A DNA stretch of 64,000 nucleotides from Acinetobacter baylyi DSM 14961 = CIP 107474 (GTDB taxonomy: Bacteria; Pseudomonadota; Gammaproteobacteria; Pseudomonadales; Moraxellaceae). The position numbers and the translations under genes were made by a program. The notes under the pieces were generated by a model that made no database searches, was not told the origin of the DNA, and saw only the letters and a list, made by a program, of their open reading frames with translations. Location of the stretch: contig NZ_KB849626.1 in assembly GCF_000368685.1 (NCBI RefSeq), positions 232,476 to 296,475 on the forward strand. The letters are read 5' to 3'. Positions 1 to 64,000 of this stretch are shown one piece after another (the stretch's first letter is position 1; each line of letters starts with the position of its first letter).

Positions 1-64
1 TTTAGTGATTTAGTGATTTAGTGATTTAGTGATTTAGTGATTTAGTGATTTAGTGATTTAGTGA
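1..64. repeat. 8-bp tandem repeat, eight copies
   Basis: The octamer TTTAGTGA is repeated eight times without a mismatch and ends exactly at base 64. The array may continue left of the window, so the copy number is a minimum. The unit length is not a multiple of three, so changes in copy number would shift any reading frame crossing it. No such frame is visible here. On the opposite strand the unit reads TCACTAAA. Confidence 0.95.
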
Positions 65-386
65 AAAAGTGTCAAAGAAAATGTCAAGATTTTTGTGATT
101 CTATGTGCTAGGTGGAATATTGATTTTAGTTATTATGAACTTAAGAATGTGTGGTCTTTATGTTGAAATATTGACACGATCACCATGATATGTGGATAGC
201 GTAAACATGAGAAGCCTCTCTAAATTATAAAACACTATGCTTTTTAAATTAGTTTAGGCTTCATTAAATGTTGTAAATTAATTTTTAGTCATGTTGAGTT
301 GTCTTAACTACATTGACTTGTGCAATAACTTCATTTAAAGGAACTGTATCTATAGGATCAGTAGTTTTATCAGTCAAATAGGATAG
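65..386. other. AT-rich spacer with an open frame after the lipoprotein stop
   Basis: No standard gene is visible in these 322 bases. On the minus strand, bases 386-285 directly continue the frame of the upstream lipoprotein gene after its TAA. They stay open for 33 codons to a second TAA at 287-285. The translated stretch (for example TDPIDTVPLNEVIAQVNVV) looks like ordinary protein. It may be a lost C-terminus of the lipoprotein after a nonsense mutation, or a tiny TTG-started ORF. Bases 65-284 show nothing I can name. Confidence 0.5.
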
Positions 387-953
387 TTAACGCAACATCT
401 GAAAACTTTTAACAGGAGTTTCACGTCCATTGTCTTCATACTCAAAGAACTGGTAAGAACATCTTTTATTCATAATTGTAGGACGTACACCGTAATTTTT
501 GTTTGACTCTAAGCTCACTTTAAAAAACCTTCTTTTACAGGTGAAGTACACATTATTACTTCCATATGACTGAACTGTTTTGAACGAAAGACTCACGACA
601 AAAGGTTTTCCAGCAGGAACTTTATATTCAGCATAGGTAGTATCATTTGTGGGAGGAAAGGGCATTCCAATGCTTTTACGTTCGTAATCGACAGAGTTCA
701 AACCAGTAATTTTTCGGTCCGTTGATAAAGATCCAGCATTTTTATCACTCTTAGCTTCAATGAAAGTTGAGGCATTAGGGTAGATGCTTATTGATCCGCT
801 ATCATCAAAAAAAGCTCTAAGATTGGCAATTTCACCAGTTGAGGGTTCAATATATTTATGTTTTGAGTTCACTATGACATTATGGACTCCTTCCATTGCA
901 ATACATCCATGTAAGAAGGGAATAGTCAGTAATGGAATAAAGAATAAGCGCAT
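387..953 (-). CDS. hypothetical lipoprotein, 188 aa
   Basis: I do not recognise this protein beyond its export signal. The N-terminus is a short lipoprotein signal peptide with a hydrophobic core (LFFIPLLTIPFL) and a lipobox LHGC, so Cys17 is the likely lipidated residue after cleavage by signal peptidase II. The rest is polar, with two or more further Cys residues near the C-terminus (FTCKRR, NKRCSYQF) that could form a disulfide in the periplasm. The start is supported by AAGGT eight or so bases upstream of the ATG. The reading frame stays open for 33 codons after the stop (bases 386-285), so the protein may be a shortened version of a longer ancestor. It lies in the decayed island left of tRNA-Ser. 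Confidence 0.7.
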   Translation of the reverse strand: MRLFFIPLLTIPFLHGCIAMEGVHNVIVNSKHKYIEPSTGEIANLRAFFDDSGSISIYPNASTFIEAKSDKNAGSLSTDRKITGLNSVDYERKSIGMPFPPTNDTTYAEYKVPAGKPFVVSLSFKTVQSYGSNNVYFTCKRRFFKVSLESNKNYGVRPTIMNKRCSYQFFEYEDNGRETPVKSFQMLR

Positions 954-1014
954 TCTGTTACCTTAATAGTTTTGAAGAGTAAAAATATTTACTAAATATA
1001 AATTGGATTAAAAA

Positions 1015-1311
1015 TCATTGATGGCAATTATATAATACAATTTTATGGGCTTCATTGTCTTGAGCATGCTGAAAGAGCTTATCTGTTGTCGTGACAATAT
1101 TTTCAATTTCCGAACTATCTTTTGCTTCAAGTAAGGGAATAATGTTAATTAAAATGGTCGGGTTGGGAATTAGCTCACCTGCCTGCTTTAATTCAGCAAG
1201 TGCAACACGTGCCCCAATGCAAGCTTTTAAAAAGATTTTACTCTCCACATCTTGAGAAGGTGGAAAAATAGATAAATTATTATATGGTTGGTTGGCTTTC
1301 CATGAAGTCAT
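1015..1311 (-). pseudogene. truncated Fic-family protein, N-terminal stub
   Basis: These 98 residues match the N-terminal region that precedes the Fic domain in full-length Fic/DOC AMP-transferases: an opening [13 protein letters not shown], an [13 protein letters not shown] helix, and the inhibitory-helix region around [15 protein letters not shown]. The S-S-E-I-E-N segment is the (S/T)xxxE(G/N)-type inhibitory motif of this class. The catalytic HxFxDGNGR motif is absent. After QDNEAH the sequence departs from the family (KIVLYNCHQ and stop), so a deletion or insertion has removed about three quarters of the gene. The product cannot AMPylate. Full-length members usually run 350-380 residues. 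The identification rests on remembered family sequence. Confidence 0.75.
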
Positions 1312-1323
1312 GTTTATAAAACA

Positions 1324-1515
1324 CTAAAAAAATTGATAACTCATAAGATAAAATTGTAAAAATTTTAGAATCTTAGGATTGGAGTTTTTAAAAGGCGTCG
1401 AATACTGATTAACGATTGAGAGTTCACCTTCTATATCCAAACAAACGATTTGGTCTGTAGAATCCTCAATGAATTTACCAAGTTTGCCCTACCAAAAGGT
1501 CGAAGTATCCATCAT
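1324..1515 (-). pseudogene. remnant of a possible immunity-type protein, internal stop
   Basis: Reading from an ATG at 1515 the frame gives MDTSTFW, an in-frame TAG, then a coherent 55-residue tail to a TAG at 1326-1324. The tail contains DQIVCLDIEGELSIVNQY followed by a run ending KFLQFYLMSYQFF. The pattern 'residue-D-G style strand, then N-S, then a C-terminal F-L-x-F-L helix' resembles SUKH-type (SMI1/KNR4) immunity proteins, but this is a weak recollection. No ribosome-binding site precedes the ATG. It begins 2 bases after the neighbouring 61-aa remnant on the same strand, the order expected for a toxin and its immunity gene. Confidence 0.4.
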
Positions 1516-1516
1516 A

Positions 1517-1702
1517 TTAATGTTTATTAACAACAATCGCATGCATCCTATCCTTTAGTCCATCATACTTAACAGTAAACCCAATACGTTCTAACTCTAT
1601 TAATGGAAATTCTGTACCAGCATAATTTCTAGCAGCACATTCACCATTAGGATTCCGAAAAAGATAGGAAAAATTTATGCATGATTGGACACTGGTTTCC
1701 AT
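1517..1702 (-). pseudogene. 61-aa fragment, possible toxin C-terminal tail
   Basis: The 61 residues read like the tail of a larger protein (LIELERIGFTVKYDGLKDRM and a final AIVVNKH) and have no recognisable start region or ribosome-binding site. I cannot name the family. Its position directly upstream of an immunity-like remnant on the same strand suggests the C-terminal end of a polymorphic toxin, which is an inference from order only. Its first 26 bases overlap, on the other strand, the start of the 92-aa gene at 1677, so at least one of the two is not expressed as drawn. Confidence 0.3.
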
Positions 1703-1955
1703 AAATATATTGTGGAAGGAAGATAGTATTAAAATTTTATTTTATGATAGTTGTTCAAACCATAAAATTTTATATGTTAATGGATTTACGAAAATAGTCG
1801 TTCCTAAGTTAAATGAGTGGGAGCGGAGTATCTCTGTTTATGAAGTCAATGGACCAAATAAAATTAATGAATCCTGTTACAGTTTTTATATACATATGCA
1901 ATCTGGAGATATAATAGAAATTGAAGGAAAAAATATAGAAATTATTGATAATTAA
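1677..1955 (+). CDS. hypothetical protein, 92 aa
   Basis: I do not recognise a named family. The product is soluble, without signal peptide or membrane segment, rich in beta-forming residues, and ends in a motif of alternating hydrophobic residues (MQSGDIIEIEGKNIEIIDN). Small proteins of this pattern are frequent as orphan immunity genes next to polymorphic toxin loci, which would fit the surrounding remnants, but that is inference. The ATG is preceded by AGGA about eight bases upstream, better than the support for the opposite-strand fragment it overlaps. A rho-independent terminator follows at 2043-2078. Confidence 0.5.
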   Translation: MHDWTLVSINILWKEDSIKILFYDSCSNHKILYVNGFTKIVVPKLNEWERSISVYEVNGPNKINESCYSFYIHMQSGDIIEIEGKNIEIIDN

Positions 1956-2042
1956 TTAAATTGCTTTATTCCAACGCTATGCGGTGGAATGCTCAGCCAT
2001 TTAAATTTTGGCTAAGAGACAAAATTTATTTTCATTGATTTT

Positions 2043-2078
2043 AAACCAATTATTCATTCGTAAGTAATTGGTTTTTTA
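2043..2078 (+). terminator. rho-independent terminator
   Basis: The arms AAACCAATTA (2043-2052) and TAATTGGTTT (2065-2074) pair perfectly over ten bases around a 12-base loop, and the T-run continues to 2077. It ends transcription from the 92-aa gene. Confidence 0.7.
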
Positions 2079-2143
2079 TTTGGCGGATTCAATAACAAAA
2101 TGCTTAAGCATCCGCTGCCCTCTACTTGACACTAAGCAGGGTT

Positions 2144-2389
2144 CTATCTATGTGGCAGTAATTCTTCGATTTCTTTCATTTTATGCGCTGGTAACCTTGT
2201 AAGGACATCAGTTAAAGTATTTTGTTTTTTACTGATTGGGTGGCGATAGTTCATTCGCCAATATTTAGAGCCGTTCTTTTTGACCAGTAAATATAAACCG
2301 CCACCATCAGAATATTTTTTATCTTGTTCTGGATCGGCAGTCAGGTTTTTAATTGTTTTTGCATCTAATTTATTTGATTCTTTAGCCAT
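2144..2389 (-). pseudogene. tyrosine integrase remnant with internal deletion
   Basis: The first ~60 residues are the arm-binding N-terminal domain (DUF4102) of tRNA-targeting phage-type integrases: KLDAKTIKNLTADPEQ, then YSDGGGLYLLVKKNGSKYW and MNYRHPISKKQNTLT. The sequence then jumps to a short tail (LPAHKMKEIEELLPHR) that would fit the extreme C-terminus of the same protein. The core-binding domain and the whole catalytic domain with its R...HxxR...Y residues are missing. Intact relatives are about 400 residues and this one is 81. The start at 2389 has GAGGT eight bases upstream, while a further upstream ATG (2473) has no such site. It lies 196 bases beyond the 3' end of tRNA-Ser on the same strand, the usual place for the integrase of an element inserted in that tRNA. 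Confidence 0.75.
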
Positions 2390-2463
2390 AGTAATGACCT
2401 CAGTTGTTGGTACTTTTTCCAGCAAAAAAGAAAAATGAGCAGAAATTTTAATTTTTCGGTTTG

Positions 2464-2485
2464 ATACCAACATAGTTGTTGGTAT
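2464..2485. repeat. inverted repeat upstream of integrase remnant
   Basis: Perfect 8-bp arms ATACCAAC and GTTGGTAT are separated by six bases. The decamer GTTGTTGGTA that forms the right arm recurs at 2403-2412, just upstream of the integrase start. It could be an operator or recombinase-binding site of the lost element. There is no T-run, so it is not a terminator. Confidence 0.4.
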
Positions 2486-2517
2486 GCTACCGTTTTGCGC
2501 CGTAATGTATCAGACAT

Positions 2518-2552
2518 AAAAAAAGCTCAATCTTTTTAAGATCAAGCTTTTT
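2518..2552 (-). terminator. terminator after tRNA-Ser
   Basis: On the minus strand a 14-base stem with two central mismatches (arms near 2539-2552 and 2521-2534) is followed by a T-run. It lies 33 bases past the tRNA-Ser 3' end and is its likely terminator. Confidence 0.65.
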
Positions 2553-2584
2553 GAACTACGGTGCACGACCGTAAAAATCGAATT

Positions 2585-2674
2585 TGGCGGTGAGAGAGGG
2601 ATTCGAACCCTCGATACGCGAAAACGTATACACACTTTCCAGGCGTGCTCCTTAAGCCACTCGGACACCTCACC
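2585..2674 (-). tRNA. tRNA-Ser(GGA)
   Basis: The 90-base gene begins GGTGAGG and ends with an encoded CCA. The anticodon loop reads CTGGAAA with anticodon GGA, decoding UCC and UCU. It has the long variable arm of serine tRNAs and a standard T-loop GGTTCGAATCC. The acceptor stem pairs GGTGAG with CTCACC. A sigma-70 promoter lies at 2685-2713 and a terminator downstream. The gene is intact, so the element that inserted at its 3' end restored the tRNA sequence. Confidence 0.97.
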
Positions 2675-2684
2675 AAGGCGAGCG

Positions 2685-2713
2685 ATAATAGCGAATATTT
2701 TGTATTCTGCCAA
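2685..2713 (-). promoter_or_regulatory. sigma-70 promoter of tRNA-Ser
   Basis: On the minus strand, -35 TTGGCA (2713-2708) and -10 TATTAT (2690-2685) are separated by exactly 17 bases. The tRNA begins 11 bases after the -10 box. Confidence 0.75.
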
Positions 2714-2796
2714 GCAGGAAACAATTGATTTGAACAAAAAGATTTTGCTTGATGTTAATATTGCGGAAAAATACTGTTCCAAATTGAAGACAATAT

Positions 2797-4677
2797 ATGC
2801 AAAGTTCTGCAAAAAAAGTTGCGCTACCCGCGATGACTTTAGCCGCGTTAGGGGTTGTATTTGGGGATATTGGGACAAGTCCCCTATATGCCTTTGCTCA
2901 GACATTCACCAGTGCGCATGTGAATATCTCTGAAGCGACAGTTTTTGGAATTTTATCTTTAATTTTCTGGTGTATCACACTTTCCATCAGCTTTAAGTAT
3001 GTGAGCATTGTGATGCGTGCAGATAATAATGGCGAAGGCGGTATCATGTCGCTTTTGGCATTATTACTGCGGATCAAGCAACTCGATTCCAACAAGAAAA
3101 TTTATCTGATTGCGCTGGGTTTTGTGGGAGCATCACTTTTCTTTGGTGATGGCATTATTACACCCGCAATTTCAGTGCTTTCTGCTATTGAAGGTCTGAG
3201 TATTGCCACACCAGCCTTTGACCGTTGGCTCATTCCAATTGGCTTGGGTATCTTGACTGCGCTATTTATGGTGCAGCGCCACGGGACGGCCACCATGGGT
3301 AAGTTCTTTGGCCCAATTACGATGCTCTGGTTTATCTCGATTGGTGCACTTGGGCTGTACAGTATTATCCAGACACCACATATCCTATGGTTTATCAATC
3401 CGATTTGGGCAATTGAGTTTGCGATCCATCAGCCGTTTGTTGCTTTCGTTGCCATGGGCTCAGTAGTACTGACCATGACGGGCGGTGAAGCACTATATGC
3501 AGATATGGGGCACTTTGGGCGCATGCCTATCCGTCTGGCGTGGTTCATTGTGGTGTGTCCAAGCTTGATGCTGAATTATGCAGGTCAGGGCGCTTTGCTA
3601 CTGCGTGATCCACAGGCTGTTTCTAATCCATTTTATTTGCTGGTACCAGAATGGGCACTGTTTCCCATGATTGGGCTGGCAACTGCTGCGGCCGTGATTG
3701 CATCGCAAGCTGTAATTACAGGTGTATTCTCAATGGTCAATCAGGCCATCCAGTTACGTTATTTACCACGTTTAACCGTCATTCATACGTCTGATGTTGA
3801 GCAGGGGCAGATCTATGTACCGTTTATTAACTGGGTACTGTATATCTCGGTATTTTTCCTGATTATTCTGTTTGAAAGTAGTAGTAATCTGGCCAGTGCC
3901 TATGGTGTGGCTGTCACCATGACCATGTTATGTGTCACCATTTTAATTTCTGTATTGGCCTATGGGGCCTGGGGATGGCCGTGGTGGAAAGTGACTTTGT
4001 TTGCAGTTCCTTTTCTGGCGTTAGATGGAATTTTTGTGGCGTCAACATCGCTTAAGATTTTATCTGGTGGCTGGGTACCATTTGTGATTGGTGTGGTGGT
4101 GTTTACCATTTTGATGACTTGGAAGCGTGGTCGCGAGATAGTCTTTAATCGCCTTGAAACAGATGCATTGCCTATTAGCCTGTTTATCAAGAGTATCGGC
4201 TCAAGCGCTGAAACACATTTTGTGCCAGGGGATGCAGTTTTCTTAACCGGTAATCCAAATATTGTTCCGCATGCGATGCTGCATAACATTAAACACAATA
4301 AGGTATTGCATAGCCGTAATATTATGGTGACGGTTTATACCGAAGATATTCCTTATGTGGCCAAAGAGCAGCGTGTTCAGTTAGAAAAAATGGATGAGCA
4401 TTTTTACCGAATCTCGATGTATTACGGTTTCAAGGATCAGCCAAACATTCCACAAGCATTGGAGCAGGCTTATCAAGCGCTTGATCTTGAGTTTGACATG
4501 ATGCAGATCAGCTTCTTTATTTCACGGGATCGTTTGATTCATACTGTGGGTGATGGCATGTCGCCTTGGCGAGAAAAGCTGTTTATTTCGATGCAGCGCA
4601 ATACCAGCCCTGTAAGCGACTTTTATCAAATTCCACCAAACCGCGTGGTTGAGATGGGCAGCCAAATCGAAATCTAG
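2797..4677 (+). CDS. kup: KUP-family potassium uptake transporter
   Basis: This inner-membrane K+ importer (K+/H+ symport in the KUP/HAK/KT family) has the expected length of 626 residues. The N-terminus carries the family hallmark [15 protein letters not shown] around residues 19-33. About twelve membrane segments follow to residue ~430, including the GGEGG-like loop ([13 protein letters not shown]) and [15 protein letters not shown] cytoplasmic C-terminal domain of roughly 180 residues ends the protein. It is transcribed away from tRNA-Ser and is the first chromosomal-backbone gene right of the island remnant. A strong terminator follows at once, so it forms a single-gene unit. No Shine-Dalgarno sequence is obvious (only GAAGA), but the start fits the family alignment. 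Confidence 0.95.
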
Positions 4678-4708
4678 ACGCTATGACGACGCAAGTTAGC
4701 TCAGTAAA

Positions 4709-4737
4709 AAACCAAGGCAAAAGGCCTTGGTTTTTTA
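4709..4737 (+). terminator. rho-independent terminator of kup
   Basis: The stem AACCAAGGC / GCCTTGGTT with a four-base loop is followed by six T residues. It could also work in reverse, since A residues precede the stem, for the convergent gene ending at 4753. Confidence 0.85.
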
Positions 4738-4752
4738 TGGGTATATTAGATT

Positions 4753-5148
4753 TTATTCGGCAGCAGGTGGCATAGGTGCCTCTGGTGTAGGTACTGCATT
4801 TAAGTTTTGATCTTGAGGCTGCGCAGGTGCAGCTTGCTGTACAGGATCATGTGGAGGCTGTGGTGCATCATGTGCCGCTGGTGCTGGTGGCGCCAAAGGT
4901 GCATCCGCAGGAGCCATCGGTGTCTGTCCTGCCGTTTGTGGGGCAGTTTGCTGGTCTGGAATCAGTTGCACTTTGCCACTATTGACCAGTTCTGCCAGTG
5001 AACCTGGCTGACCATTAATAGTCGTAGTTACTTTAACTTGAGACAAACTTTCAAGTGTTTCACCTGCTTGTACAGGCGCTTCTGCGAAAGCAGCCATACT
5101 TAATGTTCCTGAAGCGAGTACAGCAGCACAAAGTAATTTAGCGTACAT
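4753..5148 (-). CDS. proline/alanine/glutamine-rich exported protein
   Basis: This 131-residue protein has a classical Sec signal peptide (hydrophobic core with likely cleavage after AAFA). A short conserved-looking segment (ETLESLSQVKVTTTINGQP, then SLAELVNSGKVQLIP) follows. From about residue 68 to the end it is low complexity, made almost wholly of P, A, Q, D and H. Such tails are flexible and may span periplasm or peptidoglycan. I know no function for it. The ATG has a good AGGAAGG site a few bases upstream. The long open frame on the other strand is a by-product of the biased codon use. Confidence 0.8.
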   Translation of the reverse strand: MYAKLLCAAVLASGTLSMAAFAEAPVQAGETLESLSQVKVTTTINGQPGSLAELVNSGKVQLIPDQQTAPQTAGQTPMAPADAPLAPPAPAAHDAPQPPHDPVQQAAPAQPQDQNLNAVPTPEAPMPPAAE

Positions 5149-5405
5149 AAGACCTTCCTGTTTTAATCATCATTTTGATTTGATATGGCAGTTACCATGT
5201 CATAGCCACTATAGAATTTTCAATCAAATATACGAATTGAGACGATTCTTAAAGACAATCATAAAACTAAAACGACAAACTGTTACGCATGTCGTTTGTT
5301 TTTTGAGCAAATTGTGTTGCTGCTTTAACCGATCGACGCGGAGCTTGATATACAGCCCAAACCAGGCTTGTTAAGCTTTTTCTTTTGGTTTTGATATGAA
5401 GCAGC

Positions 5406-6482
5406 GTGGCACGTAAACGAAGTCAGACACAGTCAAATTCATCTTGGTGGAATCGCTATATGGGTAAATTCATACTGGCGATTGTTGCCGTTGGAAGTTT
5501 TGCCATTGCATTTGGTGAGGGTAAAATTTCACAGTGGATCAGTCCGTTTAAAGAAAATTCGGGCTGTTTGAACCAGTTTTATCGGGAGGTTCCGCCTGTT
5601 CTGGTCAAAGGCAGTCTGCAAAGCAACAGCTATGCGTTATGCTTTAATGGTTTTAATGTCATGTATTCGGGTGTCTCCAAAACACCGCTCTGGTCGGCAG
5701 AGCATTTAACGCCGCAACGTCTGAGTACCAAGATCAAGCGTGAAGACAGTTTTCATGAAGAAACCCGAATTTCTAATGCATCGCATCGTGCGCTACTGAG
5801 TGACTATCGTGGTTCTGGTTATGACCGGGGGCATATGTCACCAAATGGTGATATGAGTGATACCAAAGCACAGCAGGACAGTTTTTCGCTCGCCAATATG
5901 GTGCCGCAAGCGCCTAAAAATAATCAGCATATCTGGCGTGAACTGGAAGAAGCAACGCGTGCCCTTGTGGTTAAGCAAAAGCAAGATGTGTTTGTGGTTA
6001 CTGGACCTGTGTTTGAAGGTAAACGTCTTAAAACGATTGGTCGTGGTGTGATTGTCCCAACGGCCGTTTATAAAGCAGTGTACTTACCTAAAACAGGTGC
6101 GATAGGTGCTTATTATGCGCCTAATAATAACTCACTTGAGGTACGTGTGGTGAGTGTATGTTATCTGGAAGAGAAACTGGGAATTAATCTGTTTCCACAA
6201 CTGACCGAACAGCAGAAGCGCAATGTTTACCGCTTGCCGCTCACTGCGGGGCAGGTCAAGCCAGCACAGCCATTGAGCTATGCGCATTGGGATGGAGAGA
6301 GCCAGTGTGCAGAAGATATTAAGCCTGAAGGTATTGAGGCGACACAGAAAGCATTTAAACAACAAACCACTGAATCGGGCAGCTCGACATCAAGTACAGG
6401 GATTGATGAGGAAACCAAGCAAGCCCTGATTAAACAATTGGTCGAAGCGCTCATGCATTATTTCTTACAAATTTTGAGATAA
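5406..6482 (+). CDS. membrane-anchored DNA/RNA non-specific endonuclease (NUC1 family)
   Basis: This 358-residue protein has one N-terminal membrane segment (residues ~19-38, KFILAIVAVGSFAIAFGEG) and a secreted beta-beta-alpha-metal nuclease domain (~75-290). The catalytic motif DRGHMSPNGDM carries the general-base His. Downstream, LANMVPQAPKNNQHIW followed by RELEEA supplies the conserved Asn and Glu of the Mg2+ site. The family cleaves single- and double-stranded DNA and RNA without sequence preference, so an active copy is normally kept outside the cytoplasm. The anchor fits a periplasm-facing enzyme that may degrade incoming or extracellular nucleic acid for nutrients. The tail (~305-358) is Ser/Thr-rich, then helical. 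The start is a GTG. A small acidic protein follows 76 bases later. Confidence 0.9.
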   Translation: MARKRSQTQSNSSWWNRYMGKFILAIVAVGSFAIAFGEGKISQWISPFKENSGCLNQFYREVPPVLVKGSLQSNSYALCFNGFNVMYSGVSKTPLWSAEHLTPQRLSTKIKREDSFHEETRISNASHRALLSDYRGSGYDRGHMSPNGDMSDTKAQQDSFSLANMVPQAPKNNQHIWRELEEATRALVVKQKQDVFVVTGPVFEGKRLKTIGRGVIVPTAVYKAVYLPKTGAIGAYYAPNNNSLEVRVVSVCYLEEKLGINLFPQLTEQQKRNVYRLPLTAGQVKPAQPLSYAHWDGESQCAEDIKPEGIEATQKAFKQQTTESGSSTSSTGIDEETKQALIKQLVEALMHYFLQILR

Positions 6483-6558
6483 ATACAGCCCGTTCACCAG
6501 TTGCATAAACGTGCAAAGCTGTTCAAGCTGAAAGCACTAAAACAACGATAAGTACAGG

Positions 6559-6810
6559 ATGAATATGTTTAAACCTTATGAAAATGATACAGAATCGACT
6601 GCAATAGAAGACTTAACCTTAGAAAATCAGACGGACTGTATCAACCTGTATGGTGATTTACAGATCACACGCGATCAGCATGGGCTACAAATCGCCAAAG
6701 AATTACAGGCCTTGTTAAATGCCATTATTGCAGAACTGGAAGCCGATCCTGCTTTGCCTGAAAAAATACAGCGAACTCCAGAAGGTGAGACTGATAATCC
6801 ATTTAGCTAA
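6559..6810 (+). CDS. small acidic hypothetical protein, 83 aa
   Basis: I do not recognise this protein. It is strongly acidic (about 17 Asp/Glu against 5 Lys/Arg), with no signal peptide or membrane segment. A central helix rich in Leu and Ala (IAKELQALLNAIIAELEADP) lies between disordered ends. An alternative start at 6565 (the third codon, ATG for MFKPYE) has AGG at an ideal six-base distance and may be the real one. It follows the nuclease gene on the same strand with a 76-base gap and no terminator between, so co-transcription is possible. An acidic partner for a basic nuclease is thinkable but unproven. Confidence 0.65.
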   Translation: MNMFKPYENDTESTAIEDLTLENQTDCINLYGDLQITRDQHGLQIAKELQALLNAIIAELEADPALPEKIQRTPEGETDNPFS

Positions 6811-6824
6811 TTTATATTTGGTTT

Positions 6825-7835
6825 TTAATGGTTATCATGCTGTTCACGCCACTGTTGTGGCGTTGTACCGCTCCACAGTTTGAAAGCGCGTTGAAAGGCA
6901 CTTTGTTCGGAGTAGCACAGTAATAACGCGATGTCACGTAGGCTTAGATGTGGATCCTTTAAATACTCGGTAGCGAGCATAAACCGTACCTGCTGTATTC
7001 TTTGCTGAAAAGTCATATTCTGCTGCTGAAGATGACGTTGTAATTGTCGGACTGATAATCCCAGTTGTGTCGCAATCTGATCAATTTGATAGTCATTTTT
7101 TTGCAGCCCCTTTAAAATGGCTTGTTGTAAACGTTGATCAAGCTGAGAAGACTGTGGAAGCTGCTGCAATAAAGCATGTGCTTGCTGCATAAGTAACTGT
7201 TGTAGCGTGTGATCGGCATTGCCAACCAGTTTATTTCGCTCATGAAGTGGAATCAGGATCTGGGTTTTGGCTTGAGAAAATCGTACACGACAGCGAAAAT
7301 AACGCTCATACACCTGAGTATCTTTAGGTGCAGAATTGATAAAATGTACTTCGTGTAGCTGAATGGCATCTTGACATAGAAACTGCTGCAAAAACTGCAC
7401 CATCAGTGCAATCGCAATTTCATCGGTCAGTTGGGTTGGGTGTAACTCAGGCTCTTCCCAGTGAATTGAAAAATAGCCCGAAACTAACTCAACTTTAAGT
7501 GGACTGCCATCGTAGATGAGACGATGCAAATCTTCATAGCGCCTAAGCGCTTCGCCCAGGCTTTCACAGGAAAGCGCGATGTAGGCCAGAATGCCCAAAT
7601 GTTTGGGTTGCACGTATTCTGCAATTCTTAAGCCCAAACCGATTTGCGGGTGGCGTGCGTAAAGACGTTCCAGTAGATCACGCCAGATCACATAGTCGAA
7701 ACGCTCAAGATTTTGTACAGCCAATAGATCATCTGGCACATCAAACTGCTGTGACTCGCAATACAATTTTAAAAGGTGCCCGAGTCCACCATACACCGAT
7801 CCTGCATAATTTTTTACTGCGGCCATCCTTCGCAT
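6825..7835 (-). CDS. AraC-family transcriptional regulator
   Basis: This 336-residue regulator has two parts. Residues ~20-200 form the arabinose-binding-like sensor domain (PF12625) typical of regulators such as OruR and those of fatty-acid or alkane genes. Residues ~235-336 form the AraC DNA-binding domain with two helix-turn-helix motifs (DQIATQLGLSVRQLQRHLQ and LSLRDIALLLCYSEQSAFQR, with AFKLWSGTTPQQWR at the end). It is divergent from the fatty-acid-hydroxylase-like gene, with a 95-base shared promoter region, so that gene is its most likely target. The ligand is unknown. Confidence 0.88.
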   Translation of the reverse strand: MRRMAAVKNYAGSVYGGLGHLLKLYCESQQFDVPDDLLAVQNLERFDYVIWRDLLERLYARHPQIGLGLRIAEYVQPKHLGILAYIALSCESLGEALRRYEDLHRLIYDGSPLKVELVSGYFSIHWEEPELHPTQLTDEIAIALMVQFLQQFLCQDAIQLHEVHFINSAPKDTQVYERYFRCRVRFSQAKTQILIPLHERNKLVGNADHTLQQLLMQQAHALLQQLPQSSQLDQRLQQAILKGLQKNDYQIDQIATQLGLSVRQLQRHLQQQNMTFQQRIQQVRFMLATEYLKDPHLSLRDIALLLCYSEQSAFQRAFKLWSGTTPQQWREQHDNH

Positions 7836-7930
7836 GCTCTTTGTCGTGTTATGTCAATGAACTATAAATAATCAGTCAATACATACCATAGAAAAATTCT
7901 TATATTCAAGTCAAAGGGAGGATCATCAAC

Positions 7931-8572
7931 ATGATAAAAGGTTTTGTCGCAGGACTGATTTTGGCCAATGGCTTTGAATGGGTGGCACACAAGTATTTGC
8001 TACATGGTGTACATCGCAAAGGAAAATCGCGTTTTAGTCCAACCCCTAAACAAATGCAGTCTCATTGGGCACACCATCGCGAAGTCCGTACAACGTCATT
8101 TGAGGACGAGTGCTATGTGCAAGGTATAAAAAGCTGGCGCACACGCAATGAATTACTGTCACTGGCTGTAGTAGGCGGGCTGTCCAGTGCTATGGCGTAT
8201 CCTTTGTCTAAGGGTATGGCGCTGGCATTTTGCTATAGCGCAGGCAATTATTATTATGTGCATCGTCGCTCACACCTCGAACCAGAATGGGCAAAGCGCC
8301 GTATTCCATGGCATTATGATCATCATATGAACTCAAATCAGGATGCCAATTGGTGTGTGACGCGTCCTTGGTTTGATTATATTCTGGGAACCCGAATGGT
8401 GTCATCGGCAGATTTAAAAGAAGCCAATCCGTTAGGGTTACCTTTACCTGCACCGATGTCGAAACAATTAAGTGCAGTGATCGAACAGTTTTTTCCTGCC
8501 AAATGGGTCGAGCGTAACAAGCCTTGCATCGTGGCTTCAGCACAGGTTCAAAAAATTAATGCTGTTGCTTAA
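7931..8572 (+). CDS. fatty acid hydroxylase / sterol desaturase superfamily protein
   Basis: This 213-residue membrane protein shows histidine clusters characteristic of di-iron hydroxylases: HKYLLHG (residues ~20-26), HWAHHR (~47-52), HRRSH (~112-116) and HYDHH (~128-132). These ligate a membrane-embedded di-iron centre that uses O2 to hydroxylate or desaturate lipids or alkyl chains. Hydrophobic segments at the N-terminus and around residues 75-110 would set the active site at the cytoplasmic face. The start has an excellent GGGAGG site. It is divergent from an AraC regulator. The substrate cannot be read from the sequence. Confidence 0.82.
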   Translation: MIKGFVAGLILANGFEWVAHKYLLHGVHRKGKSRFSPTPKQMQSHWAHHREVRTTSFEDECYVQGIKSWRTRNELLSLAVVGGLSSAMAYPLSKGMALAFCYSAGNYYYVHRRSHLEPEWAKRRIPWHYDHHMNSNQDANWCVTRPWFDYILGTRMVSSADLKEANPLGLPLPAPMSKQLSAVIEQFFPAKWVERNKPCIVASAQVQKINAVA

Positions 8573-8682
8573 AATATTTTTGTTTGTTGATCATCAATAA
8601 AAAGGATCGCTTAAATTTATCTCGCGATCCACTATCGAAATGAGTCTACAGTGAGGGCATACAAATTGTATAAACTAAGTCC

Positions 8683-9441
8683 TTAGAGACGCATTTCGAT
8701 GCCTTGTGCAGCCAAAAACTGTTTTGCTTCAGGAATGGTATGCTGACCAAAGTGGAAAATACTGGCTGCCAGTACCGCATCTGCACCACCTTTTAAAATC
8801 CCATCTGCCATATGCTGTAAATTCCCTACGCCGCCAGAGGCAATGGTGGGAATTGAAACACGGTTGTTAATTTCACGCATCAAGGCAATGTCATAACCTG
8901 CTTTGGTACCATCGGCATCCATACTGGTCACCAGCAGTTCGCCTGCGCCGTATTCTGCCATCTTCACCGACCACTCCAGTGCATCAATGCCCGTAGGCTT
9001 ACGACCACCGTGGGTAAAAATTTCCCATGTGTTGTCGCCTGTTTTTTTAGCATCAATTGCAACCACAATACATTGGGCCCCAAAGCGTTGTGATGCTTCT
9101 TGTACAAACTCAGGATTAAACACGGCTGCCGAGTTAATGCTCACTTTATCTGCACCTGCATTCAGCAATAAACGAATGTCTTCCACCTTACGCACACCAC
9201 CCCCGACAGTCAGAGGGACAAATACGCTTTCTGCCATACGTTCAACTGTACGATAGGTGGTATCACGACCATGATGCGTTGCAGTAATATCCAGAAAAGT
9301 AATTTCATCTGCACCTTGCTCATTGTAGCGACGTGCAACTTCAACAGGATCACCTGCATCACGAATATCTAAAAATTGCACGCCCTTGACCACACGGCCA
9401 TTATCGACATCAAGGCAGGGAATAATACGTTTTGCAAGCAT
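8683..9441 (-). CDS. hisF: imidazole glycerol phosphate synthase subunit HisF
   Basis: HisF is the cyclase half of the HisF-HisH complex. It uses ammonia from HisH to turn PRFAR into imidazole-glycerol phosphate and AICAR in histidine synthesis. The (beta/alpha)8 barrel opens with [19 protein letters not shown], which holds the first catalytic Asp, and has phosphate-binding GGGVR and SGGVGN loops near the end. Taking the ATG at 9441 gives 252 residues, the usual length, with GGA about ten bases upstream. A second ATG four codons earlier (9453) lacks a ribosome-binding site. The gene stands apart from hisA and hisH, about 9 kb away, and is divergent from thrB. Confidence 0.96.
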
Positions 9442-9554
9442 TGTGGCATCCAACAGTATGAGTCTAAATAAATAAATTTTCCGAGATTGCAGAGAATCTT
9501 GGTAAACTGCTTGGGTATTCTATCAAACTTATATTTGTTTCACGCAGGTTTTAT

Positions 9555-10505
9555 ATGTCGGTTTATACCCCGTTGAGTTTACAGGAAGTTCAAGCATTTG
9601 CATTGCCTTATGGATTAGAGGTGATTGACTTGATTCCAATTCAGGGAGGTATTGAAAACACCAATTACTTTTTGGTCGCAAACAATCAGCAACAGTATGT
9701 TTTAACGGTTTTTGAAGAGCTAGATGAGCAGGGAGCAAGTGAGTTGCCGCCTGTATTACAGCATTTGGGGCAGGCGCATGTGCCTGTTGCTGTGCCTTTA
9801 AATTATGAAGGCAAGTTTATCCATCGTATTGCGCAAAAACCTGCACAAATTGCACCACGTATTGCGGGTGAACATCCGATTCCATCGAATATTGCACAAG
9901 TCAAAAGTATTGCCGCTGCACAGGCAAGTTTACATCTGGCTTTGCAGAATTATTCTTTAGCGCGCTCAAACAGCCGTAACCATCAGTTCTGGACAGCCGT
10001 AGGTGAAAGCTTAAAACCCGTGATGTCTACAGAAGATCTGAATCTTTTAAATCAGGTGTATGTACAGTTTAATCAGCTTCGTGAGCAACATCCAGATTTG
10101 CCGTGTGGCTGGATTCATTCGGATATGTTCCGCGACAATACCTTGTTTGTGGGGGATGAACTGGAAGGTATCTTGGATTTTTCTGAATTAAATCAGGATG
10201 ATTTTTTATTTGATATTGCGATTAGCATCAATGATTTTTGTACAGAATATCCAGAAGCATATTTAGACCATGACAAGCTACAGGCATTTGTAGATGCTTA
10301 CCAATCTGTACGTAGCTTGACGCAGGATGAACACACATGTTTGCCCATTTATCTGGCGATGGCAGCCTGTCGTTTCTGGCTGATGCGTTTACAGGTAGCA
10401 CAGCGTAACGCGCAGGAAGGCCGTATAGGTGATGATATTATGCAGAAAAATCCACTCGAAATGCGCAATATGCTGGTAGACCGTTTACAGGCAATGGCGA
10501 AATAA
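9555..10505 (+). CDS. thrB: homoserine kinase (APH-type)
   Basis: The enzyme phosphorylates homoserine with ATP in the threonine pathway. At 316 residues it is the aminoglycoside-phosphotransferase-fold homoserine kinase of Pseudomonas and Acinetobacter, not the GHMP kinase of E. coli. The N-terminus has the nucleotide loop region (PIQGGIENTNYFLV). The catalytic Brenner motif reads GWIHSDMFRDNTLF, followed by the metal-binding GILDFSELNQDD. The next gene begins 12 bases after its stop, so they share a transcript. It is divergent from hisF with about 100 bases between. Confidence 0.95.
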   Translation: MSVYTPLSLQEVQAFALPYGLEVIDLIPIQGGIENTNYFLVANNQQQYVLTVFEELDEQGASELPPVLQHLGQAHVPVAVPLNYEGKFIHRIAQKPAQIAPRIAGEHPIPSNIAQVKSIAAAQASLHLALQNYSLARSNSRNHQFWTAVGESLKPVMSTEDLNLLNQVYVQFNQLREQHPDLPCGWIHSDMFRDNTLFVGDELEGILDFSELNQDDFLFDIAISINDFCTEYPEAYLDHDKLQAFVDAYQSVRSLTQDEHTCLPIYLAMAACRFWLMRLQVAQRNAQEGRIGDDIMQKNPLEMRNMLVDRLQAMAK

Positions 10506-10517
10506 GGATATACGGAT

Positions 10518-11144
10518 ATGCGAGATCAGGGACGTTTGGTCGAGTGGTTTGATGACAAGGGCTATGGCTTTATTCAGCCCAATGATTCTCAAAAGGGCCG
10601 TGTATTTCTGCATATCCGTGATTTTGCACGTAAGGGGCCGCGTCCGATTGTTGGCTGTGCGCTTGAATATCTTGTGATTCTGGATGAACAAGGACGGCAT
10701 CGGGCCATTCAGGTGGTGTATTTAAAAGCCCAGCAAGCACGCCCGACTCAACCCAAAAACAATGTAAATAAACCTAATCAGCCGAGTACATTGGCACCGA
10801 TGCAAATTGCGTGTGTGCTTTATATTTTAGCGATTGCTGTATTGAGTTGGATGCATGTTTTGCCTAGCTATAGCTTTATTTTTATTGCTCTGATGAATGC
10901 ACTCAGCTATTGGCTCTATGCCCAAGATAAAGAAGCGGCGCAACTGGGAAATCGGCGCGTGCCTGAGCAAAGCTTGCACATTGTTGCATTTTTGGGAGGT
11001 TGGCCAGCGGCTTGGCTGGCGCAACAGAAATTGCGACATAAAACACAAAAACAACCCTTTAGAAAGATTTATTTCTGTACCATAGTTTTAAACATACTTT
11101 TATTGTTGTGGTTCATTTCTCCTTTAAATGTCATATTGCATTAA
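10518..11144 (+). CDS. cold-shock domain / DUF1294 membrane protein
   Basis: This 208-residue fusion begins with a cold-shock (OB-fold) nucleic-acid-binding domain (residues ~1-68, GRLVEWFDDKGYGFIQPND then VFLHIRDF, the RNP-like motifs). A linker of Gln, Pro and Asn follows. The C-terminal half (~95-208) is a DUF1294 membrane domain with about four transmembrane helices and its typical GGWPAAWLAQQKLRHKT motif. The combination is widespread in Gammaproteobacteria but has no settled function; RNA binding tethered at the membrane is implied. It starts 12 bases after thrB with a good AAGGA site and probably lies in the same operon. Confidence 0.88.
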   Translation: MRDQGRLVEWFDDKGYGFIQPNDSQKGRVFLHIRDFARKGPRPIVGCALEYLVILDEQGRHRAIQVVYLKAQQARPTQPKNNVNKPNQPSTLAPMQIACVLYILAIAVLSWMHVLPSYSFIFIALMNALSYWLYAQDKEAAQLGNRRVPEQSLHIVAFLGGWPAAWLAQQKLRHKTQKQPFRKIYFCTIVLNILLLLWFISPLNVILH

Positions 11145-11181
11145 AGGGAGCATGAAATAGAAAAATCAAAAAGGTGTCCTT

Positions 11182-11577
11182 ATGAATCTTCCTTCAGAAC
11201 AAATTCAATCCAATAAAACTTTAACGCTGGTCTTATATATTCTTTATATTGCTGCGATTTTTAGTGCAGGCTTATTAGCGATTGTGGCGCTGATTATTAA
11301 TTATGTGAAACGTAATGATGTTCAAGGAACATGGCTTGCCAGTCACTTTACATGGCAAATCCGCACATTCTGGTGGTACCTGTTCTGGAATGTCATCGCC
11401 TTTGTTCCATTCTTCTTTTTATTTTTTACAGGTGACAATGACAATCTGTTTGCAGGAATCGCGCTTTCGGCCAGTACTTTCTGTGTCGTTGTGATTGGTT
11501 TGGCATGGGTCTGGATTGTCTATCGCGCTATACGTGGTCTGATTGCACTGAATGATAATAAGGCCATGTATCAGTGA
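11182..11577 (+). CDS. DUF4870-like small integral membrane protein
   Basis: This 131-residue protein has three to four hydrophobic helices: LVLYILYIAAIFSAGLLAIV, FWWYLFWNVIAFVPFFFLFF, and the last around SASTFCVVVIGLAWVWIVYR. The polar loop SHFTWQIRTFWW is typical of DUF4870-type proteins, which have no known function. AAGGTG precedes the ATG. It follows the cold-shock/DUF1294 gene by 37 bases on the same strand with no terminator seen between them. Confidence 0.8.
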   Translation: MNLPSEQIQSNKTLTLVLYILYIAAIFSAGLLAIVALIINYVKRNDVQGTWLASHFTWQIRTFWWYLFWNVIAFVPFFFLFFTGDNDNLFAGIALSASTFCVVVIGLAWVWIVYRAIRGLIALNDNKAMYQ

Positions 11578-11734
11578 TAGATGCGGTTTTTAAGAGAATA
11601 AAGCGTGTGGGTTTGCACTCTTTATTCTGATGAAAAGAAGAATAAATACTCGATATAGTGGAACGGCCACAAAGCTGGGTTGATGGATGGGGCAATGTGG
11701 CCTGATTATATTACGACGAAATTAAAATACAACA

Positions 11735-13456
11735 ATGCTGAAATTTCTAAATAAAATCGAACCATTACAGAGCTATATTTTTGCATGTAAACTTTCGATG
11801 CAACAGCACCCACGTCTTAAATGGAATTTTATTGGCATGTTCATGCTGGTGTTGCTGGCGGCTTTTTTTGAGACGTTATTTCCTTATTTAATGAAACTGC
11901 TGATTGATCAGGTTGAACAAAACCGAACGTTGCAGCTTCGTTCACTGTTTGAAATTAAACTGCTGTATTTGTTGGTGATTGCATATGCCACAGCATGGCT
12001 GATGTCCCAGTTACTGATCTGGTGTAAAAATTTGTACAGCATGGTCATGTCTGTCAATTTTGAAACATCCTTAATGGCGAAAGGTATTCAAAATTTTTTA
12101 GCGTTACCGAAACAAAAGCAGGATGAGATTGAAGCAGCCGCATTCATCACAGATATACAACGCGGTGGGTCGGCATTAAGTGAAATGACATTTTCACTTT
12201 TTATTCTGCTCGGGCCAATTGTATTGCAACTATTTTTTATTTTTGTGGTGTTATTTAAAATTATTAGTGGTGTGTTTGGTCTATTTTTCGTAATCGCAAT
12301 TTTGATGGCATTTATTGCTTCATTCTGGATTAGTCAAAAAAGTAGCCATTTTTTTGATCAGATGTATGCACAAAGAAACAAGATTAATCAGACCATTTTA
12401 GAAAAAGTTTCGCATAGTTATGAAATTAAAATTAAACATGCTCAGCAATATGAACAAAATCGTCTTGAGCAGACTTTGGATGAATACCGGACAGTGATTA
12501 AAAGTACCAATATTCGTATTGGTATATTGATGATGGTACAGGTATTTTTAATTTTCTTGTTCTTGCTTGGGTTTATGTTATATACCGTTTATATTTCTCA
12601 AACTCAGCAAATCACCTCGGGTGATTTTGTTTTGATCAGCACTTATATTATTCAGTTAACCATGCCATTTTTGATGATTTCGCAAAGTCTGATGCGTGTA
12701 AATGGTAATATGGTGGCATTAAAAATTTACCGTCAGTATTTTAATCTGCCACATGAGCAATATCAGACTCAATCTGTAAGCAACAAAATTTTACCCATGT
12801 TATATCAGTTCAAAGATGCAACTTTAAACCTTGGCAAAAACAAGATTTCTCATTTTAATCTCAATATCCGTTCTAACACTTGTTATGCCATTGTGGGCCA
12901 GACAGGACGGGGTAAAACATCACTGCTGCATTATTTAATGGGAATTTCTAAAATTGAGTCTGGGCATTTATATTATAAAAATCTGGAGATTTCCAAAGCA
13001 TTTTCAGTCGAGATATTTCAACAAGTCAGCTTTGTTGCACAACAGTCTGTGGTTTTTTCGGGCAGTTTAAGGGATAACTTGATTTACAACAGTGGTTATT
13101 CCTATACAGACGCTGAATTAATGCTATGGCTGGAACGGTTTAAACTGCAATCCATTTTAGAAAAAAATCAGCTTAAACTTAATGATGAGCTCGGAGATGT
13201 TTATAAAAACTTCTCTGGAGGAGAAAAACAGAGAATCAGTCTGTTACGCGCTATTTTAGCGAAGCCTCAAGTCTTAATTTTAGATGAGCCTACCTCTGCT
13301 TTAGATGCCGATACCGCCACACAGATCATGCTGCTGATTGTGCAACAGGTACCCAGTGTGATTATGGTGACACATGCCAAAGACTGTATTGCAATGGCCG
13401 ATGAGCTGATTGATCTGGATCAGATTATGCTTAATGCAGCGATTCATTCTGCTTAA
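11735..13456 (+). CDS. ABC transporter, fused permease and ATPase
   Basis: This 573-residue half-transporter of the MsbA/exporter type would act as a homodimer in the inner membrane. Residues ~30-310 form a six-helix transmembrane domain. Residues ~350-570 form the ATPase, with Walker A GQTGRGKTS, a Q-loop around QQVSFVAQQS, signature NFSGGEKQR, Walker B VLILDEPTSALD and the H-loop VTHAKD. No Shine-Dalgarno sequence is evident before the ATG. It precedes the large Pls/PosA-like synthetase by 350 bases on the same strand, which hints that it might export or flip that enzyme's product. The substrate is not known from sequence. Confidence 0.88.
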   Translation: MLKFLNKIEPLQSYIFACKLSMQQHPRLKWNFIGMFMLVLLAAFFETLFPYLMKLLIDQVEQNRTLQLRSLFEIKLLYLLVIAYATAWLMSQLLIWCKNLYSMVMSVNFETSLMAKGIQNFLALPKQKQDEIEAAAFITDIQRGGSALSEMTFSLFILLGPIVLQLFFIFVVLFKIISGVFGLFFVIAILMAFIASFWISQKSSHFFDQMYAQRNKINQTILEKVSHSYEIKIKHAQQYEQNRLEQTLDEYRTVIKSTNIRIGILMMVQVFLIFLFLLGFMLYTVYISQTQQITSGDFVLISTYIIQLTMPFLMISQSLMRVNGNMVALKIYRQYFNLPHEQYQTQSVSNKILPMLYQFKDATLNLGKNKISHFNLNIRSNTCYAIVGQTGRGKTSLLHYLMGISKIESGHLYYKNLEISKAFSVEIFQQVSFVAQQSVVFSGSLRDNLIYNSGYSYTDAELMLWLERFKLQSILEKNQLKLNDELGDVYKNFSGGEKQRISLLRAILAKPQVLILDEPTSALDADTATQIMLLIVQQVPSVIMVTHAKDCIAMADELIDLDQIMLNAAIHSA

Positions 13457-13806
13457 AAATAAACACGTCAATACACGTAAATAATCCGCATGATTTTGTA
13501 AGTGATTCTCCATTTTTTATTATATATTTAGAAAAAATATTGCAGAACAAGATCTTGGAAAAATTTCATTTTTTACTTTGTTTCATACCAATAATCGTAT
13601 TAATCCATTTTTTAATCGTGATTTAAGTAATTCTAATTAGCATAACTTCTAAACAATAAACCTGAATAAAAAAACTGATTTTAGGTGGTTGTTTTAACTT
13701 TATATGTCGCGAGCTCAATTACATATAAATACAGGCGTTTTATCCCGAGTTTTTGTTTGGCAAAAATGACAGATAAATAAAACGATGGCGAACATTCGGA
13801 CTCTAT
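13457..13806. other. AT-rich intergenic region upstream of the synthetase
   Basis: These 350 bases between the ABC transporter and the synthetase hold no gene and no terminator I can support. Several T-rich tracts are present, and TATAAA near 13725 could be a -10 element, but no matching -35 box is clear. The length suggests that the synthetase has its own promoter and control region. Confidence 0.6.
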
Positions 13807-16800
13807 ATGAACGCAATTATTCATGTTCCCTCAGTGATTCGTGGTGAACAACGACCAGAATTTATTCGTAACGAAGTGCTTTCAGACATTTTGGATGCAA
13901 CCGCTGCCCAGTATCCTGAGCATGTTGCACTGATTGATCAGGAGCGCAATGTTACTTATGCACAATTGTGCAAACAGGCAAACGATATTGCTCAGCAACT
14001 CATTCAACGTGGGATCAAGGCTGGGGATATCATCGGATTATGGCTGCCACGTGGTGCAGACCTTTTAATTGCGCAGGCGGGTATCTGTAAGGCAGGTGCA
14101 GCATGGCTACCATTTGATATGGATGTGCCTGTAGACCGTATTCAGGTGTGTCTGGATGACGCGCAGGCAGCGGGAATCATCACCAGTCTGGACTGGGCTG
14201 ATAGCCTGCAACAGTTAAGTCAGCCTGTCTGGCCAGTCAATACGCTGAATCAACCGACAGGGCAGCCAAGCATAGCACAGCGTGCTGATTTGGCAGATCC
14301 TGCTTATATCATCTATACCTCAGGTTCTACAGGTAAACCCAAAGGCATCGTGATTGAGCAGCGCAATATTTGCCATTTCTTACGTTCTGAAAATTCGGTA
14401 TTGGGCGTGCGTCATGAAGACAAGGTTTATCAAGGTTTCTCGGTGGCATTTGATATGTCGTTTGAGGAAGTCTGGATTTCATATCTGGTGGGTGCGACCA
14501 TCTGGATTGCACCTAAAGATCTGGTGACCGACCCAGAACGTTTATGTAAAGCCTTACAACAACAAAATATCACGGTACTACATGCGGTTCCAACGCTACT
14601 GGCCTTATTTCCAGAAGATGTGCCCAACCTGAGAATTATCAACTTGGGAGGGGAAATGTGCCCCGAAGCACTGGTGGCACGTTGGGACTTACCACATCAC
14701 CAGATTTTTAATACCTATGGTCCAACTGAAACTACGGTTACTTCAAGTCTAGCGCGTGTTTATGCCGATGAACCAGTCACTATTGGTGTACCACTCCCCA
14801 ACTACGGCATGTTGGTACTCAATGACCAGTTTGAGTTATTGCCTCAGGGTGAAGTTGGTGAGTTGTGCGTTTTTGGGCCAAGCGTCGGACGTGAATATCT
14901 TGGACGTCCTGAACTTACGGCTGAAAAATTCATTCATAACACTTGGGCCAATAATGACAATGAGCTCAAGCTTTACCGTACAGGTGACTTGGCGCGTCTG
15001 GATGAAAATGGTCAGATTCAGTGTTTGGGCCGTGCCGATGATCAGGTCAAAGTACGTGGCTTTCGCGTCGAATTGGGTGAGATTGAAGCGGCACTCTGTG
15101 ATTTAAATGGCATTGGAACAGCGGCTGTGGTCTTACGCCGTGACGATGAGATGGATCAACTGGTAGCGTTTATTGTACTGGATCAAGAACAAAAAAATCT
15201 GATTCAGGTCAAGGAGATTCGTGCGTATCTTAAATCGCGCTTACCAGCTTACATGATTCCAAATCGCTTTGAGATTGTGGAGCAAGTGCCACGCTTGTTG
15301 TCTGGCAAAATTGACCGTAATGCATTACGTAAAATTGAATTACAGACATCTGTAGAAGCTGCGGTATCCGATGAACCTCAGAATGAAGCAGAACAGATTT
15401 TATTTGACACGCTCAACAAGATTTTTCCGAATCAACCGATTCAACTCAATGCAGACTTCTTTGATGATCTGGGTGGACATTCACTTTTGGCAGCTGTTTT
15501 GACCTCACAATTGCGTGAATATCCGCAATATGCACAGATCACCATTCAGAATATTTATCAGCTTCGTAAGGTCGGTGCAATTAGTCAGTTTATGTTGCAG
15601 CAGGCCAAGCAACAGCAGATGCGTGAAGTCACCACTTACGAGATCAACAGTACAAATCGTATTCGTTGTGGTATTGCTCAGTTTATGGTGATTCCAATTT
15701 TAATTGGATTGACCATTTTGCAATGGTTGGCGCCATTCTTTAGTTATCACTATTTCACAGGTAGTCCAGGAGACAGTACTGTTCGAGCAATGGGAATCTC
15801 ACTAGGCGTGTATATTGTGAGTGTGATACTTAGCTTTGCGATTTCAGTGATTGGTAATCGTTTGCTGCTTAAGGGTATTCAGCCTGGCCAGTATCCGTTA
15901 TGGGGTAAAACCTATTTTAGATGGTGGTTGGCAGATCGCTTAACAGGTGTTGCACCAACCTATCTGTTGGCGGGTTCTACACTGAATAATCTCTATTTAA
16001 AAGCACTGGGTGCCAAAATTGGTCACGATGTACACATGGGTTCAATTCATGTACGTATGCCAAACTTACTGACCGTTGGTGATGGTGTGAGTATTGGTTC
16101 GCATGTCAATCTTGAAAATGCCAAAGTTGAGCAAGGCCAACTGGTTTTGGGCAAAATCGAGCTGAAAAAAGAAAGCTATGTCGGCTCGTATAGCGTCATT
16201 GAGGAAAATAGCTGTCTAGAGGAATATGCACATCTTAAAGCACTGTCTGCATTGCCAAATGGTAAAACCATTCCTGCCTTTGAAATGTGGGATGGTGCAC
16301 CAGCACAGTATAGCAAACAGGTCGATGTTGCACATTTGCTGCCAAGAGAGCAGGTGTCTAAAACACGTAAAACACTAGAAGTGGTCTATTATGCGCTGAG
16401 TGTTATTCTCATTAGCTGCCTATTCTTTGTTCCTATTTTTCCAAGCTTTATTTTGGTGGATTGGTTTGATGTCAATTACCTCAATAACGTGTTGCAGGCA
16501 TCGAATATTGTATCGACAGCATTCCGCTATTTCCTCTTTGCAATTCCAGCCAGTGCCATTATGGTGATTTTGACTGCGCTGTTTGCTGCGTTGTTGCGTA
16601 AAATTATTCTGCCAAATTTAAAACCTGGAACTTACTCTTTACACAGTGGAACTTACTATCGTAAATGGTTTGCGACCCAAATCTTTGAAACCAGTTTACA
16701 AACATTACATGGTTTATTTGCGACAGTGTACGCGCCTGCATGGTTTAGATTGATGGGTGCAAAAGTAGGCCGTGACAGTGAAGTATCAACGGCTACAGGA

Positions 16801-17799
16801 GTCGTACCAGAGTTACTGACGTTGGGCGATGAAAGCTTTATTGCAGATGCGGTGATGCTTGGTGATGAAGAAACTACACGTGGCTGGATGATTTTACAGC
16901 CAACAGTGATAGGTTGCCGTAGTTTCGTGGGCAATAGTGCTTATATTGCAGATGGTACCGTATTACCTGATGGTGTATTAATTGGTGTACAGTCTAAAAT
17001 TCCAGAGCATGATCAGTTACAAAGTGGTGAAACCTGGTTTGGTTCGCCAGCACTACGTTTGCCTGCACGTGAATCTGTGGGTGAATATCCAGAGCACCTA
17101 ACATTTAAACCAAGCATTGGCCGTCGTATGATGCGTGGTCTGATTGAAGGCTTGCGTATTGTGTTGCCGCTGGCTTTCTCGATTGGTATGGGCTATATGA
17201 TTGTCCTTTCCGTGATTGCGCACGTGGTGAATCAGGGATGGTGGTCTGGACTCCTTACTTTAGCTGTCGCAGGGATTGGCTATGGTATTGCCAGCTTCTT
17301 GATTATCGTCCTGTTGAAATGGGTGATGATTGGTCGTTATCAACCCCGTTCAATCCCAATGTGGACCATGTTTGTCTGGTTGAGTGAAGGGCTTACCAGT
17401 CTATATGAATCAATTGCGATTCCAAACTGTCTGAACTATGTCCGTGGGACACCATTTTTACCATCATTGCTACGTTTACTCGGGGTAAAAATTGGTAAGA
17501 ATGTTTATCTAGATACTGCTGATATGACCGAGTTTGATTGTGTATCTATTGGTGATTATAGCGAGCTGAACAGCTTTAGTGGTCCACAAACCCATTTGTT
17601 TGAAGATCGGATTATGAAAATTGGTCAGGTTGAAATTGGAAGCCATGTGACTATTCATTGTCGTAGTATCGTTTTATATAACGCAGAAGTGGCAAATCAG
17701 ACTTTGCTTGGCCCACTCACTCTTGTGATGAAAGGCGAAAAAATTCCTGCGCAGTCTGCATGGATTGGTTCACCAGCCCAGCCATGGACAAATGGATAA
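13807..17799 (+). CDS. Pls/PosA-family single-module nonribosomal peptide synthetase-like protein
   Basis: This 1330-residue protein joins an adenylation domain, a carrier domain and a long membrane part. Adenylation motifs are clear: IIYTSGSTGKPKG near residue 170, FDMSFEEVW (A4), NTYGPTETT (A5), YRTGDLARL (A7), VKVRGFRVELGEIE (A8) and LSGKIDRNALRK (A10). The carrier motif DDLGGHSLL has its phosphopantetheine Ser at 559. The remaining ~730 residues are three tandem units, each made of two transmembrane helices followed by a left-handed beta-helix of hexapeptide repeats (starting near 730, 985 and 1220). No standard condensation or thioesterase domain is present. This is the architecture of the epsilon-poly-lysine synthetase Pls, where the tandem C-terminal domains join monomers. 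A homopolymer or a conjugate of one amino acid is therefore the expected product; the monomer is unknown. An ABC exporter gene lies upstream. Confidence 0.9.
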   Translation: MNAIIHVPSVIRGEQRPEFIRNEVLSDILDATAAQYPEHVALIDQERNVTYAQLCKQANDIAQQLIQRGIKAGDIIGLWLPRGADLLIAQAGICKAGAAWLPFDMDVPVDRIQVCLDDAQAAGIITSLDWADSLQQLSQPVWPVNTLNQPTGQPSIAQRADLADPAYIIYTSGSTGKPKGIVIEQRNICHFLRSENSVLGVRHEDKVYQGFSVAFDMSFEEVWISYLVGATIWIAPKDLVTDPERLCKALQQQNITVLHAVPTLLALFPEDVPNLRIINLGGEMCPEALVARWDLPHHQIFNTYGPTETTVTSSLARVYADEPVTIGVPLPNYGMLVLNDQFELLPQGEVGELCVFGPSVGREYLGRPELTAEKFIHNTWANNDNELKLYRTGDLARLDENGQIQCLGRADDQVKVRGFRVELGEIEAALCDLNGIGTAAVVLRRDDEMDQLVAFIVLDQEQKNLIQVKEIRAYLKSRLPAYMIPNRFEIVEQVPRLLSGKIDRNALRKIELQTSVEAAVSDEPQNEAEQILFDTLNKIFPNQPIQLNADFFDDLGGHSLLAAVLTSQLREYPQYAQITIQNIYQLRKVGAISQFMLQQAKQQQMREVTTYEINSTNRIRCGIAQFMVIPILIGLTILQWLAPFFSYHYFTGSPGDSTVRAMGISLGVYIVSVILSFAISVIGNRLLLKGIQPGQYPLWGKTYFRWWLADRLTGVAPTYLLAGSTLNNLYLKALGAKIGHDVHMGSIHVRMPNLLTVGDGVSIGSHVNLENAKVEQGQLVLGKIELKKESYVGSYSVIEENSCLEEYAHLKALSALPNGKTIPAFEMWDGAPAQYSKQVDVAHLLPREQVSKTRKTLEVVYYALSVILISCLFFVPIFPSFILVDWFDVNYLNNVLQASNIVSTAFRYFLFAIPASAIMVILTALFAALLRKIILPNLKPGTYSLHSGTYYRKWFATQIFETSLQTLHGLFATVYAPAWFRLMGAKVGRDSEVSTATGVVPELLTLGDESFIADAVMLGDEETTRGWMILQPTVIGCRSFVGNSAYIADGTVLPDGVLIGVQSKIPEHDQLQSGETWFGSPALRLPARESVGEYPEHLTFKPSIGRRMMRGLIEGLRIVLPLAFSIGMGYMIVLSVIAHVVNQGWWSGLLTLAVAGIGYGIASFLIIVLLKWVMIGRYQPRSIPMWTMFVWLSEGLTSLYESIAIPNCLNYVRGTPFLPSLLRLLGVKIGKNVYLDTADMTEFDCVSIGDYSELNSFSGPQTHLFEDRIMKIGQVEIGSHVTIHCRSIVLYNAEVANQTLLGPLTLVMKGEKIPAQSAWIGSPAQPWTNG

Positions 17800-17811
17800 A
17801 CGATAAGAGAT

Positions 17812-17845
17812 AAAAAAAAGATGCCTCGTGAGGCATCTTTTTTTT
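17812..17845. terminator. bidirectional terminator, synthetase / hisA
   Basis: The perfect stem AAGATGCCTC / GAGGCATCTT with a two-base centre is flanked by A residues on the left and T residues on the right. It can end transcription of the synthetase from the left and of hisA from the right. Confidence 0.9.
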
Positions 17846-17857
17846 AGCTTAAATGTA

Positions 17858-18589
17858 TTAAAGCGTATTTTGATCAAGCAATAACTGTGCTTCACGAAGG
17901 CTGAGCGTACCTTCATAAATGGCACGACCAGTAATGGCTCCTAAAATACCAGGCTTGCCTTTGAGTAAGCGTACATCATCCAGATTGGTAACACCGCCAG
18001 AAGCAATCACGGGTAAGCCAGAATACTGCGCCAGATTGACAGTCTGCTCGACATTTACACCTTGCATCATGCCATCACGTGCAATATCGGTATATACAAT
18101 GCTTGAAACACCTGCATCGGCAAAACGTTTGGCCAAATCAGTTGCTTTTACATCTGTCACATTGGCCCAGCCATCGGTTGCCACCATGCCATCTTTGGCA
18201 TCGATGCCTACAATGATATGACCAGCAAACTGTTTGCATGCCTGCTCGACAAACTCAGGATCTTGTACGGCTTTGGTACCAATAATGACAAAGGATACGC
18301 CTGCATCTAAATAATGCTCAATGGTTTCAAGGGAGCGAATACCACCGCCAATCTGGATGGGAAGCTCAGGTTGTGCTTTGGCAATTGCTTCAACCACTGG
18401 TTTATGAATGGGGGTTCCTGCGAAGGCACCATTCAAATCGACCAAATGTAAACGACGTGCACCTTCATTGACCCAATGCTGTGCGGTTGCAACTGGATCG
18501 TCAGAGAAAACGGTATCGTCTTCCATACGACCTTGCTTGAGGCGGACACATTTACCATCTTTCAGGTCAATTGCAGGGATGATCAGCAT
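17858..18589 (-). CDS. hisA: ProFAR isomerase
   Basis: HisA isomerises ProFAR to PRFAR, the step before HisF-HisH in histidine synthesis. The 243-residue (beta/alpha)8 barrel has the catalytic Asp in [16 protein letters not shown] and the second in YTDIARDGM. Phosphate-binding loops QIGGGIRS and ASGGV match the HisF paralogue. AAGGAG lies at good spacing before the ATG. The upstream gene on the strand is the DUF805 protein (111-base gap), so hisA may have its own promoter. Confidence 0.96.
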
Positions 18590-18700
18590 GCTTTCGCTCC
18601 TTGCTTCATCTTTAAACTAAAAAAATTGTCTCATCTTAACAAACTATTTTAAAATCACTAAGCAAACAACGCGCCGATTTGACCGAAATAGAGGAGTCGC

Positions 18701-19270
18701 TTATGACAGTCTATTATTATGCGTTGAAACAGGTTGAATCATCTGTGAAACATCTGAAACCTGCTTACTGTGCAGGGTGTATCGCTGATAGGCCATCATG
18801 GCATCTGAACTGACCCCTAAAATAACGACAATCGGCATCAGCACAATATAAATCCAGCCCATCACCCGTTCCCAAGAGGGAGTAGCACGAGGTGCACCAA
18901 ATCGGTTGGTTTCGATATCACCTTTGGCGCATAACAGATAGATGATAAAAATTAAATTAATAATGGGAATGAAAAACAGAATGGCAAACCAGCCATTATG
19001 GTTGCGGTCATGTAATCTACGAATAATAAAAATCACGCTAAAAACTAGAAACGTCACATATATGGCGATCAGAAGCAAGGAACCAAATATTTGTATGGCA
19101 TTGGAATCTGACGCTAGAGCACCAAATACAACAGAGATCACAAGGAGCATACCAATAATTGCAAGGGTGCTCACAAAGGACCATGCCGCAAAAGAGAGAC
19201 GACCAAAGCGACCTTTTGCTTTAAATGGGCTATTTAGGGAGTATTCAAGAGGGCCATGTGGAGTATTCAT
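18701..19270 (-). CDS. DUF805 inner-membrane protein
   Basis: This 189-residue protein has the DUF805 signature: a GRFGRLSFAAW start, three to four transmembrane helices, and the RRLHDRNHNGWFAILFFIP motif, followed by a conserved N-R-F-G segment (TNRFGAP). A further helix (~135-155) and a polar tail are added. Family members are small membrane proteins of unknown function, related to E. coli YhaH. It sits between hisH and hisA, same strand, but a terminator-like hairpin separates it from hisH. No link to histidine synthesis is known. Confidence 0.88.
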   Translation of the reverse strand: MNTPHGPLEYSLNSPFKAKGRFGRLSFAAWSFVSTLAIIGMLLVISVVFGALASDSNAIQIFGSLLLIAIYVTFLVFSVIFIIRRLHDRNHNGWFAILFFIPIINLIFIIYLLCAKGDIETNRFGAPRATPSWERVMGWIYIVLMPIVVILGVSSDAMMAYQRYTLHSKQVSDVSQMIQPVSTHNNRLS

Positions 19271-19376
19271 TGTTATTTGCCTTCAAAGATAAATTAAAGT
19301 CTATTGTTATGTCGCTGAATGCAGTTTTAAATTTGGAATAAATCTGAAGAAGCTTTACGATTGTGCCTGATTTTTT

Positions 19377-19411
19377 TTGAAAAGATCAAGCTGCATTCGA
19401 CAGCTTGATCT
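19377..19411 (-). terminator. probable terminator after hisH
   Basis: The perfect 11-base inverted repeat AGATCAAGCTG (19383-19393) and CAGCTTGATCT (19401-19411) has a 7-base loop. Read on the minus strand it is followed by a short T-run (TTTTC). It lies just after the hisH stop. Confidence 0.65.
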
Positions 19412-19421
19412 GATGTATTGA

Positions 19422-20039
19422 TCAAATATTCCATTCCACAAAGTTTTTTAACAGTTGTAAGCCAGCAGTGTGACTTTTCTCTGGATGAAACTGGGTGGCA
19501 AACAAATTGTCTTTATGAATTGCGGTGCAAAATTGCAGACCGTAATCGCAGGTTGCTGCAATCAGATCAGACTGTTTGGGTTCTACATAATAACTATGTA
19601 CAAAGTAAAAGCGGCTGTCTTGATCGATATTGTTCCACATCGGGTGAGCAGGATCGTTCTGATATACCTGATTCCAACCCATATGTGGAACTTTTAAGTG
19701 ACCAAGGTCAGGAAAATGTTTAACTGCACCTTCAAAAATACCTAATGCAGGAACACCGCCATTTTCTTCAGAGCTTTCAAGCAGTGCCTGCATGCCAACA
19801 CAGATGGCCAATACAGGCTTGTTAAATACAGCCTGACGTACCACTTCATCAATGCCTGCTTCGTGCATGCCCTGCATACAGTCGCGCATTGCACCCACAC
19901 CTGGAAATACGATTTTATCAGCTTTAGCAATCAGCTTTGGATCATTGGTGACATCTACGGTTGCCCCGACATGCTCAAGTGCTTTAGCAGCAGAGTGTAA
20001 ATTTCCCATACCATAATCAAGAAGGGCAATGCGGGTCAT
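19422..20039 (-). CDS. hisH: imidazole glycerol phosphate synthase glutaminase subunit HisH
   Basis: HisH releases ammonia from glutamine and passes it to HisF. The 205-residue class I glutamine amidotransferase has the oxyanion region [10 protein letters not shown], the nucleophile Cys in [13 protein letters not shown], and the His-Glu pair in [13 protein letters not shown]. It begins 2 bases after the hisB stop, so the two genes are translated from one message. Its partner hisF is 10 kb away in the window. Confidence 0.96.
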
Positions 20040-20041
20040 TA

Positions 20042-20635
20042 TTACAGGCTCCCTTTGGTTGAAGCAATGCTGCCAGCCGCGCGAGGATCAATTTCACACG
20101 CCATACGTAAGGCACGTGCAAATGCTTTAAACACGCTTTCAATTTGGTGATGGCTGTTTTTGCCTTTAAGATTATCGATATGCAACGTCATCAATGCGTG
20201 ATTGACAAAACCCTGAAAAAATTCAGAGAACAGATCCACATCAAAGCTGCCGATACGCGCGCGAGTAAATGGAATATCCATAAATAAACCTGGACGACCA
20301 GACAGATCTACGACTACGCGCGATAGTGATTCATCCAATGGTGCATAAAAATGTCCATAACGGCGTAACCCTTTTTTATCACCCAGTGCCTGCGCAAAAG
20401 CTTGTCCGAGGGTGATGCCACAGTCTTCCACGGTATGGTGATCGTCAATTTCCAAATCACCATCACAGTGAATATCGATATCAAATAGGCCATGTCGCTT
20501 GATTTGATCAATCATATGGTCTAAAAATGGAACTCCAGTGTTCAGTGTACCCTGACCAGACCCATCGAGGTTTAAACGAACTCGAATCTTGGTCTCATTG
20601 GTATTTCTTACCACTTCAATGATACGTTCTGTCAT
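20042..20635 (-). CDS. hisB: imidazoleglycerol-phosphate dehydratase
   Basis: HisB removes water from imidazole-glycerol phosphate to give imidazole-acetol phosphate. It is the monofunctional type of 197 residues, without the histidinol-phosphatase domain fused in E. coli. Metal-binding motifs [14 protein letters not shown] and the second repeat's HHQIES are present. The ATG at 20635 is chosen because GAGGAA lies eight bases upstream. It leads the hisB-hisH unit and is divergent from an acetyltransferase gene. Confidence 0.95.
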
Positions 20636-20735
20636 GGACACGTTCCTCAAAAAACGTCAAAAATGATGAATATAAAGATCAATTCGCTGTGACGAAAAAG
20701 TGACAGCATCATAGATTGCTCAGGAGGGTTAATCA

Positions 20736-21119
20736 ATGCCTATAACCGTACATGCTTACACTTCATTAGACAACGAAGAAATACGCACCCAGCTTGAGCG
20801 ACTGTATGATACAAGTCCTGAATTTGGCGATGGGCAAGATGCGATTGAGCAGTTAGAACAAAATCTGGCGCAGTATACCACGGTCTATACAGCCGAATTT
20901 AACACCAAGATTATAGGTGCAATCTGGTGTACAGGACAAGGTGAAAGCAAGATTCTTGAATATATCGTTGTTCATCCTGCCAATCGTGGGCGTGGGATTG
21001 CAGAACGACTGGTCAGCGAGGTATGCCGCATGGAAGAGGCCAAAGGAGTAACCATGTTTGAACCAGGTTGCGGGGCAATCCATCGCTGTCTGGCACATAT
21101 TGGCAAGCTTTCAGTCTAA
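20736..21119 (+). CDS. GNAT-family protein, PanZ-like
   Basis: This 127-residue acetyltransferase-fold protein has the acetyl-CoA pyrophosphate loop VHPANRGRGIAERLVSEV (residues ~80-97). It is compact and lacks the usual final strand pair. Its size and N-terminal layout resemble PanZ/PanM-type acetyl-CoA sensors, which act on aspartate decarboxylase PanD, but this assignment is tentative and panD is not nearby. AGGAGGG precedes the start. It is divergent from hisB. Confidence 0.75.
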   Translation: MPITVHAYTSLDNEEIRTQLERLYDTSPEFGDGQDAIEQLEQNLAQYTTVYTAEFNTKIIGAIWCTGQGESKILEYIVVHPANRGRGIAERLVSEVCRMEEAKGVTMFEPGCGAIHRCLAHIGKLSV

Positions 21120-21185
21120 TTTTCCATCATTTTTTGCAATATTGATTTAAAATTAGACTGTTGTACAAAAAAATGCGGAAGCGGC

Positions 21186-21214
21186 TTGACGTTTTATAGT
21201 GAACATTGTTTAAT
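21186..21214 (+). promoter_or_regulatory. sigma-70 promoter of first tRNA-Phe
   Basis: -35 TTGACG (21186-21191) and -10 TTTAAT (21209-21214) are 17 bases apart. The tRNA begins 11 bases after the -10 box. Confidence 0.8.
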
Positions 21215-21224
21215 ACGCCCCATC

Positions 21225-21300
21225 GGCGCGATAGCTCAGTCGGTAGAGCAACGGATTGAAAATCCGTGTGTCGGCAGTTCGATCCTGCCTCACGCCACCA
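21225..21300 (+). tRNA. tRNA-Phe(GAA), copy 1
   Basis: The 76-base gene ends with an encoded CCA. The anticodon stem-loop CGGATTGAAAATCCG has anticodon GAA. D-loop and T-loop are standard (GTTCGATCC). The acceptor stem pairs GGCGCGA with TCACGCC with one C-A mismatch. It is identical to the second copy 202 bases downstream. Confidence 0.97.
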
Positions 21301-21317
21301 TATTTTGAAAGTTTCTA

Positions 21318-21346
21318 ATCCCTGATCCCATCAGGGATTTTTTTTG
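21318..21346 (+). terminator. terminator after first tRNA-Phe
   Basis: The stem AATCCCTGA / TCAGGGATT with a five-base loop is followed by a run of T. Confidence 0.85.
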
Positions 21347-21387
21347 GGCGAAAAATGTTCGTTCGAATAAAATATCCAGTTTTCTTA

Positions 21388-21417
21388 TTGACTAATCATG
21401 TCAGATACGGCTTAATA
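21388..21417 (+). promoter_or_regulatory. promoter of second tRNA-Phe
   Basis: -35 TTGACT (21388-21393) and -10 TTAATA (21412-21417) are 18 bases apart, just before the second tRNA. The -10 neighbourhood (TTAATAC...GCC...CATCGG) copies that of the first promoter. Confidence 0.6.
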
Positions 21418-21426
21418 CACGCCATC

Positions 21427-21502
21427 GGCGCGATAGCTCAGTCGGTAGAGCAACGGATTGAAAATCCGTGTGTCGGCAGTTCGATCCTGCCTCACGCCAC
21501 CA
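21427..21502 (+). tRNA. tRNA-Phe(GAA), copy 2
   Basis: This is a base-for-base copy of the first tRNA-Phe, including the encoded CCA. It has its own promoter and its own terminator, so the two are separate transcription units made by a tandem duplication that took some flank with it. Confidence 0.97.
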
Positions 21503-21510
21503 TATTCAAA

Positions 21511-21543
21511 AAAGCCCCTGACTCAGTCAGGGGCTTTTTTTTG
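21511..21543 (+). terminator. terminator after second tRNA-Phe
   Basis: The stem AAAGCCCCTGA / TCAGGGGCTTT with a short loop is followed by eight or more T residues. Confidence 0.9.
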
Positions 21544-21624
21544 TCTGACAATTTTTCATCAAAAATATGCGTTATATCTTATATTGATTTTTATAAGGAA
21601 GAATAAAAAAGGACATAACCACAA

Positions 21625-22356
21625 ATGAAAGATTTATTTTCTACAGACAGTCAACGTTATCAACAGGCCAGACCAACCTATCCACCATCGTTGTTGCAAA
21701 GCTTATTGCAATATATACCTGAAAGAGAGCTGGCATGGGATTGCGGCGCGGGTTCAGGTCAATTGACGCATATGCTGGCTTCTTATTTTGATCAGGTGGT
21801 GGGTACCGATATCAGTCAAACCCAGCTCTCACATGCCGAGTATTATGACAATATTAGTTATCAGCTTCAGCCTGCCGAAAATACCACGTTTCCCGATCAC
21901 TGCTTTGACTTGATCACGGTGGCTCAAGCGATTCACTGGTTCGATTTTGAGGCCTTTTATGCAGAAGTGCGACGTACCATTAAACCTTCAGGTATTTTGG
22001 CTGTCGTGGGCTATGGTTTGATTCATGTTGATGATCTTGAGATTAATGCGAAGGTTCAGCATTTATATCATCAAACGCTCAATGGTTTTTGGGATGCTGA
22101 ACGACATTATGTAGATGAGCTTTATCAAACCATTCCATTTCCTTTTGATGAAATTGAGATGCCTGCATTTCAAATAGAAGCACAGTGGACCTTGCAACAA
22201 TTGCTTCAGTATTTAAATACCTGGTCTGCGGTACAGCATTATATTCTCGAAAAAAATTTAGATCCTGTGCAGCAACTATTGAGTAAAGGGCGCGATCTTC
22301 AGGATCAGGTGAGTATTCAGTTTCCTGTATTACTGCGAGTGGGGCGTTGTAGCTAA
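21625..22356 (+). CDS. class I SAM-dependent methyltransferase
   Basis: This 243-residue protein has the SAM-binding motif I AWDCGAGSGQLTHML (residues ~38-52), an acidic strand end VVGTDISQ (motif II), and FDLITVAQAIHWFD (motif IV). This matches the UbiE/Methyltransf_11 type, and relatives often act on small molecules. The substrate cannot be assigned. It lies alone between the tRNA-Phe genes and the FadL-like gene. Confidence 0.88.
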   Translation: MKDLFSTDSQRYQQARPTYPPSLLQSLLQYIPERELAWDCGAGSGQLTHMLASYFDQVVGTDISQTQLSHAEYYDNISYQLQPAENTTFPDHCFDLITVAQAIHWFDFEAFYAEVRRTIKPSGILAVVGYGLIHVDDLEINAKVQHLYHQTLNGFWDAERHYVDELYQTIPFPFDEIEMPAFQIEAQWTLQQLLQYLNTWSAVQHYILEKNLDPVQQLLSKGRDLQDQVSIQFPVLLRVGRCS

Positions 22357-22483
22357 GGCCCTTGGCGTCAAAAGATCACGTTTTAGCTTAAATTTGAATA
22401 ACGATCGCAATTTTTATCAGAATACAGACCAGAGATAAAACAATATACTTAAAAATATATTATTTATAAGTAGATTAATTGTG

Positions 22484-23743
22484 ATGAGAAATATCTGGAC
22501 TGTTATTTCATTGGGGTTGGGTGGATTAAGTGTATTGTCATCTGCTCATGCAACCACAGGCTATTTTATGCATGGTTATGGGGTCAAAGTACAAGGTCAG
22601 GCAGGTACTGCGATTGCCCAGTTCAATGATGCGCTTACGATTGCAAATAACCCCTCTGGATTGGTTTGGCTGGACAGTCGTATCGATCTGGGAGCAACTG
22701 TATTTAAGCCTGAGCGTCGTGCAACTATTCAGGATAATCAGTTTGGTGCCAATGGTGATTATGATGGCAATGGGCGCGAGTATTTTGTGCTTCCCGAGTT
22801 GGCGATTAATAAAAAAGTGAATGATCAGGTTGCATTGGGGCTTGCGATTTATGGCAATGGTGGAATGAATACCAGCTATAAACAAAATCCATTTGCTGCC
22901 TTTGGCAATACGGGTACCGCAGGGGTCAATCTTTCACAAATCTTTATCTCACCTGCAGTCGCATGGCGGTATACGGACAGCCAGTCTATTGGTGTGGCGG
23001 CAAATTTTTTGTATCAGCGCTTTGAAGCAAAAGGGATTCAAGGATTTGCGCCATTCTCCATTGATCCACAGCATTTAAGTGATCAAGGGGGAGACTCATC
23101 CAAAGGTGTTGGTTTTCGTGTTGGATGGAGTGGGCATCTTAATGATCAGATTACGCTAGGCTTAAATTATTCATCCAAAATTAATGCAGACCGTTTTGAC
23201 AAGTATCGCGGCTTGTTTGCACAGGGGGGTGATTTTGATGTGCCAGAAAGCTATGGATTGGGTGTCAATATACAGGCAACACCAAAATTAAATATTGCCG
23301 CAGATGTGCAGCGGATCAATTATTCTGATGTCGATGCCATAGGTCATGATTTTAGCGTAGCTGCCCTTCAGGCGGGGCATTTGTTTGGTTCGGAGCTGGG
23401 TCCAGGATTTGGCTGGGATGACATCAATATCTATAAGATAGGGGCAAGTTATCAGTTAGCGCCTCAGCTCACTGTCAGGGCTGGTTATAGTTATAATGAC
23501 CAGCCCATCTCAAAAGATCAGACATTTTTAAATATCCTTGCGCCAGGTGTGATTCAGCATCACGTCAGTGTGGGGGCGACATGGCAAATCGATCCAAAAC
23601 AAGAACTTAGTTTTGCCTATACCTATGGTGTTAAACATAAGCTAAAAGGAGATCAGTCGATTCCAGCCGCATTTGGTGGTGGCAATACAAATTTGGAAAT
23701 GGACCAGCACATTTTAGGTTTTTCTTATGGTCTTAAGTTTTAA
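22484..23743 (+). CDS. FadL/TodX-family outer membrane transport protein
   Basis: This 419-residue outer membrane beta-barrel moves hydrophobic compounds such as long-chain fatty acids or aromatics. A signal peptide (MRNIWTVISLGLGGLSVLSS, cleaved near AHA) is followed by the plug domain with the NPSGLVWL motif (family N-P-A/S-G). Some fourteen amphipathic strands follow, and the protein ends in phenylalanine (SYGLKF) as outer membrane proteins do. I prefer the ATG at 22484 over the GTG just before it. Fatty-acid uptake would fit the wax and fatty-acid metabolism suggested by acr1, but the substrate is open. Confidence 0.9.
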   Translation: MRNIWTVISLGLGGLSVLSSAHATTGYFMHGYGVKVQGQAGTAIAQFNDALTIANNPSGLVWLDSRIDLGATVFKPERRATIQDNQFGANGDYDGNGREYFVLPELAINKKVNDQVALGLAIYGNGGMNTSYKQNPFAAFGNTGTAGVNLSQIFISPAVAWRYTDSQSIGVAANFLYQRFEAKGIQGFAPFSIDPQHLSDQGGDSSKGVGFRVGWSGHLNDQITLGLNYSSKINADRFDKYRGLFAQGGDFDVPESYGLGVNIQATPKLNIAADVQRINYSDVDAIGHDFSVAALQAGHLFGSELGPGFGWDDINIYKIGASYQLAPQLTVRAGYSYNDQPISKDQTFLNILAPGVIQHHVSVGATWQIDPKQELSFAYTYGVKHKLKGDQSIPAAFGGGNTNLEMDQHILGFSYGLKF

Positions 23744-23750
23744 CTGATGG

Positions 23751-24170
23751 TTAATCTGAGATGAGTCGTTTACCCAGGCAAATTGCATCGACCTCTTCAT
23801 AGCCAAGCTCATCGTAAAAGCTTTGAATGTCGAGGTTGTCTTTACGGATCAACAGTTGTACTTTGGGGCAGCCACGTGCAATCAGACGCTTTTCGAGTTG
23901 TTGAACCAGTGCAGTGGCAATGCCTTGACGCTGATACTGGGGATGTACCGCCAGATAACTGATCCAGCCGCGATGTCCATCATATCCCCCCATCAGGGTA
24001 GCCACGAGTTTGTCATCACGGGTTGCAATTAAAAACAGCCCATCTTGCTGCTCGGCTTTACGAAAAATATCAATTTCTGGATTATTCCATGGACGAGTTA
24101 ATCCACAAAGTTCCCATAAGCTGATGATATCTTCAAGATCGGTGTGACTGAACTGACGGATGATAAACAT
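23751..24170 (-). CDS. GNAT acetyltransferase, YpeA-like
   Basis: This 139-residue protein is close to the YpeA type of GNAT enzymes. It has the acetyl-CoA loop LAVHPQYQRQGIATALVQQL and the final SFYDELGYEEVD motif. The opening FIIRQFSHTDLEDIISLWE and CGLTRPWNNPE stretch is characteristic. An upstream in-frame start (24254) adds 28 unlike residues; the ATG at 24170 has GAAGAA before it and fits the family length. The acceptor substrate is unknown. It converges with the FadL-like gene, with only seven bases between stops. Confidence 0.85.
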   Translation of the reverse strand: MFIIRQFSHTDLEDIISLWELCGLTRPWNNPEIDIFRKAEQQDGLFLIATRDDKLVATLMGGYDGHRGWISYLAVHPQYQRQGIATALVQQLEKRLIARGCPKVQLLIRKDNLDIQSFYDELGYEEVDAICLGKRLISD

Positions 24171-24300
24171 GGATATTCTTCTTGTCGTGAGCTTGGCTTT
24201 TTTAAAGATAAAATAAAACACGGGGTTTGATAAGTGTTTTTCGTTCAGGTACAAAAAAGCACCCTAATTTAGAGTGCTGATTGTGAAAGGCAAAATACTT

Positions 24301-25815
24301 TTAAGCAGATTTAGCTTCAGGCTCAATGGCAAGCATGTGGCCATTTTCTTCAAAATTTACATGCCAAGACAATGCCTCACGTAGCAGGTGAGGGGTGTGC
24401 CCACCTTTCGCACTCGCACGTGAGAAGTAATCGTTTAAAGCATCTTTATACAATGGATGTACACAGTGATCGATGACTGCACGAGCACGTTCACGAGGTG
24501 CAAGACCACGAAGATCTGCAAGACCTTGTTCTGTCACCAGAATATCAACATCGTGCTCAGAATGGTCAACGTGAGAAACCATTGGTACGATCGATGAAAT
24601 ATCACCACCTTTTGCAATCGACTTGGTGACAAAGATGGCGAGGTGTGCATTACGTGCAAAGTCACCAGAACCACCAATGCCGTTCATCATTTTGGTTCCA
24701 CACACATGCGTTGAGTTAACGTTTCCGTAAATATCAAACTCAAGTGCAGTGTTGATACCAATAATCCCTAAACGACGCACCAGCTCAGGGTGGTTTGAGA
24801 TTTCTTGCGGACGAAGTACCAACTTGTCTTTGTAGGCTTCAATATTGCCAAATACTTTTTCACCGCATTTTGCAGAAAGTGTAATTGAGCTGCCCGATGC
24901 AAATTTCATTTTACCTGCATCAATCAATTCAAAAGTACAGTCTTGAAGTACTTCGGAATACATCACTAAATCTTCAAAATTTGAATCTTTAAGACCTGTG
25001 AGTACTGCATTGGCAATAGAGCCAATGCCCGCCTGTAAAGGTCCAAGATTTTGAGGCAAACGACCTTCTGCAACTTCTTTTTCAAAGAACGCGATCAGGT
25101 GATTGGCAATACCTTGTGTTTCATCATCTGGAAGCGTGACGGTCGATGGTGAATCTGCGGTGTCGTTAAACACAATCCCGACAATTTTTGCAGGATCAAT
25201 CTGAATAGCGGTTGTTCCAATGCGCTCGTCCACTTTAGTTAATGGAATTGGCTGGCGCGTTGGACGGTAAGACGGAATATAAATATCGTGTAAGCCTTCG
25301 AATGCTTCGCTCAAAGAAGTATTGATTTCAACAATTACTTTTTCTGCAAAGATGGCAAAACTGGCTGAGTTACCTACAGATGTGGTTGGAATAATGCCGC
25401 CATCTTCAGTAATTGCAATCGCTTCGATTACAGCAACGTCTGGGCGTTTAAGCTGTAAATTACGCATTTGTTCAACTGTTTCAGACAAGTGCTGGTCAAT
25501 AAACATGACTTCGCCGTTGTTGATAGCGCGACGTAAAGTATTGTCAACTTGGAAAGGAAGGCGGCGTGCGAGCACACCTGCTTCTGTTAACTGTTTGTCG
25601 AGATCATTCCCTAAGCTCGCACCCGTAATTAATGTAATTTTTAACGGGTTTTGTTTTGCACGTTCAACTAAAGCTTGTGGGACAGCTTTTGCTTCTCCCG
25701 CACGAGTAAAACCGCTCATACCGACTGTCATACCGTCTTGGATAAATGCAGCAGCAGCATCTGCGCTGATCACTTTGTCATGTAATGAGGCTAATCGAAT
25801 ACGATCTAAAGACAT
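24301..25815 (-). CDS. acetyl-CoA hydrolase/transferase family, succinate:acetate CoA-transferase
   Basis: This 504-residue enzyme belongs to the family of AarC/ScpC, which transfer CoA between succinyl-CoA and acetate, or in some members hydrolyse acetyl-CoA. The N-terminal domain shows DGMTVGMSGFTRAGEAKAVP. The catalytic Glu lies in LVMYSEVLQD near residue 295. The C-terminal part has the CoA-binding GIGGSGDFARNAHLAIF and a final RAVIDHCVHPLYKDAL motif. It would serve acetate assimilation or a modified TCA cycle. It forms a single-gene unit, with a GAGAGT site upstream. Confidence 0.9.
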   Translation of the reverse strand: MSLDRIRLASLHDKVISADAAAAFIQDGMTVGMSGFTRAGEAKAVPQALVERAKQNPLKITLITGASLGNDLDKQLTEAGVLARRLPFQVDNTLRRAINNGEVMFIDQHLSETVEQMRNLQLKRPDVAVIEAIAITEDGGIIPTTSVGNSASFAIFAEKVIVEINTSLSEAFEGLHDIYIPSYRPTRQPIPLTKVDERIGTTAIQIDPAKIVGIVFNDTADSPSTVTLPDDETQGIANHLIAFFEKEVAEGRLPQNLGPLQAGIGSIANAVLTGLKDSNFEDLVMYSEVLQDCTFELIDAGKMKFASGSSITLSAKCGEKVFGNIEAYKDKLVLRPQEISNHPELVRRLGIIGINTALEFDIYGNVNSTHVCGTKMMNGIGGSGDFARNAHLAIFVTKSIAKGGDISSIVPMVSHVDHSEHDVDILVTEQGLADLRGLAPRERARAVIDHCVHPLYKDALNDYFSRASAKGGHTPHLLREALSWHVNFEENGHMLAIEPEAKSA

Positions 25816-26024
25816 GGGTTTACTCTCAATCTGTTTTAGTTCACATCGGCGATTGTACGCCTGTTACTGGGGTTTTGACGGGGTGTTAGGCTAAGGTCTA
25901 ATTTTTTTAAAAAATGCAGATATAAAATTTATTGATGATAATTATCGCTTTGAAATTAAAGGTATAAATTTAAATGAAATGATTTTTACCATGAATTAAA
26001 TGTTTAAATTTTGATCGTTTGTAA

Positions 26025-27482
26025 TTAAAAACGTTCGGTTAAACTTTGTTTTATTTTTTCAATTGGGTTTGGATGTGGCGCATCTGGCGTCATATGTTTA
26101 GGTAACGGTAATAAAATTCTGGCCTCAAGCCCACCACCTTCACGATTATGGATGAGTAATTCACCTTGGTGAATATCAACAATACGTTTGACAATCGCAA
26201 GACCCAGTCCACTTCCTTGAATCGTTCGCGCTGAATTACCGCGGACAAAGGGCTGCATCAATTCTTCGATCTGATCTTCTGGAATACCTTCGCCGTGGTC
26301 GGCGACAATAATCAGAATATGATCTCCTTCAACCTGTGCGGTCAGCTCAATTGGCTCTGCACCGTAGCGTTTGGCATTGTTAATCAGATTGGCAATCAGG
26401 CGCTTAAGCGACAAGCTGCGTGCTGGAATAATCGGAACATCTTGTGCTTCGAAGTGAATCTCGAGTGGTTTAAACTGAACCACCAATTCTTGCAGCAAAA
26501 TATTAATATTGGTGTCGCGCAGTTCTTCGTCGGAGCCATCGCGCATATACGAAATAAACTGATTCAATATGGCATCCATATCATCCACATCATAAACCAG
26601 TCCTTCACGTAAAAATTCGTCGGGTAACATCTCTGCGGTAAGACGGATACGTGTAAGCGGCGTGCGCAAATCGTGCGAAATACCCGCCAGCATGATCTGA
26701 CGATCACGTTCGGTTTGCTCAAGCGTATAAATCATGTGATTAAACGCTTGATTGACCTGACGGATTTCAAGCGGGCCGTGATTTGTTCCCAAATATGGTG
26801 CTTTGCCTGTTTTACTATAAGCATTGGCTGCATTTTGAAGACGACGAAGTGGGCGATTCAACTGGCGCACCAGCGTTAAAATAATAATGGATGCAATGAT
26901 CGGCACCCCAAGCAACCAGCCGAAAACCAGTTCAGGGCTATAGTTGGCATAAGTTTTGAGCGGCTCACGCACCCAATTGCCATGCATTTCTGGGGTTTGA
27001 ATCCAGATTCGAGGGCTTGGCTTAAACTGAAAATAGACGGTCACATCTTCTACTTTCAGCTCATTGGCCAGTTTGGCTTGGACATGATCAGTAAAAAAAT
27101 CCGCAATCACTTTGTCACGAACATTGGGATATTCTTTCGGATTGGTGACGTATTCGATTCCGACGCGATTTTTCAGCCATGTGTCTACATCGACTTCTTT
27201 ATCGCGATGAAAAATCCGAATATCAGGGTTATTGACCAGCTCTAATTCGACCGCCAAATAACGCGCATGTTGTTGAATTTCAGGGAGGTAAAGTGTGCGC
27301 CAGAAAAACCATAACGACATCGATAAGCTAAATAAAACCACAAAACCCACCAGCACCGTAGTACGCATGGCTGCTGAGCGGGGCTTGATTTTATCTAGAA
27401 AACGTTCCCAACGTGTTCGCTTACGTTCTGAGTAAGCGACAAAATCGGTATACGCCTGTAAATCGACGGGATCTAACTTCAC
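26025..27482 (-). CDS. envZ: osmolarity sensor histidine kinase EnvZ-like
   Basis: The 485-residue inner-membrane kinase has two transmembrane helices (residues ~40-62 and ~190-212) around a periplasmic sensor region. A HAMP domain follows (RQLNRPLRRLQNAANAYSKT). The dimerisation/phosphoacceptor box GISHDLRTPLTRIRL carries His270. The ATP-binding domain has the N-box LIANLINNAKRYG, DHGEGIP and GSGLGLAIVKRIV. It starts 21 bases after ompR and forms a two-gene operon with it. The N-terminal ~40 residues are an extra cytoplasmic stretch compared with the E. coli protein. Confidence 0.92.
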   Translation of the reverse strand: MKLDPVDLQAYTDFVAYSERKRTRWERFLDKIKPRSAAMRTTVLVGFVVLFSLSMSLWFFWRTLYLPEIQQHARYLAVELELVNNPDIRIFHRDKEVDVDTWLKNRVGIEYVTNPKEYPNVRDKVIADFFTDHVQAKLANELKVEDVTVYFQFKPSPRIWIQTPEMHGNWVREPLKTYANYSPELVFGWLLGVPIIASIIILTLVRQLNRPLRRLQNAANAYSKTGKAPYLGTNHGPLEIRQVNQAFNHMIYTLEQTERDRQIMLAGISHDLRTPLTRIRLTAEMLPDEFLREGLVYDVDDMDAILNQFISYMRDGSDEELRDTNINILLQELVVQFKPLEIHFEAQDVPIIPARSLSLKRLIANLINNAKRYGAEPIELTAQVEGDHILIIVADHGEGIPEDQIEELMQPFVRGNSARTIQGSGLGLAIVKRIVDIHQGELLIHNREGGGLEARILLPLPKHMTPDAPHPNPIEKIKQSLTERF

Positions 27483-27503
27483 ACGATTATCCTAGGGCAC
27501 TTA

Positions 27504-28268
27504 TTATTCTGCACCATCTGGAACAAACACGTAGCCAATTCCCCACACAGTTTGAATATAACGAGCACGTGCTGGATTATCTTCAATCAGGCGGCGTAAA
27601 CGTGAAACCTGTACATCAATAGATCGTTCCATGGCACCCCATTCACGACCACGTGCCAGATTCATGAGCTTGTCGCGGGTCAGGGGCTCGCGTGGATGCT
27701 GAACCAGTGCTTTTAAGACAGCAAACTCACCTGTTGTAAGCGTCACAACTTGACCTTCACGTGTCAAGGTACGTGTAGATAAATCAAGTGCCCACGATCC
27801 AAAGCTGACCACTTCGACCTGTTGGCTTGGCGCTCCTGGTACTTCACGAACCTGACGACGCAATACCGCGCGGATACGTGCTAGTAATTCGTTTGGATTG
27901 AAAGGTTTTGGCAGGTAATCATCGGCACCTGCTTCAAGTCCTGCAATACGGTCTGAATCACTGCCACGTGCAGTCAGCATGATAATTGGCGTGTCGATAT
28001 TCGACTGACGTAGACGTCGACAAATACTTAAACCGTCTTCCACTGGAAGCATAAAATCTAAAACAATCAAAGAAAATAATTCACGCTGAAGCAAACGATC
28101 CATTTGAGTTGCATCATGCGCTGTTTTTACAACAAAACCTTTGTCTTCTAAAAAGCGTTGTAAAAGGGTGCGTAAACGCACATCGTCATCGACGACCAAA
28201 ATACGTTCGACACGATCGGTTTCGTTATGTACAGTTTCAGTATGTTCAGCAGGTACAACTAAACTCAT
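27504..28268 (-). CDS. ompR: response regulator OmpR
   Basis: The 254-residue regulator has a receiver domain with acidic pocket VVDDD (27-29), phosphoacceptor Asp71 in VLDFMLP and the conserved Lys in LPKPFNP. An OmpR/PhoB winged helix-turn-helix follows (LTTGEFAVLKAL, then MERSIDVQVSRLRRLIED and YIQTVWGIGYVF). It is phosphorylated by the downstream EnvZ and controls outer membrane and envelope genes. AAGGGAG lies upstream of the ATG. The N-terminal 20 residues are a polar extension. Confidence 0.95.
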   Translation of the reverse strand: MSLVVPAEHTETVHNETDRVERILVVDDDVRLRTLLQRFLEDKGFVVKTAHDATQMDRLLQRELFSLIVLDFMLPVEDGLSICRRLRQSNIDTPIIMLTARGSDSDRIAGLEAGADDYLPKPFNPNELLARIRAVLRRQVREVPGAPSQQVEVVSFGSWALDLSTRTLTREGQVVTLTTGEFAVLKALVQHPREPLTRDKLMNLARGREWGAMERSIDVQVSRLRRLIEDNPARARYIQTVWGIGYVFVPDGAE

Positions 28269-28884
28269 GATGTACTCCCTTTATTAAGTCAATATTTATA
28301 GATTATTGGATCACTGCAGTATAATGCTGATAGTCTTGTTTAGACTATGTATCAAATTGCTCAAAATTACAATTTTCAACGAGATTTGAAACCAAAAAAC
28401 AACATCTTAAATGCACTTGGCATCATCTTTGTCACATCTGTTGCAGGCTATATCTGATGCATGACCTCATGCTATTATTTATGCCTCTAAGTCTCTGTTT
28501 ATACAAGTGACTATGTGGCGAAATTTGTACGGTTGAACCTTAAAAAGCAAATAATTTTCAGAATCTGTAGTTTATTTTAATGAAATTTAACATTTTAGCG
28601 TGCTTGAAACATCATGGCAGAGCTGTATGACAAATTCTTTGCAATTACCCCCATGCTTGTTTCTGCTTTATTAAAATCCGAGCAATATGAAGATAAGTCT
28701 TTCTATATGTTGATTTATTGGGGGCTATAAATTGGATTTTACGTTGTTAATATTTTCAATATTCTGCTCAAAAAGGTACTTTGATTCAAAAAAACGTTTT
28801 GAATAAGTAAAACAAGTGTGGATTTTATAGTCTCGGTCTTTATAATCATTGCTTTTAAACCTAATCCTTGTGGAATCGAACACG
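28269..28884. other. long AT-rich intergenic region between ompR and tex
   Basis: The 616 bases separate two divergent genes. TATAAT at 28841-28846, about 40 bases before the tex start, is a perfect -10 box for tex without a good -35. A hairpin with arms ATAGTCT / AGACTAT (28330-28348) lies in the ompR leader side. TATAAT also occurs at 28320-28325. A 38-codon open frame is at 28614-28730. The length is more than promoters need and leaves room for a small RNA, which I cannot show. Confidence 0.6.
28614..28730 (+). CDS. possible small protein, 38 aa
   Basis: An ATG opens a 38-codon frame (MAELYDKFFAITPMLVSALL and onwards to YWGL) with plausible amino acid composition and an amphipathic helix. 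No convincing ribosome-binding site is present; only TGAAAC lies upstream. An in-frame TGA two codons before the ATG fixes the start. I do not recognise it and it may be chance. Confidence 0.25.
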   Translation: MAELYDKFFAITPMLVSALLKSEQYEDKSFYMLIYWGL

Positions 28885-31239
28885 ATGACTGACTTAGTTC
28901 AGCAGTTGGCAAGTGAGCTTGCCGTACGTCCAAACCAAGTAGAAGCTGCCATCCGTTTAATTGATGAAGGTGCCAGTGTTCCTTTTATTGCCCGTTACCG
29001 TAAAGAAGTAACCCAAGGCTTAGACGATACGCAATTACGCCAACTCGACACACGTTTGTCTTATCTGCGTGATTTATATGAACGTCGTGAAAAAGTCATT
29101 GAGTCGCTTAAAGAACAGAATAAACTTTCCGATGATTTATTGGCGCGCGTCAATGCAGCAGAAACTAAGAACTCTCTTGAAGAGATTTATGCACCGTATC
29201 GCCCGAAGCGTACCAGTAAATCATTCAAAGCAAGAGAAGCGGGACTTGGCCCTATTGCAGAGCAAATCCTGAATGAGCAGATTGAGCCAACTGAAGCTTT
29301 GGCAGGATTTAGCCATGAAGATTATTCTGATAGCGAAAGCCAGTTAGATGCGATCCAGCACATCATCATTGATGACTGGGCACAAAATATTGCACTAACC
29401 ACAGAGTTAAAAGCATTGTTTGCCAAAACAGCGACTTTAAAAAGTGCTGTTGCATCTGATGAGAAAAAAGAAGTTGGTAAAAAATTCCGTGATTATTTTG
29501 AATTTTCAGAAAACTTAAATAAAGTTCCATCGCACCGTTTACTTGCAATGTTGCGTGGCCGTCAGGAAAATGTACTGGGTTTGAAAGTTGATGGTGAAGA
29601 TGATGCACCCATCGCTCGAATTGAAACTGAATATAATCTGGATCAGGTACAACCACAAGCACGTCAGGATTTTTTAAAGCAAACTGCTAAATTATTCTGG
29701 TTGGGCAAAATTCGTCCGCAAATTGAACATTCATTGCTGACAGAAAAGCGCCTTGCTGCCGAAGCAGAAGCCATGCAGGTATTTGCCGAAAATTTACGTC
29801 ATTTATTATTGTCTGCACCTGCGGGTGGACGTACCACGTTGGGTGTCGATCCTGGTATTCGTACAGGCGTTAAGCTGGCAGTAGTGAGCGATGCGGGTGA
29901 TGTGTTGGCACATAGCACGATTTATCCATTTGCGCCGAAAGAAGATAAAGAAGGTTCGATTGCCGAACTTGCACGTTTGTGCCGTGAGTACAATGTTGAT
30001 CTGGTTGCGATTGGAAATGGGACTGCGAGCCGTGAAACGGAAGCTGTTATTGCTGACATGATGGCCGCGAATACAGATCTTAATTTGACGCGTGTAACGG
30101 TCAGTGAGGCGGGCGCATCAGTTTATTCGGCGAGTGAACTTGCCGCGGCTGAACTTCCTGAGCTGGATGTATCCATTCGTGGTGCAGTATCTATTGCACG
30201 CCGTTTACAGGATCCGTTGGCAGAGCTGGTCAAAATCGATCCAAAATCGATTGGTGTGGGTCAGTACCAGCATGATGTAAACCAGACAGGATTGGCAAAA
30301 ACCCTTGATGCAGTGGTTGAAGACTGTGTGAATGCAGTGGGTGTCGATGTGAATACCGCATCTTCTGCGATCTTGGGTTATATCGCAGGCTTAAACAAAG
30401 CCATTGCACAGCAAATTGTAGAATATCGTAAAGAAAATGGTCGTTTTGATACCCGTCAATCATTGAAAAAAGTGCCACGTTTAGGCGAACGTACTTTTGA
30501 ACAGGCGGCTGGTTTCTTGCGTATCCAGAATGGATCAGAACCACTCGATGCTTCTGCTGTGCATCCAGAAAGTTATAGTTTGGTTGAAAAAATGGTTGAA
30601 GCCAAAGCCACAACTGTAAAAGATATCATTGGAAATTCTGAAATTATCCGCCAGATCAAGGCTGATGATTTTGTCGATGAAAAATTTGGTTTGCCGACCA
30701 TTCAGGATGTTTTGGCCGAGCTTGAAAAACCAGGTCGTGACCCACGTCCTGAGTTCCGTACCGCAAAATTTCGTGAAGATATCACTGAAATTGCTCAACT
30801 GACCGAAGGCATGCAGCTCGAAGGTGTTGTGACTAATGTGACTAACTTTGGCGCGTTTGTGGATATTGGTGTGCATCAGGACGGTCTGGTACACATTTCT
30901 GAGCTAGCTAACGAGTTTGTGTCAGATCCACATAAAGTGGTGAAACCAGGTCAGATTGTGCAGGTTCGTGTGATTCAAGTCGATGCAGAGCGTAAGCGTG
31001 TCAATTTGAGTATGCGTCCAGAAGGTGCAGAAGCTCCAGCGAAGACACAACGACCACCACGTCGTGAGCAACAAGAACAGCGCGGTGAACGTAAGCCGCA
31101 GCCAAAACGTCCACAGGCTGCACGTTCAAATGATCAGGCTAAAAAGCCACAACGTGCCAAGCAAGAAAAACCACAAGAGCAAAAAATTGGTGGTTTGGGC
31201 GCATTATTGCTACAAGCTGGAATTAAAGGTTCTAAATAA
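28885..31239 (+). CDS. tex: Tex family transcription accessory / RNA-binding protein
   Basis: Tex is a conserved nucleic-acid-binding protein tied to transcription and RNA turnover. The 784 residues show the N-terminal helix-turn-helix part (SVPFIARYRKEVTQGLDDTQ), a YqgF/RNase H-like domain (TTLGVDPGIRTGVKLAVVSD, residues ~320-340), helix-hairpin-helix motifs (RKENGRFDTRQSLKKVPRLG), and an S1 domain near the end (GVVTNVTNFGAFVDIGVHQD, then VNLSMRP). The tail (~715-784) is unusually rich in Gln, Lys and Arg and probably binds RNA. The start at 28885 has GGAA upstream; an in-frame TTG 12 codons earlier is not needed. Confidence 0.95.
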   Translation: MTDLVQQLASELAVRPNQVEAAIRLIDEGASVPFIARYRKEVTQGLDDTQLRQLDTRLSYLRDLYERREKVIESLKEQNKLSDDLLARVNAAETKNSLEEIYAPYRPKRTSKSFKAREAGLGPIAEQILNEQIEPTEALAGFSHEDYSDSESQLDAIQHIIIDDWAQNIALTTELKALFAKTATLKSAVASDEKKEVGKKFRDYFEFSENLNKVPSHRLLAMLRGRQENVLGLKVDGEDDAPIARIETEYNLDQVQPQARQDFLKQTAKLFWLGKIRPQIEHSLLTEKRLAAEAEAMQVFAENLRHLLLSAPAGGRTTLGVDPGIRTGVKLAVVSDAGDVLAHSTIYPFAPKEDKEGSIAELARLCREYNVDLVAIGNGTASRETEAVIADMMAANTDLNLTRVTVSEAGASVYSASELAAAELPELDVSIRGAVSIARRLQDPLAELVKIDPKSIGVGQYQHDVNQTGLAKTLDAVVEDCVNAVGVDVNTASSAILGYIAGLNKAIAQQIVEYRKENGRFDTRQSLKKVPRLGERTFEQAAGFLRIQNGSEPLDASAVHPESYSLVEKMVEAKATTVKDIIGNSEIIRQIKADDFVDEKFGLPTIQDVLAELEKPGRDPRPEFRTAKFREDITEIAQLTEGMQLEGVVTNVTNFGAFVDIGVHQDGLVHISELANEFVSDPHKVVKPGQIVQVRVIQVDAERKRVNLSMRPEGAEAPAKTQRPPRREQQEQRGERKPQPKRPQAARSNDQAKKPQRAKQEKPQEQKIGGLGALLLQAGIKGSK

Positions 31240-31255
31240 TTTTAATCCTGTTTAA

Positions 31256-31289
31256 AAAGAAAAAACCACCTTCGGGTGGTTTTTTCTTA
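31256..31289 (+). terminator. terminator of tex
   Basis: AAAAACCACC / GGTGGTTTTT with a TTCG loop is a strong, classical terminator. Confidence 0.9.
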
Positions 31290-31525
31290 TGTGCATTACG
31301 CTGCTTTAAATTAAATTTATTGTCATGAGAATAAAGATGAGGCGAATCTGAAGATCAACAAAAAAAAGTGAAAACATTCGGTATCGTCACAACAGCACAG
31401 CATAACTCAACTATGAGCCATAAAAAATGTCAGACAAGATCAACAACGCTTGAGATCAAAAACATCGGGTTTTCGATATAAGAAACTCAAGGAATGCGTC
31501 AACTTTTTTATTGAATGGTTATTTT

Positions 31526-33709
31526 ATGACAATTTTCCAGGTCAGAAACAAGTTTCATATCAAGGATGCTCTTTCAGGGCTGGTGGTATTTCTGGTGGCT
31601 TTACCGTTGTGCTTGGGTATCGCACTGGCATCGGGTGCTCCGATTCTTTCAGGAATTATTGCTGGTATTGTGGGAGGGATTGTTGTTGGCATACTCAGTG
31701 GCTCACACATCAGTGTTGCTGGGCCAGCTGCTGGACTGACGGCTGTTATTCTGGTTCAGTTAGAGCAACTTGGCGGCAATTATGCCGCCTTTTTATTGTG
31801 TATTATTTTGGCAGGCTTTTTACAAATTTTATTTGGTTTGTTTAAGTTGGGTTTCTTTGCCAATTTTATTCCAAACAACGTCATTTTAGGGCTATTGGCT
31901 GCAATTGGTGTCATTCTCATGATGACTCAGATCCCCTATTTAATGGGGTTATCTGATTTTTCCTGGTCTCAGCTCTGGTCTGGACAGTTAGATCAGGTCA
32001 TGAGTCAAATCGACTTGGGTGCCATGCTAATTGGTTTCCTGAGTTTGCTATTAATTCTGGCTTGGGACAGTAGTCCACTCAAAAAATGGGTATTGCCTTC
32101 TGCTTTAATTGCAGTCGTGGCTGCTGCGCTGCTCAATTATCTACTGGTTTATTTTCAGTCACCCTGGGCGATTCAGCCTAATAATCTGATTCAGTTACCC
32201 AAAATCCTAGACGCACCTGAAAGTGTGATGATCTATCCAGATTTCAGTGCGCTCAGTAATCCACTCATTTACACAGGTGCTATTACGCTGGCAGTTGTTG
32301 CTTCTTTAGAAACGTTATTAAATCTTGAAGCAGCAGACAAGCTTGACCCTCAAAAACGTTCTTCACCACCCAATCGTGAATTATGGGCGCAAGGTACAGG
32401 CAATATCGTGTCAGGCTTCATTGGTGGAATGCCAATCACTTCGGTCATTGTGCGTAGTTCGGTCAATGCCAATACTGGTGCGCGTAGCAAATGTTCAACG
32501 ATTATTCATGGCGTATTACTGTTACTGGCAGTTTTATTTTTTGTGCCATTAATGAATATGATTCCATTATCCGCACTGGCTGCGATCCTGATTCTTACAG
32601 GTTTTAAACTTACTCATCCCAAGATGTTTAAAAAGCTGTATCAACAAGGCTGGAAGCAGTTTATTCCATTTATCATTACGCTAGTTGCAATTTTGCTCAC
32701 CGACCTTCTCATCGGAATTTTGATTGGGCTAGCCACCAGTATCGCTTTTATTCTGTACGGAAATTTGCATAAGGGCGTGCGCGTGTACAAGGAAAAACAT
32801 TTGCATGGTGTCATTACACGTATTGAGTTGCCGTCTCAAGTAACTTTTCTAAATCGTGCGGCGCTTATTTCTGCGCTAGACCGAGTTCATCGCAATGAAA
32901 AGCTGGTGATTGATGCCACCCAGTCAGATAGCATTGATTCTGATATTTATCAGGTGATACAGGATTATCAAACTGAAACTGCAATTAAACGCGGTATTGA
33001 TGTCAAACTGATTGGATTTAAACAGCATTATGCTGAACTGGATGATGCGATACTGGATATTGACATCAGTACCCGAGACTTACAATGTCAGTTAAGCCCA
33101 GCAGATGTGCTGAGATTGTTAAAAGAGGGCAATGAGCGCTTTGTAAAAAATGAACGCCTGCAACGTGATATTTATCGTCAAATTCGGGTGACGGCAGATG
33201 AAGGCCAGCATCCGATTGCGGCGGTATTGGGCTGTATGGATTCACGTGCACCAACAGAAATGCTGTTTGATGTGGGCATTGGTGACTTATTTAGTTTGAG
33301 AATCGCGGGGAATATTGCGGGGCAGAAAGTCCTTGGATCATTGGAGTTTGCCTGTCAAGCCAAAGGTTCCAAAGTGATTCTGGTTTTGGGACATACCGAC
33401 TGTGGTGCGGTCACCAGCGCATGCCAGTTAAGATTGCAACATAAGCAGATTTCCGATATTCAGGAAATGCCACACATCCAATACGTGCTTGGGCCACTCA
33501 TGCATTCGGTTGGCAGTGTATTTGATATTATGCAACCGCGTGAATTAAGCAAAGCATTTATTGATCAGGTGACTGCTATGAATGTTCACTATAATATTCA
33601 ATACATTATTCAGCATAGTTCTGTACTTAAAGATATGCTGGATCGCAAAGAAATTGATATTGTTGGTGCGATTTATGATGTAAAAACAGGAAAAGTCAAT
33701 TTCCTCTAA
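31526..33709 (+). CDS. SulP anion transporter fused to STAS and beta-carbonic anhydrase domains
   Basis: This 727-residue protein joins three parts. Residues ~10-410 are a SulP/SLC26 permease with ten or more membrane helices, opening with FHIKDALSGLVVFLVALPLC and containing the GSHISVAGPAAGLTAV hallmark. Residues ~425-500 look like a STAS domain (RIELPSQVTFLNRAALISAL, then VIDATQSDSIDSD). Residues ~515-727 are a beta-class carbonic anhydrase with zinc ligands Cys570 and Asp572 in CMDSR and His623-Cys626 in HTDCG. The likely job is bicarbonate uptake or CO2/bicarbonate exchange coupled to hydration at the membrane. The ATG at 31526 fits SulP alignments better than an in-frame TTG 15 bases earlier. 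Confidence 0.92.
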   Translation: MTIFQVRNKFHIKDALSGLVVFLVALPLCLGIALASGAPILSGIIAGIVGGIVVGILSGSHISVAGPAAGLTAVILVQLEQLGGNYAAFLLCIILAGFLQILFGLFKLGFFANFIPNNVILGLLAAIGVILMMTQIPYLMGLSDFSWSQLWSGQLDQVMSQIDLGAMLIGFLSLLLILAWDSSPLKKWVLPSALIAVVAAALLNYLLVYFQSPWAIQPNNLIQLPKILDAPESVMIYPDFSALSNPLIYTGAITLAVVASLETLLNLEAADKLDPQKRSSPPNRELWAQGTGNIVSGFIGGMPITSVIVRSSVNANTGARSKCSTIIHGVLLLLAVLFFVPLMNMIPLSALAAILILTGFKLTHPKMFKKLYQQGWKQFIPFIITLVAILLTDLLIGILIGLATSIAFILYGNLHKGVRVYKEKHLHGVITRIELPSQVTFLNRAALISALDRVHRNEKLVIDATQSDSIDSDIYQVIQDYQTETAIKRGIDVKLIGFKQHYAELDDAILDIDISTRDLQCQLSPADVLRLLKEGNERFVKNERLQRDIYRQIRVTADEGQHPIAAVLGCMDSRAPTEMLFDVGIGDLFSLRIAGNIAGQKVLGSLEFACQAKGSKVILVLGHTDCGAVTSACQLRLQHKQISDIQEMPHIQYVLGPLMHSVGSVFDIMQPRELSKAFIDQVTAMNVHYNIQYIIQHSSVLKDMLDRKEIDIVGAIYDVKTGKVNFL

Positions 33710-33730
33710 ATCTGGCTGATGGTCGTAACC

Positions 33731-33766
33731 ATAAAAAAGCCTCTCGGTATGAGAGGCTTCTTTTAT
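33731..33766. terminator. bidirectional terminator
   Basis: The stem AAGCCTCTC / GAGAGGCTT has A residues before and T residues after. It serves the SulP fusion gene from the left and acr1 from the right. Confidence 0.85.
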
Positions 33767-33771
33767 AAATT

Positions 33772-34659
33772 TTACCAGTGTTCGCCTGGGAACAAGCGGG
33801 CATAGGCACGTTGTAGCAGATTCAATTTTTCCTGTTCACCCAGTGCAGCCGTTGAGCTTGGGAATAGGTTAAATCCAATCGACATCAGAATATTATTGAT
33901 GTCTGGTGCGATGGCATAGGTAATTGACGCCAGACGACCCAAGTGCGTCGCAATACGTTTTGGACGTTTCACAATGGCGTAGACAATGAGATCTGCGGCT
34001 TCTTCTGGGGAAAGCGTGGGCACGTATTTATAAATTTTGGTGGGTGCGATCATTGGGGTACGCACCAATGGCATATAAATCGAGGTAATTGAGATTTTAT
34101 GCTTGAGTACCTCGGCTGAAAGACAGCGACTGAAGGCATCCAGCGCAGCTTTAGACGCGACATAAGCAGAAAAACGGGTCGCATTGGCCAATACACCAAT
34201 AGAGCTGATATTGATGATCTGGCCATTTTTACGCTTAATCATATGTGGCAGTAAATTTAACACTAAACGTACCGCACCAAAGTAATTCAGCTGCATGGTG
34301 CGTTCAAAATCATGGAAGCGATCAAACGACTCGTGTACGGCACGGCGAATCGAACGCCCTGCATTATTGATCAGGAAATCGACATGATCGACACTGGCCA
34401 TAATTTGTTGTGATAACTGGTCAATCGCATTCATGTCAGTCAGGTCACAAGGAAAAATAGAGGCCTGTCCCCCTTGCTGTTCAATTGCAGCTTTCACTTC
34501 TTCCAGTGTTTCTTGGGTTCGGGCAACCAATAATACATGAGCACCTGCCGCAGCAATTCTTTTTGCAATCGTCAAACCGATTCCACTAGATGCACCAGTG
34601 ATCAAAGCCACTTTACCTTTTACATTCTCTCGGAAGAGAGCTTCAAGTTTTTTGTTCAC
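33772..34659 (-). CDS. acr1: fatty acyl-CoA reductase Acr1 (SDR family)
   Basis: Acr1 reduces long-chain acyl-CoA to the fatty aldehyde, the first step from acyl-CoA to fatty alcohol and wax ester storage lipid in Acinetobacter. The 295-residue SDR has the NADP(H) motif TGASSGIG (~residue 24), the catalytic Ser in ISSIGVLAN, and the Tyr/Lys pair YVASK. The sequence agrees almost completely with the A. baylyi protein as I remember it, from NKKLEALFRENVKGKVALIT to the final LFPGEHW. The start is the GTG at 34659, which has AGGGA eight bases upstream and gives the known length; an ATG eight codons earlier does not. It is a single-gene unit. Confidence 0.92.
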   Translation of the reverse strand: MNKKLEALFRENVKGKVALITGASSGIGLTIAKRIAAAGAHVLLVARTQETLEEVKAAIEQQGGQASIFPCDLTDMNAIDQLSQQIMASVDHVDFLINNAGRSIRRAVHESFDRFHDFERTMQLNYFGAVRLVLNLLPHMIKRKNGQIINISSIGVLANATRFSAYVASKAALDAFSRCLSAEVLKHKISITSIYMPLVRTPMIAPTKIYKYVPTLSPEEAADLIVYAIVKRPKRIATHLGRLASITYAIAPDINNILMSIGFNLFPSSTAALGEQEKLNLLQRAYARLFPGEHW

Positions 34660-34885
34660 GCGTTTTTCCCTGATTGATATCAAACTGTAAAGGCTGTCAT
34701 TATTGTATTTGGATTGAAGACGGTTAAAGGGAAATAAAATTTCCAGAACTAAAGTTAATCTAAAGTGATTTGGTTAAAAAATCTAGTGTTAAGTATCTGA
34801 AATTACAAATGTTTTTAGAGTAATTGCTCTAATTTTTATTATTTGCTAGATCAATTATGAACATCATACGATAATAAAGCAAATA

Positions 34886-34919
34886 TAAAAAAACCTCTGA
34901 AATTGCAGAGGTTTTTTAT
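34886..34919 (-). terminator. terminator of the sulfhydrylase gene
   Basis: The stem AAAAACCTCTG / CAGAGGTTTTT with an AAATTG-type loop can act in both directions. It lies 12 bases past the stop of the minus-strand gene. Confidence 0.9.
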
Positions 34920-34930
34920 AAAATTTACGC

Positions 34931-36214
34931 TCAAACTGTGGCCAATGCTTGTTCCAGATCTGCAATCAAATCATCAATATGTTCAATCCCAACCGATAAC
35001 CGAACCATATCTTCTGAAACGCCTGCTGCTTTAAGTTCTTCTGCATTGAGCTGACGATGCGTGGTCGTGGCAGGATGACAGGCCAGACTCTTGGCATCCC
35101 CAATATTGACCAGACGGGTAAACAGTTGTAAGGCATCAATAAACCGAGTGCCACCTTCGCGACCATCTTGCACGCCAAAAGTAAGAATTGCAGAGGGTTT
35201 TCCTTTGACATACTTTTGCGCCAAATCATGCTGAGGATGATCTTTTAAACCAGCATAATTGACCCATTTCACCTTCGGGTGTTGCTTTAAGTATTCAGCA
35301 ACTTGAAGTGCATTTTCGGTATGACGCTCTATACGTAAGGATAGCGTTTCGAGTCCCTGTAAAATTAGGAATACACTGAGTGGACTGATGGCTGCGCCTG
35401 TATTGCGTAATGGAACGACACGCGCACGGCCTATGAAGGCAGCTTCACCTAAGGCCTCGACATAATTGACACCATGATAACTTGGATCGGGGGTATTCAA
35501 TACCTTAAAGCGTTCTGGATATTTGCCCCATGGAAACTTGCCACTATCGACAATGATGCCACCAATACTGTTGCCATGACCGCCAATATATTTGGTCAGT
35601 GAATGAACAATAATATCCGCACCAAAATCAAATGATTTTTGCAGTACAGGGGTGGCTACAGTATTGTCGACTACCACAGGGACGCCATATTCATGGGCAA
35701 TCTTGGCAATCGTTTCCAAGTCGATAATATTACCTAATGGATTGCCAATCGATTCCACAAAAACCAGTTTGGTTTTGTCATCAATTAAACTGCGTAATTG
35801 CTCGGGCTGCTGATCATCGAAGAAACGTACCTCAATGCCCTGTTTGGGGAGGGTATGCGCAAATAAATTATATGTACCCCCATAGAGTGTAGAAACAGAT
35901 GCAATATTGTCGCCTGCTTCGGTTATCGTCTGAATCGCATAGGTAATGGCGGCCATACCTGATGCCAGCGCCAAAGCACCAATTCCGCCTTCCAATGCGG
36001 CAAGTCGCTGCTCGAGCACGGCCGTGGTTGGATTCATGATTCGAGTATAAATATTACCCTGTACTTTCAGATCAAATAAATCTGCACCATGTTGTGTATT
36101 GTCAAAAGCATAGGAAGTGGTTTGATAAATAGGTACAGCAACAGCTTTCGTGGTTGGTTCTGGTGAATAACCTGCATGAATAGCAAGGGTTTCATCTTTG
36201 TAGCGATGAGTCAT
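34931..36214 (-). CDS. O-acetylhomoserine sulfhydrylase (PLP enzyme)
   Basis: This 427-residue Cys/Met-metabolism PLP enzyme makes homocysteine from O-acetylhomoserine and sulfide (MetY/MET17 type). Family marks are PIYQTTSYAFDNTQHG, YTRIMNPTTAVLEQRLAALE, the PLP lysine in VHSLTKYIGGHGN, and the C-terminal RLSVGIEHIDDLIADLEQAL. The length above 400 residues and the inserted stretch around residues 240-280 favour the O-acetylhomoserine type over cystathionine synthases. The ATG at 36214 has GGA about eight bases upstream; earlier in-frame ATGs do not. No S-adenosylmethionine riboswitch is visible in the leader. Confidence 0.92.
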   Translation of the reverse strand: MTHRYKDETLAIHAGYSPEPTTKAVAVPIYQTTSYAFDNTQHGADLFDLKVQGNIYTRIMNPTTAVLEQRLAALEGGIGALALASGMAAITYAIQTITEAGDNIASVSTLYGGTYNLFAHTLPKQGIEVRFFDDQQPEQLRSLIDDKTKLVFVESIGNPLGNIIDLETIAKIAHEYGVPVVVDNTVATPVLQKSFDFGADIIVHSLTKYIGGHGNSIGGIIVDSGKFPWGKYPERFKVLNTPDPSYHGVNYVEALGEAAFIGRARVVPLRNTGAAISPLSVFLILQGLETLSLRIERHTENALQVAEYLKQHPKVKWVNYAGLKDHPQHDLAQKYVKGKPSAILTFGVQDGREGGTRFIDALQLFTRLVNIGDAKSLACHPATTTHRQLNAEELKAAGVSEDMVRLSVGIEHIDDLIADLEQALATV

Positions 36215-36475
36215 TGTTTTATCCATTGATGTATAAAAAATCAGCAAGCTCATTTTTTAACATATTCTTTATGCTTAATTTATCTATTTTTATGAGGAGT
36301 TCAGCTTTTTTAAGAATAACAGATTAAAAATTTACTTCATTTCTAATGCTTGATTTCAATTTACATGATGTTGAGAGAACGCCACAAAAACTTACTGGCA
36401 GTCTGGGGCTAGCAAGACCACTATAAAAAACAAAAGTAATTCAAATCATGATAAAAAAGCTGGAGAATTGACCTA

Positions 36476-38197
36476 ATGAGTAATCAAAAAGTATCCGATA
36501 TTATCATCGAAGTGCTTGAGCAAGCAGGCGTTCAGCGCTGTTACGGTATTGTGGGTGACACCTTAAACCATGTCACCGACTCCATGTCAAAAAGCAAGAT
36601 TGAATGGATTCATGTGCGCCATGAAGAAGTTGGTGGCTTTGCAGCAGGTACAGATGCATTACTCAGTGGTCACTTAACCGCATGTGCTGGTTCTTGCGGG
36701 CCGGGCAGTCTGCACTTTATTAATGGCTTGTATGAATCACACCGAAATCGTGCGCCCGTTATTTTGATTGCGAGCCAGATTTCGACCGAAATGGCAGGAT
36801 TTATCGACTTTCCGCAATACGTCGATTTTAAATCGGTTTATGCGAAAAATTCGGTCTTCTGTGAAGAAATTACTCAACCCTCACAAGCTAGACATATCAT
36901 GAGCATGGCCTGTCAGGCAGCACTCAATAAACGCGGTGTCGCTGTGGTCATCGTGCCAGCCAATATCAGTGAAGCATCGGCTGAAGCGGGTCTACCTTTC
37001 GTGCCACGTCATGTTGAACCTGATATTTTGCCAAACAAAGCTGAACTGCATCAAATGGTTGAGCTGATTTCCCAGCATCAAAAAATTGGAATTTATGCAG
37101 GTGCGGGGTGTGAAGGCGCACATGATCAGTTAATTGCGTTTGCTGAAAAGTTAAAAGCCCCTGTGGCGCATACCTCACGTGCCAAAGATTTTGTGGAGTA
37201 CGATAACCCATACAACATGGGCATGACGGGTATTTTTGGCAATAAAGCAGGTTATCACACGCTCATGGATTGTGATTTACTGATTTTGCTGGGTGCCGAT
37301 TTTGCATGGGCACAGTACTATCCAAGTCATGCCAAAATCTTGCAGATTGATATTGATCCGACACATTTAGGGCGACGTCACCCAATTACACTGGGTGCGG
37401 TAGGTAAAATCTCATCGACGCTCGATGCCTTATTACCATTGCTTGAAACGCGTCAAGAACGCGCATTTTTAGATCATTGTCTTGAACTGAAACATCACAG
37501 TGATGAAACACGGCATAAAGAAGAACGTGTCGGAAAAGACGGGCTGATTCATCCACAGTATCTGGTGTCGTTGCTTAACCGTTATGCCGATCAGGATGCA
37601 ATTTTCTTTGGTGATGGGGGCTCACCGATGGTGTGGGTACTCAGACATATCGATGTGAATGGCAAACGTCGAACCTTTACCAGTTTGTTGCATGGCACGA
37701 TGGCCAATGCCATGCCCCAGGCGCTTGGCGCACAAAAAGCTTTTCCGAATCGCCAGATTATTGCGCTGTGTGGCGATGGTGGATTAGCCATGTTACTTGG
37801 TGATTTACTCACTACGATTCAGGAAAAATTACCGATTAAAATTGTGGTATTTAACAACAGCTCGCTTAATTTTGTTGAGCTTGAACAAAAAGTCGAAGGC
37901 TTGCTTGATCATTATACCGACTTGCTCAATCCTGATTTTGGCAAGCTTGCCAGTGTGATCGGGCTACATGGGCAGACTGTGACGCATGGCGATGGCTTGG
38001 AGCAGGCAGTTGAAAACTTCTTAAAGCATGATGGTCCAGCATTACTCAATGTGCATACCAATCCGATGGAACTGGTGATGCCGCCAGATCCGAATCTGAA
38101 TCAAGTCTCGTCCACTTCACTTTATGCAATTAAGGCCTTGATGTCGGGTCGAGTAGATGACGTTAAAAATTTGTTGGTCAATAATTTCATTAAATAA
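36476..38197 (+). CDS. poxB: ubiquinone-dependent pyruvate dehydrogenase (pyruvate oxidase), PoxB-like
   Basis: This 573-residue thiamine-diphosphate enzyme oxidises pyruvate to acetate and CO2 and passes electrons to quinone at the membrane. The N-terminal domain has the catalytic Glu in HVRHEEVGGFAAG, the middle domain the FAD region (MGMTGIFGNKAGYHTLMDCD), and the C-terminal domain the ThDP motif GDGGLAMLLGDLL ending in FNNSSLN. The final residues form an amphipathic stretch as in PoxB's membrane-binding peptide. A ribosome site GGAG precedes the start. Related acetolactate synthases are less likely because of the quinone-oxidase-type C-terminus. Confidence 0.88.
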   Translation: MSNQKVSDIIIEVLEQAGVQRCYGIVGDTLNHVTDSMSKSKIEWIHVRHEEVGGFAAGTDALLSGHLTACAGSCGPGSLHFINGLYESHRNRAPVILIASQISTEMAGFIDFPQYVDFKSVYAKNSVFCEEITQPSQARHIMSMACQAALNKRGVAVVIVPANISEASAEAGLPFVPRHVEPDILPNKAELHQMVELISQHQKIGIYAGAGCEGAHDQLIAFAEKLKAPVAHTSRAKDFVEYDNPYNMGMTGIFGNKAGYHTLMDCDLLILLGADFAWAQYYPSHAKILQIDIDPTHLGRRHPITLGAVGKISSTLDALLPLLETRQERAFLDHCLELKHHSDETRHKEERVGKDGLIHPQYLVSLLNRYADQDAIFFGDGGSPMVWVLRHIDVNGKRRTFTSLLHGTMANAMPQALGAQKAFPNRQIIALCGDGGLAMLLGDLLTTIQEKLPIKIVVFNNSSLNFVELEQKVEGLLDHYTDLLNPDFGKLASVIGLHGQTVTHGDGLEQAVENFLKHDGPALLNVHTNPMELVMPPDPNLNQVSSTSLYAIKALMSGRVDDVKNLLVNNFIK

Positions 38198-38238
38198 ATT
38201 TAATGAACACAAGTCATCTTAGGGCACAACTATAAGTT

Positions 38239-38272
38239 AAAAATGCATGATCTAGCGTCATGCATTTTTTAT
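38239..38272 (+). terminator. terminator of poxB
   Basis: The stem AAAATGCATGA / TCATGCATTTT with a six-base loop is followed by further T residues. Confidence 0.85.
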
Positions 38273-38417
38273 ATCAGGAAACAATTTTGACAACATTTAT
38301 CAGTCATAAAAACCGATTAAACTCAATCACGCCTTATTTTTTTACGGTATTCAGCATATAATAGATGCTATTTTTCGCTCATTGCGATGTATTGGTTTTT
38401 CTATTGAGGAGTCCTAA

Positions 38418-40079
38418 GTGGCCCAATATATTTATACGATGAACCGAGTATCCAAGATGGTTCCGCCGAAGCGCGAAATCCTCAAGGATATCTCTTTATC
38501 ATTTTTTCCGGGTGCTAAAATTGGTGTGCTCGGCTTAAACGGTGCAGGTAAATCGACTTTGCTCCGTATTATGGCGGGCGTGGACAAAGATTTCTCAGGT
38601 GAAGCTCGTGCGCAGCCAGGCATCAAAATTGGTTACCTTGAGCAAGAACCACCACTTGATCCAAATAAAGACGTGCGTGGCAACGTTGAAGATGGCGTGC
38701 GTGAAGCTTTGGATGCACTAGAGCGTTTAGATCAGGTTTTTGCAGAATATGCAGATCCAGATGCCGACTTTGACAAGTTAGCCAAAGAACAAGAGAAACT
38801 GGAAGCGATTATTCAGACTTGGGATGCGCACAATCTCAATAACCAGTTGGAAATTGCAGCAAATGCCTTGAACCTGCCTGCGTGGGATTCAGATGTTTCT
38901 TTGCTTTCTGGTGGTGAACGTCGCCGTGTTGCATTGTGCCGTCTGCTGTTGTCTAAGCCAGACATGTTGCTTCTGGACGAACCGACGAACCATTTGGATG
39001 CAGAATCTGTATCTTGGTTAGAGCGTTTCTTGAAAGATTTCCCTGGCACCATCGTAGCGATTACGCATGACCGTTATTTCTTGGATAACGTGGCTGAGTG
39101 GATTCTTGAACTTGACCGTGGCATGGGTATTCCTTATCAAGGTAACTACTCTTCTTGGTTGGAACAAAAGAATGCGCGTTTAGAGCAGGAACAGAAACAA
39201 GAAGAATCTTTCGCGAAAGCATTGAAAAAAGAACTTGAATGGGTTCGTTCAAATGCCAAAGGTCAGCAAAAGAAAAACAAAGCGCGTATGGAGCGTTTTG
39301 AAGAGCTGAACTCGAAAGAATTCCAGCAACGTAATGAAACGTCTGAAATCTACATTCCACCTGGCCCACGTTTAGGTAATAAGGTCGTAGAAGTTGAAGG
39401 TATCAGTAAATCATTTGATGGCCGTCTGCTGTATAAAGACTTAACCTTTACTGTACCGCCAACAGCGATTGTCGGTATCGTAGGTCCAAACGGTGCGGGT
39501 AAAACCACGTTATTCCGTATGATGACAGGCGAACAGCAACCCGATACTGGTACGGTGACTTTAGGCGAATCGGTTAAAGTGGCTTATGTTGGTCAGATTC
39601 GTGATACCTTGGATAACAATAAAACCGTTTGGGAAGAAGTTTCTGGTGGTTTAGATATCTTAAGAATCGGTGATTATGAAATTGCATCACGTGCTTATAT
39701 CGGTCGCTTTAACTTTAAAGGTCAAGATCAGCAAAAACGTGTTGGCGAATTGTCAGGTGGTGAACGTAACCGTTTACAACTTGCGAAGATCTTACAGTTA
39801 GGTGCAAACGTGATCTTACTGGATGAACCATCAAACGACTTGGATATTGAAACTTTACGTGCGCTTGAGGATGCAATTCTTGTATTCCCAGGTACGGTAA
39901 TGGTTGTATCGCATGACCGTTGGTTCTTAGACCGTATTGCGACACATATCTTATCATTTGAAAATGAACAGCCTGAGTTCTACGAAGGTAACTATGCTGA
40001 ATATGAAGCGTACCGTCAGTCGCGTTTAGGTGACGATGCAGTGCAAAAGCGCAGCAAATACAAAAAAATTACAGGTTAA
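38418..40079 (+). CDS. ettA: energy-dependent translational throttle ABC-F protein
   Basis: EttA binds the ribosomal E site and gates the first elongation steps according to ATP/ADP. The 553-residue protein has two ABC ATPase domains with Walker A GLNGAGKST and GPNGAGKTT, signatures LLSGGERRR and LSGGERNRLQ, and the charged linker (residues ~245-310, KARMERFEELNSKEFQQRNE) between them. The start is a GTG with GAGGAG upstream. A perfect -10 TATAAT lies at 38357-38362 in the leader. It has no membrane part and is not a transporter. Confidence 0.95.
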   Translation: MAQYIYTMNRVSKMVPPKREILKDISLSFFPGAKIGVLGLNGAGKSTLLRIMAGVDKDFSGEARAQPGIKIGYLEQEPPLDPNKDVRGNVEDGVREALDALERLDQVFAEYADPDADFDKLAKEQEKLEAIIQTWDAHNLNNQLEIAANALNLPAWDSDVSLLSGGERRRVALCRLLLSKPDMLLLDEPTNHLDAESVSWLERFLKDFPGTIVAITHDRYFLDNVAEWILELDRGMGIPYQGNYSSWLEQKNARLEQEQKQEESFAKALKKELEWVRSNAKGQQKKNKARMERFEELNSKEFQQRNETSEIYIPPGPRLGNKVVEVEGISKSFDGRLLYKDLTFTVPPTAIVGIVGPNGAGKTTLFRMMTGEQQPDTGTVTLGESVKVAYVGQIRDTLDNNKTVWEEVSGGLDILRIGDYEIASRAYIGRFNFKGQDQQKRVGELSGGERNRLQLAKILQLGANVILLDEPSNDLDIETLRALEDAILVFPGTVMVVSHDRWFLDRIATHILSFENEQPEFYEGNYAEYEAYRQSRLGDDAVQKRSKYKKITG

Positions 40080-40094
40080 TTTTCTAAAAATGAA

Positions 40095-40122
40095 CAAAAC
40101 CAGCTTTCGAGCTGGTTTTTTA
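40095..40122 (+). terminator. terminator of ettA
   Basis: The stem AAACCAGCT / AGCTGGTTT with a short TTCG-like loop is followed by T residues. Confidence 0.88.
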
Positions 40123-40207
40123 TGCCATAAGCGTGTGTGGGTAAAAGTAATTTTATTACATAGGGCCAAGTTGCTATACTGGGTATGATTTTAAATGATG
40201 TCTTTGT

Positions 40208-40597
40208 ATGAAACGCTCGGTTGTTTGGATAACCTTCTTGATGAGCTTATTCATGTTCCAAACCTTTTGGAATGTGGCGGCTGCGTTCTGTGCACATGAA
40301 TCGACCACTGCAACGGTGGCGTATCATTTTGGTCATCATGTCGCGGTGAATCAATCACATGCATCACATTCACCGAGCGTATCGACATCGTTAAATCCTG
40401 CGGTTTTTCAAGATCATCACGATCACTTACCGACCTGTTTACACGTCCTGTCTATTGCTGAGCAGCAATCTGCCACAGAGCCATTACGCTTGGGTCAGCT
40501 CATTCAGCAGCATTATAGTTGGGCAAACGCGTATCAGTCGCCGCATTTATTTCACCCAAACCCGCCGCCTATTTTAACCCCGCTATTGGTGGGGTAG
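40208..40597 (+). CDS. czcI: CzcI-like small exported metal-resistance protein
   Basis: This 129-residue protein has a signal peptide (MKRSVVWITFLMSLFMFQTF, cut near AAAFC) and a short His-rich mature part with HFGHHVAV, HASHSP and FQDHHDHLPTC. The size, the opening cysteine and histidine block, and the position at the head of a czcCBA operon match CzcI, a small periplasmic component reported to affect expression or metal handling of the efflux system. The sequence is poorly conserved, so the name rests largely on position and composition. Confidence 0.7.
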   Translation: MKRSVVWITFLMSLFMFQTFWNVAAAFCAHESTTATVAYHFGHHVAVNQSHASHSPSVSTSLNPAVFQDHHDHLPTCLHVLSIAEQQSATEPLRLGQLIQQHYSWANAYQSPHLFHPNPPPILTPLLVG

Positions 40598-40643
40598 CCA
40601 AAACAACCCACCAGAAATATTAACTATTTCATAGGGTTATTTT

Positions 40644-42047
40644 ATGCTTATTTTTCTTTCTTTACCGCGCGTATTGCGCGTGGATACGCATGGTGCTTCA
40701 TTAATGCTCGGCGGGATATTGCTGGGCGCATTATGGGTTTCACCTCCATTACATGCAGCACAATACACATCGCCAGATCATTCTAGAGCTGTTCAAGCCA
40801 CATCGTCTGCTCTTCATTACGCCGAGATTTTAGCAAAAGTTCAACGCTATCAGGCGCATGTTCCCGTCTGGGAGACCCAGCAAAAAATAGCCAATGCTAG
40901 TGTGCGGCAAAGCCAACTCTGGTCAAATCCAAGTGTGACTGTGCAACAGACTGGTTTTCAATCTGGCGATGATCAAGAGCTTGAGTTTGGAATTAGCCAA
41001 AAACTGGATCTATTTGGTGAACGCCGTGCCGCAACGCGATTGGCACAGATACAGGTGCAACAGGTTAATCATCGACAAATCTTATTCGATGCGCAGCTAA
41101 AACTGATTGTTAGAGCTGCCTATGCCGAGGTGGTGGTGGCTGAGCAGCAGCATGCCATTTTGCTCAAGCAACTCAGCAGTAGCCAAAAAATTCTGAATGC
41201 TGCGCATTTACGCTATAAAGCGGGCAGTATCGCACAGGTCGATTTTGATCGGAGTCTGATGAATCATGTTGAAAATCAACGTGCCTTTCAAGAAAGTGAA
41301 CTTGGCTTAAATCTGGCCAAACAAAAAATGGCGGCACTTTGGGGGGAGTCAATCACGAACTATCAGGTGGCAGATGACACCGCAGCGATCTGGCCCGCTA
41401 CAAGTACTTCTTTCGATGCGAAACCTAACCTATATACACGAGCCATGCAGTTGCAGGCCGAGCAGCAACGTTTAGAAATAGATTATTTAAAAGCACAGCG
41501 TCGGCCCAATCCGACCGTCACGCTTGGAGTGGTACAGAGCAAGCAGGCAGGCATGAGCGGACGTGATAATCAAATCCGTGCCGCTGTTGAAATTCCACTG
41601 AACCTGATTGACCGGCAGCAGTATGCCTTGCAGGGCTATGCCGCCAAGCAGCAACTGTTAGATCAGCAGCAGCGTTTTTATGCACAGCAAAACCTCAATC
41701 AGCTCAAGCGACTTCAAATCGAGTTAACAGGGTTAAATACGCAATATCAGTTGATGCAAAAACAGCAGATCCCGCTCTCAGTAGAGGTACTCGACAAAAT
41801 GCTACTTGGTTTTCAAGCGGGAAAATTCAGCATAACCGATGTACAGCAAGCTGCTTTGCAATTGCATGAGCAGCAGCTTAAAAAAAATCAACTCTTGAAA
41901 CAGGCATGGCAAAGCACGCTGCAACTTGAAGCACGCACACTCGGGATTTCACCCGATACGATTATGTCGGCCGATGCCTTGGAACAACTCCAGTACACCC
42001 TCTGGCAAGACACGCAAAGCCTCAATACTGGTAATGGAGCAAACTAA
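40644..42047 (+). CDS. czcC: CzcC-type outer membrane efflux protein
   Basis: This 467-residue TolC-fold protein forms the outer membrane channel of the metal efflux pump. A signal sequence ends near LHAAQ. Two long coiled-coil repeats rich in Gln and Ala (YAEVVVAEQQHAILLKQLSS, then LKRLQIELTGLNTQYQLMQK) form the periplasmic tunnel, and motifs such as LWSNPSVTVQQTG and LDLFGERRAA are typical of CzcC/CusC. The stop overlaps the ATG of the next gene by one base (TAATG), which couples translation. Confidence 0.9.
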   Translation: MLIFLSLPRVLRVDTHGASLMLGGILLGALWVSPPLHAAQYTSPDHSRAVQATSSALHYAEILAKVQRYQAHVPVWETQQKIANASVRQSQLWSNPSVTVQQTGFQSGDDQELEFGISQKLDLFGERRAATRLAQIQVQQVNHRQILFDAQLKLIVRAAYAEVVVAEQQHAILLKQLSSSQKILNAAHLRYKAGSIAQVDFDRSLMNHVENQRAFQESELGLNLAKQKMAALWGESITNYQVADDTAAIWPATSTSFDAKPNLYTRAMQLQAEQQRLEIDYLKAQRRPNPTVTLGVVQSKQAGMSGRDNQIRAAVEIPLNLIDRQQYALQGYAAKQQLLDQQQRFYAQQNLNQLKRLQIELTGLNTQYQLMQKQQIPLSVEVLDKMLLGFQAGKFSITDVQQAALQLHEQQLKKNQLLKQAWQSTLQLEARTLGISPDTIMSADALEQLQYTLWQDTQSLNTGNGAN

Positions 42048-43300
42048 TGTTAACAAAAAAATCGCAGTGGTTTTGGGTGGTGCTGGTATTGATCATCAGT
42101 CTGGTCGTGGCAGGCATATTGCTATTCTCCGGCAAAAAATCGAGTGCTATGAATGGCGGTGAAGCTGAGCATGCACATGCAGAGGCGCAAGAGGCTAAGA
42201 CTAAAGAATCCGGTCATGAAGCACATCAAGAAAAAGCCACAGAGGCGCATCAAGAAGAGCAGCCAGAACTGATCTTTACAGCCCAGCAGCTTCAGCAATT
42301 TGGCATTGTGACTGATCGTGTGCGTTTGGGCGAAATTCAGCAACAGACCCGGCATCCGGCGAAACTGGTGGTCAATACCGATGCGCAGGCGCATGTGGGA
42401 GCATCTTTTATGGCGCAAGTCGAGCAAGTGAATGTCAGTCTTGGACAGTCGGTTAAAAAAGGGCAAGTCTTGGCGACGCTATTTGTTCCCGAGTTGATTG
42501 ATCAACAGGCCAATTTAAGTCTGGCACGTGAAGCACTCAATCTTGCAGCGCAAGACTATCAACGTGAGAAGCAACTGATGAATCAAGGCGTGTCTGCACG
42601 TCAGGACTATCAGCGTGCATACAATGCCTATCGTCAGGCACAAATTCAGGTTCAGGCGGCGACACAGCGGCTTTTGGCCTACGGGGCCAGCGCAGGAAGT
42701 CAGGGCCGATATGCTGTGCGTGCGCCGCTGAGTGGCACCATCAGCAGCAAAGATATTGTGGTGGGCGAGCAAGTCGCGACAGGTAAACCTTTGTTTGTCA
42801 TTGATCAGCTCGATCAGTTATGGCTGGAGTTTATTTTGCCCAATAGCAGCACAGTCGCCATGCAACCAGGTCAAAAAATAAAATTTGTTTCCTTGCAAAC
42901 CCAACATGAGTTTGAGGCACAAATTCAGAGCTTAACCGCACAGGCCGATCAAGACACTGGTCGTCTGCAAGTACGTGGCAAGGTGCTGACTGCGGCCAAA
43001 GAACTGCGTCCGAATTTGATGGTTAATGTACTGCTCGAAACACCTAATCCTGTGCCTGTTCTGCGTGTAGACAAGCGTGCGATTCAGCAACGAGAAGGCC
43101 AGTCGGTGGTGTTTGTGGTCTCTCAAGACAAAAAAGGGCTGCGCTTTGAGCCAAAGCCTGTACAAACCGGTCGCTACTCGAGCGATGGTGCATGGGTTGA
43201 AATTGTCTCTGGGCTGACCCAACAGCAGCATTATGTGCGTGAGGGAAGCTTCGTTTTGAAATCTGAACTGGAAAAAGGCGAGGCTGAGCATGGACACTAA
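42047..43300 (+). CDS. czcB: CzcB-type membrane fusion protein
   Basis: This 417-residue periplasmic adaptor links the RND pump to the outer membrane channel. An N-terminal helix (FWVVLVLIISLVVAGILLFS) is followed by a His/Glu-rich, metal-binding-like stretch (residues ~35-75, EAEHAHAEAQEA and several HQE units). The lipoyl half-motifs and coiled coil come next (GASFMAQVEQVNVSLGQSVK; YRQAQIQVQAATQRLLAYG), then the beta-barrel part. The protein ends in EAEHGH. Its last 11 bases overlap czcA. Confidence 0.92.
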   Translation: MLTKKSQWFWVVLVLIISLVVAGILLFSGKKSSAMNGGEAEHAHAEAQEAKTKESGHEAHQEKATEAHQEEQPELIFTAQQLQQFGIVTDRVRLGEIQQQTRHPAKLVVNTDAQAHVGASFMAQVEQVNVSLGQSVKKGQVLATLFVPELIDQQANLSLAREALNLAAQDYQREKQLMNQGVSARQDYQRAYNAYRQAQIQVQAATQRLLAYGASAGSQGRYAVRAPLSGTISSKDIVVGEQVATGKPLFVIDQLDQLWLEFILPNSSTVAMQPGQKIKFVSLQTQHEFEAQIQSLTAQADQDTGRLQVRGKVLTAAKELRPNLMVNVLLETPNPVPVLRVDKRAIQQREGQSVVFVVSQDKKGLRFEPKPVQTGRYSSDGAWVEIVSGLTQQQHYVREGSFVLKSELEKGEAEHGH

Positions 43301-46300
43301 GCACACAAATAGCTTGCCGCCTGCACAAGGGCTTTTCGATCGTTTGATCCAGTTCGCCATCCAGAATGCCATCTGGGTGTTGCTGTTTATGGTCGCATGG
43401 ATCGGTATCGGCATTTACAGCTACAAAAATCTGGCGATTGACGCTGTTCCCGATATCACCAATGTACAAGTTCAAATCAATTCACAAGCCAATGGTTTTA
43501 CTGCAACCGAAGTGGAGCAGCGGATTACCTATCCCATTGAAAATGCCATGGCTGGATTGCCCAGCATGGAGCAAACCCGTTCGATTTCCCGCTATGGTTT
43601 GTCGCAAGTCACGATTATTTTTAAAGATGGAACCGATATTTATTGGGCACGTCAGCTGATTAATCAGCGTTTACAGGAAGCAAAAAGTGCACTTCCAGCG
43701 AGCGTCGATCCGCAAATGTCGCCAATTTCGACAGGGTTGGGGGAAATTTACCAGTGGGTGATCAAGGCTGAACCTCAGGCCAAAAAGCCCGATGGCTCAT
43801 CCTACACAGCAATGGATCTTAGGGAAATTCAAGACTGGATTGTACGTCCGCAATTGCAGCGTGTGCCGGGAGTCGCCGAAATTAATAGCATTGGTGGATA
43901 CAATAAAACCTACATTGTATCGCCAGATTTAAATCGGTTGCAGCAGCTTAATCTTTCCCTTACGACACTGCAACAAGCCCTGACCGACAATAACGAGAAC
44001 CGTGGTGCAGGATTTATCGAGGACAATGGTCAGCAACTCACCGTCCGTGTGCCGGGCATGTTAAGCAGTATTCAAGACATCGAAAATGTTACGCTAGAGA
44101 CCAAAAGTGGCTTGCCAATACGTGTCTCGGATGTTGCAAAGGTCTCGATCGGACATGATCTGCGTACGGGTGGCGCCACCTACAATGGCGAAGAAACCGT
44201 GCTCGGCATCGCCATGATGATGATGGGCGAAAACAGCAAAACCGTGGCGCAGGCACTCGATGCCAAAGTGGCACAAATCCAGACCTCTCTACCCGCGGGT
44301 GTGGTGCTGGAAACCGTCTATAACCGCAGTACCTTGGTGGATCGGGCCATTCAGACCGTGGCCAAAAACCTGATTGAAGGCGCCATTTTGGTGATTGTGG
44401 TGCTGTTTATTTTTCTGGGTAATTTTCGGGCGGCATTGATTACCGCGTGTGTGATCCCGCTGTCGATGCTATTTACGCTAACGGGTATGGCACAGCAGCA
44501 CATCAGTGCCAACCTGATGAGTCTGGGCGCACTTGATTTCGGCATCATTGTCGATGGTGCAGTGGTCATTGTGGAAAACTGTATCCGTCGACTGGCCGAA
44601 GCACAGCAGCTTCAAGGCCGTTTACTCACCCGTCAGGAGCGTTTTAAAGAAGTCTTTTTGGCAGCAAAACAGGCTCGTCGGCCGCTGCTTTTTGGTCAAT
44701 TCATTATTATGGTGGTGTACTTGCCCATTTTTGCATTGTCTGGTGTTGAGGCAAAAATGTTTCATCCCATGGCGATTGCGGTCGTCTTGGCACTTTTAGG
44801 CGCCATGATTTTATCGATTACCTTTGTACCCGCGGCTGTTGCCCTTTGGGTGACTGGAGAAGTGAAGGAAACCGAAAGCCGTTGGATGCTGGCACTGAAA
44901 AGAGCTTATGCAGCGTTGCTAGATTGGGCGTATGCATGGCGCCGTGTGGTGCTTACCAGTGTCGTTGGTATTTTACTCATTACAGCCACGATATCGACCC
45001 GAGTGGGGAGTGAATTTGCACCACAGCTCAGTGAAGGGGATTTTGCCTTGCAACTGATGCGCGCACCCAGCACAGGAATTGAGGAATCACTAAAAATTCA
45101 GGCGCAGGTTGAACAACAGCTTTTAAAGCAATTTCCAGAAATCAAAGCGATTTTTGCACGAACAGGCACGGCAGAGGTCGCCACCGATGTGATGCCGCCA
45201 AATATTTCAGATGCCGTCATTTTGCTTAAACCACGTAAAGAATGGCCAGACTCAACCGAAACCATAGATGAACTGCGTGCTCGTATGTTGGATGCCGTGG
45301 CACAGCTACCGGGCAATAACAGCGAGTTTTCCCAGCCCATCGAATTACGTTTCAACGAACTAATCTCGGGCGTACGTAGTGATATCGGAGTCAAGGTGTT
45401 TGGAGATGATCTAGAAGTTCTGAATCGTGAAGCAGAAAAAATCGCTCAGCAGCTTAAAACCATTTCAGGCGCCAGTGAGGTCAAAGTCGAGCAAACCGAT
45501 GGCTTGCCGTTGCTCAATGTGAAGATTGATCATGCTTTGGCCGCGCAATATGGCCTCTCGATCAAAGCCATTCAGGATCTGGTGGCAACCAGTATCGGGG
45601 GCGCGAGTGTGGGGCAAATTTTACAAGGAGACCGACGCTTCGACTTTGTAATTCGACTAGATGATCAATTGCGTACCCCGCAGCAACTGGCGATGCTGCC
45701 GTTGCAATTGCCCAATGGTGGCCTGATTCAATTACAAGATGTGGCCATAGTAGAAACGATTTTGGGCTTTTCACAGGTGAGCCGTGAAAATGGCAAACGC
45801 CGTGTCATTGTGACCGCCAACGTACGTGATCGAGATTTAGGCTCTTTTGTGGCCGAGATGCAGCAAAGCTTGGCCCAGCAAAAATTGCCGAGTGGTTACT
45901 GGCTGGGTTATGGTGGGCAATTTGAAAATCTGGCTTCAGCCGCCGCACGCATGCAAATCGTGATTCCGCTGGCCTTGCTGATGATTTTTATTTTGCTCGT
46001 CGCGGTGTTTCATGACCTACGCGAAAGCTTGCTGGTTTTTAGTGGTGTGCCATTTGCATTGTCCGGCGGTATTGTGGCGCTTTGGTTTCGAGATATTCCC
46101 TTGTCGATGTCGGCAGGTGTCGGATTTATTGCTCTGTCGGGTGTTGCGGTGTTGAATGGTCTGGTCATGCTGACGTTTATCAAAGAGCTTCGTTTGCAAT
46201 ATGATATTTATACGGCCACATGGCGTGGTGCTGTAATGCGTTTGCGTCCAGTGCTGATGACCGCATGTGTCGCATCATTTGGTTTTATTCCAATGGCTCT

Positions 46301-46454
46301 AGCCACAGGCACAGGAGCGGAAGTGCAGCGACCTTTAGCGACTGTGGTGATTGGAGGCATCATTTCATCAACGCTGCTTACACTGATTTTACTTCCAGTG
46401 ATCTATCGCTGGATGAATGAAAAACAACAGTCAGTGACTGGTTCAAGCAATTAA
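43290..46454 (+). CDS. czcA: CzcA-type heavy-metal RND efflux pump
   Basis: This 1054-residue trimeric proton-driven pump exports divalent cations. Twelve membrane helices and two large periplasmic loops are present. The N-terminal helix 1 region and the NSQANGFTATEVEQRITYPI segment are typical of HME-RND proteins. The helix-4 signature DFGIIVDGAVVIVEN (from Asp416) is the form found in Co/Zn/Cd exporters; Cu/Ag exporters differ here. It begins inside the end of czcB, so the three genes are translated in a chain. Zinc, cobalt and cadmium are the expected substrates; the exact set cannot be told from sequence. Confidence 0.94.
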   Translation: MDTKHTNSLPPAQGLFDRLIQFAIQNAIWVLLFMVAWIGIGIYSYKNLAIDAVPDITNVQVQINSQANGFTATEVEQRITYPIENAMAGLPSMEQTRSISRYGLSQVTIIFKDGTDIYWARQLINQRLQEAKSALPASVDPQMSPISTGLGEIYQWVIKAEPQAKKPDGSSYTAMDLREIQDWIVRPQLQRVPGVAEINSIGGYNKTYIVSPDLNRLQQLNLSLTTLQQALTDNNENRGAGFIEDNGQQLTVRVPGMLSSIQDIENVTLETKSGLPIRVSDVAKVSIGHDLRTGGATYNGEETVLGIAMMMMGENSKTVAQALDAKVAQIQTSLPAGVVLETVYNRSTLVDRAIQTVAKNLIEGAILVIVVLFIFLGNFRAALITACVIPLSMLFTLTGMAQQHISANLMSLGALDFGIIVDGAVVIVENCIRRLAEAQQLQGRLLTRQERFKEVFLAAKQARRPLLFGQFIIMVVYLPIFALSGVEAKMFHPMAIAVVLALLGAMILSITFVPAAVALWVTGEVKETESRWMLALKRAYAALLDWAYAWRRVVLTSVVGILLITATISTRVGSEFAPQLSEGDFALQLMRAPSTGIEESLKIQAQVEQQLLKQFPEIKAIFARTGTAEVATDVMPPNISDAVILLKPRKEWPDSTETIDELRARMLDAVAQLPGNNSEFSQPIELRFNELISGVRSDIGVKVFGDDLEVLNREAEKIAQQLKTISGASEVKVEQTDGLPLLNVKIDHALAAQYGLSIKAIQDLVATSIGGASVGQILQGDRRFDFVIRLDDQLRTPQQLAMLPLQLPNGGLIQLQDVAIVETILGFSQVSRENGKRRVIVTANVRDRDLGSFVAEMQQSLAQQKLPSGYWLGYGGQFENLASAAARMQIVIPLALLMIFILLVAVFHDLRESLLVFSGVPFALSGGIVALWFRDIPLSMSAGVGFIALSGVAVLNGLVMLTFIKELRLQYDIYTATWRGAVMRLRPVLMTACVASFGFIPMALATGTGAEVQRPLATVVIGGIISSTLLTLILLPVIYRWMNEKQQSVTGSSN

Positions 46455-46472
46455 TACAGTTTGAGTATGAGT

Positions 46473-46500
46473 CTTCATGATATATCGTGTGTCATGAAGG
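46473..46500 (+). promoter_or_regulatory. hairpin between czcA and czcD
   Basis: Arms CTTCATGA and TCATGAAG form an 8-base stem with an 11-base loop. There is no clear T-run, so a weak terminator, attenuator or RNA-stability element is possible. It may lower expression of czcD relative to czcCBA. Confidence 0.4.
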
Positions 46501-46565
46501 CTTTAAAATAAAAAGCGTTATCCAGCGCAACTTTCGATTTAAATTTCTGTTGTAAGGAGTCTACT

Positions 46566-47489
46566 ATGAGTGGACAGCACGGGCATGATCATAGCCATGC
46601 GGTTGTTACACAAGGAAATGCCAAAAAGCTTACGATCGCATTGTCACTCACCGTGACTTTTCTGATTGTTGAAGTGGTCGCAGGGTTTATCACGCAAAGT
46701 CTGGCATTGTTGTCGGATGCCGCACATATGTTCACTGATGCCGCTGCTCTGGCAATCGCATTAGCCGCAATTCAAGTGGCCAAACGTCCAGCAGATGACA
46801 AACGGACTTTTGGCTATCAGCGCTTTGAAATTCTAGCTGCCTTATTTAATGCATCTATGCTCTTTATGGTTGCAATCTATATTTTGTATGAGGCGTATCA
46901 GCGTTTTACTCATCCGCCTGAAATTCAGAGTTTGGGCATGTTACTGGTTGCAGTCATTGGACTGATCATCAATCTAATCTCAATGAAAATTCTGGTCTCC
47001 AGTGCTCAGGATAGTCTGAATGTAAAAGGGGCTTACCTTGAAGTTTTAAGTGATGCGCTGGGCTCGGTTGGTGTGATTCTGGGTGCATTGGTTATCTATT
47101 TTACCCAGTGGTACTGGGTCGATACACTGGTTGCGGTCTTGATTGGATTTTGGGTGCTTCCACGAACATGGATTCTGCTGAAACAAAGTATTAATATTTT
47201 ACTGGAAGGTGTTCCTGAAGAAGTTGACATTGAGAAGCTTAGAGATGATTTGTTGGCTCTTGAAGGCGTTGAAAGTATTCATCAGCTTAAAGTCTGGGCC
47301 ATTACATCCAAAAATGTACATCTGACGGTGCATCTGTTTGCACCACAGGCAGATCGTAATCGTCTGTATCGCACGGCCTATGAAATGCTTTCACATGAGC
47401 ATGGCATTGCAGAAATTACTTTGCAGATTGAAGAAGATGAATGTTTGGCACATTCACATACGCATATAGAAAAAAACCATCAGCACTGA
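46566..47489 (+). CDS. czcD: CzcD-type cation diffusion facilitator
   Basis: This 307-residue inner-membrane Zn2+/H+ (Co, Cd) antiporter has six transmembrane helices. The first metal site is in LSDAAHMFTDAAALAIAL (HxxxD, helix 2) and its partner in LEVLSDALGSVGVI (HxxxD replaced by SDxxG-S type, helix 5). A cytoplasmic C-terminal domain follows. Both ends are His-rich (QHGHDHSHA; AHSHTHIEKNHQH), as in CzcD proteins that buffer cytoplasmic zinc. GTAAGGAG precedes the start. It follows czcA by 111 bases and completes a czcICBAD locus. Confidence 0.93.
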   Translation: MSGQHGHDHSHAVVTQGNAKKLTIALSLTVTFLIVEVVAGFITQSLALLSDAAHMFTDAAALAIALAAIQVAKRPADDKRTFGYQRFEILAALFNASMLFMVAIYILYEAYQRFTHPPEIQSLGMLLVAVIGLIINLISMKILVSSAQDSLNVKGAYLEVLSDALGSVGVILGALVIYFTQWYWVDTLVAVLIGFWVLPRTWILLKQSINILLEGVPEEVDIEKLRDDLLALEGVESIHQLKVWAITSKNVHLTVHLFAPQADRNRLYRTAYEMLSHEHGIAEITLQIEEDECLAHSHTHIEKNHQH

Positions 47490-47502
47490 CTGATGGTTTT
47501 TA
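47468..47502. terminator. bidirectional terminator at the czcD end
   Basis: The stem AAAAACCATCAG / CTGATGGTTTTT overlaps the czcD stop codon. It serves czcD and the convergent zinc-ribbon gene. Confidence 0.85.
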
Positions 47503-47525
47503 AAAATATTCTTGAGACCTTAAGT

Positions 47526-47867
47526 TTAAATTTGCCATTCATGATGACATTCGCGGCACTTCCAGTACTTTTGCGATTGCATGAACGCTTGCATGGACAA
47601 TTTAAAATCAGGTAAATCACGCCAGAACATTAATCCTGACCCTGCAACGACAACAAACACAACAACCGTTGCAATCTGCAAATTGGTACCTGCACCATGA
47701 CCAAAAATCCACATGCTTAAGCTAATCAATACTAATAACAATAGGATAAAGATAGATGGCAGTAAAATCACTAGGCTTTTAGGAACGACAGGGCGGGTGC
47801 TCGTGGTTGTACCTTGATTGACTGGCATGATTTTTACACTTTGACATTTGGGGCAACGATATTGCAT
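47526..47867 (-). CDS. zinc-ribbon membrane protein, unknown function
   Basis: This 113-residue protein opens with a CPKC motif (MQYRCPKCQSVKIMP) and ends with CREC (YWKCRECHHEWQI), so the two ends may form one zinc ribbon. Two hydrophobic helices lie between (SLVILLPSIFILLLLVLISLSMWIF; a span of similar type around ATVVVFVVVAGSGLMFW). Both ends would be on the cytoplasmic side. Function is unknown. It sits beside the metal-efflux locus but converges with it and need not be related. Confidence 0.78.
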   Translation of the reverse strand: MQYRCPKCQSVKIMPVNQGTTTSTRPVVPKSLVILLPSIFILLLLVLISLSMWIFGHGAGTNLQIATVVVFVVVAGSGLMFWRDLPDFKLSMQAFMQSQKYWKCRECHHEWQI

Positions 47868-47921
47868 GTGATCTCCAATAGCTTTTTTTCTATTTTAGCG
47901 AAGAGTGACCAAAATCAGAAA

Positions 47922-47955
47922 TAAAAAAAGCCGCTGTATGTCAGCGGCTTTTTCA
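47922..47955 (-). terminator. terminator of the tRNA-Ala/tRNA-Glu unit
   Basis: On the minus strand the stem AAGCCGCTGA / (loop) / CAGCGGCTT is followed by seven T residues, just past the tRNA-Glu end. Confidence 0.88.
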
Positions 47956-47960
47956 GAATT

Positions 47961-48036
47961 TGGCGTCCCTACGGGGATTCGAACCCCGGTTACCGCCGTG
48001 AAAGGGCGATGTCCTAGGCCTCTAGACGATAGGGAC
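47961..48036 (-). tRNA. tRNA-Glu(TTC)
   Basis: This 76-base gene starts GTCCCTATCGTCTAGAGGCC and ends with an encoded CCA. The anticodon stem-loop CGCCCTTTCACGGCG has anticodon TTC. The acceptor stem GTCCCTA / TAGGGAC pairs fully. It is transcribed after tRNA-Ala in the same unit, next to the gene for its own synthetase. Confidence 0.97.
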
Positions 48037-48061
48037 TTATGAGGCAACACAATCTGAGATT

Positions 48062-48137
48062 TGGTGGAGCCAAGCGGGATCGAACCGCTGACCTCTACAA
48101 TGCCATTGTAGCGCTCTACCAACTGAGCTATGACCCC
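48062..48137 (-). tRNA. tRNA-Ala(GGC)
   Basis: This 76-base gene starts GGGGTCATAGCTCAG and ends with an encoded CCA. The anticodon stem CTACAATGGCATTGTAG has anticodon GGC. The G3-T70 pair in the acceptor stem (GGGGTCA / TGGCTCC) is the identity element for alanyl-tRNA synthetase. It is first in the unit, 25 bases before tRNA-Glu. Confidence 0.97.
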
Positions 48138-48153
48138 AGTCTGTGTGAGCGCA

Positions 48154-48182
48154 ATATTAGGGGCATTGTACTCACACGTCAA
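48154..48182 (-). promoter_or_regulatory. sigma-70 promoter of tRNA-Ala/tRNA-Glu
   Basis: On the minus strand, -35 TTGACG (48182-48177) and -10 TAATAT (48159-48154) are exactly 17 bases apart. It lies between the gltX stop and tRNA-Ala, so the tRNAs do not depend on read-through from gltX. Confidence 0.8.
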
Positions 48183-48194
48183 CACTAAAATGAA

Positions 48195-49703
48195 TTATGT
48201 GTTGTCAACTGTTTCATTTTTCGGCAATTTCAACGATTCGTTGAGTTTTTCCCACACTTTAAGCTCTTTTTTGCTTGGTGCACCCACAATTTCAAGCGCA
48301 CGACGCAAACGGGCAAAGGTTAAGTCTGGGCCGATAGTGACCATTGATTGCATGACAGGCGTTGAGCTGGTTGAACCTGCAATCGCAATAAAGAACGCTG
48401 GCATGAAATCACGGAGTTTGATGTCCATCTGATTGGCAAGATCCATAAGAATCTGGCTCACCGTCTCGTTATTCCAAGTAAATTGGCTTTCCAGACGCCA
48501 GATTGCAAACTGTAAGCTTTGACGAACCTGTTCAGGGCTGAGTTTTTTGCTTTCAAACATTTCTGCCGTAATATTTGGCATATGGTTGAAATAAAATCCC
48601 GCCCAATTGACTGCTTCTGAAAGCAGATTGATGCGAGGTTGAATCGCAGTGGCAATATCTTCCAGTGTTTGACGGTCACTTTTCCAGCTGAGTAGGCGAT
48701 CAAGTAACTGACCTGGTGTCAACGATTTGATCCATTGACCATTGAGCCAGTTCAATTTGTCGACATCAAAGATTGGACCGCCCAACGATACACGTTGAAT
48801 ATCAAAATGCTCAATCATATCAGTCAAGGTAAACACTTCACGTTCATCTGGCATTGACCAACCCATACGGCCCAAGTAATTCAGCAGGGCTTCTGGAAGT
48901 ACACCAATGTCGCGGTAATAATTGATGGAAGTCGGATTTTTACGCTTTGACAGTTTTGATTTGTCTGGATTACGCAATAATGGCATATGACATAGCGTTG
49001 GCATGTCCCAGCCGAAATATTGATACAGTAATTGATGCTTTGGTGCAGAGGGTAACCATTCTTCACCACGCAAAACATGCGTGATTTCCATTAAGTGGTC
49101 ATCGACCACATTGGCCAAATGATAGGTGGGTAAGCCGTCTGTTTTAAGCAAGACTTGCATATCGACTTGTGCCCATGGAATTTCGACTTCACCGCGGAGT
49201 AAATCGTTGAATTTACAAATCCCTTCTTCAGGAACTTTCATACGAATCACATGCGGTTCACCCGCAGCCAGACGACGTTCAACTTCTTCTTGTGAAAGTT
49301 TTAAACCTCGGCCATCGTACTTTGGTGTTTCACCACGCGCCTGCTGTTCTGCACGCATTTGATCCAGCTCTTCGGCTGTGGCAAAGCAATAAAAGGCATG
49401 GCCTTTCTCAATCAGATCAAGTGCATACTGTTTATAAATACCCATGCGCTCTGACTGACGGTAAGGTGCATGTGGACCACCCACATCAGGACCTTCCGAC
49501 CAGTTCAGACCTAACCAGCGCAATGAATCCAGAATCATTTGTTCTGATTCAGGGGTCGAACGAAGCTGATCGGTATCTTCAATACGTAAAATAAACTCAC
49601 CGCCATGCTGTTTGGCAAAGCACAGATTAAACAGAGCGATATAAGCAGTACCTACATGAGGAAAACCAGTCGGAGAAGGTGCAATACGCGTACGGACTTT
49701 CAT
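48195..49703 (-). CDS. gltX: glutamyl-tRNA synthetase
   Basis: This 502-residue class I synthetase charges tRNA-Glu. It starts with [20 protein letters not shown] (HIGH motif HVGT) and has the KMSKS-type motif SKLSKRKN around residue 245. The C-terminal anticodon-binding helical domain ends near residue 490. The length matches the discriminating bacterial enzyme. Its cognate tRNA-Glu lies directly downstream on the same strand but has its own promoter. Confidence 0.96.
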
Positions 49704-49745
49704 AGGGCCTAAAAGTGAAGATAAAAATTGAGATCTAGTATAACG

Positions 49746-49797
49746 GAAAAAGCCTGATATCTAGACCTTTTATTTTGGCAAGAGATCAGGCTTTTAA
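49746..49797 (-). terminator. possible terminator upstream of gltX
   Basis: AAAAAGCCTGAT and ATCAGGCTTTT can pair over 11 bases with a long loop of about 28 bases. It lies between the small exported-protein gene and gltX and could end the former's transcript. The long loop makes it less certain. Confidence 0.45.
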
Positions 49798-49827
49798 GAA
49801 GCTAAGGTAGGGGAGTCTGAGCTTATT

Positions 49828-50124
49828 TTATGAGCTGTGCGGTTGAAATAGTGATTGTACAAACCGAGAAAAACGCTGATGCTGAGCCGCAAAAAAGTTT
49901 TGTGATGGTGTTACACGAATGCTATTCAGCATAATGAGATCGTTGTCTTCACCCAAAGCAGACACGTTACGCTTTTGTTGATTCAACGCTTTTTCAACCA
50001 ATAAATTAGGCACACTGGTATTTGCTGCATTCTTCAAAGCTGTATTGTTTTCTAGAGCAGCATAACTACTATGCGACAAAATACTCAAACCCAAACTTAA
50101 ACCCAAAACTTTAATGAATTGCAT
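49828..50124 (-). CDS. small exported hypothetical protein, 98 aa
   Basis: This protein has a clear Sec signal peptide (MQFIKVLGLSLGLSILSHSS, cut after YAA) and an otherwise unremarkable mature part of about 75 residues with no cysteine. I do not recognise a family. The ATG at 50124 is preferred since GGGGA lies six bases before it; the ATG two codons earlier touches the ribosome site. Confidence 0.65.
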   Translation of the reverse strand: MQFIKVLGLSLGLSILSHSSYAALENNTALKNAANTSVPNLLVEKALNQQKRNVSALGEDNDLIMLNSIRVTPSQNFFAAQHQRFSRFVQSLFQPHSS

Positions 50125-50504
50125 ATCCATTCCCCAAATGATTGCAGTACATTTTTTCTTACTAAAATGTTCAATTGCAGTAATTGTACAATTTCACTGT
50201 ATTTTAGCAATATAAAATGTGAAATAAGTCACATTTTTTACAAAAAGATAAAAAATGCTAAATTCTGTAGGCCAAATGTATGCATCCTGCTACAAAGCAT
50301 ATCCTATTTAACAAAAAAAGATGAATAAAAAATGAAGAAAAGAAGAATCATTCTTATTTGCTGGTTTTATTAAGCGGTATTCTATGATTGAGTTTGATAT
50401 CACAAAAACAGATTTGCAATGTTGTTATTGATATAACTATATGATTGTAAATTTATTTATTTTTTATATATTTAAAATAGGGTACATAATTTGAGCATAT
50501 ATCA
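50125..50504. other. AT-rich intergenic region upstream of sbp
   Basis: These 380 very AT-rich bases lie between divergent genes and contain no gene I can support. A 69-codon frame at 50119-50328 has poor composition and no ribosome site. Promoter elements of sbp, and possibly sites for a sulfur-starvation activator such as CysB, are expected here, but I could not identify a convincing box. Confidence 0.6.
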
Positions 50505-51506
50505 GTGAAAAAAATATGGGGTGTAACGTTTGCGATCTTGCTAGGCTTTGGAGCGGGGACTGCCAACGCAGCGAAAGATTTTTTAAATGTGTCCTATGAT
50601 CCGACACGTGAATTTTATCAAGAATATAATCAGAGTTTTTACACTTACTGGAAAGGCCGGACAGGTCAGGAAGTCGATTTTAAGCAATCTCATGGCGGCT
50701 CGGGTAAGCAAGCTCGTGCGGTTATTGATGGTTTACAAGCGGACGTTGTGACATTAGCACTTGCCAATGATATTGACGAAATTGCCAACGCAGGTTTAAT
50801 CAAAAAGAACTGGCAAAAGGATTTTCCCAATAATTCGGCTCCCTACACTTCAACTATTGTATTTCTGGTACGAAAAGGTAATCCCAAAAATATTAAAGAT
50901 TGGAATGATCTGACCAAGCCGGGTGTCGAAATTATTACACCAAACCCGAAAACTGGCGGAGCACCAAGATGGATTTATTTGGCGGCATGGGGATATGCAT
51001 TGAAGCAGCCAGGTGGCAACGACAGCAAAGCCAGAGAGCTGGTTAAAAAGCTTTATCATAACGTGAAAGTTCTTGATTCTGGTGCAAGAGGATCGCTGAC
51101 CACCTTTGCAGAACGTGGTATAGGCGATGTGCTGTTATCGTGGGAAAACGAAGCATTGTTGGCAACACAAGGTCCGGGCAAAGATAAATATGAAATTATT
51201 TATCCTTCGATTTCAATTTTGGCAGAACCTTCCGTTGCAATTGTGGATAAAACCGTTGACCGCGATGGAAATAGAAATCTAGCCAAAGCTTATTTAAACT
51301 ATTTGTATTCGCCACTTGGACAAGAATTGGCTGCCAAATACAATTTTAGACCTCGTAATGCAAAGGCGGCTGCCAAATACGCGTATAAGTTTCCAAAGCT
51401 TAAACTGTTCACCATTGGAGATGTCTTTGGTGGCTGGGCCAAAGCACAAAAAACGCATTTTGTGAATGGTGCGATTTTTGATCAAATTTATGCGGAAAAA
51501 CCATAA
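50505..51506 (+). CDS. sbp: periplasmic sulfate-binding protein
   Basis: This 333-residue solute-binding protein binds sulfate (or thiosulfate) for the CysTWA importer. A signal peptide ends at ANA; the mature protein opens with [19 protein letters not shown]. It has the anion-binding and hinge motifs [33 protein letters not shown] and [18 protein letters not shown] of Sbp/CysP. The start is a GTG. No permease or ATPase gene follows, so the rest of the importer must be elsewhere. Confidence 0.93.
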
Positions 51507-51883
51507 TTTAAATTGAATCCATTAAACACGAATTACAACTTTGCGATTCGTGTTTTTCTTTCATGATGAAATCTAAATGAGCTTTATATGTTTAAAGCTG
51601 ACTTTGAAAAATCAGAGAGCTTAAGGGGGAGGATTTATATCTGGAGATGTTTTAATCACCTTTTACAGCATTAAACGATTTAACTTCAAACTAAGAAAGT
51701 GAAACTCAGACTCAACCATAACTAGATTTAGAAGTAAGGTTGATTTAAAGCTAGACAAAAAAGAAAAATAAAATGGATTTATCGATGAAAAGTAATATTT
51801 CCCTACAAAAAGACGTTTGGAGCTTTATTAAAACAAGGTAATAATGTGCAGTTAAATTTTTAACATTTTTTGACGCCTTACCT
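51507..51883. other. intergenic region upstream of the division/cell-wall operon
   Basis: After the sbp terminator the region is AT-rich and holds no gene longer than a 22-codon frame (51773-51841). There is no mraZ gene, which in many bacteria begins this operon, nor the TGGGN repeats to which MraZ binds. The main promoter of rsmH-ftsL-ftsI-murEF-mraY should lie here. Confidence 0.6.
51524..51560 (+). terminator. terminator of sbp
   Basis: The stem AAACACGAAT / ATTCGTGTTT with a 12-base loop is followed by TTCTTT. Confidence 0.75.
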
Positions 51884-52795
51884 ATGTCGCATATTTCTGT
51901 CTTACTTCACGAAACTGTAGATGCCTTATTGGCCAACCGCGACACAGGAATTTATATTGACGGCACTTTTGGCCGTGGTGGACATACTCGCTTATTACTT
52001 TCAAAACTTGGATCAGACGCGCAAGTATACGGTTTTGATAAAGACCCTCAAGCATTGGCTGTTGCTCATCAATTAGAACAAGAAGATCTACGGTTTAAAA
52101 TTATTCATGCCAGTTTTGCCGATATACAAACAGAACTTGAACAGCGCGGTATTACACAGGTCGAAGGTGTCATGGCTGATTTGGGGGTCTCTTCTCCGCA
52201 GTTGGATCAGGCAGAGCGTGGTTTTAGTTTTATGCAAGATGGTCCACTCGATATGCGTATGGATAATTCACAGGGAAAAACTGCCGCAGAATGGTTATTA
52301 AGTATTGAAGAAGAAGCATTAGCAAATATTATTTATCAGTATGGTGAAGAGCGTTATAGCCGACGTATTGCCCGAGCAATCAAACAGGCAGGTGCACTTG
52401 AAACCACAGCACAACTTGCTGAGTTGGTAAAAACTGCTCATCCAAAATGGGAAAAGCACAAACATCCTGCAACACGTACATTTCAGGCGATACGCATTGC
52501 GATTAATAAAGAGCTTGAAGATATTGAAATTTTCTTGCCTCAGGCGGTCACATTATTAAAGCCAGAAGGTCGTCTCGCAGTAATTACTTTCCACTCGCTT
52601 GAAGATCGTTTAATTAAGCAGTTTATTCAAAAAGAATCGACTTTACCTGAAGATTCTGGCTGGGGACTACCTCAAAAACAAGTTGACTCAAGACGTTTAA
52701 AGAAAATTTCCCGTATACGGGCCAGTGAAGAAGAAGTAAAAGCTAATCCTCGTTCACGTAGTGCATGGCTTCGTGTGGCTGAACGTTTAGTATAA
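51884..52795 (+). CDS. rsmH: 16S rRNA m4C1402 methyltransferase
   Basis: RsmH (MraW) methylates N4 of C1402 in 16S rRNA. The 303-residue protein has the SAM motif IDGTFGRGGHTRLLLSKL, the conserved ADLGVSSPQLDQAERGFSF and PLDMRMD, and the C-terminal VITFHSLEDRLIKQF. It is the first gene of the division/cell-wall operon; the next gene starts nine bases after its stop. Confidence 0.95.
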   Translation: MSHISVLLHETVDALLANRDTGIYIDGTFGRGGHTRLLLSKLGSDAQVYGFDKDPQALAVAHQLEQEDLRFKIIHASFADIQTELEQRGITQVEGVMADLGVSSPQLDQAERGFSFMQDGPLDMRMDNSQGKTAAEWLLSIEEEALANIIYQYGEERYSRRIARAIKQAGALETTAQLAELVKTAHPKWEKHKHPATRTFQAIRIAINKELEDIEIFLPQAVTLLKPEGRLAVITFHSLEDRLIKQFIQKESTLPEDSGWGLPQKQVDSRRLKKISRIRASEEEVKANPRSRSAWLRVAERLV

Positions 52796-52804
52796 AGGCA
52801 AATC

Positions 52805-53137
52805 ATGGACAAGAACGAAAAACTTGGAATATCTGAACCGTCACCTGTAAAAAGAGTTGTGGTGTATACAGTGATGGTTTTACTGGTATTTTGTAGTGCA
52901 ATCATGGTGGTGTTTCAGGTATTCGAATACCGACATGATTATCGTGAGTTGAGTACATACATGCGTGAAAAAGATGATCTGAATGCCGAATGGGGGCGTT
53001 TGCTGATTGAGCAACAAACCTTTGGTGCAACAGCGCAAATTGGTTCACGGGCAGTCACCCAGTTACGCATGTTTTCACCTCCTGCGGCACAAACTGCCGT
53101 TATTTCGTTGCCAATGACCCCTGAGCAAAAACACTAA
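52805..53137 (+). CDS. ftsL: cell division protein FtsL
   Basis: This 110-residue bitopic membrane protein has one helix (VVVYTVMVLLVFCSAIMVVF, residues ~19-38) and a short periplasmic coiled coil with the motif DDLNAEWGRLLIEQQTF. It links FtsB and FtsQ in the divisome. The sequence is weakly conserved, but size, topology and position between rsmH and ftsI make the assignment firm. Confidence 0.9.
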   Translation: MDKNEKLGISEPSPVKRVVVYTVMVLLVFCSAIMVVFQVFEYRHDYRELSTYMREKDDLNAEWGRLLIEQQTFGATAQIGSRAVTQLRMFSPPAAQTAVISLPMTPEQKH

Positions 53138-53147
53138 GGCCTGCTGT

Positions 53148-54986
53148 ATGATAGACAAGCGAATCAAGCAAACAAGAAAAAAACAGCAATCTATTTCTGA
53201 AAAGCCCTCATTGGCTTTTGATATGTGGCGTTTCTATCTGCTGTGGGGCGTTGTACTTCTATGTTTTGTGGTGTTGATTGCGCGTGCTTTTTATGTGCAA
53301 GTGATCAATAAAGATTTCCTGCAAAATAAAGCCAATGCCAATATCTTAAGAACAGAAAAGATTAAGGCAATGCGTGGTGTCATCAGTGATCGTCACGGGG
53401 TTCCTTTAGCAATTAGTACGCCTGTGATGAAAGTGGTGATTGATCCGCGCGATTATTTTGAAACCAAAAAAGAATATGATGATATATCGGCAGAACTGCG
53501 CAAAGATCCAAATAATCGTAAGCTTAAGCGTCAATTACCTGATAAAAATCTGAACCTGGATGAACTTGCAGATGCTGTAGGTATGGACCGTGCGGAATTG
53601 AAAAAACAGATGTATGCTCGTCCGCGTTCACGTTATCTTGTACTACAAAAGGAAATCCCACCGCAGCAGGCAGATTTGATTCTAAAACGTAATTTTCAGG
53701 GTGTTTATACCGAGAAAAATTACAAGAGATATTATCCGCAACCACAACCCAATGCACAAATTATTGGCCTGACTAACAGTGAAGGCGTTGGTGTCGAAGG
53801 TTTGGAAATGCAGTTGAATAAGCAGCTTTCGGGTGTGGATGGCGAGCAGAAAGTTATCCGTGACAAGCGCGGAAACCGTCTGAAAATCTCGGAAGTGATT
53901 CGAGAAGGTGAGCCTGGCGAAAATATTACCCTGAGTATTGATTCACGCTTGCAATACATCATGTACCGCGAGTTGACGGCAGCAGGGGTTGCCAATAATG
54001 CTCGTTCTGCTTCAGCCATTGCGGTGGATGTTAAAACAGGCGAAATTCTGGCCATGGCCAGTTGGCCGTCGTATAACCCGAATGACAAAAATGGTTTGTC
54101 CAATAAGGATGCCATGCGTAACCGCGGTGCCATTGACATGTTTGAGCCAGGTTCAACCATGAAGCCGTTTACAGTGTCCGCAGCCTTAGAAAGTGGACAG
54201 TACACGCCCAATACCATTGTAAACACGTCACCAGGTTCGATGCGTCTTGGTTGGCATACCATTCGTGATACGCATAACTACGGCGCTCTTACTTTAACAG
54301 GCGTTATTGTAAAATCCTCAAACGTCGGTTCGGCAAAAATTGCGCTGTCTTTACCCAAAGACGCATTACCGACTTTCTATAGACGGGTTGGATTTGGACA
54401 GCGCTCTGCGGTTCACTTTCCTGGTGAGAGTGGTGGTCTGATTCTGCCAAATAGTAAGCTTACACCTTCTCAGATTGGTACGATGGCATATGGCTATGGT
54501 TTAAACGCCACAATTCTTCAGTTGGCGCAGGGTTATGCCATGTTGGCCAATCATGGTGTAAAAATGCCGCTCAGCTTACGTAAGCTGGATGAACCCCCTA
54601 AAGGTGAGCAAGTATTAAACCCGAAAATTGCCGATCAGGTACTTAGTATGCTTGAGCAAGTGACGATGCCAGGTGGAACCGCCACACAAGCGAATATACC
54701 TGGTTATCGTGTGGGTGGTAAAACAGGAACTGCGCATAAATTACGTCCAGATGGTAAGGGTTATGCACAGAATCAATACCGTGCCTTATTTGCGGGGGTT
54801 GCACCTGTGAGTGATCCGCGTCTGGCAATGATTATTGTGGTGGAAAATCCGCAAGGTCGTTATTACGGTGGTTTGGTCGCTGCGCCTGTCTTTACACGTA
54901 TCATGCAGGAATCTCTCAGACTGATGAATGTGCCGCTGGATAAGCCCCTAGATACACCAAGCAACCCAATTTTAAAACGCCAGTAA
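53148..54986 (+). CDS. ftsI: septal peptidoglycan transpeptidase FtsI (PBP3)
   Basis: FtsI cross-links septal peptidoglycan and is a main beta-lactam target. The 612-residue protein has one N-terminal membrane helix (residues ~28-50), a class B dimerisation domain and the transpeptidase domain. Active-site motifs are Ser336 in EPGSTMKPF, the SSN of VKSSNVGSAKIA, and KTGT in VGGKTGTAHK. The length is normal. The upstream gene ends 10 bases before, and murE starts eight bases after. Confidence 0.96.
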   Translation: MIDKRIKQTRKKQQSISEKPSLAFDMWRFYLLWGVVLLCFVVLIARAFYVQVINKDFLQNKANANILRTEKIKAMRGVISDRHGVPLAISTPVMKVVIDPRDYFETKKEYDDISAELRKDPNNRKLKRQLPDKNLNLDELADAVGMDRAELKKQMYARPRSRYLVLQKEIPPQQADLILKRNFQGVYTEKNYKRYYPQPQPNAQIIGLTNSEGVGVEGLEMQLNKQLSGVDGEQKVIRDKRGNRLKISEVIREGEPGENITLSIDSRLQYIMYRELTAAGVANNARSASAIAVDVKTGEILAMASWPSYNPNDKNGLSNKDAMRNRGAIDMFEPGSTMKPFTVSAALESGQYTPNTIVNTSPGSMRLGWHTIRDTHNYGALTLTGVIVKSSNVGSAKIALSLPKDALPTFYRRVGFGQRSAVHFPGESGGLILPNSKLTPSQIGTMAYGYGLNATILQLAQGYAMLANHGVKMPLSLRKLDEPPKGEQVLNPKIADQVLSMLEQVTMPGGTATQANIPGYRVGGKTGTAHKLRPDGKGYAQNQYRALFAGVAPVSDPRLAMIIVVENPQGRYYGGLVAAPVFTRIMQESLRLMNVPLDKPLDTPSNPILKRQ

Positions 54987-54993
54987 GAGGTAA

Positions 54994-56493
54994 GTGATGA
55001 GCGTCTCATTTGAAATGATCTCTGCGATTGATGCAGCGATTGAATGGCGAGATCAGCCTTTTCAGGGATTTTGCCTCGACAGTCGATATATTCAGAAAGA
55101 TCAGCTTTTTATTGCGCTAACCAGTTATTCACAACCCGAAAAAACCCGAATTTTTGCAGAGACAGCACTGGCTCAAGGTGCGCTGGGTATCATCAGTGAG
55201 CAGCCTTTAGGGCTTGAGCGTGAGTGGGTTTGCGCTGATGTGCGTCATCGAATGGGGCAATGGCAGAAAAACTATTTGCAAAAAACAGAGCCTGTCAATG
55301 CTGCACGAATTATCGCAGTTACGGGCACCAATGGAAAAACCACCATTTCGCGTTTGGTTGCAGAATTACTGACCTTACAGCAGCAGCGTTGTGCGGTCAT
55401 GGGAACCACAGGCAATGGTATTTTACCGCATCTTAATCCATCAACACACACCACGCTGGATGCTTTGCAATTGCAAAGCGCCTTGCATCAATATGTAAAA
55501 GAAGGTGCACGTTTTGCATCTTTGGAAGCCAGTTCTCATGGCTTAGAGCAAGGGCGACTGAATGGCTGTGACATTGAAATTGCGGTTTACAGTAATTTGA
55601 GTCGTGATCATCTGGATTATCATGGCACTTTAGCGGCCTATGCAGAAGCCAAATCACGCTTATTTGCTTTTAAATCTTTAAAGGTCGCCGTGATCAATCA
55701 GGATGATGCATATGCTGAACTAATGAAAGCAGTAGCAGCTCAAAACCCAGCCCAGCCTCAGATTCTGACTTATTCGCTTACACAGTCTGCGGACTATAGC
55801 GTAAAAGAATTACAATACAGCTTGTCTGGTGCTCGATTTATTCTGGTGGGCCCAAAAGGTGAGTATTTGGTTGAAAGTCCATTGCTGGGTCATTTCAATG
55901 TTGAAAATCTAATTGCCGCGCTGATTGCAGCCGAGCAAGCTGGTTTTGCGCTTGAAGAGCTTGTAAAAACTGTACCGCAATTAATTGGGGCACCAGGTCG
56001 TATGCAAGTCATTCGGGATCAGGATCGACTTTTTGTTGTGGACTATGCGCATACACCCGATGCTTTGAATCAGGTACTTAAAACATTACGTCGTCATGTA
56101 CAGCAGCAATTGTGGGCAGTGTTTGGGTGTGGTGGAGATCGCGATCGCGGCAAGCGTCCGCTTATGACGCAGGCCGCTTTGAATGGCGCAAATCCTGTCA
56201 TTTTGACCTCAGATAATCCTCGTACTGAAAACCCAAAGCAGATTTTTGCGGATATGAAGACTGGAATCGATTTTTCACACCATCAAATCTATGAAATTCA
56301 CGATCGCCGAGAAGCAATCAAATATGTGGTTCAGCATGCACAGGCAGGCGACATTGTGGTCATTGCGGGTAAAGGACATGAAAATTATCAGGAAATCCAA
56401 GGTGTTCGTCACTGGTTTGATGATGTAACAGAAGTCCAGTCCGCTATAAATACACAAACTCATTCAGTTCATTCTGCGTATCCTGCACATTAG
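54994..56493 (+). CDS. murE: UDP-MurNAc-tripeptide synthetase (meso-DAP adding)
   Basis: MurE adds the third residue to the peptidoglycan stem peptide in the cytoplasm. The 499-residue ligase has the ATP motif AVTGTNGKTTISRLVAE, the LEASSHGLEQGRL segment with its conserved His, and TSDNPRTENP; the DNPR motif is the mark of meso-diaminopimelate selectivity. The C-terminal domain ends with VVIAGKGHENYQ. It lies between ftsI and murF in the operon. Confidence 0.96.
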   Translation: MMSVSFEMISAIDAAIEWRDQPFQGFCLDSRYIQKDQLFIALTSYSQPEKTRIFAETALAQGALGIISEQPLGLEREWVCADVRHRMGQWQKNYLQKTEPVNAARIIAVTGTNGKTTISRLVAELLTLQQQRCAVMGTTGNGILPHLNPSTHTTLDALQLQSALHQYVKEGARFASLEASSHGLEQGRLNGCDIEIAVYSNLSRDHLDYHGTLAAYAEAKSRLFAFKSLKVAVINQDDAYAELMKAVAAQNPAQPQILTYSLTQSADYSVKELQYSLSGARFILVGPKGEYLVESPLLGHFNVENLIAALIAAEQAGFALEELVKTVPQLIGAPGRMQVIRDQDRLFVVDYAHTPDALNQVLKTLRRHVQQQLWAVFGCGGDRDRGKRPLMTQAALNGANPVILTSDNPRTENPKQIFADMKTGIDFSHHQIYEIHDRREAIKYVVQHAQAGDIVVIAGKGHENYQEIQGVRHWFDDVTEVQSAINTQTHSVHSAYPAH

Positions 56494-56501
56494 GATTTTT
56501 T

Positions 56502-57908
56502 ATGCATACTTCTACAACCAGCACGGTTCCTTTAGCACCGTGGGATGCTTCTCAGTTACAACAGGCAACGCAAGGCTACTGGCATAATAATCGCCAGCCT
56601 GAAGGCACGATCAAACGAATTTTGACAGATTCGCGTCATGCAGAGGCGGGAGATGCATTCTTGGCGCTCAAAGGTGAACGTTTTGATGCGCATGATTTTG
56701 TCGCTCAGGTGGTTCAGCAAGGTTGTCAGGTTGCGATTGTGGAACAACCATTAGATGTAGATATTTTTCAACTGATCGTATCAGATACACGTCTGGCACT
56801 TGGTGCTTTGGGCGCGTATCGTCGTCAGCAATATCCAAAGCTTCAAGTAATTGCCTTAACTGGAAGTAGTGGTAAAACCACAACCAAAGAAATGCTGGGA
56901 AGTATTCTGTCCCGTTTGGCTCCAACTTTGGTCACACGTGGAAATCTGAATAATGATCTGGGTGTTCCCATGATGCTACTTGAGTTAAGGCCAGAACATC
57001 AGTATGCAGTTATGGAGCTGGGTGCCAGTCATCAGGGAGAAATTGACTATACCTCAAAACTGGTTCAGCCTCATGTGGCGGGTATTTTAAATATCGGAAC
57101 AGCACATTTGGGGGAGTTTGGAGGGCGTGATGGAATCTGTCGGGCTAAATCCGAGATTTATCAACATATTGCAGTAGATGGAACCGCAATTTTACCTGCA
57201 GATGATGATTTTACCGACCAAATCAAACAGGCGATTCAGACTCAAAAAATGCTCAGTTTTGGTCAGGATGGTGAGATTTACGCGACTTCTGTCGTGCTGC
57301 ATGCTCAATCGAGTGAATTTGACTTACATACACCTCAAGGTCAGGCACATCTCAGCTTGCCATTTGCAGGTGAGCATAATGTACAAAATGCACTCGCGGC
57401 GACTGCTTTTGCGCTCGCGATTGGAATCGATTTGAATAATATCGTGCAAGGGCTTTCAGCGGCACAAGGTGCAAAAGGGCGTTTGAACTTTATTCAGCAC
57501 GGTCATCATCTATTTATTGATGATACCTATAATGCCAATCCTGGCTCCATGCGTGCTGCTGCGGGGGTGCTTGCTCAGCAAACTGGAATTAAAGTGATGG
57601 TGACGGGGGACATTGGTGAGCTCGGAGATGCCAGTATGCTGGAACACACCCAACTGGGGCATGATCTGGCAAATGAGCAGCTTGACTATATTGTTGCGGT
57701 AGGAGAATTTGCTGGGGCGATGCAGCAGGGTGCTGCGAGCAGTGATCATCCAGAAAAATTGAAGGCATTTACCACTCAGGCCCAAGCACTTCCTTTTTTA
57801 ATTGAATTAATTCAACAACATCAACCCCAGTCCATGAGTTTCCTGTTTAAAGGTTCTCGTTATACCCATATGGAAACGTTGATGGCTGACTTGATGGAGA
57901 AACTTTAA
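56502..57908 (+). CDS. murF: UDP-MurNAc-pentapeptide synthetase (D-Ala-D-Ala adding)
   Basis: MurF attaches D-Ala-D-Ala to finish the soluble precursor. The 468-residue ligase shows ALTGSSGKTTTKEMLGSIL (ATP loop), NLNNDLGVPMMLLEL, the MELGASHQGEIDYTS helix and FIDDTYNANPGSMRAAA. The stop is followed at once by the mraY start with no gap, so the two are translationally coupled. Confidence 0.96.
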   Translation: MHTSTTSTVPLAPWDASQLQQATQGYWHNNRQPEGTIKRILTDSRHAEAGDAFLALKGERFDAHDFVAQVVQQGCQVAIVEQPLDVDIFQLIVSDTRLALGALGAYRRQQYPKLQVIALTGSSGKTTTKEMLGSILSRLAPTLVTRGNLNNDLGVPMMLLELRPEHQYAVMELGASHQGEIDYTSKLVQPHVAGILNIGTAHLGEFGGRDGICRAKSEIYQHIAVDGTAILPADDDFTDQIKQAIQTQKMLSFGQDGEIYATSVVLHAQSSEFDLHTPQGQAHLSLPFAGEHNVQNALAATAFALAIGIDLNNIVQGLSAAQGAKGRLNFIQHGHHLFIDDTYNANPGSMRAAAGVLAQQTGIKVMVTGDIGELGDASMLEHTQLGHDLANEQLDYIVAVGEFAGAMQQGAASSDHPEKLKAFTTQAQALPFLIELIQQHQPQSMSFLFKGSRYTHMETLMADLMEKL

Positions 57909-59027
57909 ATGCTGTTATGGTTGTTTGAACATCTATCGGGCTACAACAGCTCGTTCCAAGTTATTCGTTATTTAACATTACGTTCATTGCTAAGTATTTT
58001 GACGTCACTTGCAATTGGCCTAATGCTTGGTCCGGTGATGATTCGTAAACTTCAGGCATTAAAATATGGTCAGGCAGTCAGTTCGTTTGCACCTGAAAAC
58101 CATGCCAAAAAAATGGGTACACCAACCATGGGTGGCGTATTAATCCTGATGTCGATTGGGATTAGTACCTTACTCTGGGCCGATTTATCCAACCCTTATG
58201 TCTGGATTGTACTGGGTGTTATGGTGGTGTTTGGTGCTGTGGGCTGGGCCGATGACTGGATCAAGATCCGTTATAAAGATAATGCTGGCTTGCCTGCTCG
58301 CAAAAAGTTCTTCTGGACATCGGTGGCTTCGCTTGGGGCGGGTATTTCATTGTATGTGATTGCCCAGAATCAACCCAATCCAATTCACACGGCAAACATG
58401 CTGGATTTATTAATTCCATTCTTTAAAAATTTGTCGATCCCACTTTCGGCTGTGCCACTTGGAATTGCTTTTATTATTTTCACTTATCTGGTGATCAATG
58501 GTGCCTCCAATGCAGTCAATCTCACCGATGGTCTTGATGGCCTAGCAATTATGCCCATCGTGATGGTTGCTGCAGGGTTGGGTGTATTTGCCTATTTGGC
58601 GGGTGACATTCGTTTTGCCAATTATCTGCACATCCCTTATGTAAAATATACGTCTGAGCTGGTGGTCATCTGTTCTGCCATGGTGGGTGCAGGTTTAGCA
58701 TTCTTATGGTACAACGCACACCCTGCACAAATTTTTATGGGTGATGTTGGTGCGCTGGCACTCGGTGCGATGTTGGGTACCATTGCGGTCATGGTCCGTC
58801 AGGAAATTGTATTTGCGATCATGGGTGGCGTATTTGTAATGGAAGCAATTTCAGTTTTCTTGCAAATTGGTTCATTGCGCATGCGAAACAAACGTGTATT
58901 TCTGATGGCGCCTTTACATCACCACTATGAAAAGCAAGGCTGGAAAGAAACACAGGTCGTGACCCGTTTTTGGATTATTACGATTATGCTGGTGGTTTTG
59001 GGTCTAATGACTTTAAAATTACGTTAA
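57909..59027 (+). CDS. mraY: phospho-MurNAc-pentapeptide translocase
   Basis: MraY moves phospho-MurNAc-pentapeptide to undecaprenyl phosphate to give lipid I. The 372-residue protein has ten membrane helices. It has the conserved KMGTPTMGG near residue 70, the Mg2+-binding [18 protein letters not shown], and [14 protein letters not shown], with the final [13 protein letters not shown] terminator follows, so the operon ends here; murD, ftsW and murG do not follow. Confidence 0.96.
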
Positions 59028-59052
59028 GTTAAGCTGTCACTATATAATTGAA

Positions 59053-59079
59053 GAAAGCCGGCCACGCCGGCTTTTTTAT
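59053..59079 (+). terminator. terminator of the rsmH-mraY operon
   Basis: The GC-rich stem AAAGCCGGC / GCCGGCTTT with a three-base loop is followed by T residues. It lies between mraY and the rlmA start. Confidence 0.9.
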
Positions 59080-59092
59080 TAGGAAAATGATG

Positions 59093-59914
59093 ATGAATGT
59101 GTTGATGTGCCCTGTGTGTCGTGGTGAATTGGCATTACAACACGCCACTTGGCGTTGTAAACAAGGCCATAGCTATGATGTGGCAAAACAGGGTTATGTA
59201 AACTTGCATGTGGTGCAGCATAAGCATAGTAAGACACCTGGTGATACACCTGAATCTGTTCAGGCACGCCGTGAGTTTCTCTCTGGTGGGTTCTATCAGC
59301 CGTTACGTGATGCAATTGAGGCCCAGATATCCGCATTGAAGGTAAAAACGATTCTAGATATTGGTTGTGGTGAAGGTTATTACACCGATGCCATGCAAAA
59401 GCATGCGAAGGTTTGTATCGGTCTGGATATTGCAAAAACAGCCGTACAGCGGGCTGCCAAAACCAATGCTGATGTGACATGGGTGGTGGGTACAGGAGCG
59501 ATCTTGCCTGTTCTTGATCAATCGATGGATGTGTGTAGCAGTCTTTTTAGCCCCATTCCCAAAGCAGAAATTTTGCGGGTGCTGAAGCCAGAAGGTCATC
59601 TAATTGTTGTGACACCTGCACCTTCGCATCTTTATAATTTGCGTGCAGCGCTGTTTGATGAAGTTAAACTGCATGAGCCAGAAAAATTTGTTGAGCAGTT
59701 GAATGATGGCTTAGCATTGGTGCAACAACACATGGTGGAAAGTACCTTTGAACTTGAGCAGGCGCAATTAAAAAATTTGATTGCCATGACGCCTTATGCT
59801 TACAAGGCTAAACCAGAAAAACGAACAGAGATAGAAAATCAGTCTTGTATAAAACTGACCGCATGTTTCCAGATTTATATCTTTCAAAAAATAAAAAAAC
59901 AGCCATCAATTTGA
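59093..59914 (+). CDS. rlmA: 23S rRNA guanine-N1-methyltransferase RlmA
   Basis: RlmA methylates N1 of G745 in 23S rRNA. The 273-residue protein opens with the zinc finger MCPVCRGELALQ... WRCKQGHSYDVAKQGYVNL (Cys and His ligands) and then has the SAM motif ILDIGCGEGYYTDAM with LDIAKTAVQRA. Three ATGs stand in a row at 59087, 59090 and 59093; the last has AGGA at eight bases and is preferred. A frame that starts further upstream runs through the mraY terminator and is not real. The start is close behind that terminator, so a separate promoter or read-through must serve it. Confidence 0.9.
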   Translation: MNVLMCPVCRGELALQHATWRCKQGHSYDVAKQGYVNLHVVQHKHSKTPGDTPESVQARREFLSGGFYQPLRDAIEAQISALKVKTILDIGCGEGYYTDAMQKHAKVCIGLDIAKTAVQRAAKTNADVTWVVGTGAILPVLDQSMDVCSSLFSPIPKAEILRVLKPEGHLIVVTPAPSHLYNLRAALFDEVKLHEPEKFVEQLNDGLALVQQHMVESTFELEQAQLKNLIAMTPYAYKAKPEKRTEIENQSCIKLTACFQIYIFQKIKKQPSI

Positions 59915-59930
59915 TGGCTGTTTTTTTTAT
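59893..59930. terminator. bidirectional terminator, rlmA / mrcA
   Basis: The stem AACAGCCATCAA / TTGATGGCTGTT has A residues before it and eight T residues after. It overlaps the rlmA stop and reaches the mrcA stop, and serves both convergent genes. Confidence 0.9.
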
Positions 59931-62485
59931 GTCACTTGATTAATCAATCCTTCCAGTGCATCGCCTCGTTTGGGCGTCTCATTTTTCTTTGGTGAGGATG
60001 GCTGTTGCTGCATACTCGGCGGCTGGCCCTGAGACGGTACCAAAATTTCTTCGCCTGGTAAATCAGCAAAGTCACTGTCTGGTGTGCGTGCTGGGGTGAC
60101 CGGCGCAGGAACATATAATGGACGTGCTAAAGGTGGGGATGCCTGATCATCTTCACGATTCTGGATTTCAATGGTTGGCTTTTCTCGTGAAAGTGGTGCT
60201 TTCGCATTTTTATCAAAACGAACCCAAGCCGATGGCGTGCCTTTTAAAGACTGATCCATAAAGTTGGTCCAGATTGGAAGTGCCGCAACTCCCCCATATT
60301 CACGTCGGCCCAGTGTTGTTGGCTGGTCAAAGCCTACCCATGCTACCGCAACCAATTTGCCATTAAATCCTGCAAACCATGCATCTTTGGCATCATTGGT
60401 TGTTCCTGTTTTACCGCCTAAATCATCACGTCCAATTTTTAGGGCAGCACGTCCTGTACCATGCAAAATGACATCACGCAGAATATTGGCCATATCGTAA
60501 GCAGAGCTAGATTTCAGGATTCGCTGTGCCTGACGATAGTTGTTATTGTCTGGGTTGGTTTTTGCTGGAGATACAAGAGTTTTCGCTTCATCTAAAGACT
60601 GGTTATTGACCTCAATCACTTCATCATCAGGCGTTTGTGGCTTGATTTCTGTTTCGGTATTGTTTGTTTCATTAATACAAGGAATGCACGCATACTCTGG
60701 CTTGGTTTCAAAAATCACATTGCCATAAGCATCTTCAATCCGACGAATAAAGTGTGGCTGAATACGATAACCACCATTGGCAAAAGTGGCATAACCTGTT
60801 GCCATCTGGATAGGTAAAACCTGTGGTGTTCCAAGGGCAATGGTAAAGTTACGTGGAATTTGATTTTCCTGTAAGCCAAAATCCATGAGTAACTGACGTG
60901 CACGTTCGACCCCAACACTTTGCAGTAAGCGTACAGACACCGTATTACGTGATAAATATAAGGCACGGCGCAGGGGAATCATGCCCAGATAACGACCATC
61001 TGAGTTTTTAGGCGACCAACGCCCAATACTGATTGGGCTATCGTTGACCATGGTATAAGGTGTCATGCCGCGTTCGAGTGCCAGGGCATAAATAAATGGC
61101 TTAATAGTTGAACCAGGTTGACGCCAGCCTTGTAGGGCACGGTTAAATTTAGATTGATAAAAGTTATATCCACCTACCAATGCTTCGATTGAACCATCAT
61201 TTGGATTAAGTGCGATTAATTGCCCTTGTACTTTAGGAATCTGAACCAGAGACCATGCACTTTTATCGCCATTTGGACGTAGACGGACAATGTCTTTCAC
61301 TTTTACAATTTGAGAGGCACGAGAAGGAGACTCACCGACACTATTTGCATTACGATAGCGTCGTGCCCATGACATACCTGACCAAGGCACCGTCACGGTT
61401 TTACCATCTTGCATTAAGGCATCAAAGCTATTGTTTCCAACCTTAATTACTTCGGCAGGGAAGGTATTTGCATAAGGAATAAAATTGCGCAATGGTTTGT
61501 CGTGTGCTTCTGCACCACGCCAGCCATGACGTCGATCATAGGCTTCGAGACCATCTTGTACCGATTGCTCGGCATATGCCTGACGCTGGCTATTGATTGT
61601 GGTATACACTTTATAGCCTGAATCAACAGCCTGTTCACCAAATTTTTCGACCAGTTCGGCACGAACCATTTCCCCGATGTACGGATAACGGTTACTTACA
61701 CCACGATCTGGCATGTCTAGGTTAATCGGTTCTGCCACGGCTTGCTGGTATTGGGTTTGATTGATATAGCCCAGTTGTAGCATTCTTCCCAGAATCCAGT
61801 TACGGCGCTCTAGTGCACGCTCAGGATTAACCACAGGATTGTATTTTGACGGTGCTTTCGGTAAACCTGAAATCATGGCCATTTCAGCAATACTAAGCTG
61901 ATCGAGGGTTTTGTTATAATAAATTTTTGCAGCGGCAGCGATACCATACGCATTTTTGCCTAAGAAAATTTTATTGACATATAGGCTTAGAATTTCTTGT
62001 TTGGTTAAATTCTGTTCAATTTTCCGCGCAAGGAAAATTTCGGTCAATTTACGTTTGAGTGTTCGCTCAGGTGATAAATAATAATTTTTAGCCACCTGCA
62101 TGGTAATGGTTGAACCACCTGTTTGTACATTTGAACCAGTCACTGTCTCGCTTAAGGCACGCCCCAGACCTTTGAAGCTAATTCCGCTATGCTCAAAAAA
62201 AGAAGAATCCTCTGCTGCCAGAAAAGCATGAATAAATGTTGGTGGAATCTGGTTGTATTCAACAGGCACAGAAAGCTTACCACCATACTCAGCAATCAGC
62301 TGGTTATCCGAGGTGTATACTTGTAATGGTTTAAGAAGTGGCGCTTTCTTGAGCGAGCTCATTTCAGGAAGTGAGGGTGCAATGTAAAGATACATGCCGT
62401 AGAAACCCATTGGAACTGAAACAAGTACCATGAGTATCAACAAAAAAAATGGGTGAACACGGCCCGAACTGGATAGCTTTTTCAT
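59927..62485 (-). CDS. mrcA: bifunctional penicillin-binding protein 1A
   Basis: PBP1A polymerises and cross-links peptidoglycan in the elongating wall. The 852-residue protein has one N-terminal membrane helix. A glycosyltransferase domain follows (~55-230) with FLAAEDSSFFEHSGI, QTGGSTITMQVAKN and RKLTEIFLARKIE. An OB-like insert comes next, and then the transpeptidase domain with the serine in QPGSTIKPF, SRN in LSRNTVSVR, and KTGT in GGKTGTTNDAKD. The tail (~790-852) is proline- and glutamine-rich. It is divergent from pilM, the arrangement kept in many Gammaproteobacteria. Confidence 0.96.
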   Translation of the reverse strand: MKKLSSSGRVHPFFLLILMVLVSVPMGFYGMYLYIAPSLPEMSSLKKAPLLKPLQVYTSDNQLIAEYGGKLSVPVEYNQIPPTFIHAFLAAEDSSFFEHSGISFKGLGRALSETVTGSNVQTGGSTITMQVAKNYYLSPERTLKRKLTEIFLARKIEQNLTKQEILSLYVNKIFLGKNAYGIAAAAKIYYNKTLDQLSIAEMAMISGLPKAPSKYNPVVNPERALERRNWILGRMLQLGYINQTQYQQAVAEPINLDMPDRGVSNRYPYIGEMVRAELVEKFGEQAVDSGYKVYTTINSQRQAYAEQSVQDGLEAYDRRHGWRGAEAHDKPLRNFIPYANTFPAEVIKVGNNSFDALMQDGKTVTVPWSGMSWARRYRNANSVGESPSRASQIVKVKDIVRLRPNGDKSAWSLVQIPKVQGQLIALNPNDGSIEALVGGYNFYQSKFNRALQGWRQPGSTIKPFIYALALERGMTPYTMVNDSPISIGRWSPKNSDGRYLGMIPLRRALYLSRNTVSVRLLQSVGVERARQLLMDFGLQENQIPRNFTIALGTPQVLPIQMATGYATFANGGYRIQPHFIRRIEDAYGNVIFETKPEYACIPCINETNNTETEIKPQTPDDEVIEVNNQSLDEAKTLVSPAKTNPDNNNYRQAQRILKSSSAYDMANILRDVILHGTGRAALKIGRDDLGGKTGTTNDAKDAWFAGFNGKLVAVAWVGFDQPTTLGRREYGGVAALPIWTNFMDQSLKGTPSAWVRFDKNAKAPLSREKPTIEIQNREDDQASPPLARPLYVPAPVTPARTPDSDFADLPGEEILVPSQGQPPSMQQQPSSPKKNETPKRGDALEGLINQVT

Positions 62486-62650
62486 AACAAGTGGGTTTTA
62501 ATAAGAGCGAATAGCAAACTAATTGTCGGTCAGTATATCCTTTAGAAATACGGATTGTTAGATGAGTTATTGTATCCGTATAAAATTAATGACCTAAATG
62601 GATTGGTATGCTGTTTTCTTGGGGATAAAAAAATAATAGGACATCGTATC

Positions 62651-63712
62651 GTGCTCAGGTTATATCGTAGGCCAAAGAAGGGGTTAGTGGGAGTCGATAT
62701 TAGTTCGACTTCTGTTAAAGTATTAGAGCTATCTGTAAAGAATAATCAGTATCGTGTTGAGAGCTATGGTCTGGTGCCGTTGCTTGAAAATAGTGTTGTA
62801 GAAAAAAATATTCTCAATCCAGAAGCGGTTGCAGATGCACTCACGCGTTCAATCAATCTGGCCAATCCCCAAGCTATCAATGCAGCGATTGCTGTTCCTA
62901 CTTCTATGGTCGTACACAAGATTATAGAGATGGATGCAGATATGACCGATGATGAAAGGGAAGTTCAGATCCGTATGGATGCTGAGCGTTACATTCCCTT
63001 TCCTCTGGATGAGGTCAGCCTAGATTTTGAAGTGATGTCAGAGCCTCTTGCCAATCCTAATCGCGTGAGTGTTTTAATTGCTGCAACCCGTACAGAAAAT
63101 GTAGATACACGTATTGAGGTGCTTGAGCTGGCAGGGTTGACACCAAAGGTCGCAGATGTGGAAAGCTATGCCATGGAACGCGCATTTAGCGTATTTGCAG
63201 ATACGCTGCCTATGGGCGTAAATACCGTCGGTATTTTGGATATTGGACATACCATGACCACCCTGTCTGTGATGCAAAAAGGAAAAATCATCTATACGCG
63301 TGAGCAGGTTTTTGGTGGTAAGCAGCTTACTCAGGAAGTTCAAAAACGCTATGGCATGTCTTATGAGGAAGCTGGACGTGCGAAGAAGGACGGTTCTTTA
63401 CCTGAAGATTTCACTCAGGAAGTTTTTGAGCCTTATTTGGAAGCCTTGGTCCAGCAAGCGGCACGTTCTTTGCAGTTTTTCTTTTCATCTTCGCAATACA
63501 ATGAAATTGACCATATTTTATTGGCAGGAGGCAATGCAAACATTCTAGGATTATCTCGGTTATTACAGCAAAAGCTTGGTTATCGGGTGACGATTGCCAA
63601 TCCATTTTTACAAATGGAGTTTTCGCCTCAGGTCGATATTAAGAAAGTCGAAAATGATGCTGCTTCACTCATGGTCGCTTGTGGTCTGGCTCTGAGGAGT
63701 TTTGATGAATGA
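62651..63712 (+). CDS. pilM: type IV pilus inner membrane assembly protein PilM
   Basis: PilM is the actin-like cytoplasmic protein that binds the N-terminus of PilN and ties the pilus motor to the PilNOP alignment complex. The 353-residue protein starts LRLYRRPKKGLVGVDISSTS with an ATPase phosphate loop, and has the second loop VGILDIGHTMTTLSVM and the adenosine motif ILLAGGNANILGLS. The GTG at 62651 has AGGA nine bases upstream and gives the family length. Earlier in-frame starts add unlike residues. The stop overlaps the pilN start as ATGA. In Acinetobacter type IV pili serve twitching and natural transformation. Confidence 0.94.
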   Translation: MLRLYRRPKKGLVGVDISSTSVKVLELSVKNNQYRVESYGLVPLLENSVVEKNILNPEAVADALTRSINLANPQAINAAIAVPTSMVVHKIIEMDADMTDDEREVQIRMDAERYIPFPLDEVSLDFEVMSEPLANPNRVSVLIAATRTENVDTRIEVLELAGLTPKVADVESYAMERAFSVFADTLPMGVNTVGILDIGHTMTTLSVMQKGKIIYTREQVFGGKQLTQEVQKRYGMSYEEAGRAKKDGSLPEDFTQEVFEPYLEALVQQAARSLQFFFSSSQYNEIDHILLAGGNANILGLSRLLQQKLGYRVTIANPFLQMEFSPQVDIKKVENDAASLMVACGLALRSFDE

Positions 63713-64000
63713 CAAAAATTAACCTGCTTCCGTGGCGAGATAAGCTGCGAGAAAAAAGAAAAAAAGAATTTCTGGTATTTAGCATATTGGTTGGGTTGTT
63801 GGGTTGTGCTGCAGTATTAATGGGATGGTTCTATTTTGGGCATAAATTAAACGATCAGGAACAAGCAAATCAGCTCATCTTGACGACTAACCAAGGATTA
63901 GATCAACAATTAAAATCACTGGATGGCCTGCAACAGCAACGGAATGCCATTGTGGAGCGGATGAAACTCATTCAAGGTTTACAGGCTCAGCGACCAGTCA
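63709..64000 (+). CDS. pilN: type IV pilus assembly protein PilN, 5' part
   Basis: The ATG overlaps the pilM stop by four bases. The 97 codons in the window begin MTKINLLPWRDKLREKRKKE, the conserved cytoplasmic peptide that docks into PilM (INLLPWR). One membrane helix follows (FSILVGLLGCAAVLMGWFYF), then the start of a periplasmic coiled coil. The gene is cut by the window end; the full family length is about 200 residues. Confidence 0.92.
   Translation, partial: MTKINLLPWRDKLREKRKKEFLVFSILVGLLGCAAVLMGWFYFGHKLNDQEQANQLILTTNQGLDQQLKSLDGLQQQRNAIVERMKLIQGLQAQRPV

Follow-up and report, generated by a model that had tools for sequence, protein, structure and literature searches.

A probable ortholog of the delta-poly-L-ornithine synthetase gene posA in the histidine locus of Acinetobacter baylyi

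The window, i.e., the whole stretch of 64,000 nucleotides of A. baylyi DNA that was analyzed, contains a 1330-codon reading frame coding for a Pls/PosA-type synthetase. The gene, its parts and its neighboring features are located as follows (window coordinates):

11735..13456, + strand: ABC exporter-type gene (PF00664 and PF00005) upstream of posA, a neighbor judged to be no dedicated part of the system.
13807..17799, + strand: the posA ortholog, whole gene (open reading frame and translation, 1330 aa, 0 internal stops).
13894..14901, + strand: adenylation domain core, residues 30-365 (PF00501, AMP-binding, 8.6e-75; PDB 8G95/8G96 match residues 5-411, 609.6 bits).
14452..14742, + strand: substrate pocket D216, M217, E220, H259, N279, T303, V311 and T312, with K501 beyond the stretch (PosA alignment; roles per PMC10522769).
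15079..15309, + strand: adenylation C-terminal subdomain, residues 425-501 (PF13193, AMP-binding_C, 1.3e-10).
15427..15591, + strand: carrier domain, residues 541-595, with Ser559 at 15481-15483 (PF00550, PP-binding, 4.8e-5, 24 bits, cut-off 20.8).
15649..16323, + strand: terminal domain unit 1, two membrane helices and a beta-helix, residues about 615-839 (hydropathy; model helices 16-50 and 59-88, then strands).
16360..17043, + strand: terminal domain unit 2, residues about 852-1079 (hydropathy, internal repeat; model).
17116..17781, + strand: terminal domain unit 3, residues about 1104-1325 (hydropathy, internal repeat; model).
17587..17619, + strand: QTHLFEDRIMK, residues 1261-1271, candidate active-site motif in unit 3 (invariant positions; a catalytic role would fit).
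17811..17846, strand not assigned: 16-pair stem between A and T runs, probable terminator common to posA and hisA (pattern scan, called on the - strand only).

The pattern scan returned seven terminator-like matches in the region against a shuffle mean of 5.9, i.e., no excess. Broken posA copies were found in four of the 32 genomes examined: the gene is split in G116 (A. ursingii), carries a transposase insertion in G024, has an internal loss in G100, and is present in G147 as two copies that are both split. The apparent extra domain of G024 (two pieces, frame length 1799 codons each) was rejected as such; it is a Mutator-family transposase reading frame lying between separate frames, and hence this is a broken copy and no new architecture. 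That the gene in the window is likewise a decaying remnant without function is very improbable, since its frame of 1330 codons is intact and it retains the adenylation motifs, the serine of the carrier, the residues of the pocket and those that are invariant in the terminal domain.

In the window's clade posA lies within the histidine locus, on the same strand as the upstream ABC transporter gene and 350 bases from it, and the transporter adjoins posA in five of the six genomes of this clade. This arrangement would suit a two-gene operon of a synthetase and its dedicated exporter, a reading that we regard as unlikely on the basis of the neighborhoods in 175 Acinetobacter genomes, surveyed with ORF 11182 as marker of the his locus. 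The transporter was present in 37 genomes and lay no more than about 4 kb from the marker in at least 15; posA was adjacent in five of these 15, elsewhere in another five (broken in one), and without a match over the cut-off in the remaining five. Hence, the transporter occupies the his locus in 10 genomes whose posA is elsewhere, broken or absent. It was located elsewhere or on another contig in 20 of the 37, and two were unplaced (G103, marker position not listed; G026, marker without match). Conversely, 20 of 31 posA genomes had no transporter match at E<=1e-60, G164 carries posA at the his locus without a transporter match, and in G040, one of the five genomes with adjacent posA, the transporter is split into two reading frames. 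The transporter stands at the his locus whether posA is there or not; we therefore consider it a weak candidate for the role of dedicated exporter and rejected it as a posA-specific partner. No export or immunity gene for the posA ortholog was identified.

The domain order, based on Pfam and TIGR02353 searches, is one adenylation domain, one carrier domain and a terminal domain. The initial annotation, made from the sequence alone, had described one adenylation and one carrier domain with Ser559, and both were recovered by Pfam. Ser559 stands within DDLGGHSLL and is a serine in 85 of 85 aligned sequences; two ACPS-family transferases, candidate phosphopantetheinyl transferases, are encoded in the genome. 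The terminal domain (residues 624-1324) matched the Pls/PosA family model TIGR02353 over profile positions 2-695 of 695 with 730.2 bits against a cut-off of 423.1, in good agreement with the earlier argument from a Pls-like layout.

No condensation or thioesterase family was matched by Pfam at E<=0.001 over the 1330-aa protein, a motif scan found HHxxxD[GA] nowhere in it, and its three GxSxG strings each lack a thioesterase match in Pfam. The absence of standard condensation and thioesterase domains noted initially was thus upheld, and the hidden condensation domain that had been named as a refuting outcome was detected neither by Pfam nor by motif. A hidden domain of either kind was rejected on the Pfam and motif results. 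Condensation and thioesterase folds were also absent among the 50 Foldseek matches listed out of 498 and the 50 listed VIA matches, which speaks for the listed families only. The protein differs in this respect from a canonical NRPS module, in which a condensation domain with HHxxxDG is present.

Eight overlapping hydropathy segments in the terminal domain merge into six helices, arranged as three pairs, and hexapeptide repeats were matched by Pfam. Unit-versus-unit alignment scores were 186, 140 and 103, whereas shuffled units averaged 32.5-34.3 and peaked at 58-65 (200 shuffles per comparison). In the AlphaFold model computed for residues 600-1330 (mean pLDDT 88.5, pTM 0.89), a pair of long helices precedes short beta-helix-type strands, and this arrangement occurs three times. 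Together, hydropathy, internal repeats and model bear out the three tandem units of two membrane helices and a beta-helix that had been proposed. All fold matches listed for the terminal domain have a left-handed beta-helix, and several are acetyltransferases with bound CoA; their quality is moderate (best Z 8.3; TM by query <=0.17 among the 50 matches listed), and the listed VIA matches fall mainly on model residues 74-269, which correspond to unit 1, and hardly cover the fold of unit 3. By sequence, the best matches are to proteins of the gamma-carbonic-anhydrase type rather than to acyltransferases.

The A4 motif FDMSFEEVW starts at residue 215, and the pocket positions read from it before as D, M and E were confirmed as D216, M217 and E220. 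Aligned with the characterized delta-poly-L-ornithine synthetase PosA of A. baumannii (Patel & Gulick 2023, PMC10522769; PDB 8G95-8G98), whose equivalents are D217, M218, E221, H260, N280, T304, V312 and S313, the pocket is DMEHN-T-V-T-K against DMEHN-T-V-S-K, i.e., the same at eight of nine compared positions (alignment column 302, which is not equivalent to the Gly of PMC10522769, is excluded from these counts). The Asp, Met, Glu and Thr of PosA (D217, M218, E221 and T304) are all kept, as D216, M217, E220 and T303, and the earlier suggestion from the acidic residue that the substrate might be basic thereby gains support. In PosA the Met is the reported determinant of side-chain length, Phe at this second pocket position is linked to diaminopropionate and diaminobutyrate enzymes, and Pls has Ala there (PMC10522769). 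The Pls-type Ala is absent from the window's enzyme, which carries Met217.

The single difference is Thr312 in place of Ser313, which retains the hydroxyl, although the residue differs; in PosA the mutant S313A had a 183-fold cost (PMC10522769). We considered whether family and mechanism might be the same while this exchange brings about a shift to a shorter diamino acid as substrate, e.g., 2,4-diaminobutyrate, giving another poly-diamino-acid. Thr is found at this position in 17 of 34 Acinetobacter rows, as well as in two family members with a DFEY pocket, from Rhodococcus and Streptantibioticus, and its extra methyl group would make the pocket slightly smaller. The shift is nevertheless improbable, as M217 at the reported side-chain-length position is the same as in PosA, as are D216, E220, H259, N279 and T303, and Ser and Thr alternate between very close relatives within one 6-row clade (Ser in the A. 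baumannii row, Thr in A. nosocomialis and A. calcoaceticus). Because the swap recurs in close relatives, L-ornithine is the best predicted substrate.

Among solved relatives, 8G95-8G98, the entries for the adenylation domain of PosA, scored highest (609.6 and 607.1 bits); Pls, the epsilon-poly-L-lysine synthase (PDB 7WEW), shares architecture and family, but its match is far weaker (280.8 vs 609.6 bits for 8G95/8G96). In a 36-row tree, in which PosA is the only characterized Pls or poly-diamino-acid synthetase knowingly included, the window falls in a 5-row Acinetobacter clade that is sister to a 15-row clade including A. baumannii (supports 100/100). The likeness to PosA of A. baumannii 307-0294 extends to domain order, family model and modeled structure, with six membrane helices and three beta-helices in each. 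Identity to the A. baumannii VB958 copy is 64.4% (855/1328 residues), and the genes differ in their surroundings: in the A. baumannii record examined, posA is flanked not by the his locus but by greB, a hypothetical gene and a gene of SgcJ/EcaC type.

We are therefore confident that the gene is the posA ortholog, its most likely product being delta-poly-L-ornithine, a short polycation linked via side-chain amines, so that it can now be given a probable product. The initial annotation knew of no characterized product from Acinetobacter, which is wrong: A. baumannii PosA makes delta-poly-L-ornithine in vitro, with 7-12-mers seen by LC/MS, an isopeptide linkage established by dansylation, and a kcat/KM for L-Orn more than 160-fold above that for L-Lys (PMC10522769). 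The reported product is a homopolymer and not the dipeptide or lipid that had been listed as a refuting outcome. Hence, the kind of enzyme and its probable product are already known from a related Acinetobacter species, and the gene itself is real and intact. A literature search on NAPAA and A. baylyi NRPS-like clusters yielded nothing useful.

By analogy, the adenylation domain would activate ornithine, in line with the pocket match, with D216 binding the alpha-amine, E220, T303 and T312 the side-chain amine, and M217 capping side-chain length (roles shown in the A. baumannii enzyme). A phosphopantetheinyl transferase would then arm Ser559, and ornithine would be loaded as a thioester. In the membrane-bound terminal domain the side-chain amine is expected to attack this thioester and oligomers to be released; with A. 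baumannii PosA, oligomers were obtained in vitro.

Left-handed beta-helix acyltransferases transfer acyl groups from a pantetheine thioester, and they are separate soluble subunits using CoA. The soluble part of the terminal domain, compared mainly on unit 1, shares the fold of hexapeptide-repeat acyltransferases such as maltose/galactoside O-acetyltransferases and the AntD N-acyltransferase; unlike them, it consists of three fused units that are membrane-anchored and attached to a carrier domain. In unit 3, Q1261, T1262, H1263, L1264, E1266, D1267, R1268, M1270 and K1271 are invariant in 85 of 85 sequences, and H1263 is the sole invariant His of the terminal domain among the 85 aligned family sequences. 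These counts exclude L145 (wrong frame), which is part of the 81-row list; L105 (A. ursingii, split) and L112, each without a forward reading frame of 1251-1499 aa, had been dropped beforehand, and the structure alignment comprised the window and 52 of 77 usable loci. The motif QTHLxEDRxMK with this sole invariant His suggests a single active site. Tentatively, the terminal domain of the Pls/PosA family could consist of three hexapeptide-type transferase units fused into a trimer and anchored in the membrane; the pantetheine arm of the carrier would replace CoA, and only one site would work, around H1263 in the QTHLxEDRxMK of unit 3. The moderate fold matches, their placement mainly on unit 1 and the gamma-carbonic-anhydrase type of the best sequence matches count against this single-site reading. 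The polymerizing domain was known solely from predicted models in 2023 (PMC10522769); if the proposal holds, the catalytic centre for isopeptide polymerization would be named, and the invariant His motif offers a direct test of the residues that make the isopeptide bond in this family.

The open reading frame at 13807–17799 (+) codes, on translation of the window, for a protein of 1330 residues in which Pfam placed three features:

Residues 30–365, AMP-binding domain
Residues 425–501, AMP-binding C-terminal subdomain
Residues 541–595, phosphopantetheine site

Hexapeptide repeats were also found by Pfam, and no condensation or thioesterase family was detected in the protein at E ≤ 0.001. Residues 624–1324 matched the NCBIfam model TIGR02353 ("Pls/PosA family non-ribosomal peptide synthetase") with 730.2 bits, the cut-off being 423.1. 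Merging of hydropathy segments left six helices in three pairs, and pairwise alignment of the three repeat units of the terminal domain, the part after the carrier, gave scores of 186, 140 and 103, compared with maxima of 58–65 in 200 shuffles each. An AlphaFold model of residues 600–1330, computed from a 53-row alignment (mean pLDDT 88.5, pTM 0.89), contained three successive units, each made up of a pair of long helices and, after them, strands of beta-helix type. Reading frame, Pfam, hydropathy, repeat scores and model thus bear out the initial annotation, which had described one adenylation and one carrier domain followed by three tandem units of two membrane helices and a beta-helix.

Family, pocket and phylogeny place the gene in a class that has been described before and whose product has been demonstrated within the genus. 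Among solved structures, the protein matched 8G95/8G96 (609.6 bits) and 8G97/8G98 (607.1 bits) ahead of all others; the epsilon-poly-L-lysine synthase domain 7WEW reached 280.8 bits in the same search. The former four represent the adenylation domain of PosA, the delta-poly-L-ornithine synthetase of A. baumannii 307-0294 (Patel & Gulick 2023, PMC10522769). As reported there, PosA uses L-ornithine with a kcat/KM more than 160-fold that for L-lysine, its in vitro products comprise 7–12 units, and their delta-linkage was established by dansylation; a synthetic 12-mer inhibited the growth of three fungi, and posA knockout slightly increased biofilm. The window protein and its A. baumannii VB958 counterpart (CP040041.1) share 64.4% identity, with 855 matches among the 1328 aligned residues. 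Its partner in the tree was A. soli (87% identity), within a 5-row clade whose other members were A. guerrae and two more genomes of Acinetobacter; a 15-row clade including A. baumannii was its sister, with support of 100/100. Of the split A. ursingii copy, which was left out of the tree, one piece shares 80% and the other 87% identity with the window protein.

PosA and the window protein share D217, M218, E221, H260, N280, T304, V312 and the C-terminal lysine of the pocket (PosA numbering), whereas S313 of PosA is replaced by threonine (T312). The pocket DMEHN-T-V-S-K was present in 70 of 85 aligned family members and DMEHN-T-V-T-K in 10, including the window protein, while the remaining five had single other codes. 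Of 34 Acinetobacter rows, among them the N-terminal parts of broken copies, 17 had threonine at the S313 position. Since one 6-row clade held A. baumannii with serine and A. nosocomialis and A. calcoaceticus with threonine, this change arises between close relatives. Pocket identity makes L-ornithine the most likely substrate, and adenylation, loading and polymerisation would proceed as in the characterised ortholog. The family members of Azospirillum and Rhizobium (L171, L172) carried a DLEDI pocket, which is listed among the unique signatures of uncharacterised homologs (PMC10522769).

Our terminal-domain model agreed in outline with the published AlphaFold and RoseTTAFold models of PosA, in which three left-handed beta-helices are packed together (PMC10522769). 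Nearly all Foldseek and VIA matches listed were left-handed beta-helix proteins, with acetyltransferases on top; these matches mainly covered unit 1 and are evidence of fold alone. The best of those listed, a CoA-complexed acetyltransferase, had a middling Z of 8.3 (2.9 Å over 141 residues). By sequence, the strongest matches were gamma-carbonic-anhydrase-type proteins. H1263, within the unit 3 motif QTHLxEDRxMK, was the sole invariant histidine of the domain across the 85 sequences (80 at 53–100% identity to the window protein, and five distant members from Azospirillum, Rhizobium, Sphingomonas, Rhodococcus and Streptantibioticus). In the repeat alignments its counterpart was Met1017 in unit 2 and, in unit 1, Ala772 directly or Asn768 via unit 2, none of them histidine. 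From this conservation pattern we infer a single candidate transfer site in unit 3. The passages of the PosA paper's main text that mention "histidine", "catalytic" or "acyltransferase" name no such site (PMC10522769).

Two candidate phosphopantetheinyl transferases are encoded in the window's genome; one shares a contig with a further adenylation-domain gene, which lies about 9 kb away from it. In contrast to the window, a Rhizobium and a Sphingomonas plasmid (L172 7011–7628 and L173 6936–7493) each have a transferase gene immediately after the one of the Pls/PosA family.

The terminal domain exceeded the family cut-off in 31 of 175 Acinetobacter genomes, and 1 of 14 named control genomes had a match above it. 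A looser tally of 175/175 consists of much weaker matches, mostly of hexapeptide-repeat size. The gene was inspected in each of these 31 and additionally in G100, where the copy fell below the cut-off: 28 of the 32 carried a full-length open reading frame and four a broken one. Remnants too small for the matches listed would escape this count. Breakage has occurred repeatedly across Acinetobacter (L022 7962–9170; L023; L024; L065; L066): posA was split in A. ursingii (G116), interrupted by a Mutator-family transposase insertion in G024, internally deleted in G100, and present as two split copies in G147.

In the window and in G036, G040, G095, G116 and G164, posA lies at the his locus and directly adjoins hisA; in the window, a probable terminator separates the two. 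An ABC transporter gene resembling an exporter lies 350 bases upstream of posA. It matched at E ≤ 1e-60 in 37 of 175 genomes, and at least 15 of these had it at the his locus, as judged by its position relative to the neighbouring ORF 11182. Of those 15 transporters, five adjoined posA, five had posA elsewhere (broken in G100) and five had none above the cut-off; gene order was confirmed by direct reading at four of the ten sites lacking an adjacent posA. Hence, the transporter is resident at the his locus independently of posA. It was itself split in G097, with no adjacent posA, and in G040, with posA beside it. The A. baumannii posA is reported to be a single-gene operon (PMC10522769).

The cargo beside hisA varied (window 8683–20650; L026, L027, L086–L089), with cargo and his gene names assigned by eye and not by family search:

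Window: ABC transporter and posA
G040, G095: permease and FAD-type oxidoreductase
G124, G097, G008: EamA-type transporter and HTH-cupin regulator

The stretch flanking hisA appears to have gained genes repeatedly. Between hisA and hisH, positions 18701–19270 encode a small membrane protein with a DUF805 domain (9.6e-21), whose counterparts in the five related genomes were 41–52% identical to it, low compared with 87–98% for hisA, hisH and hisB.
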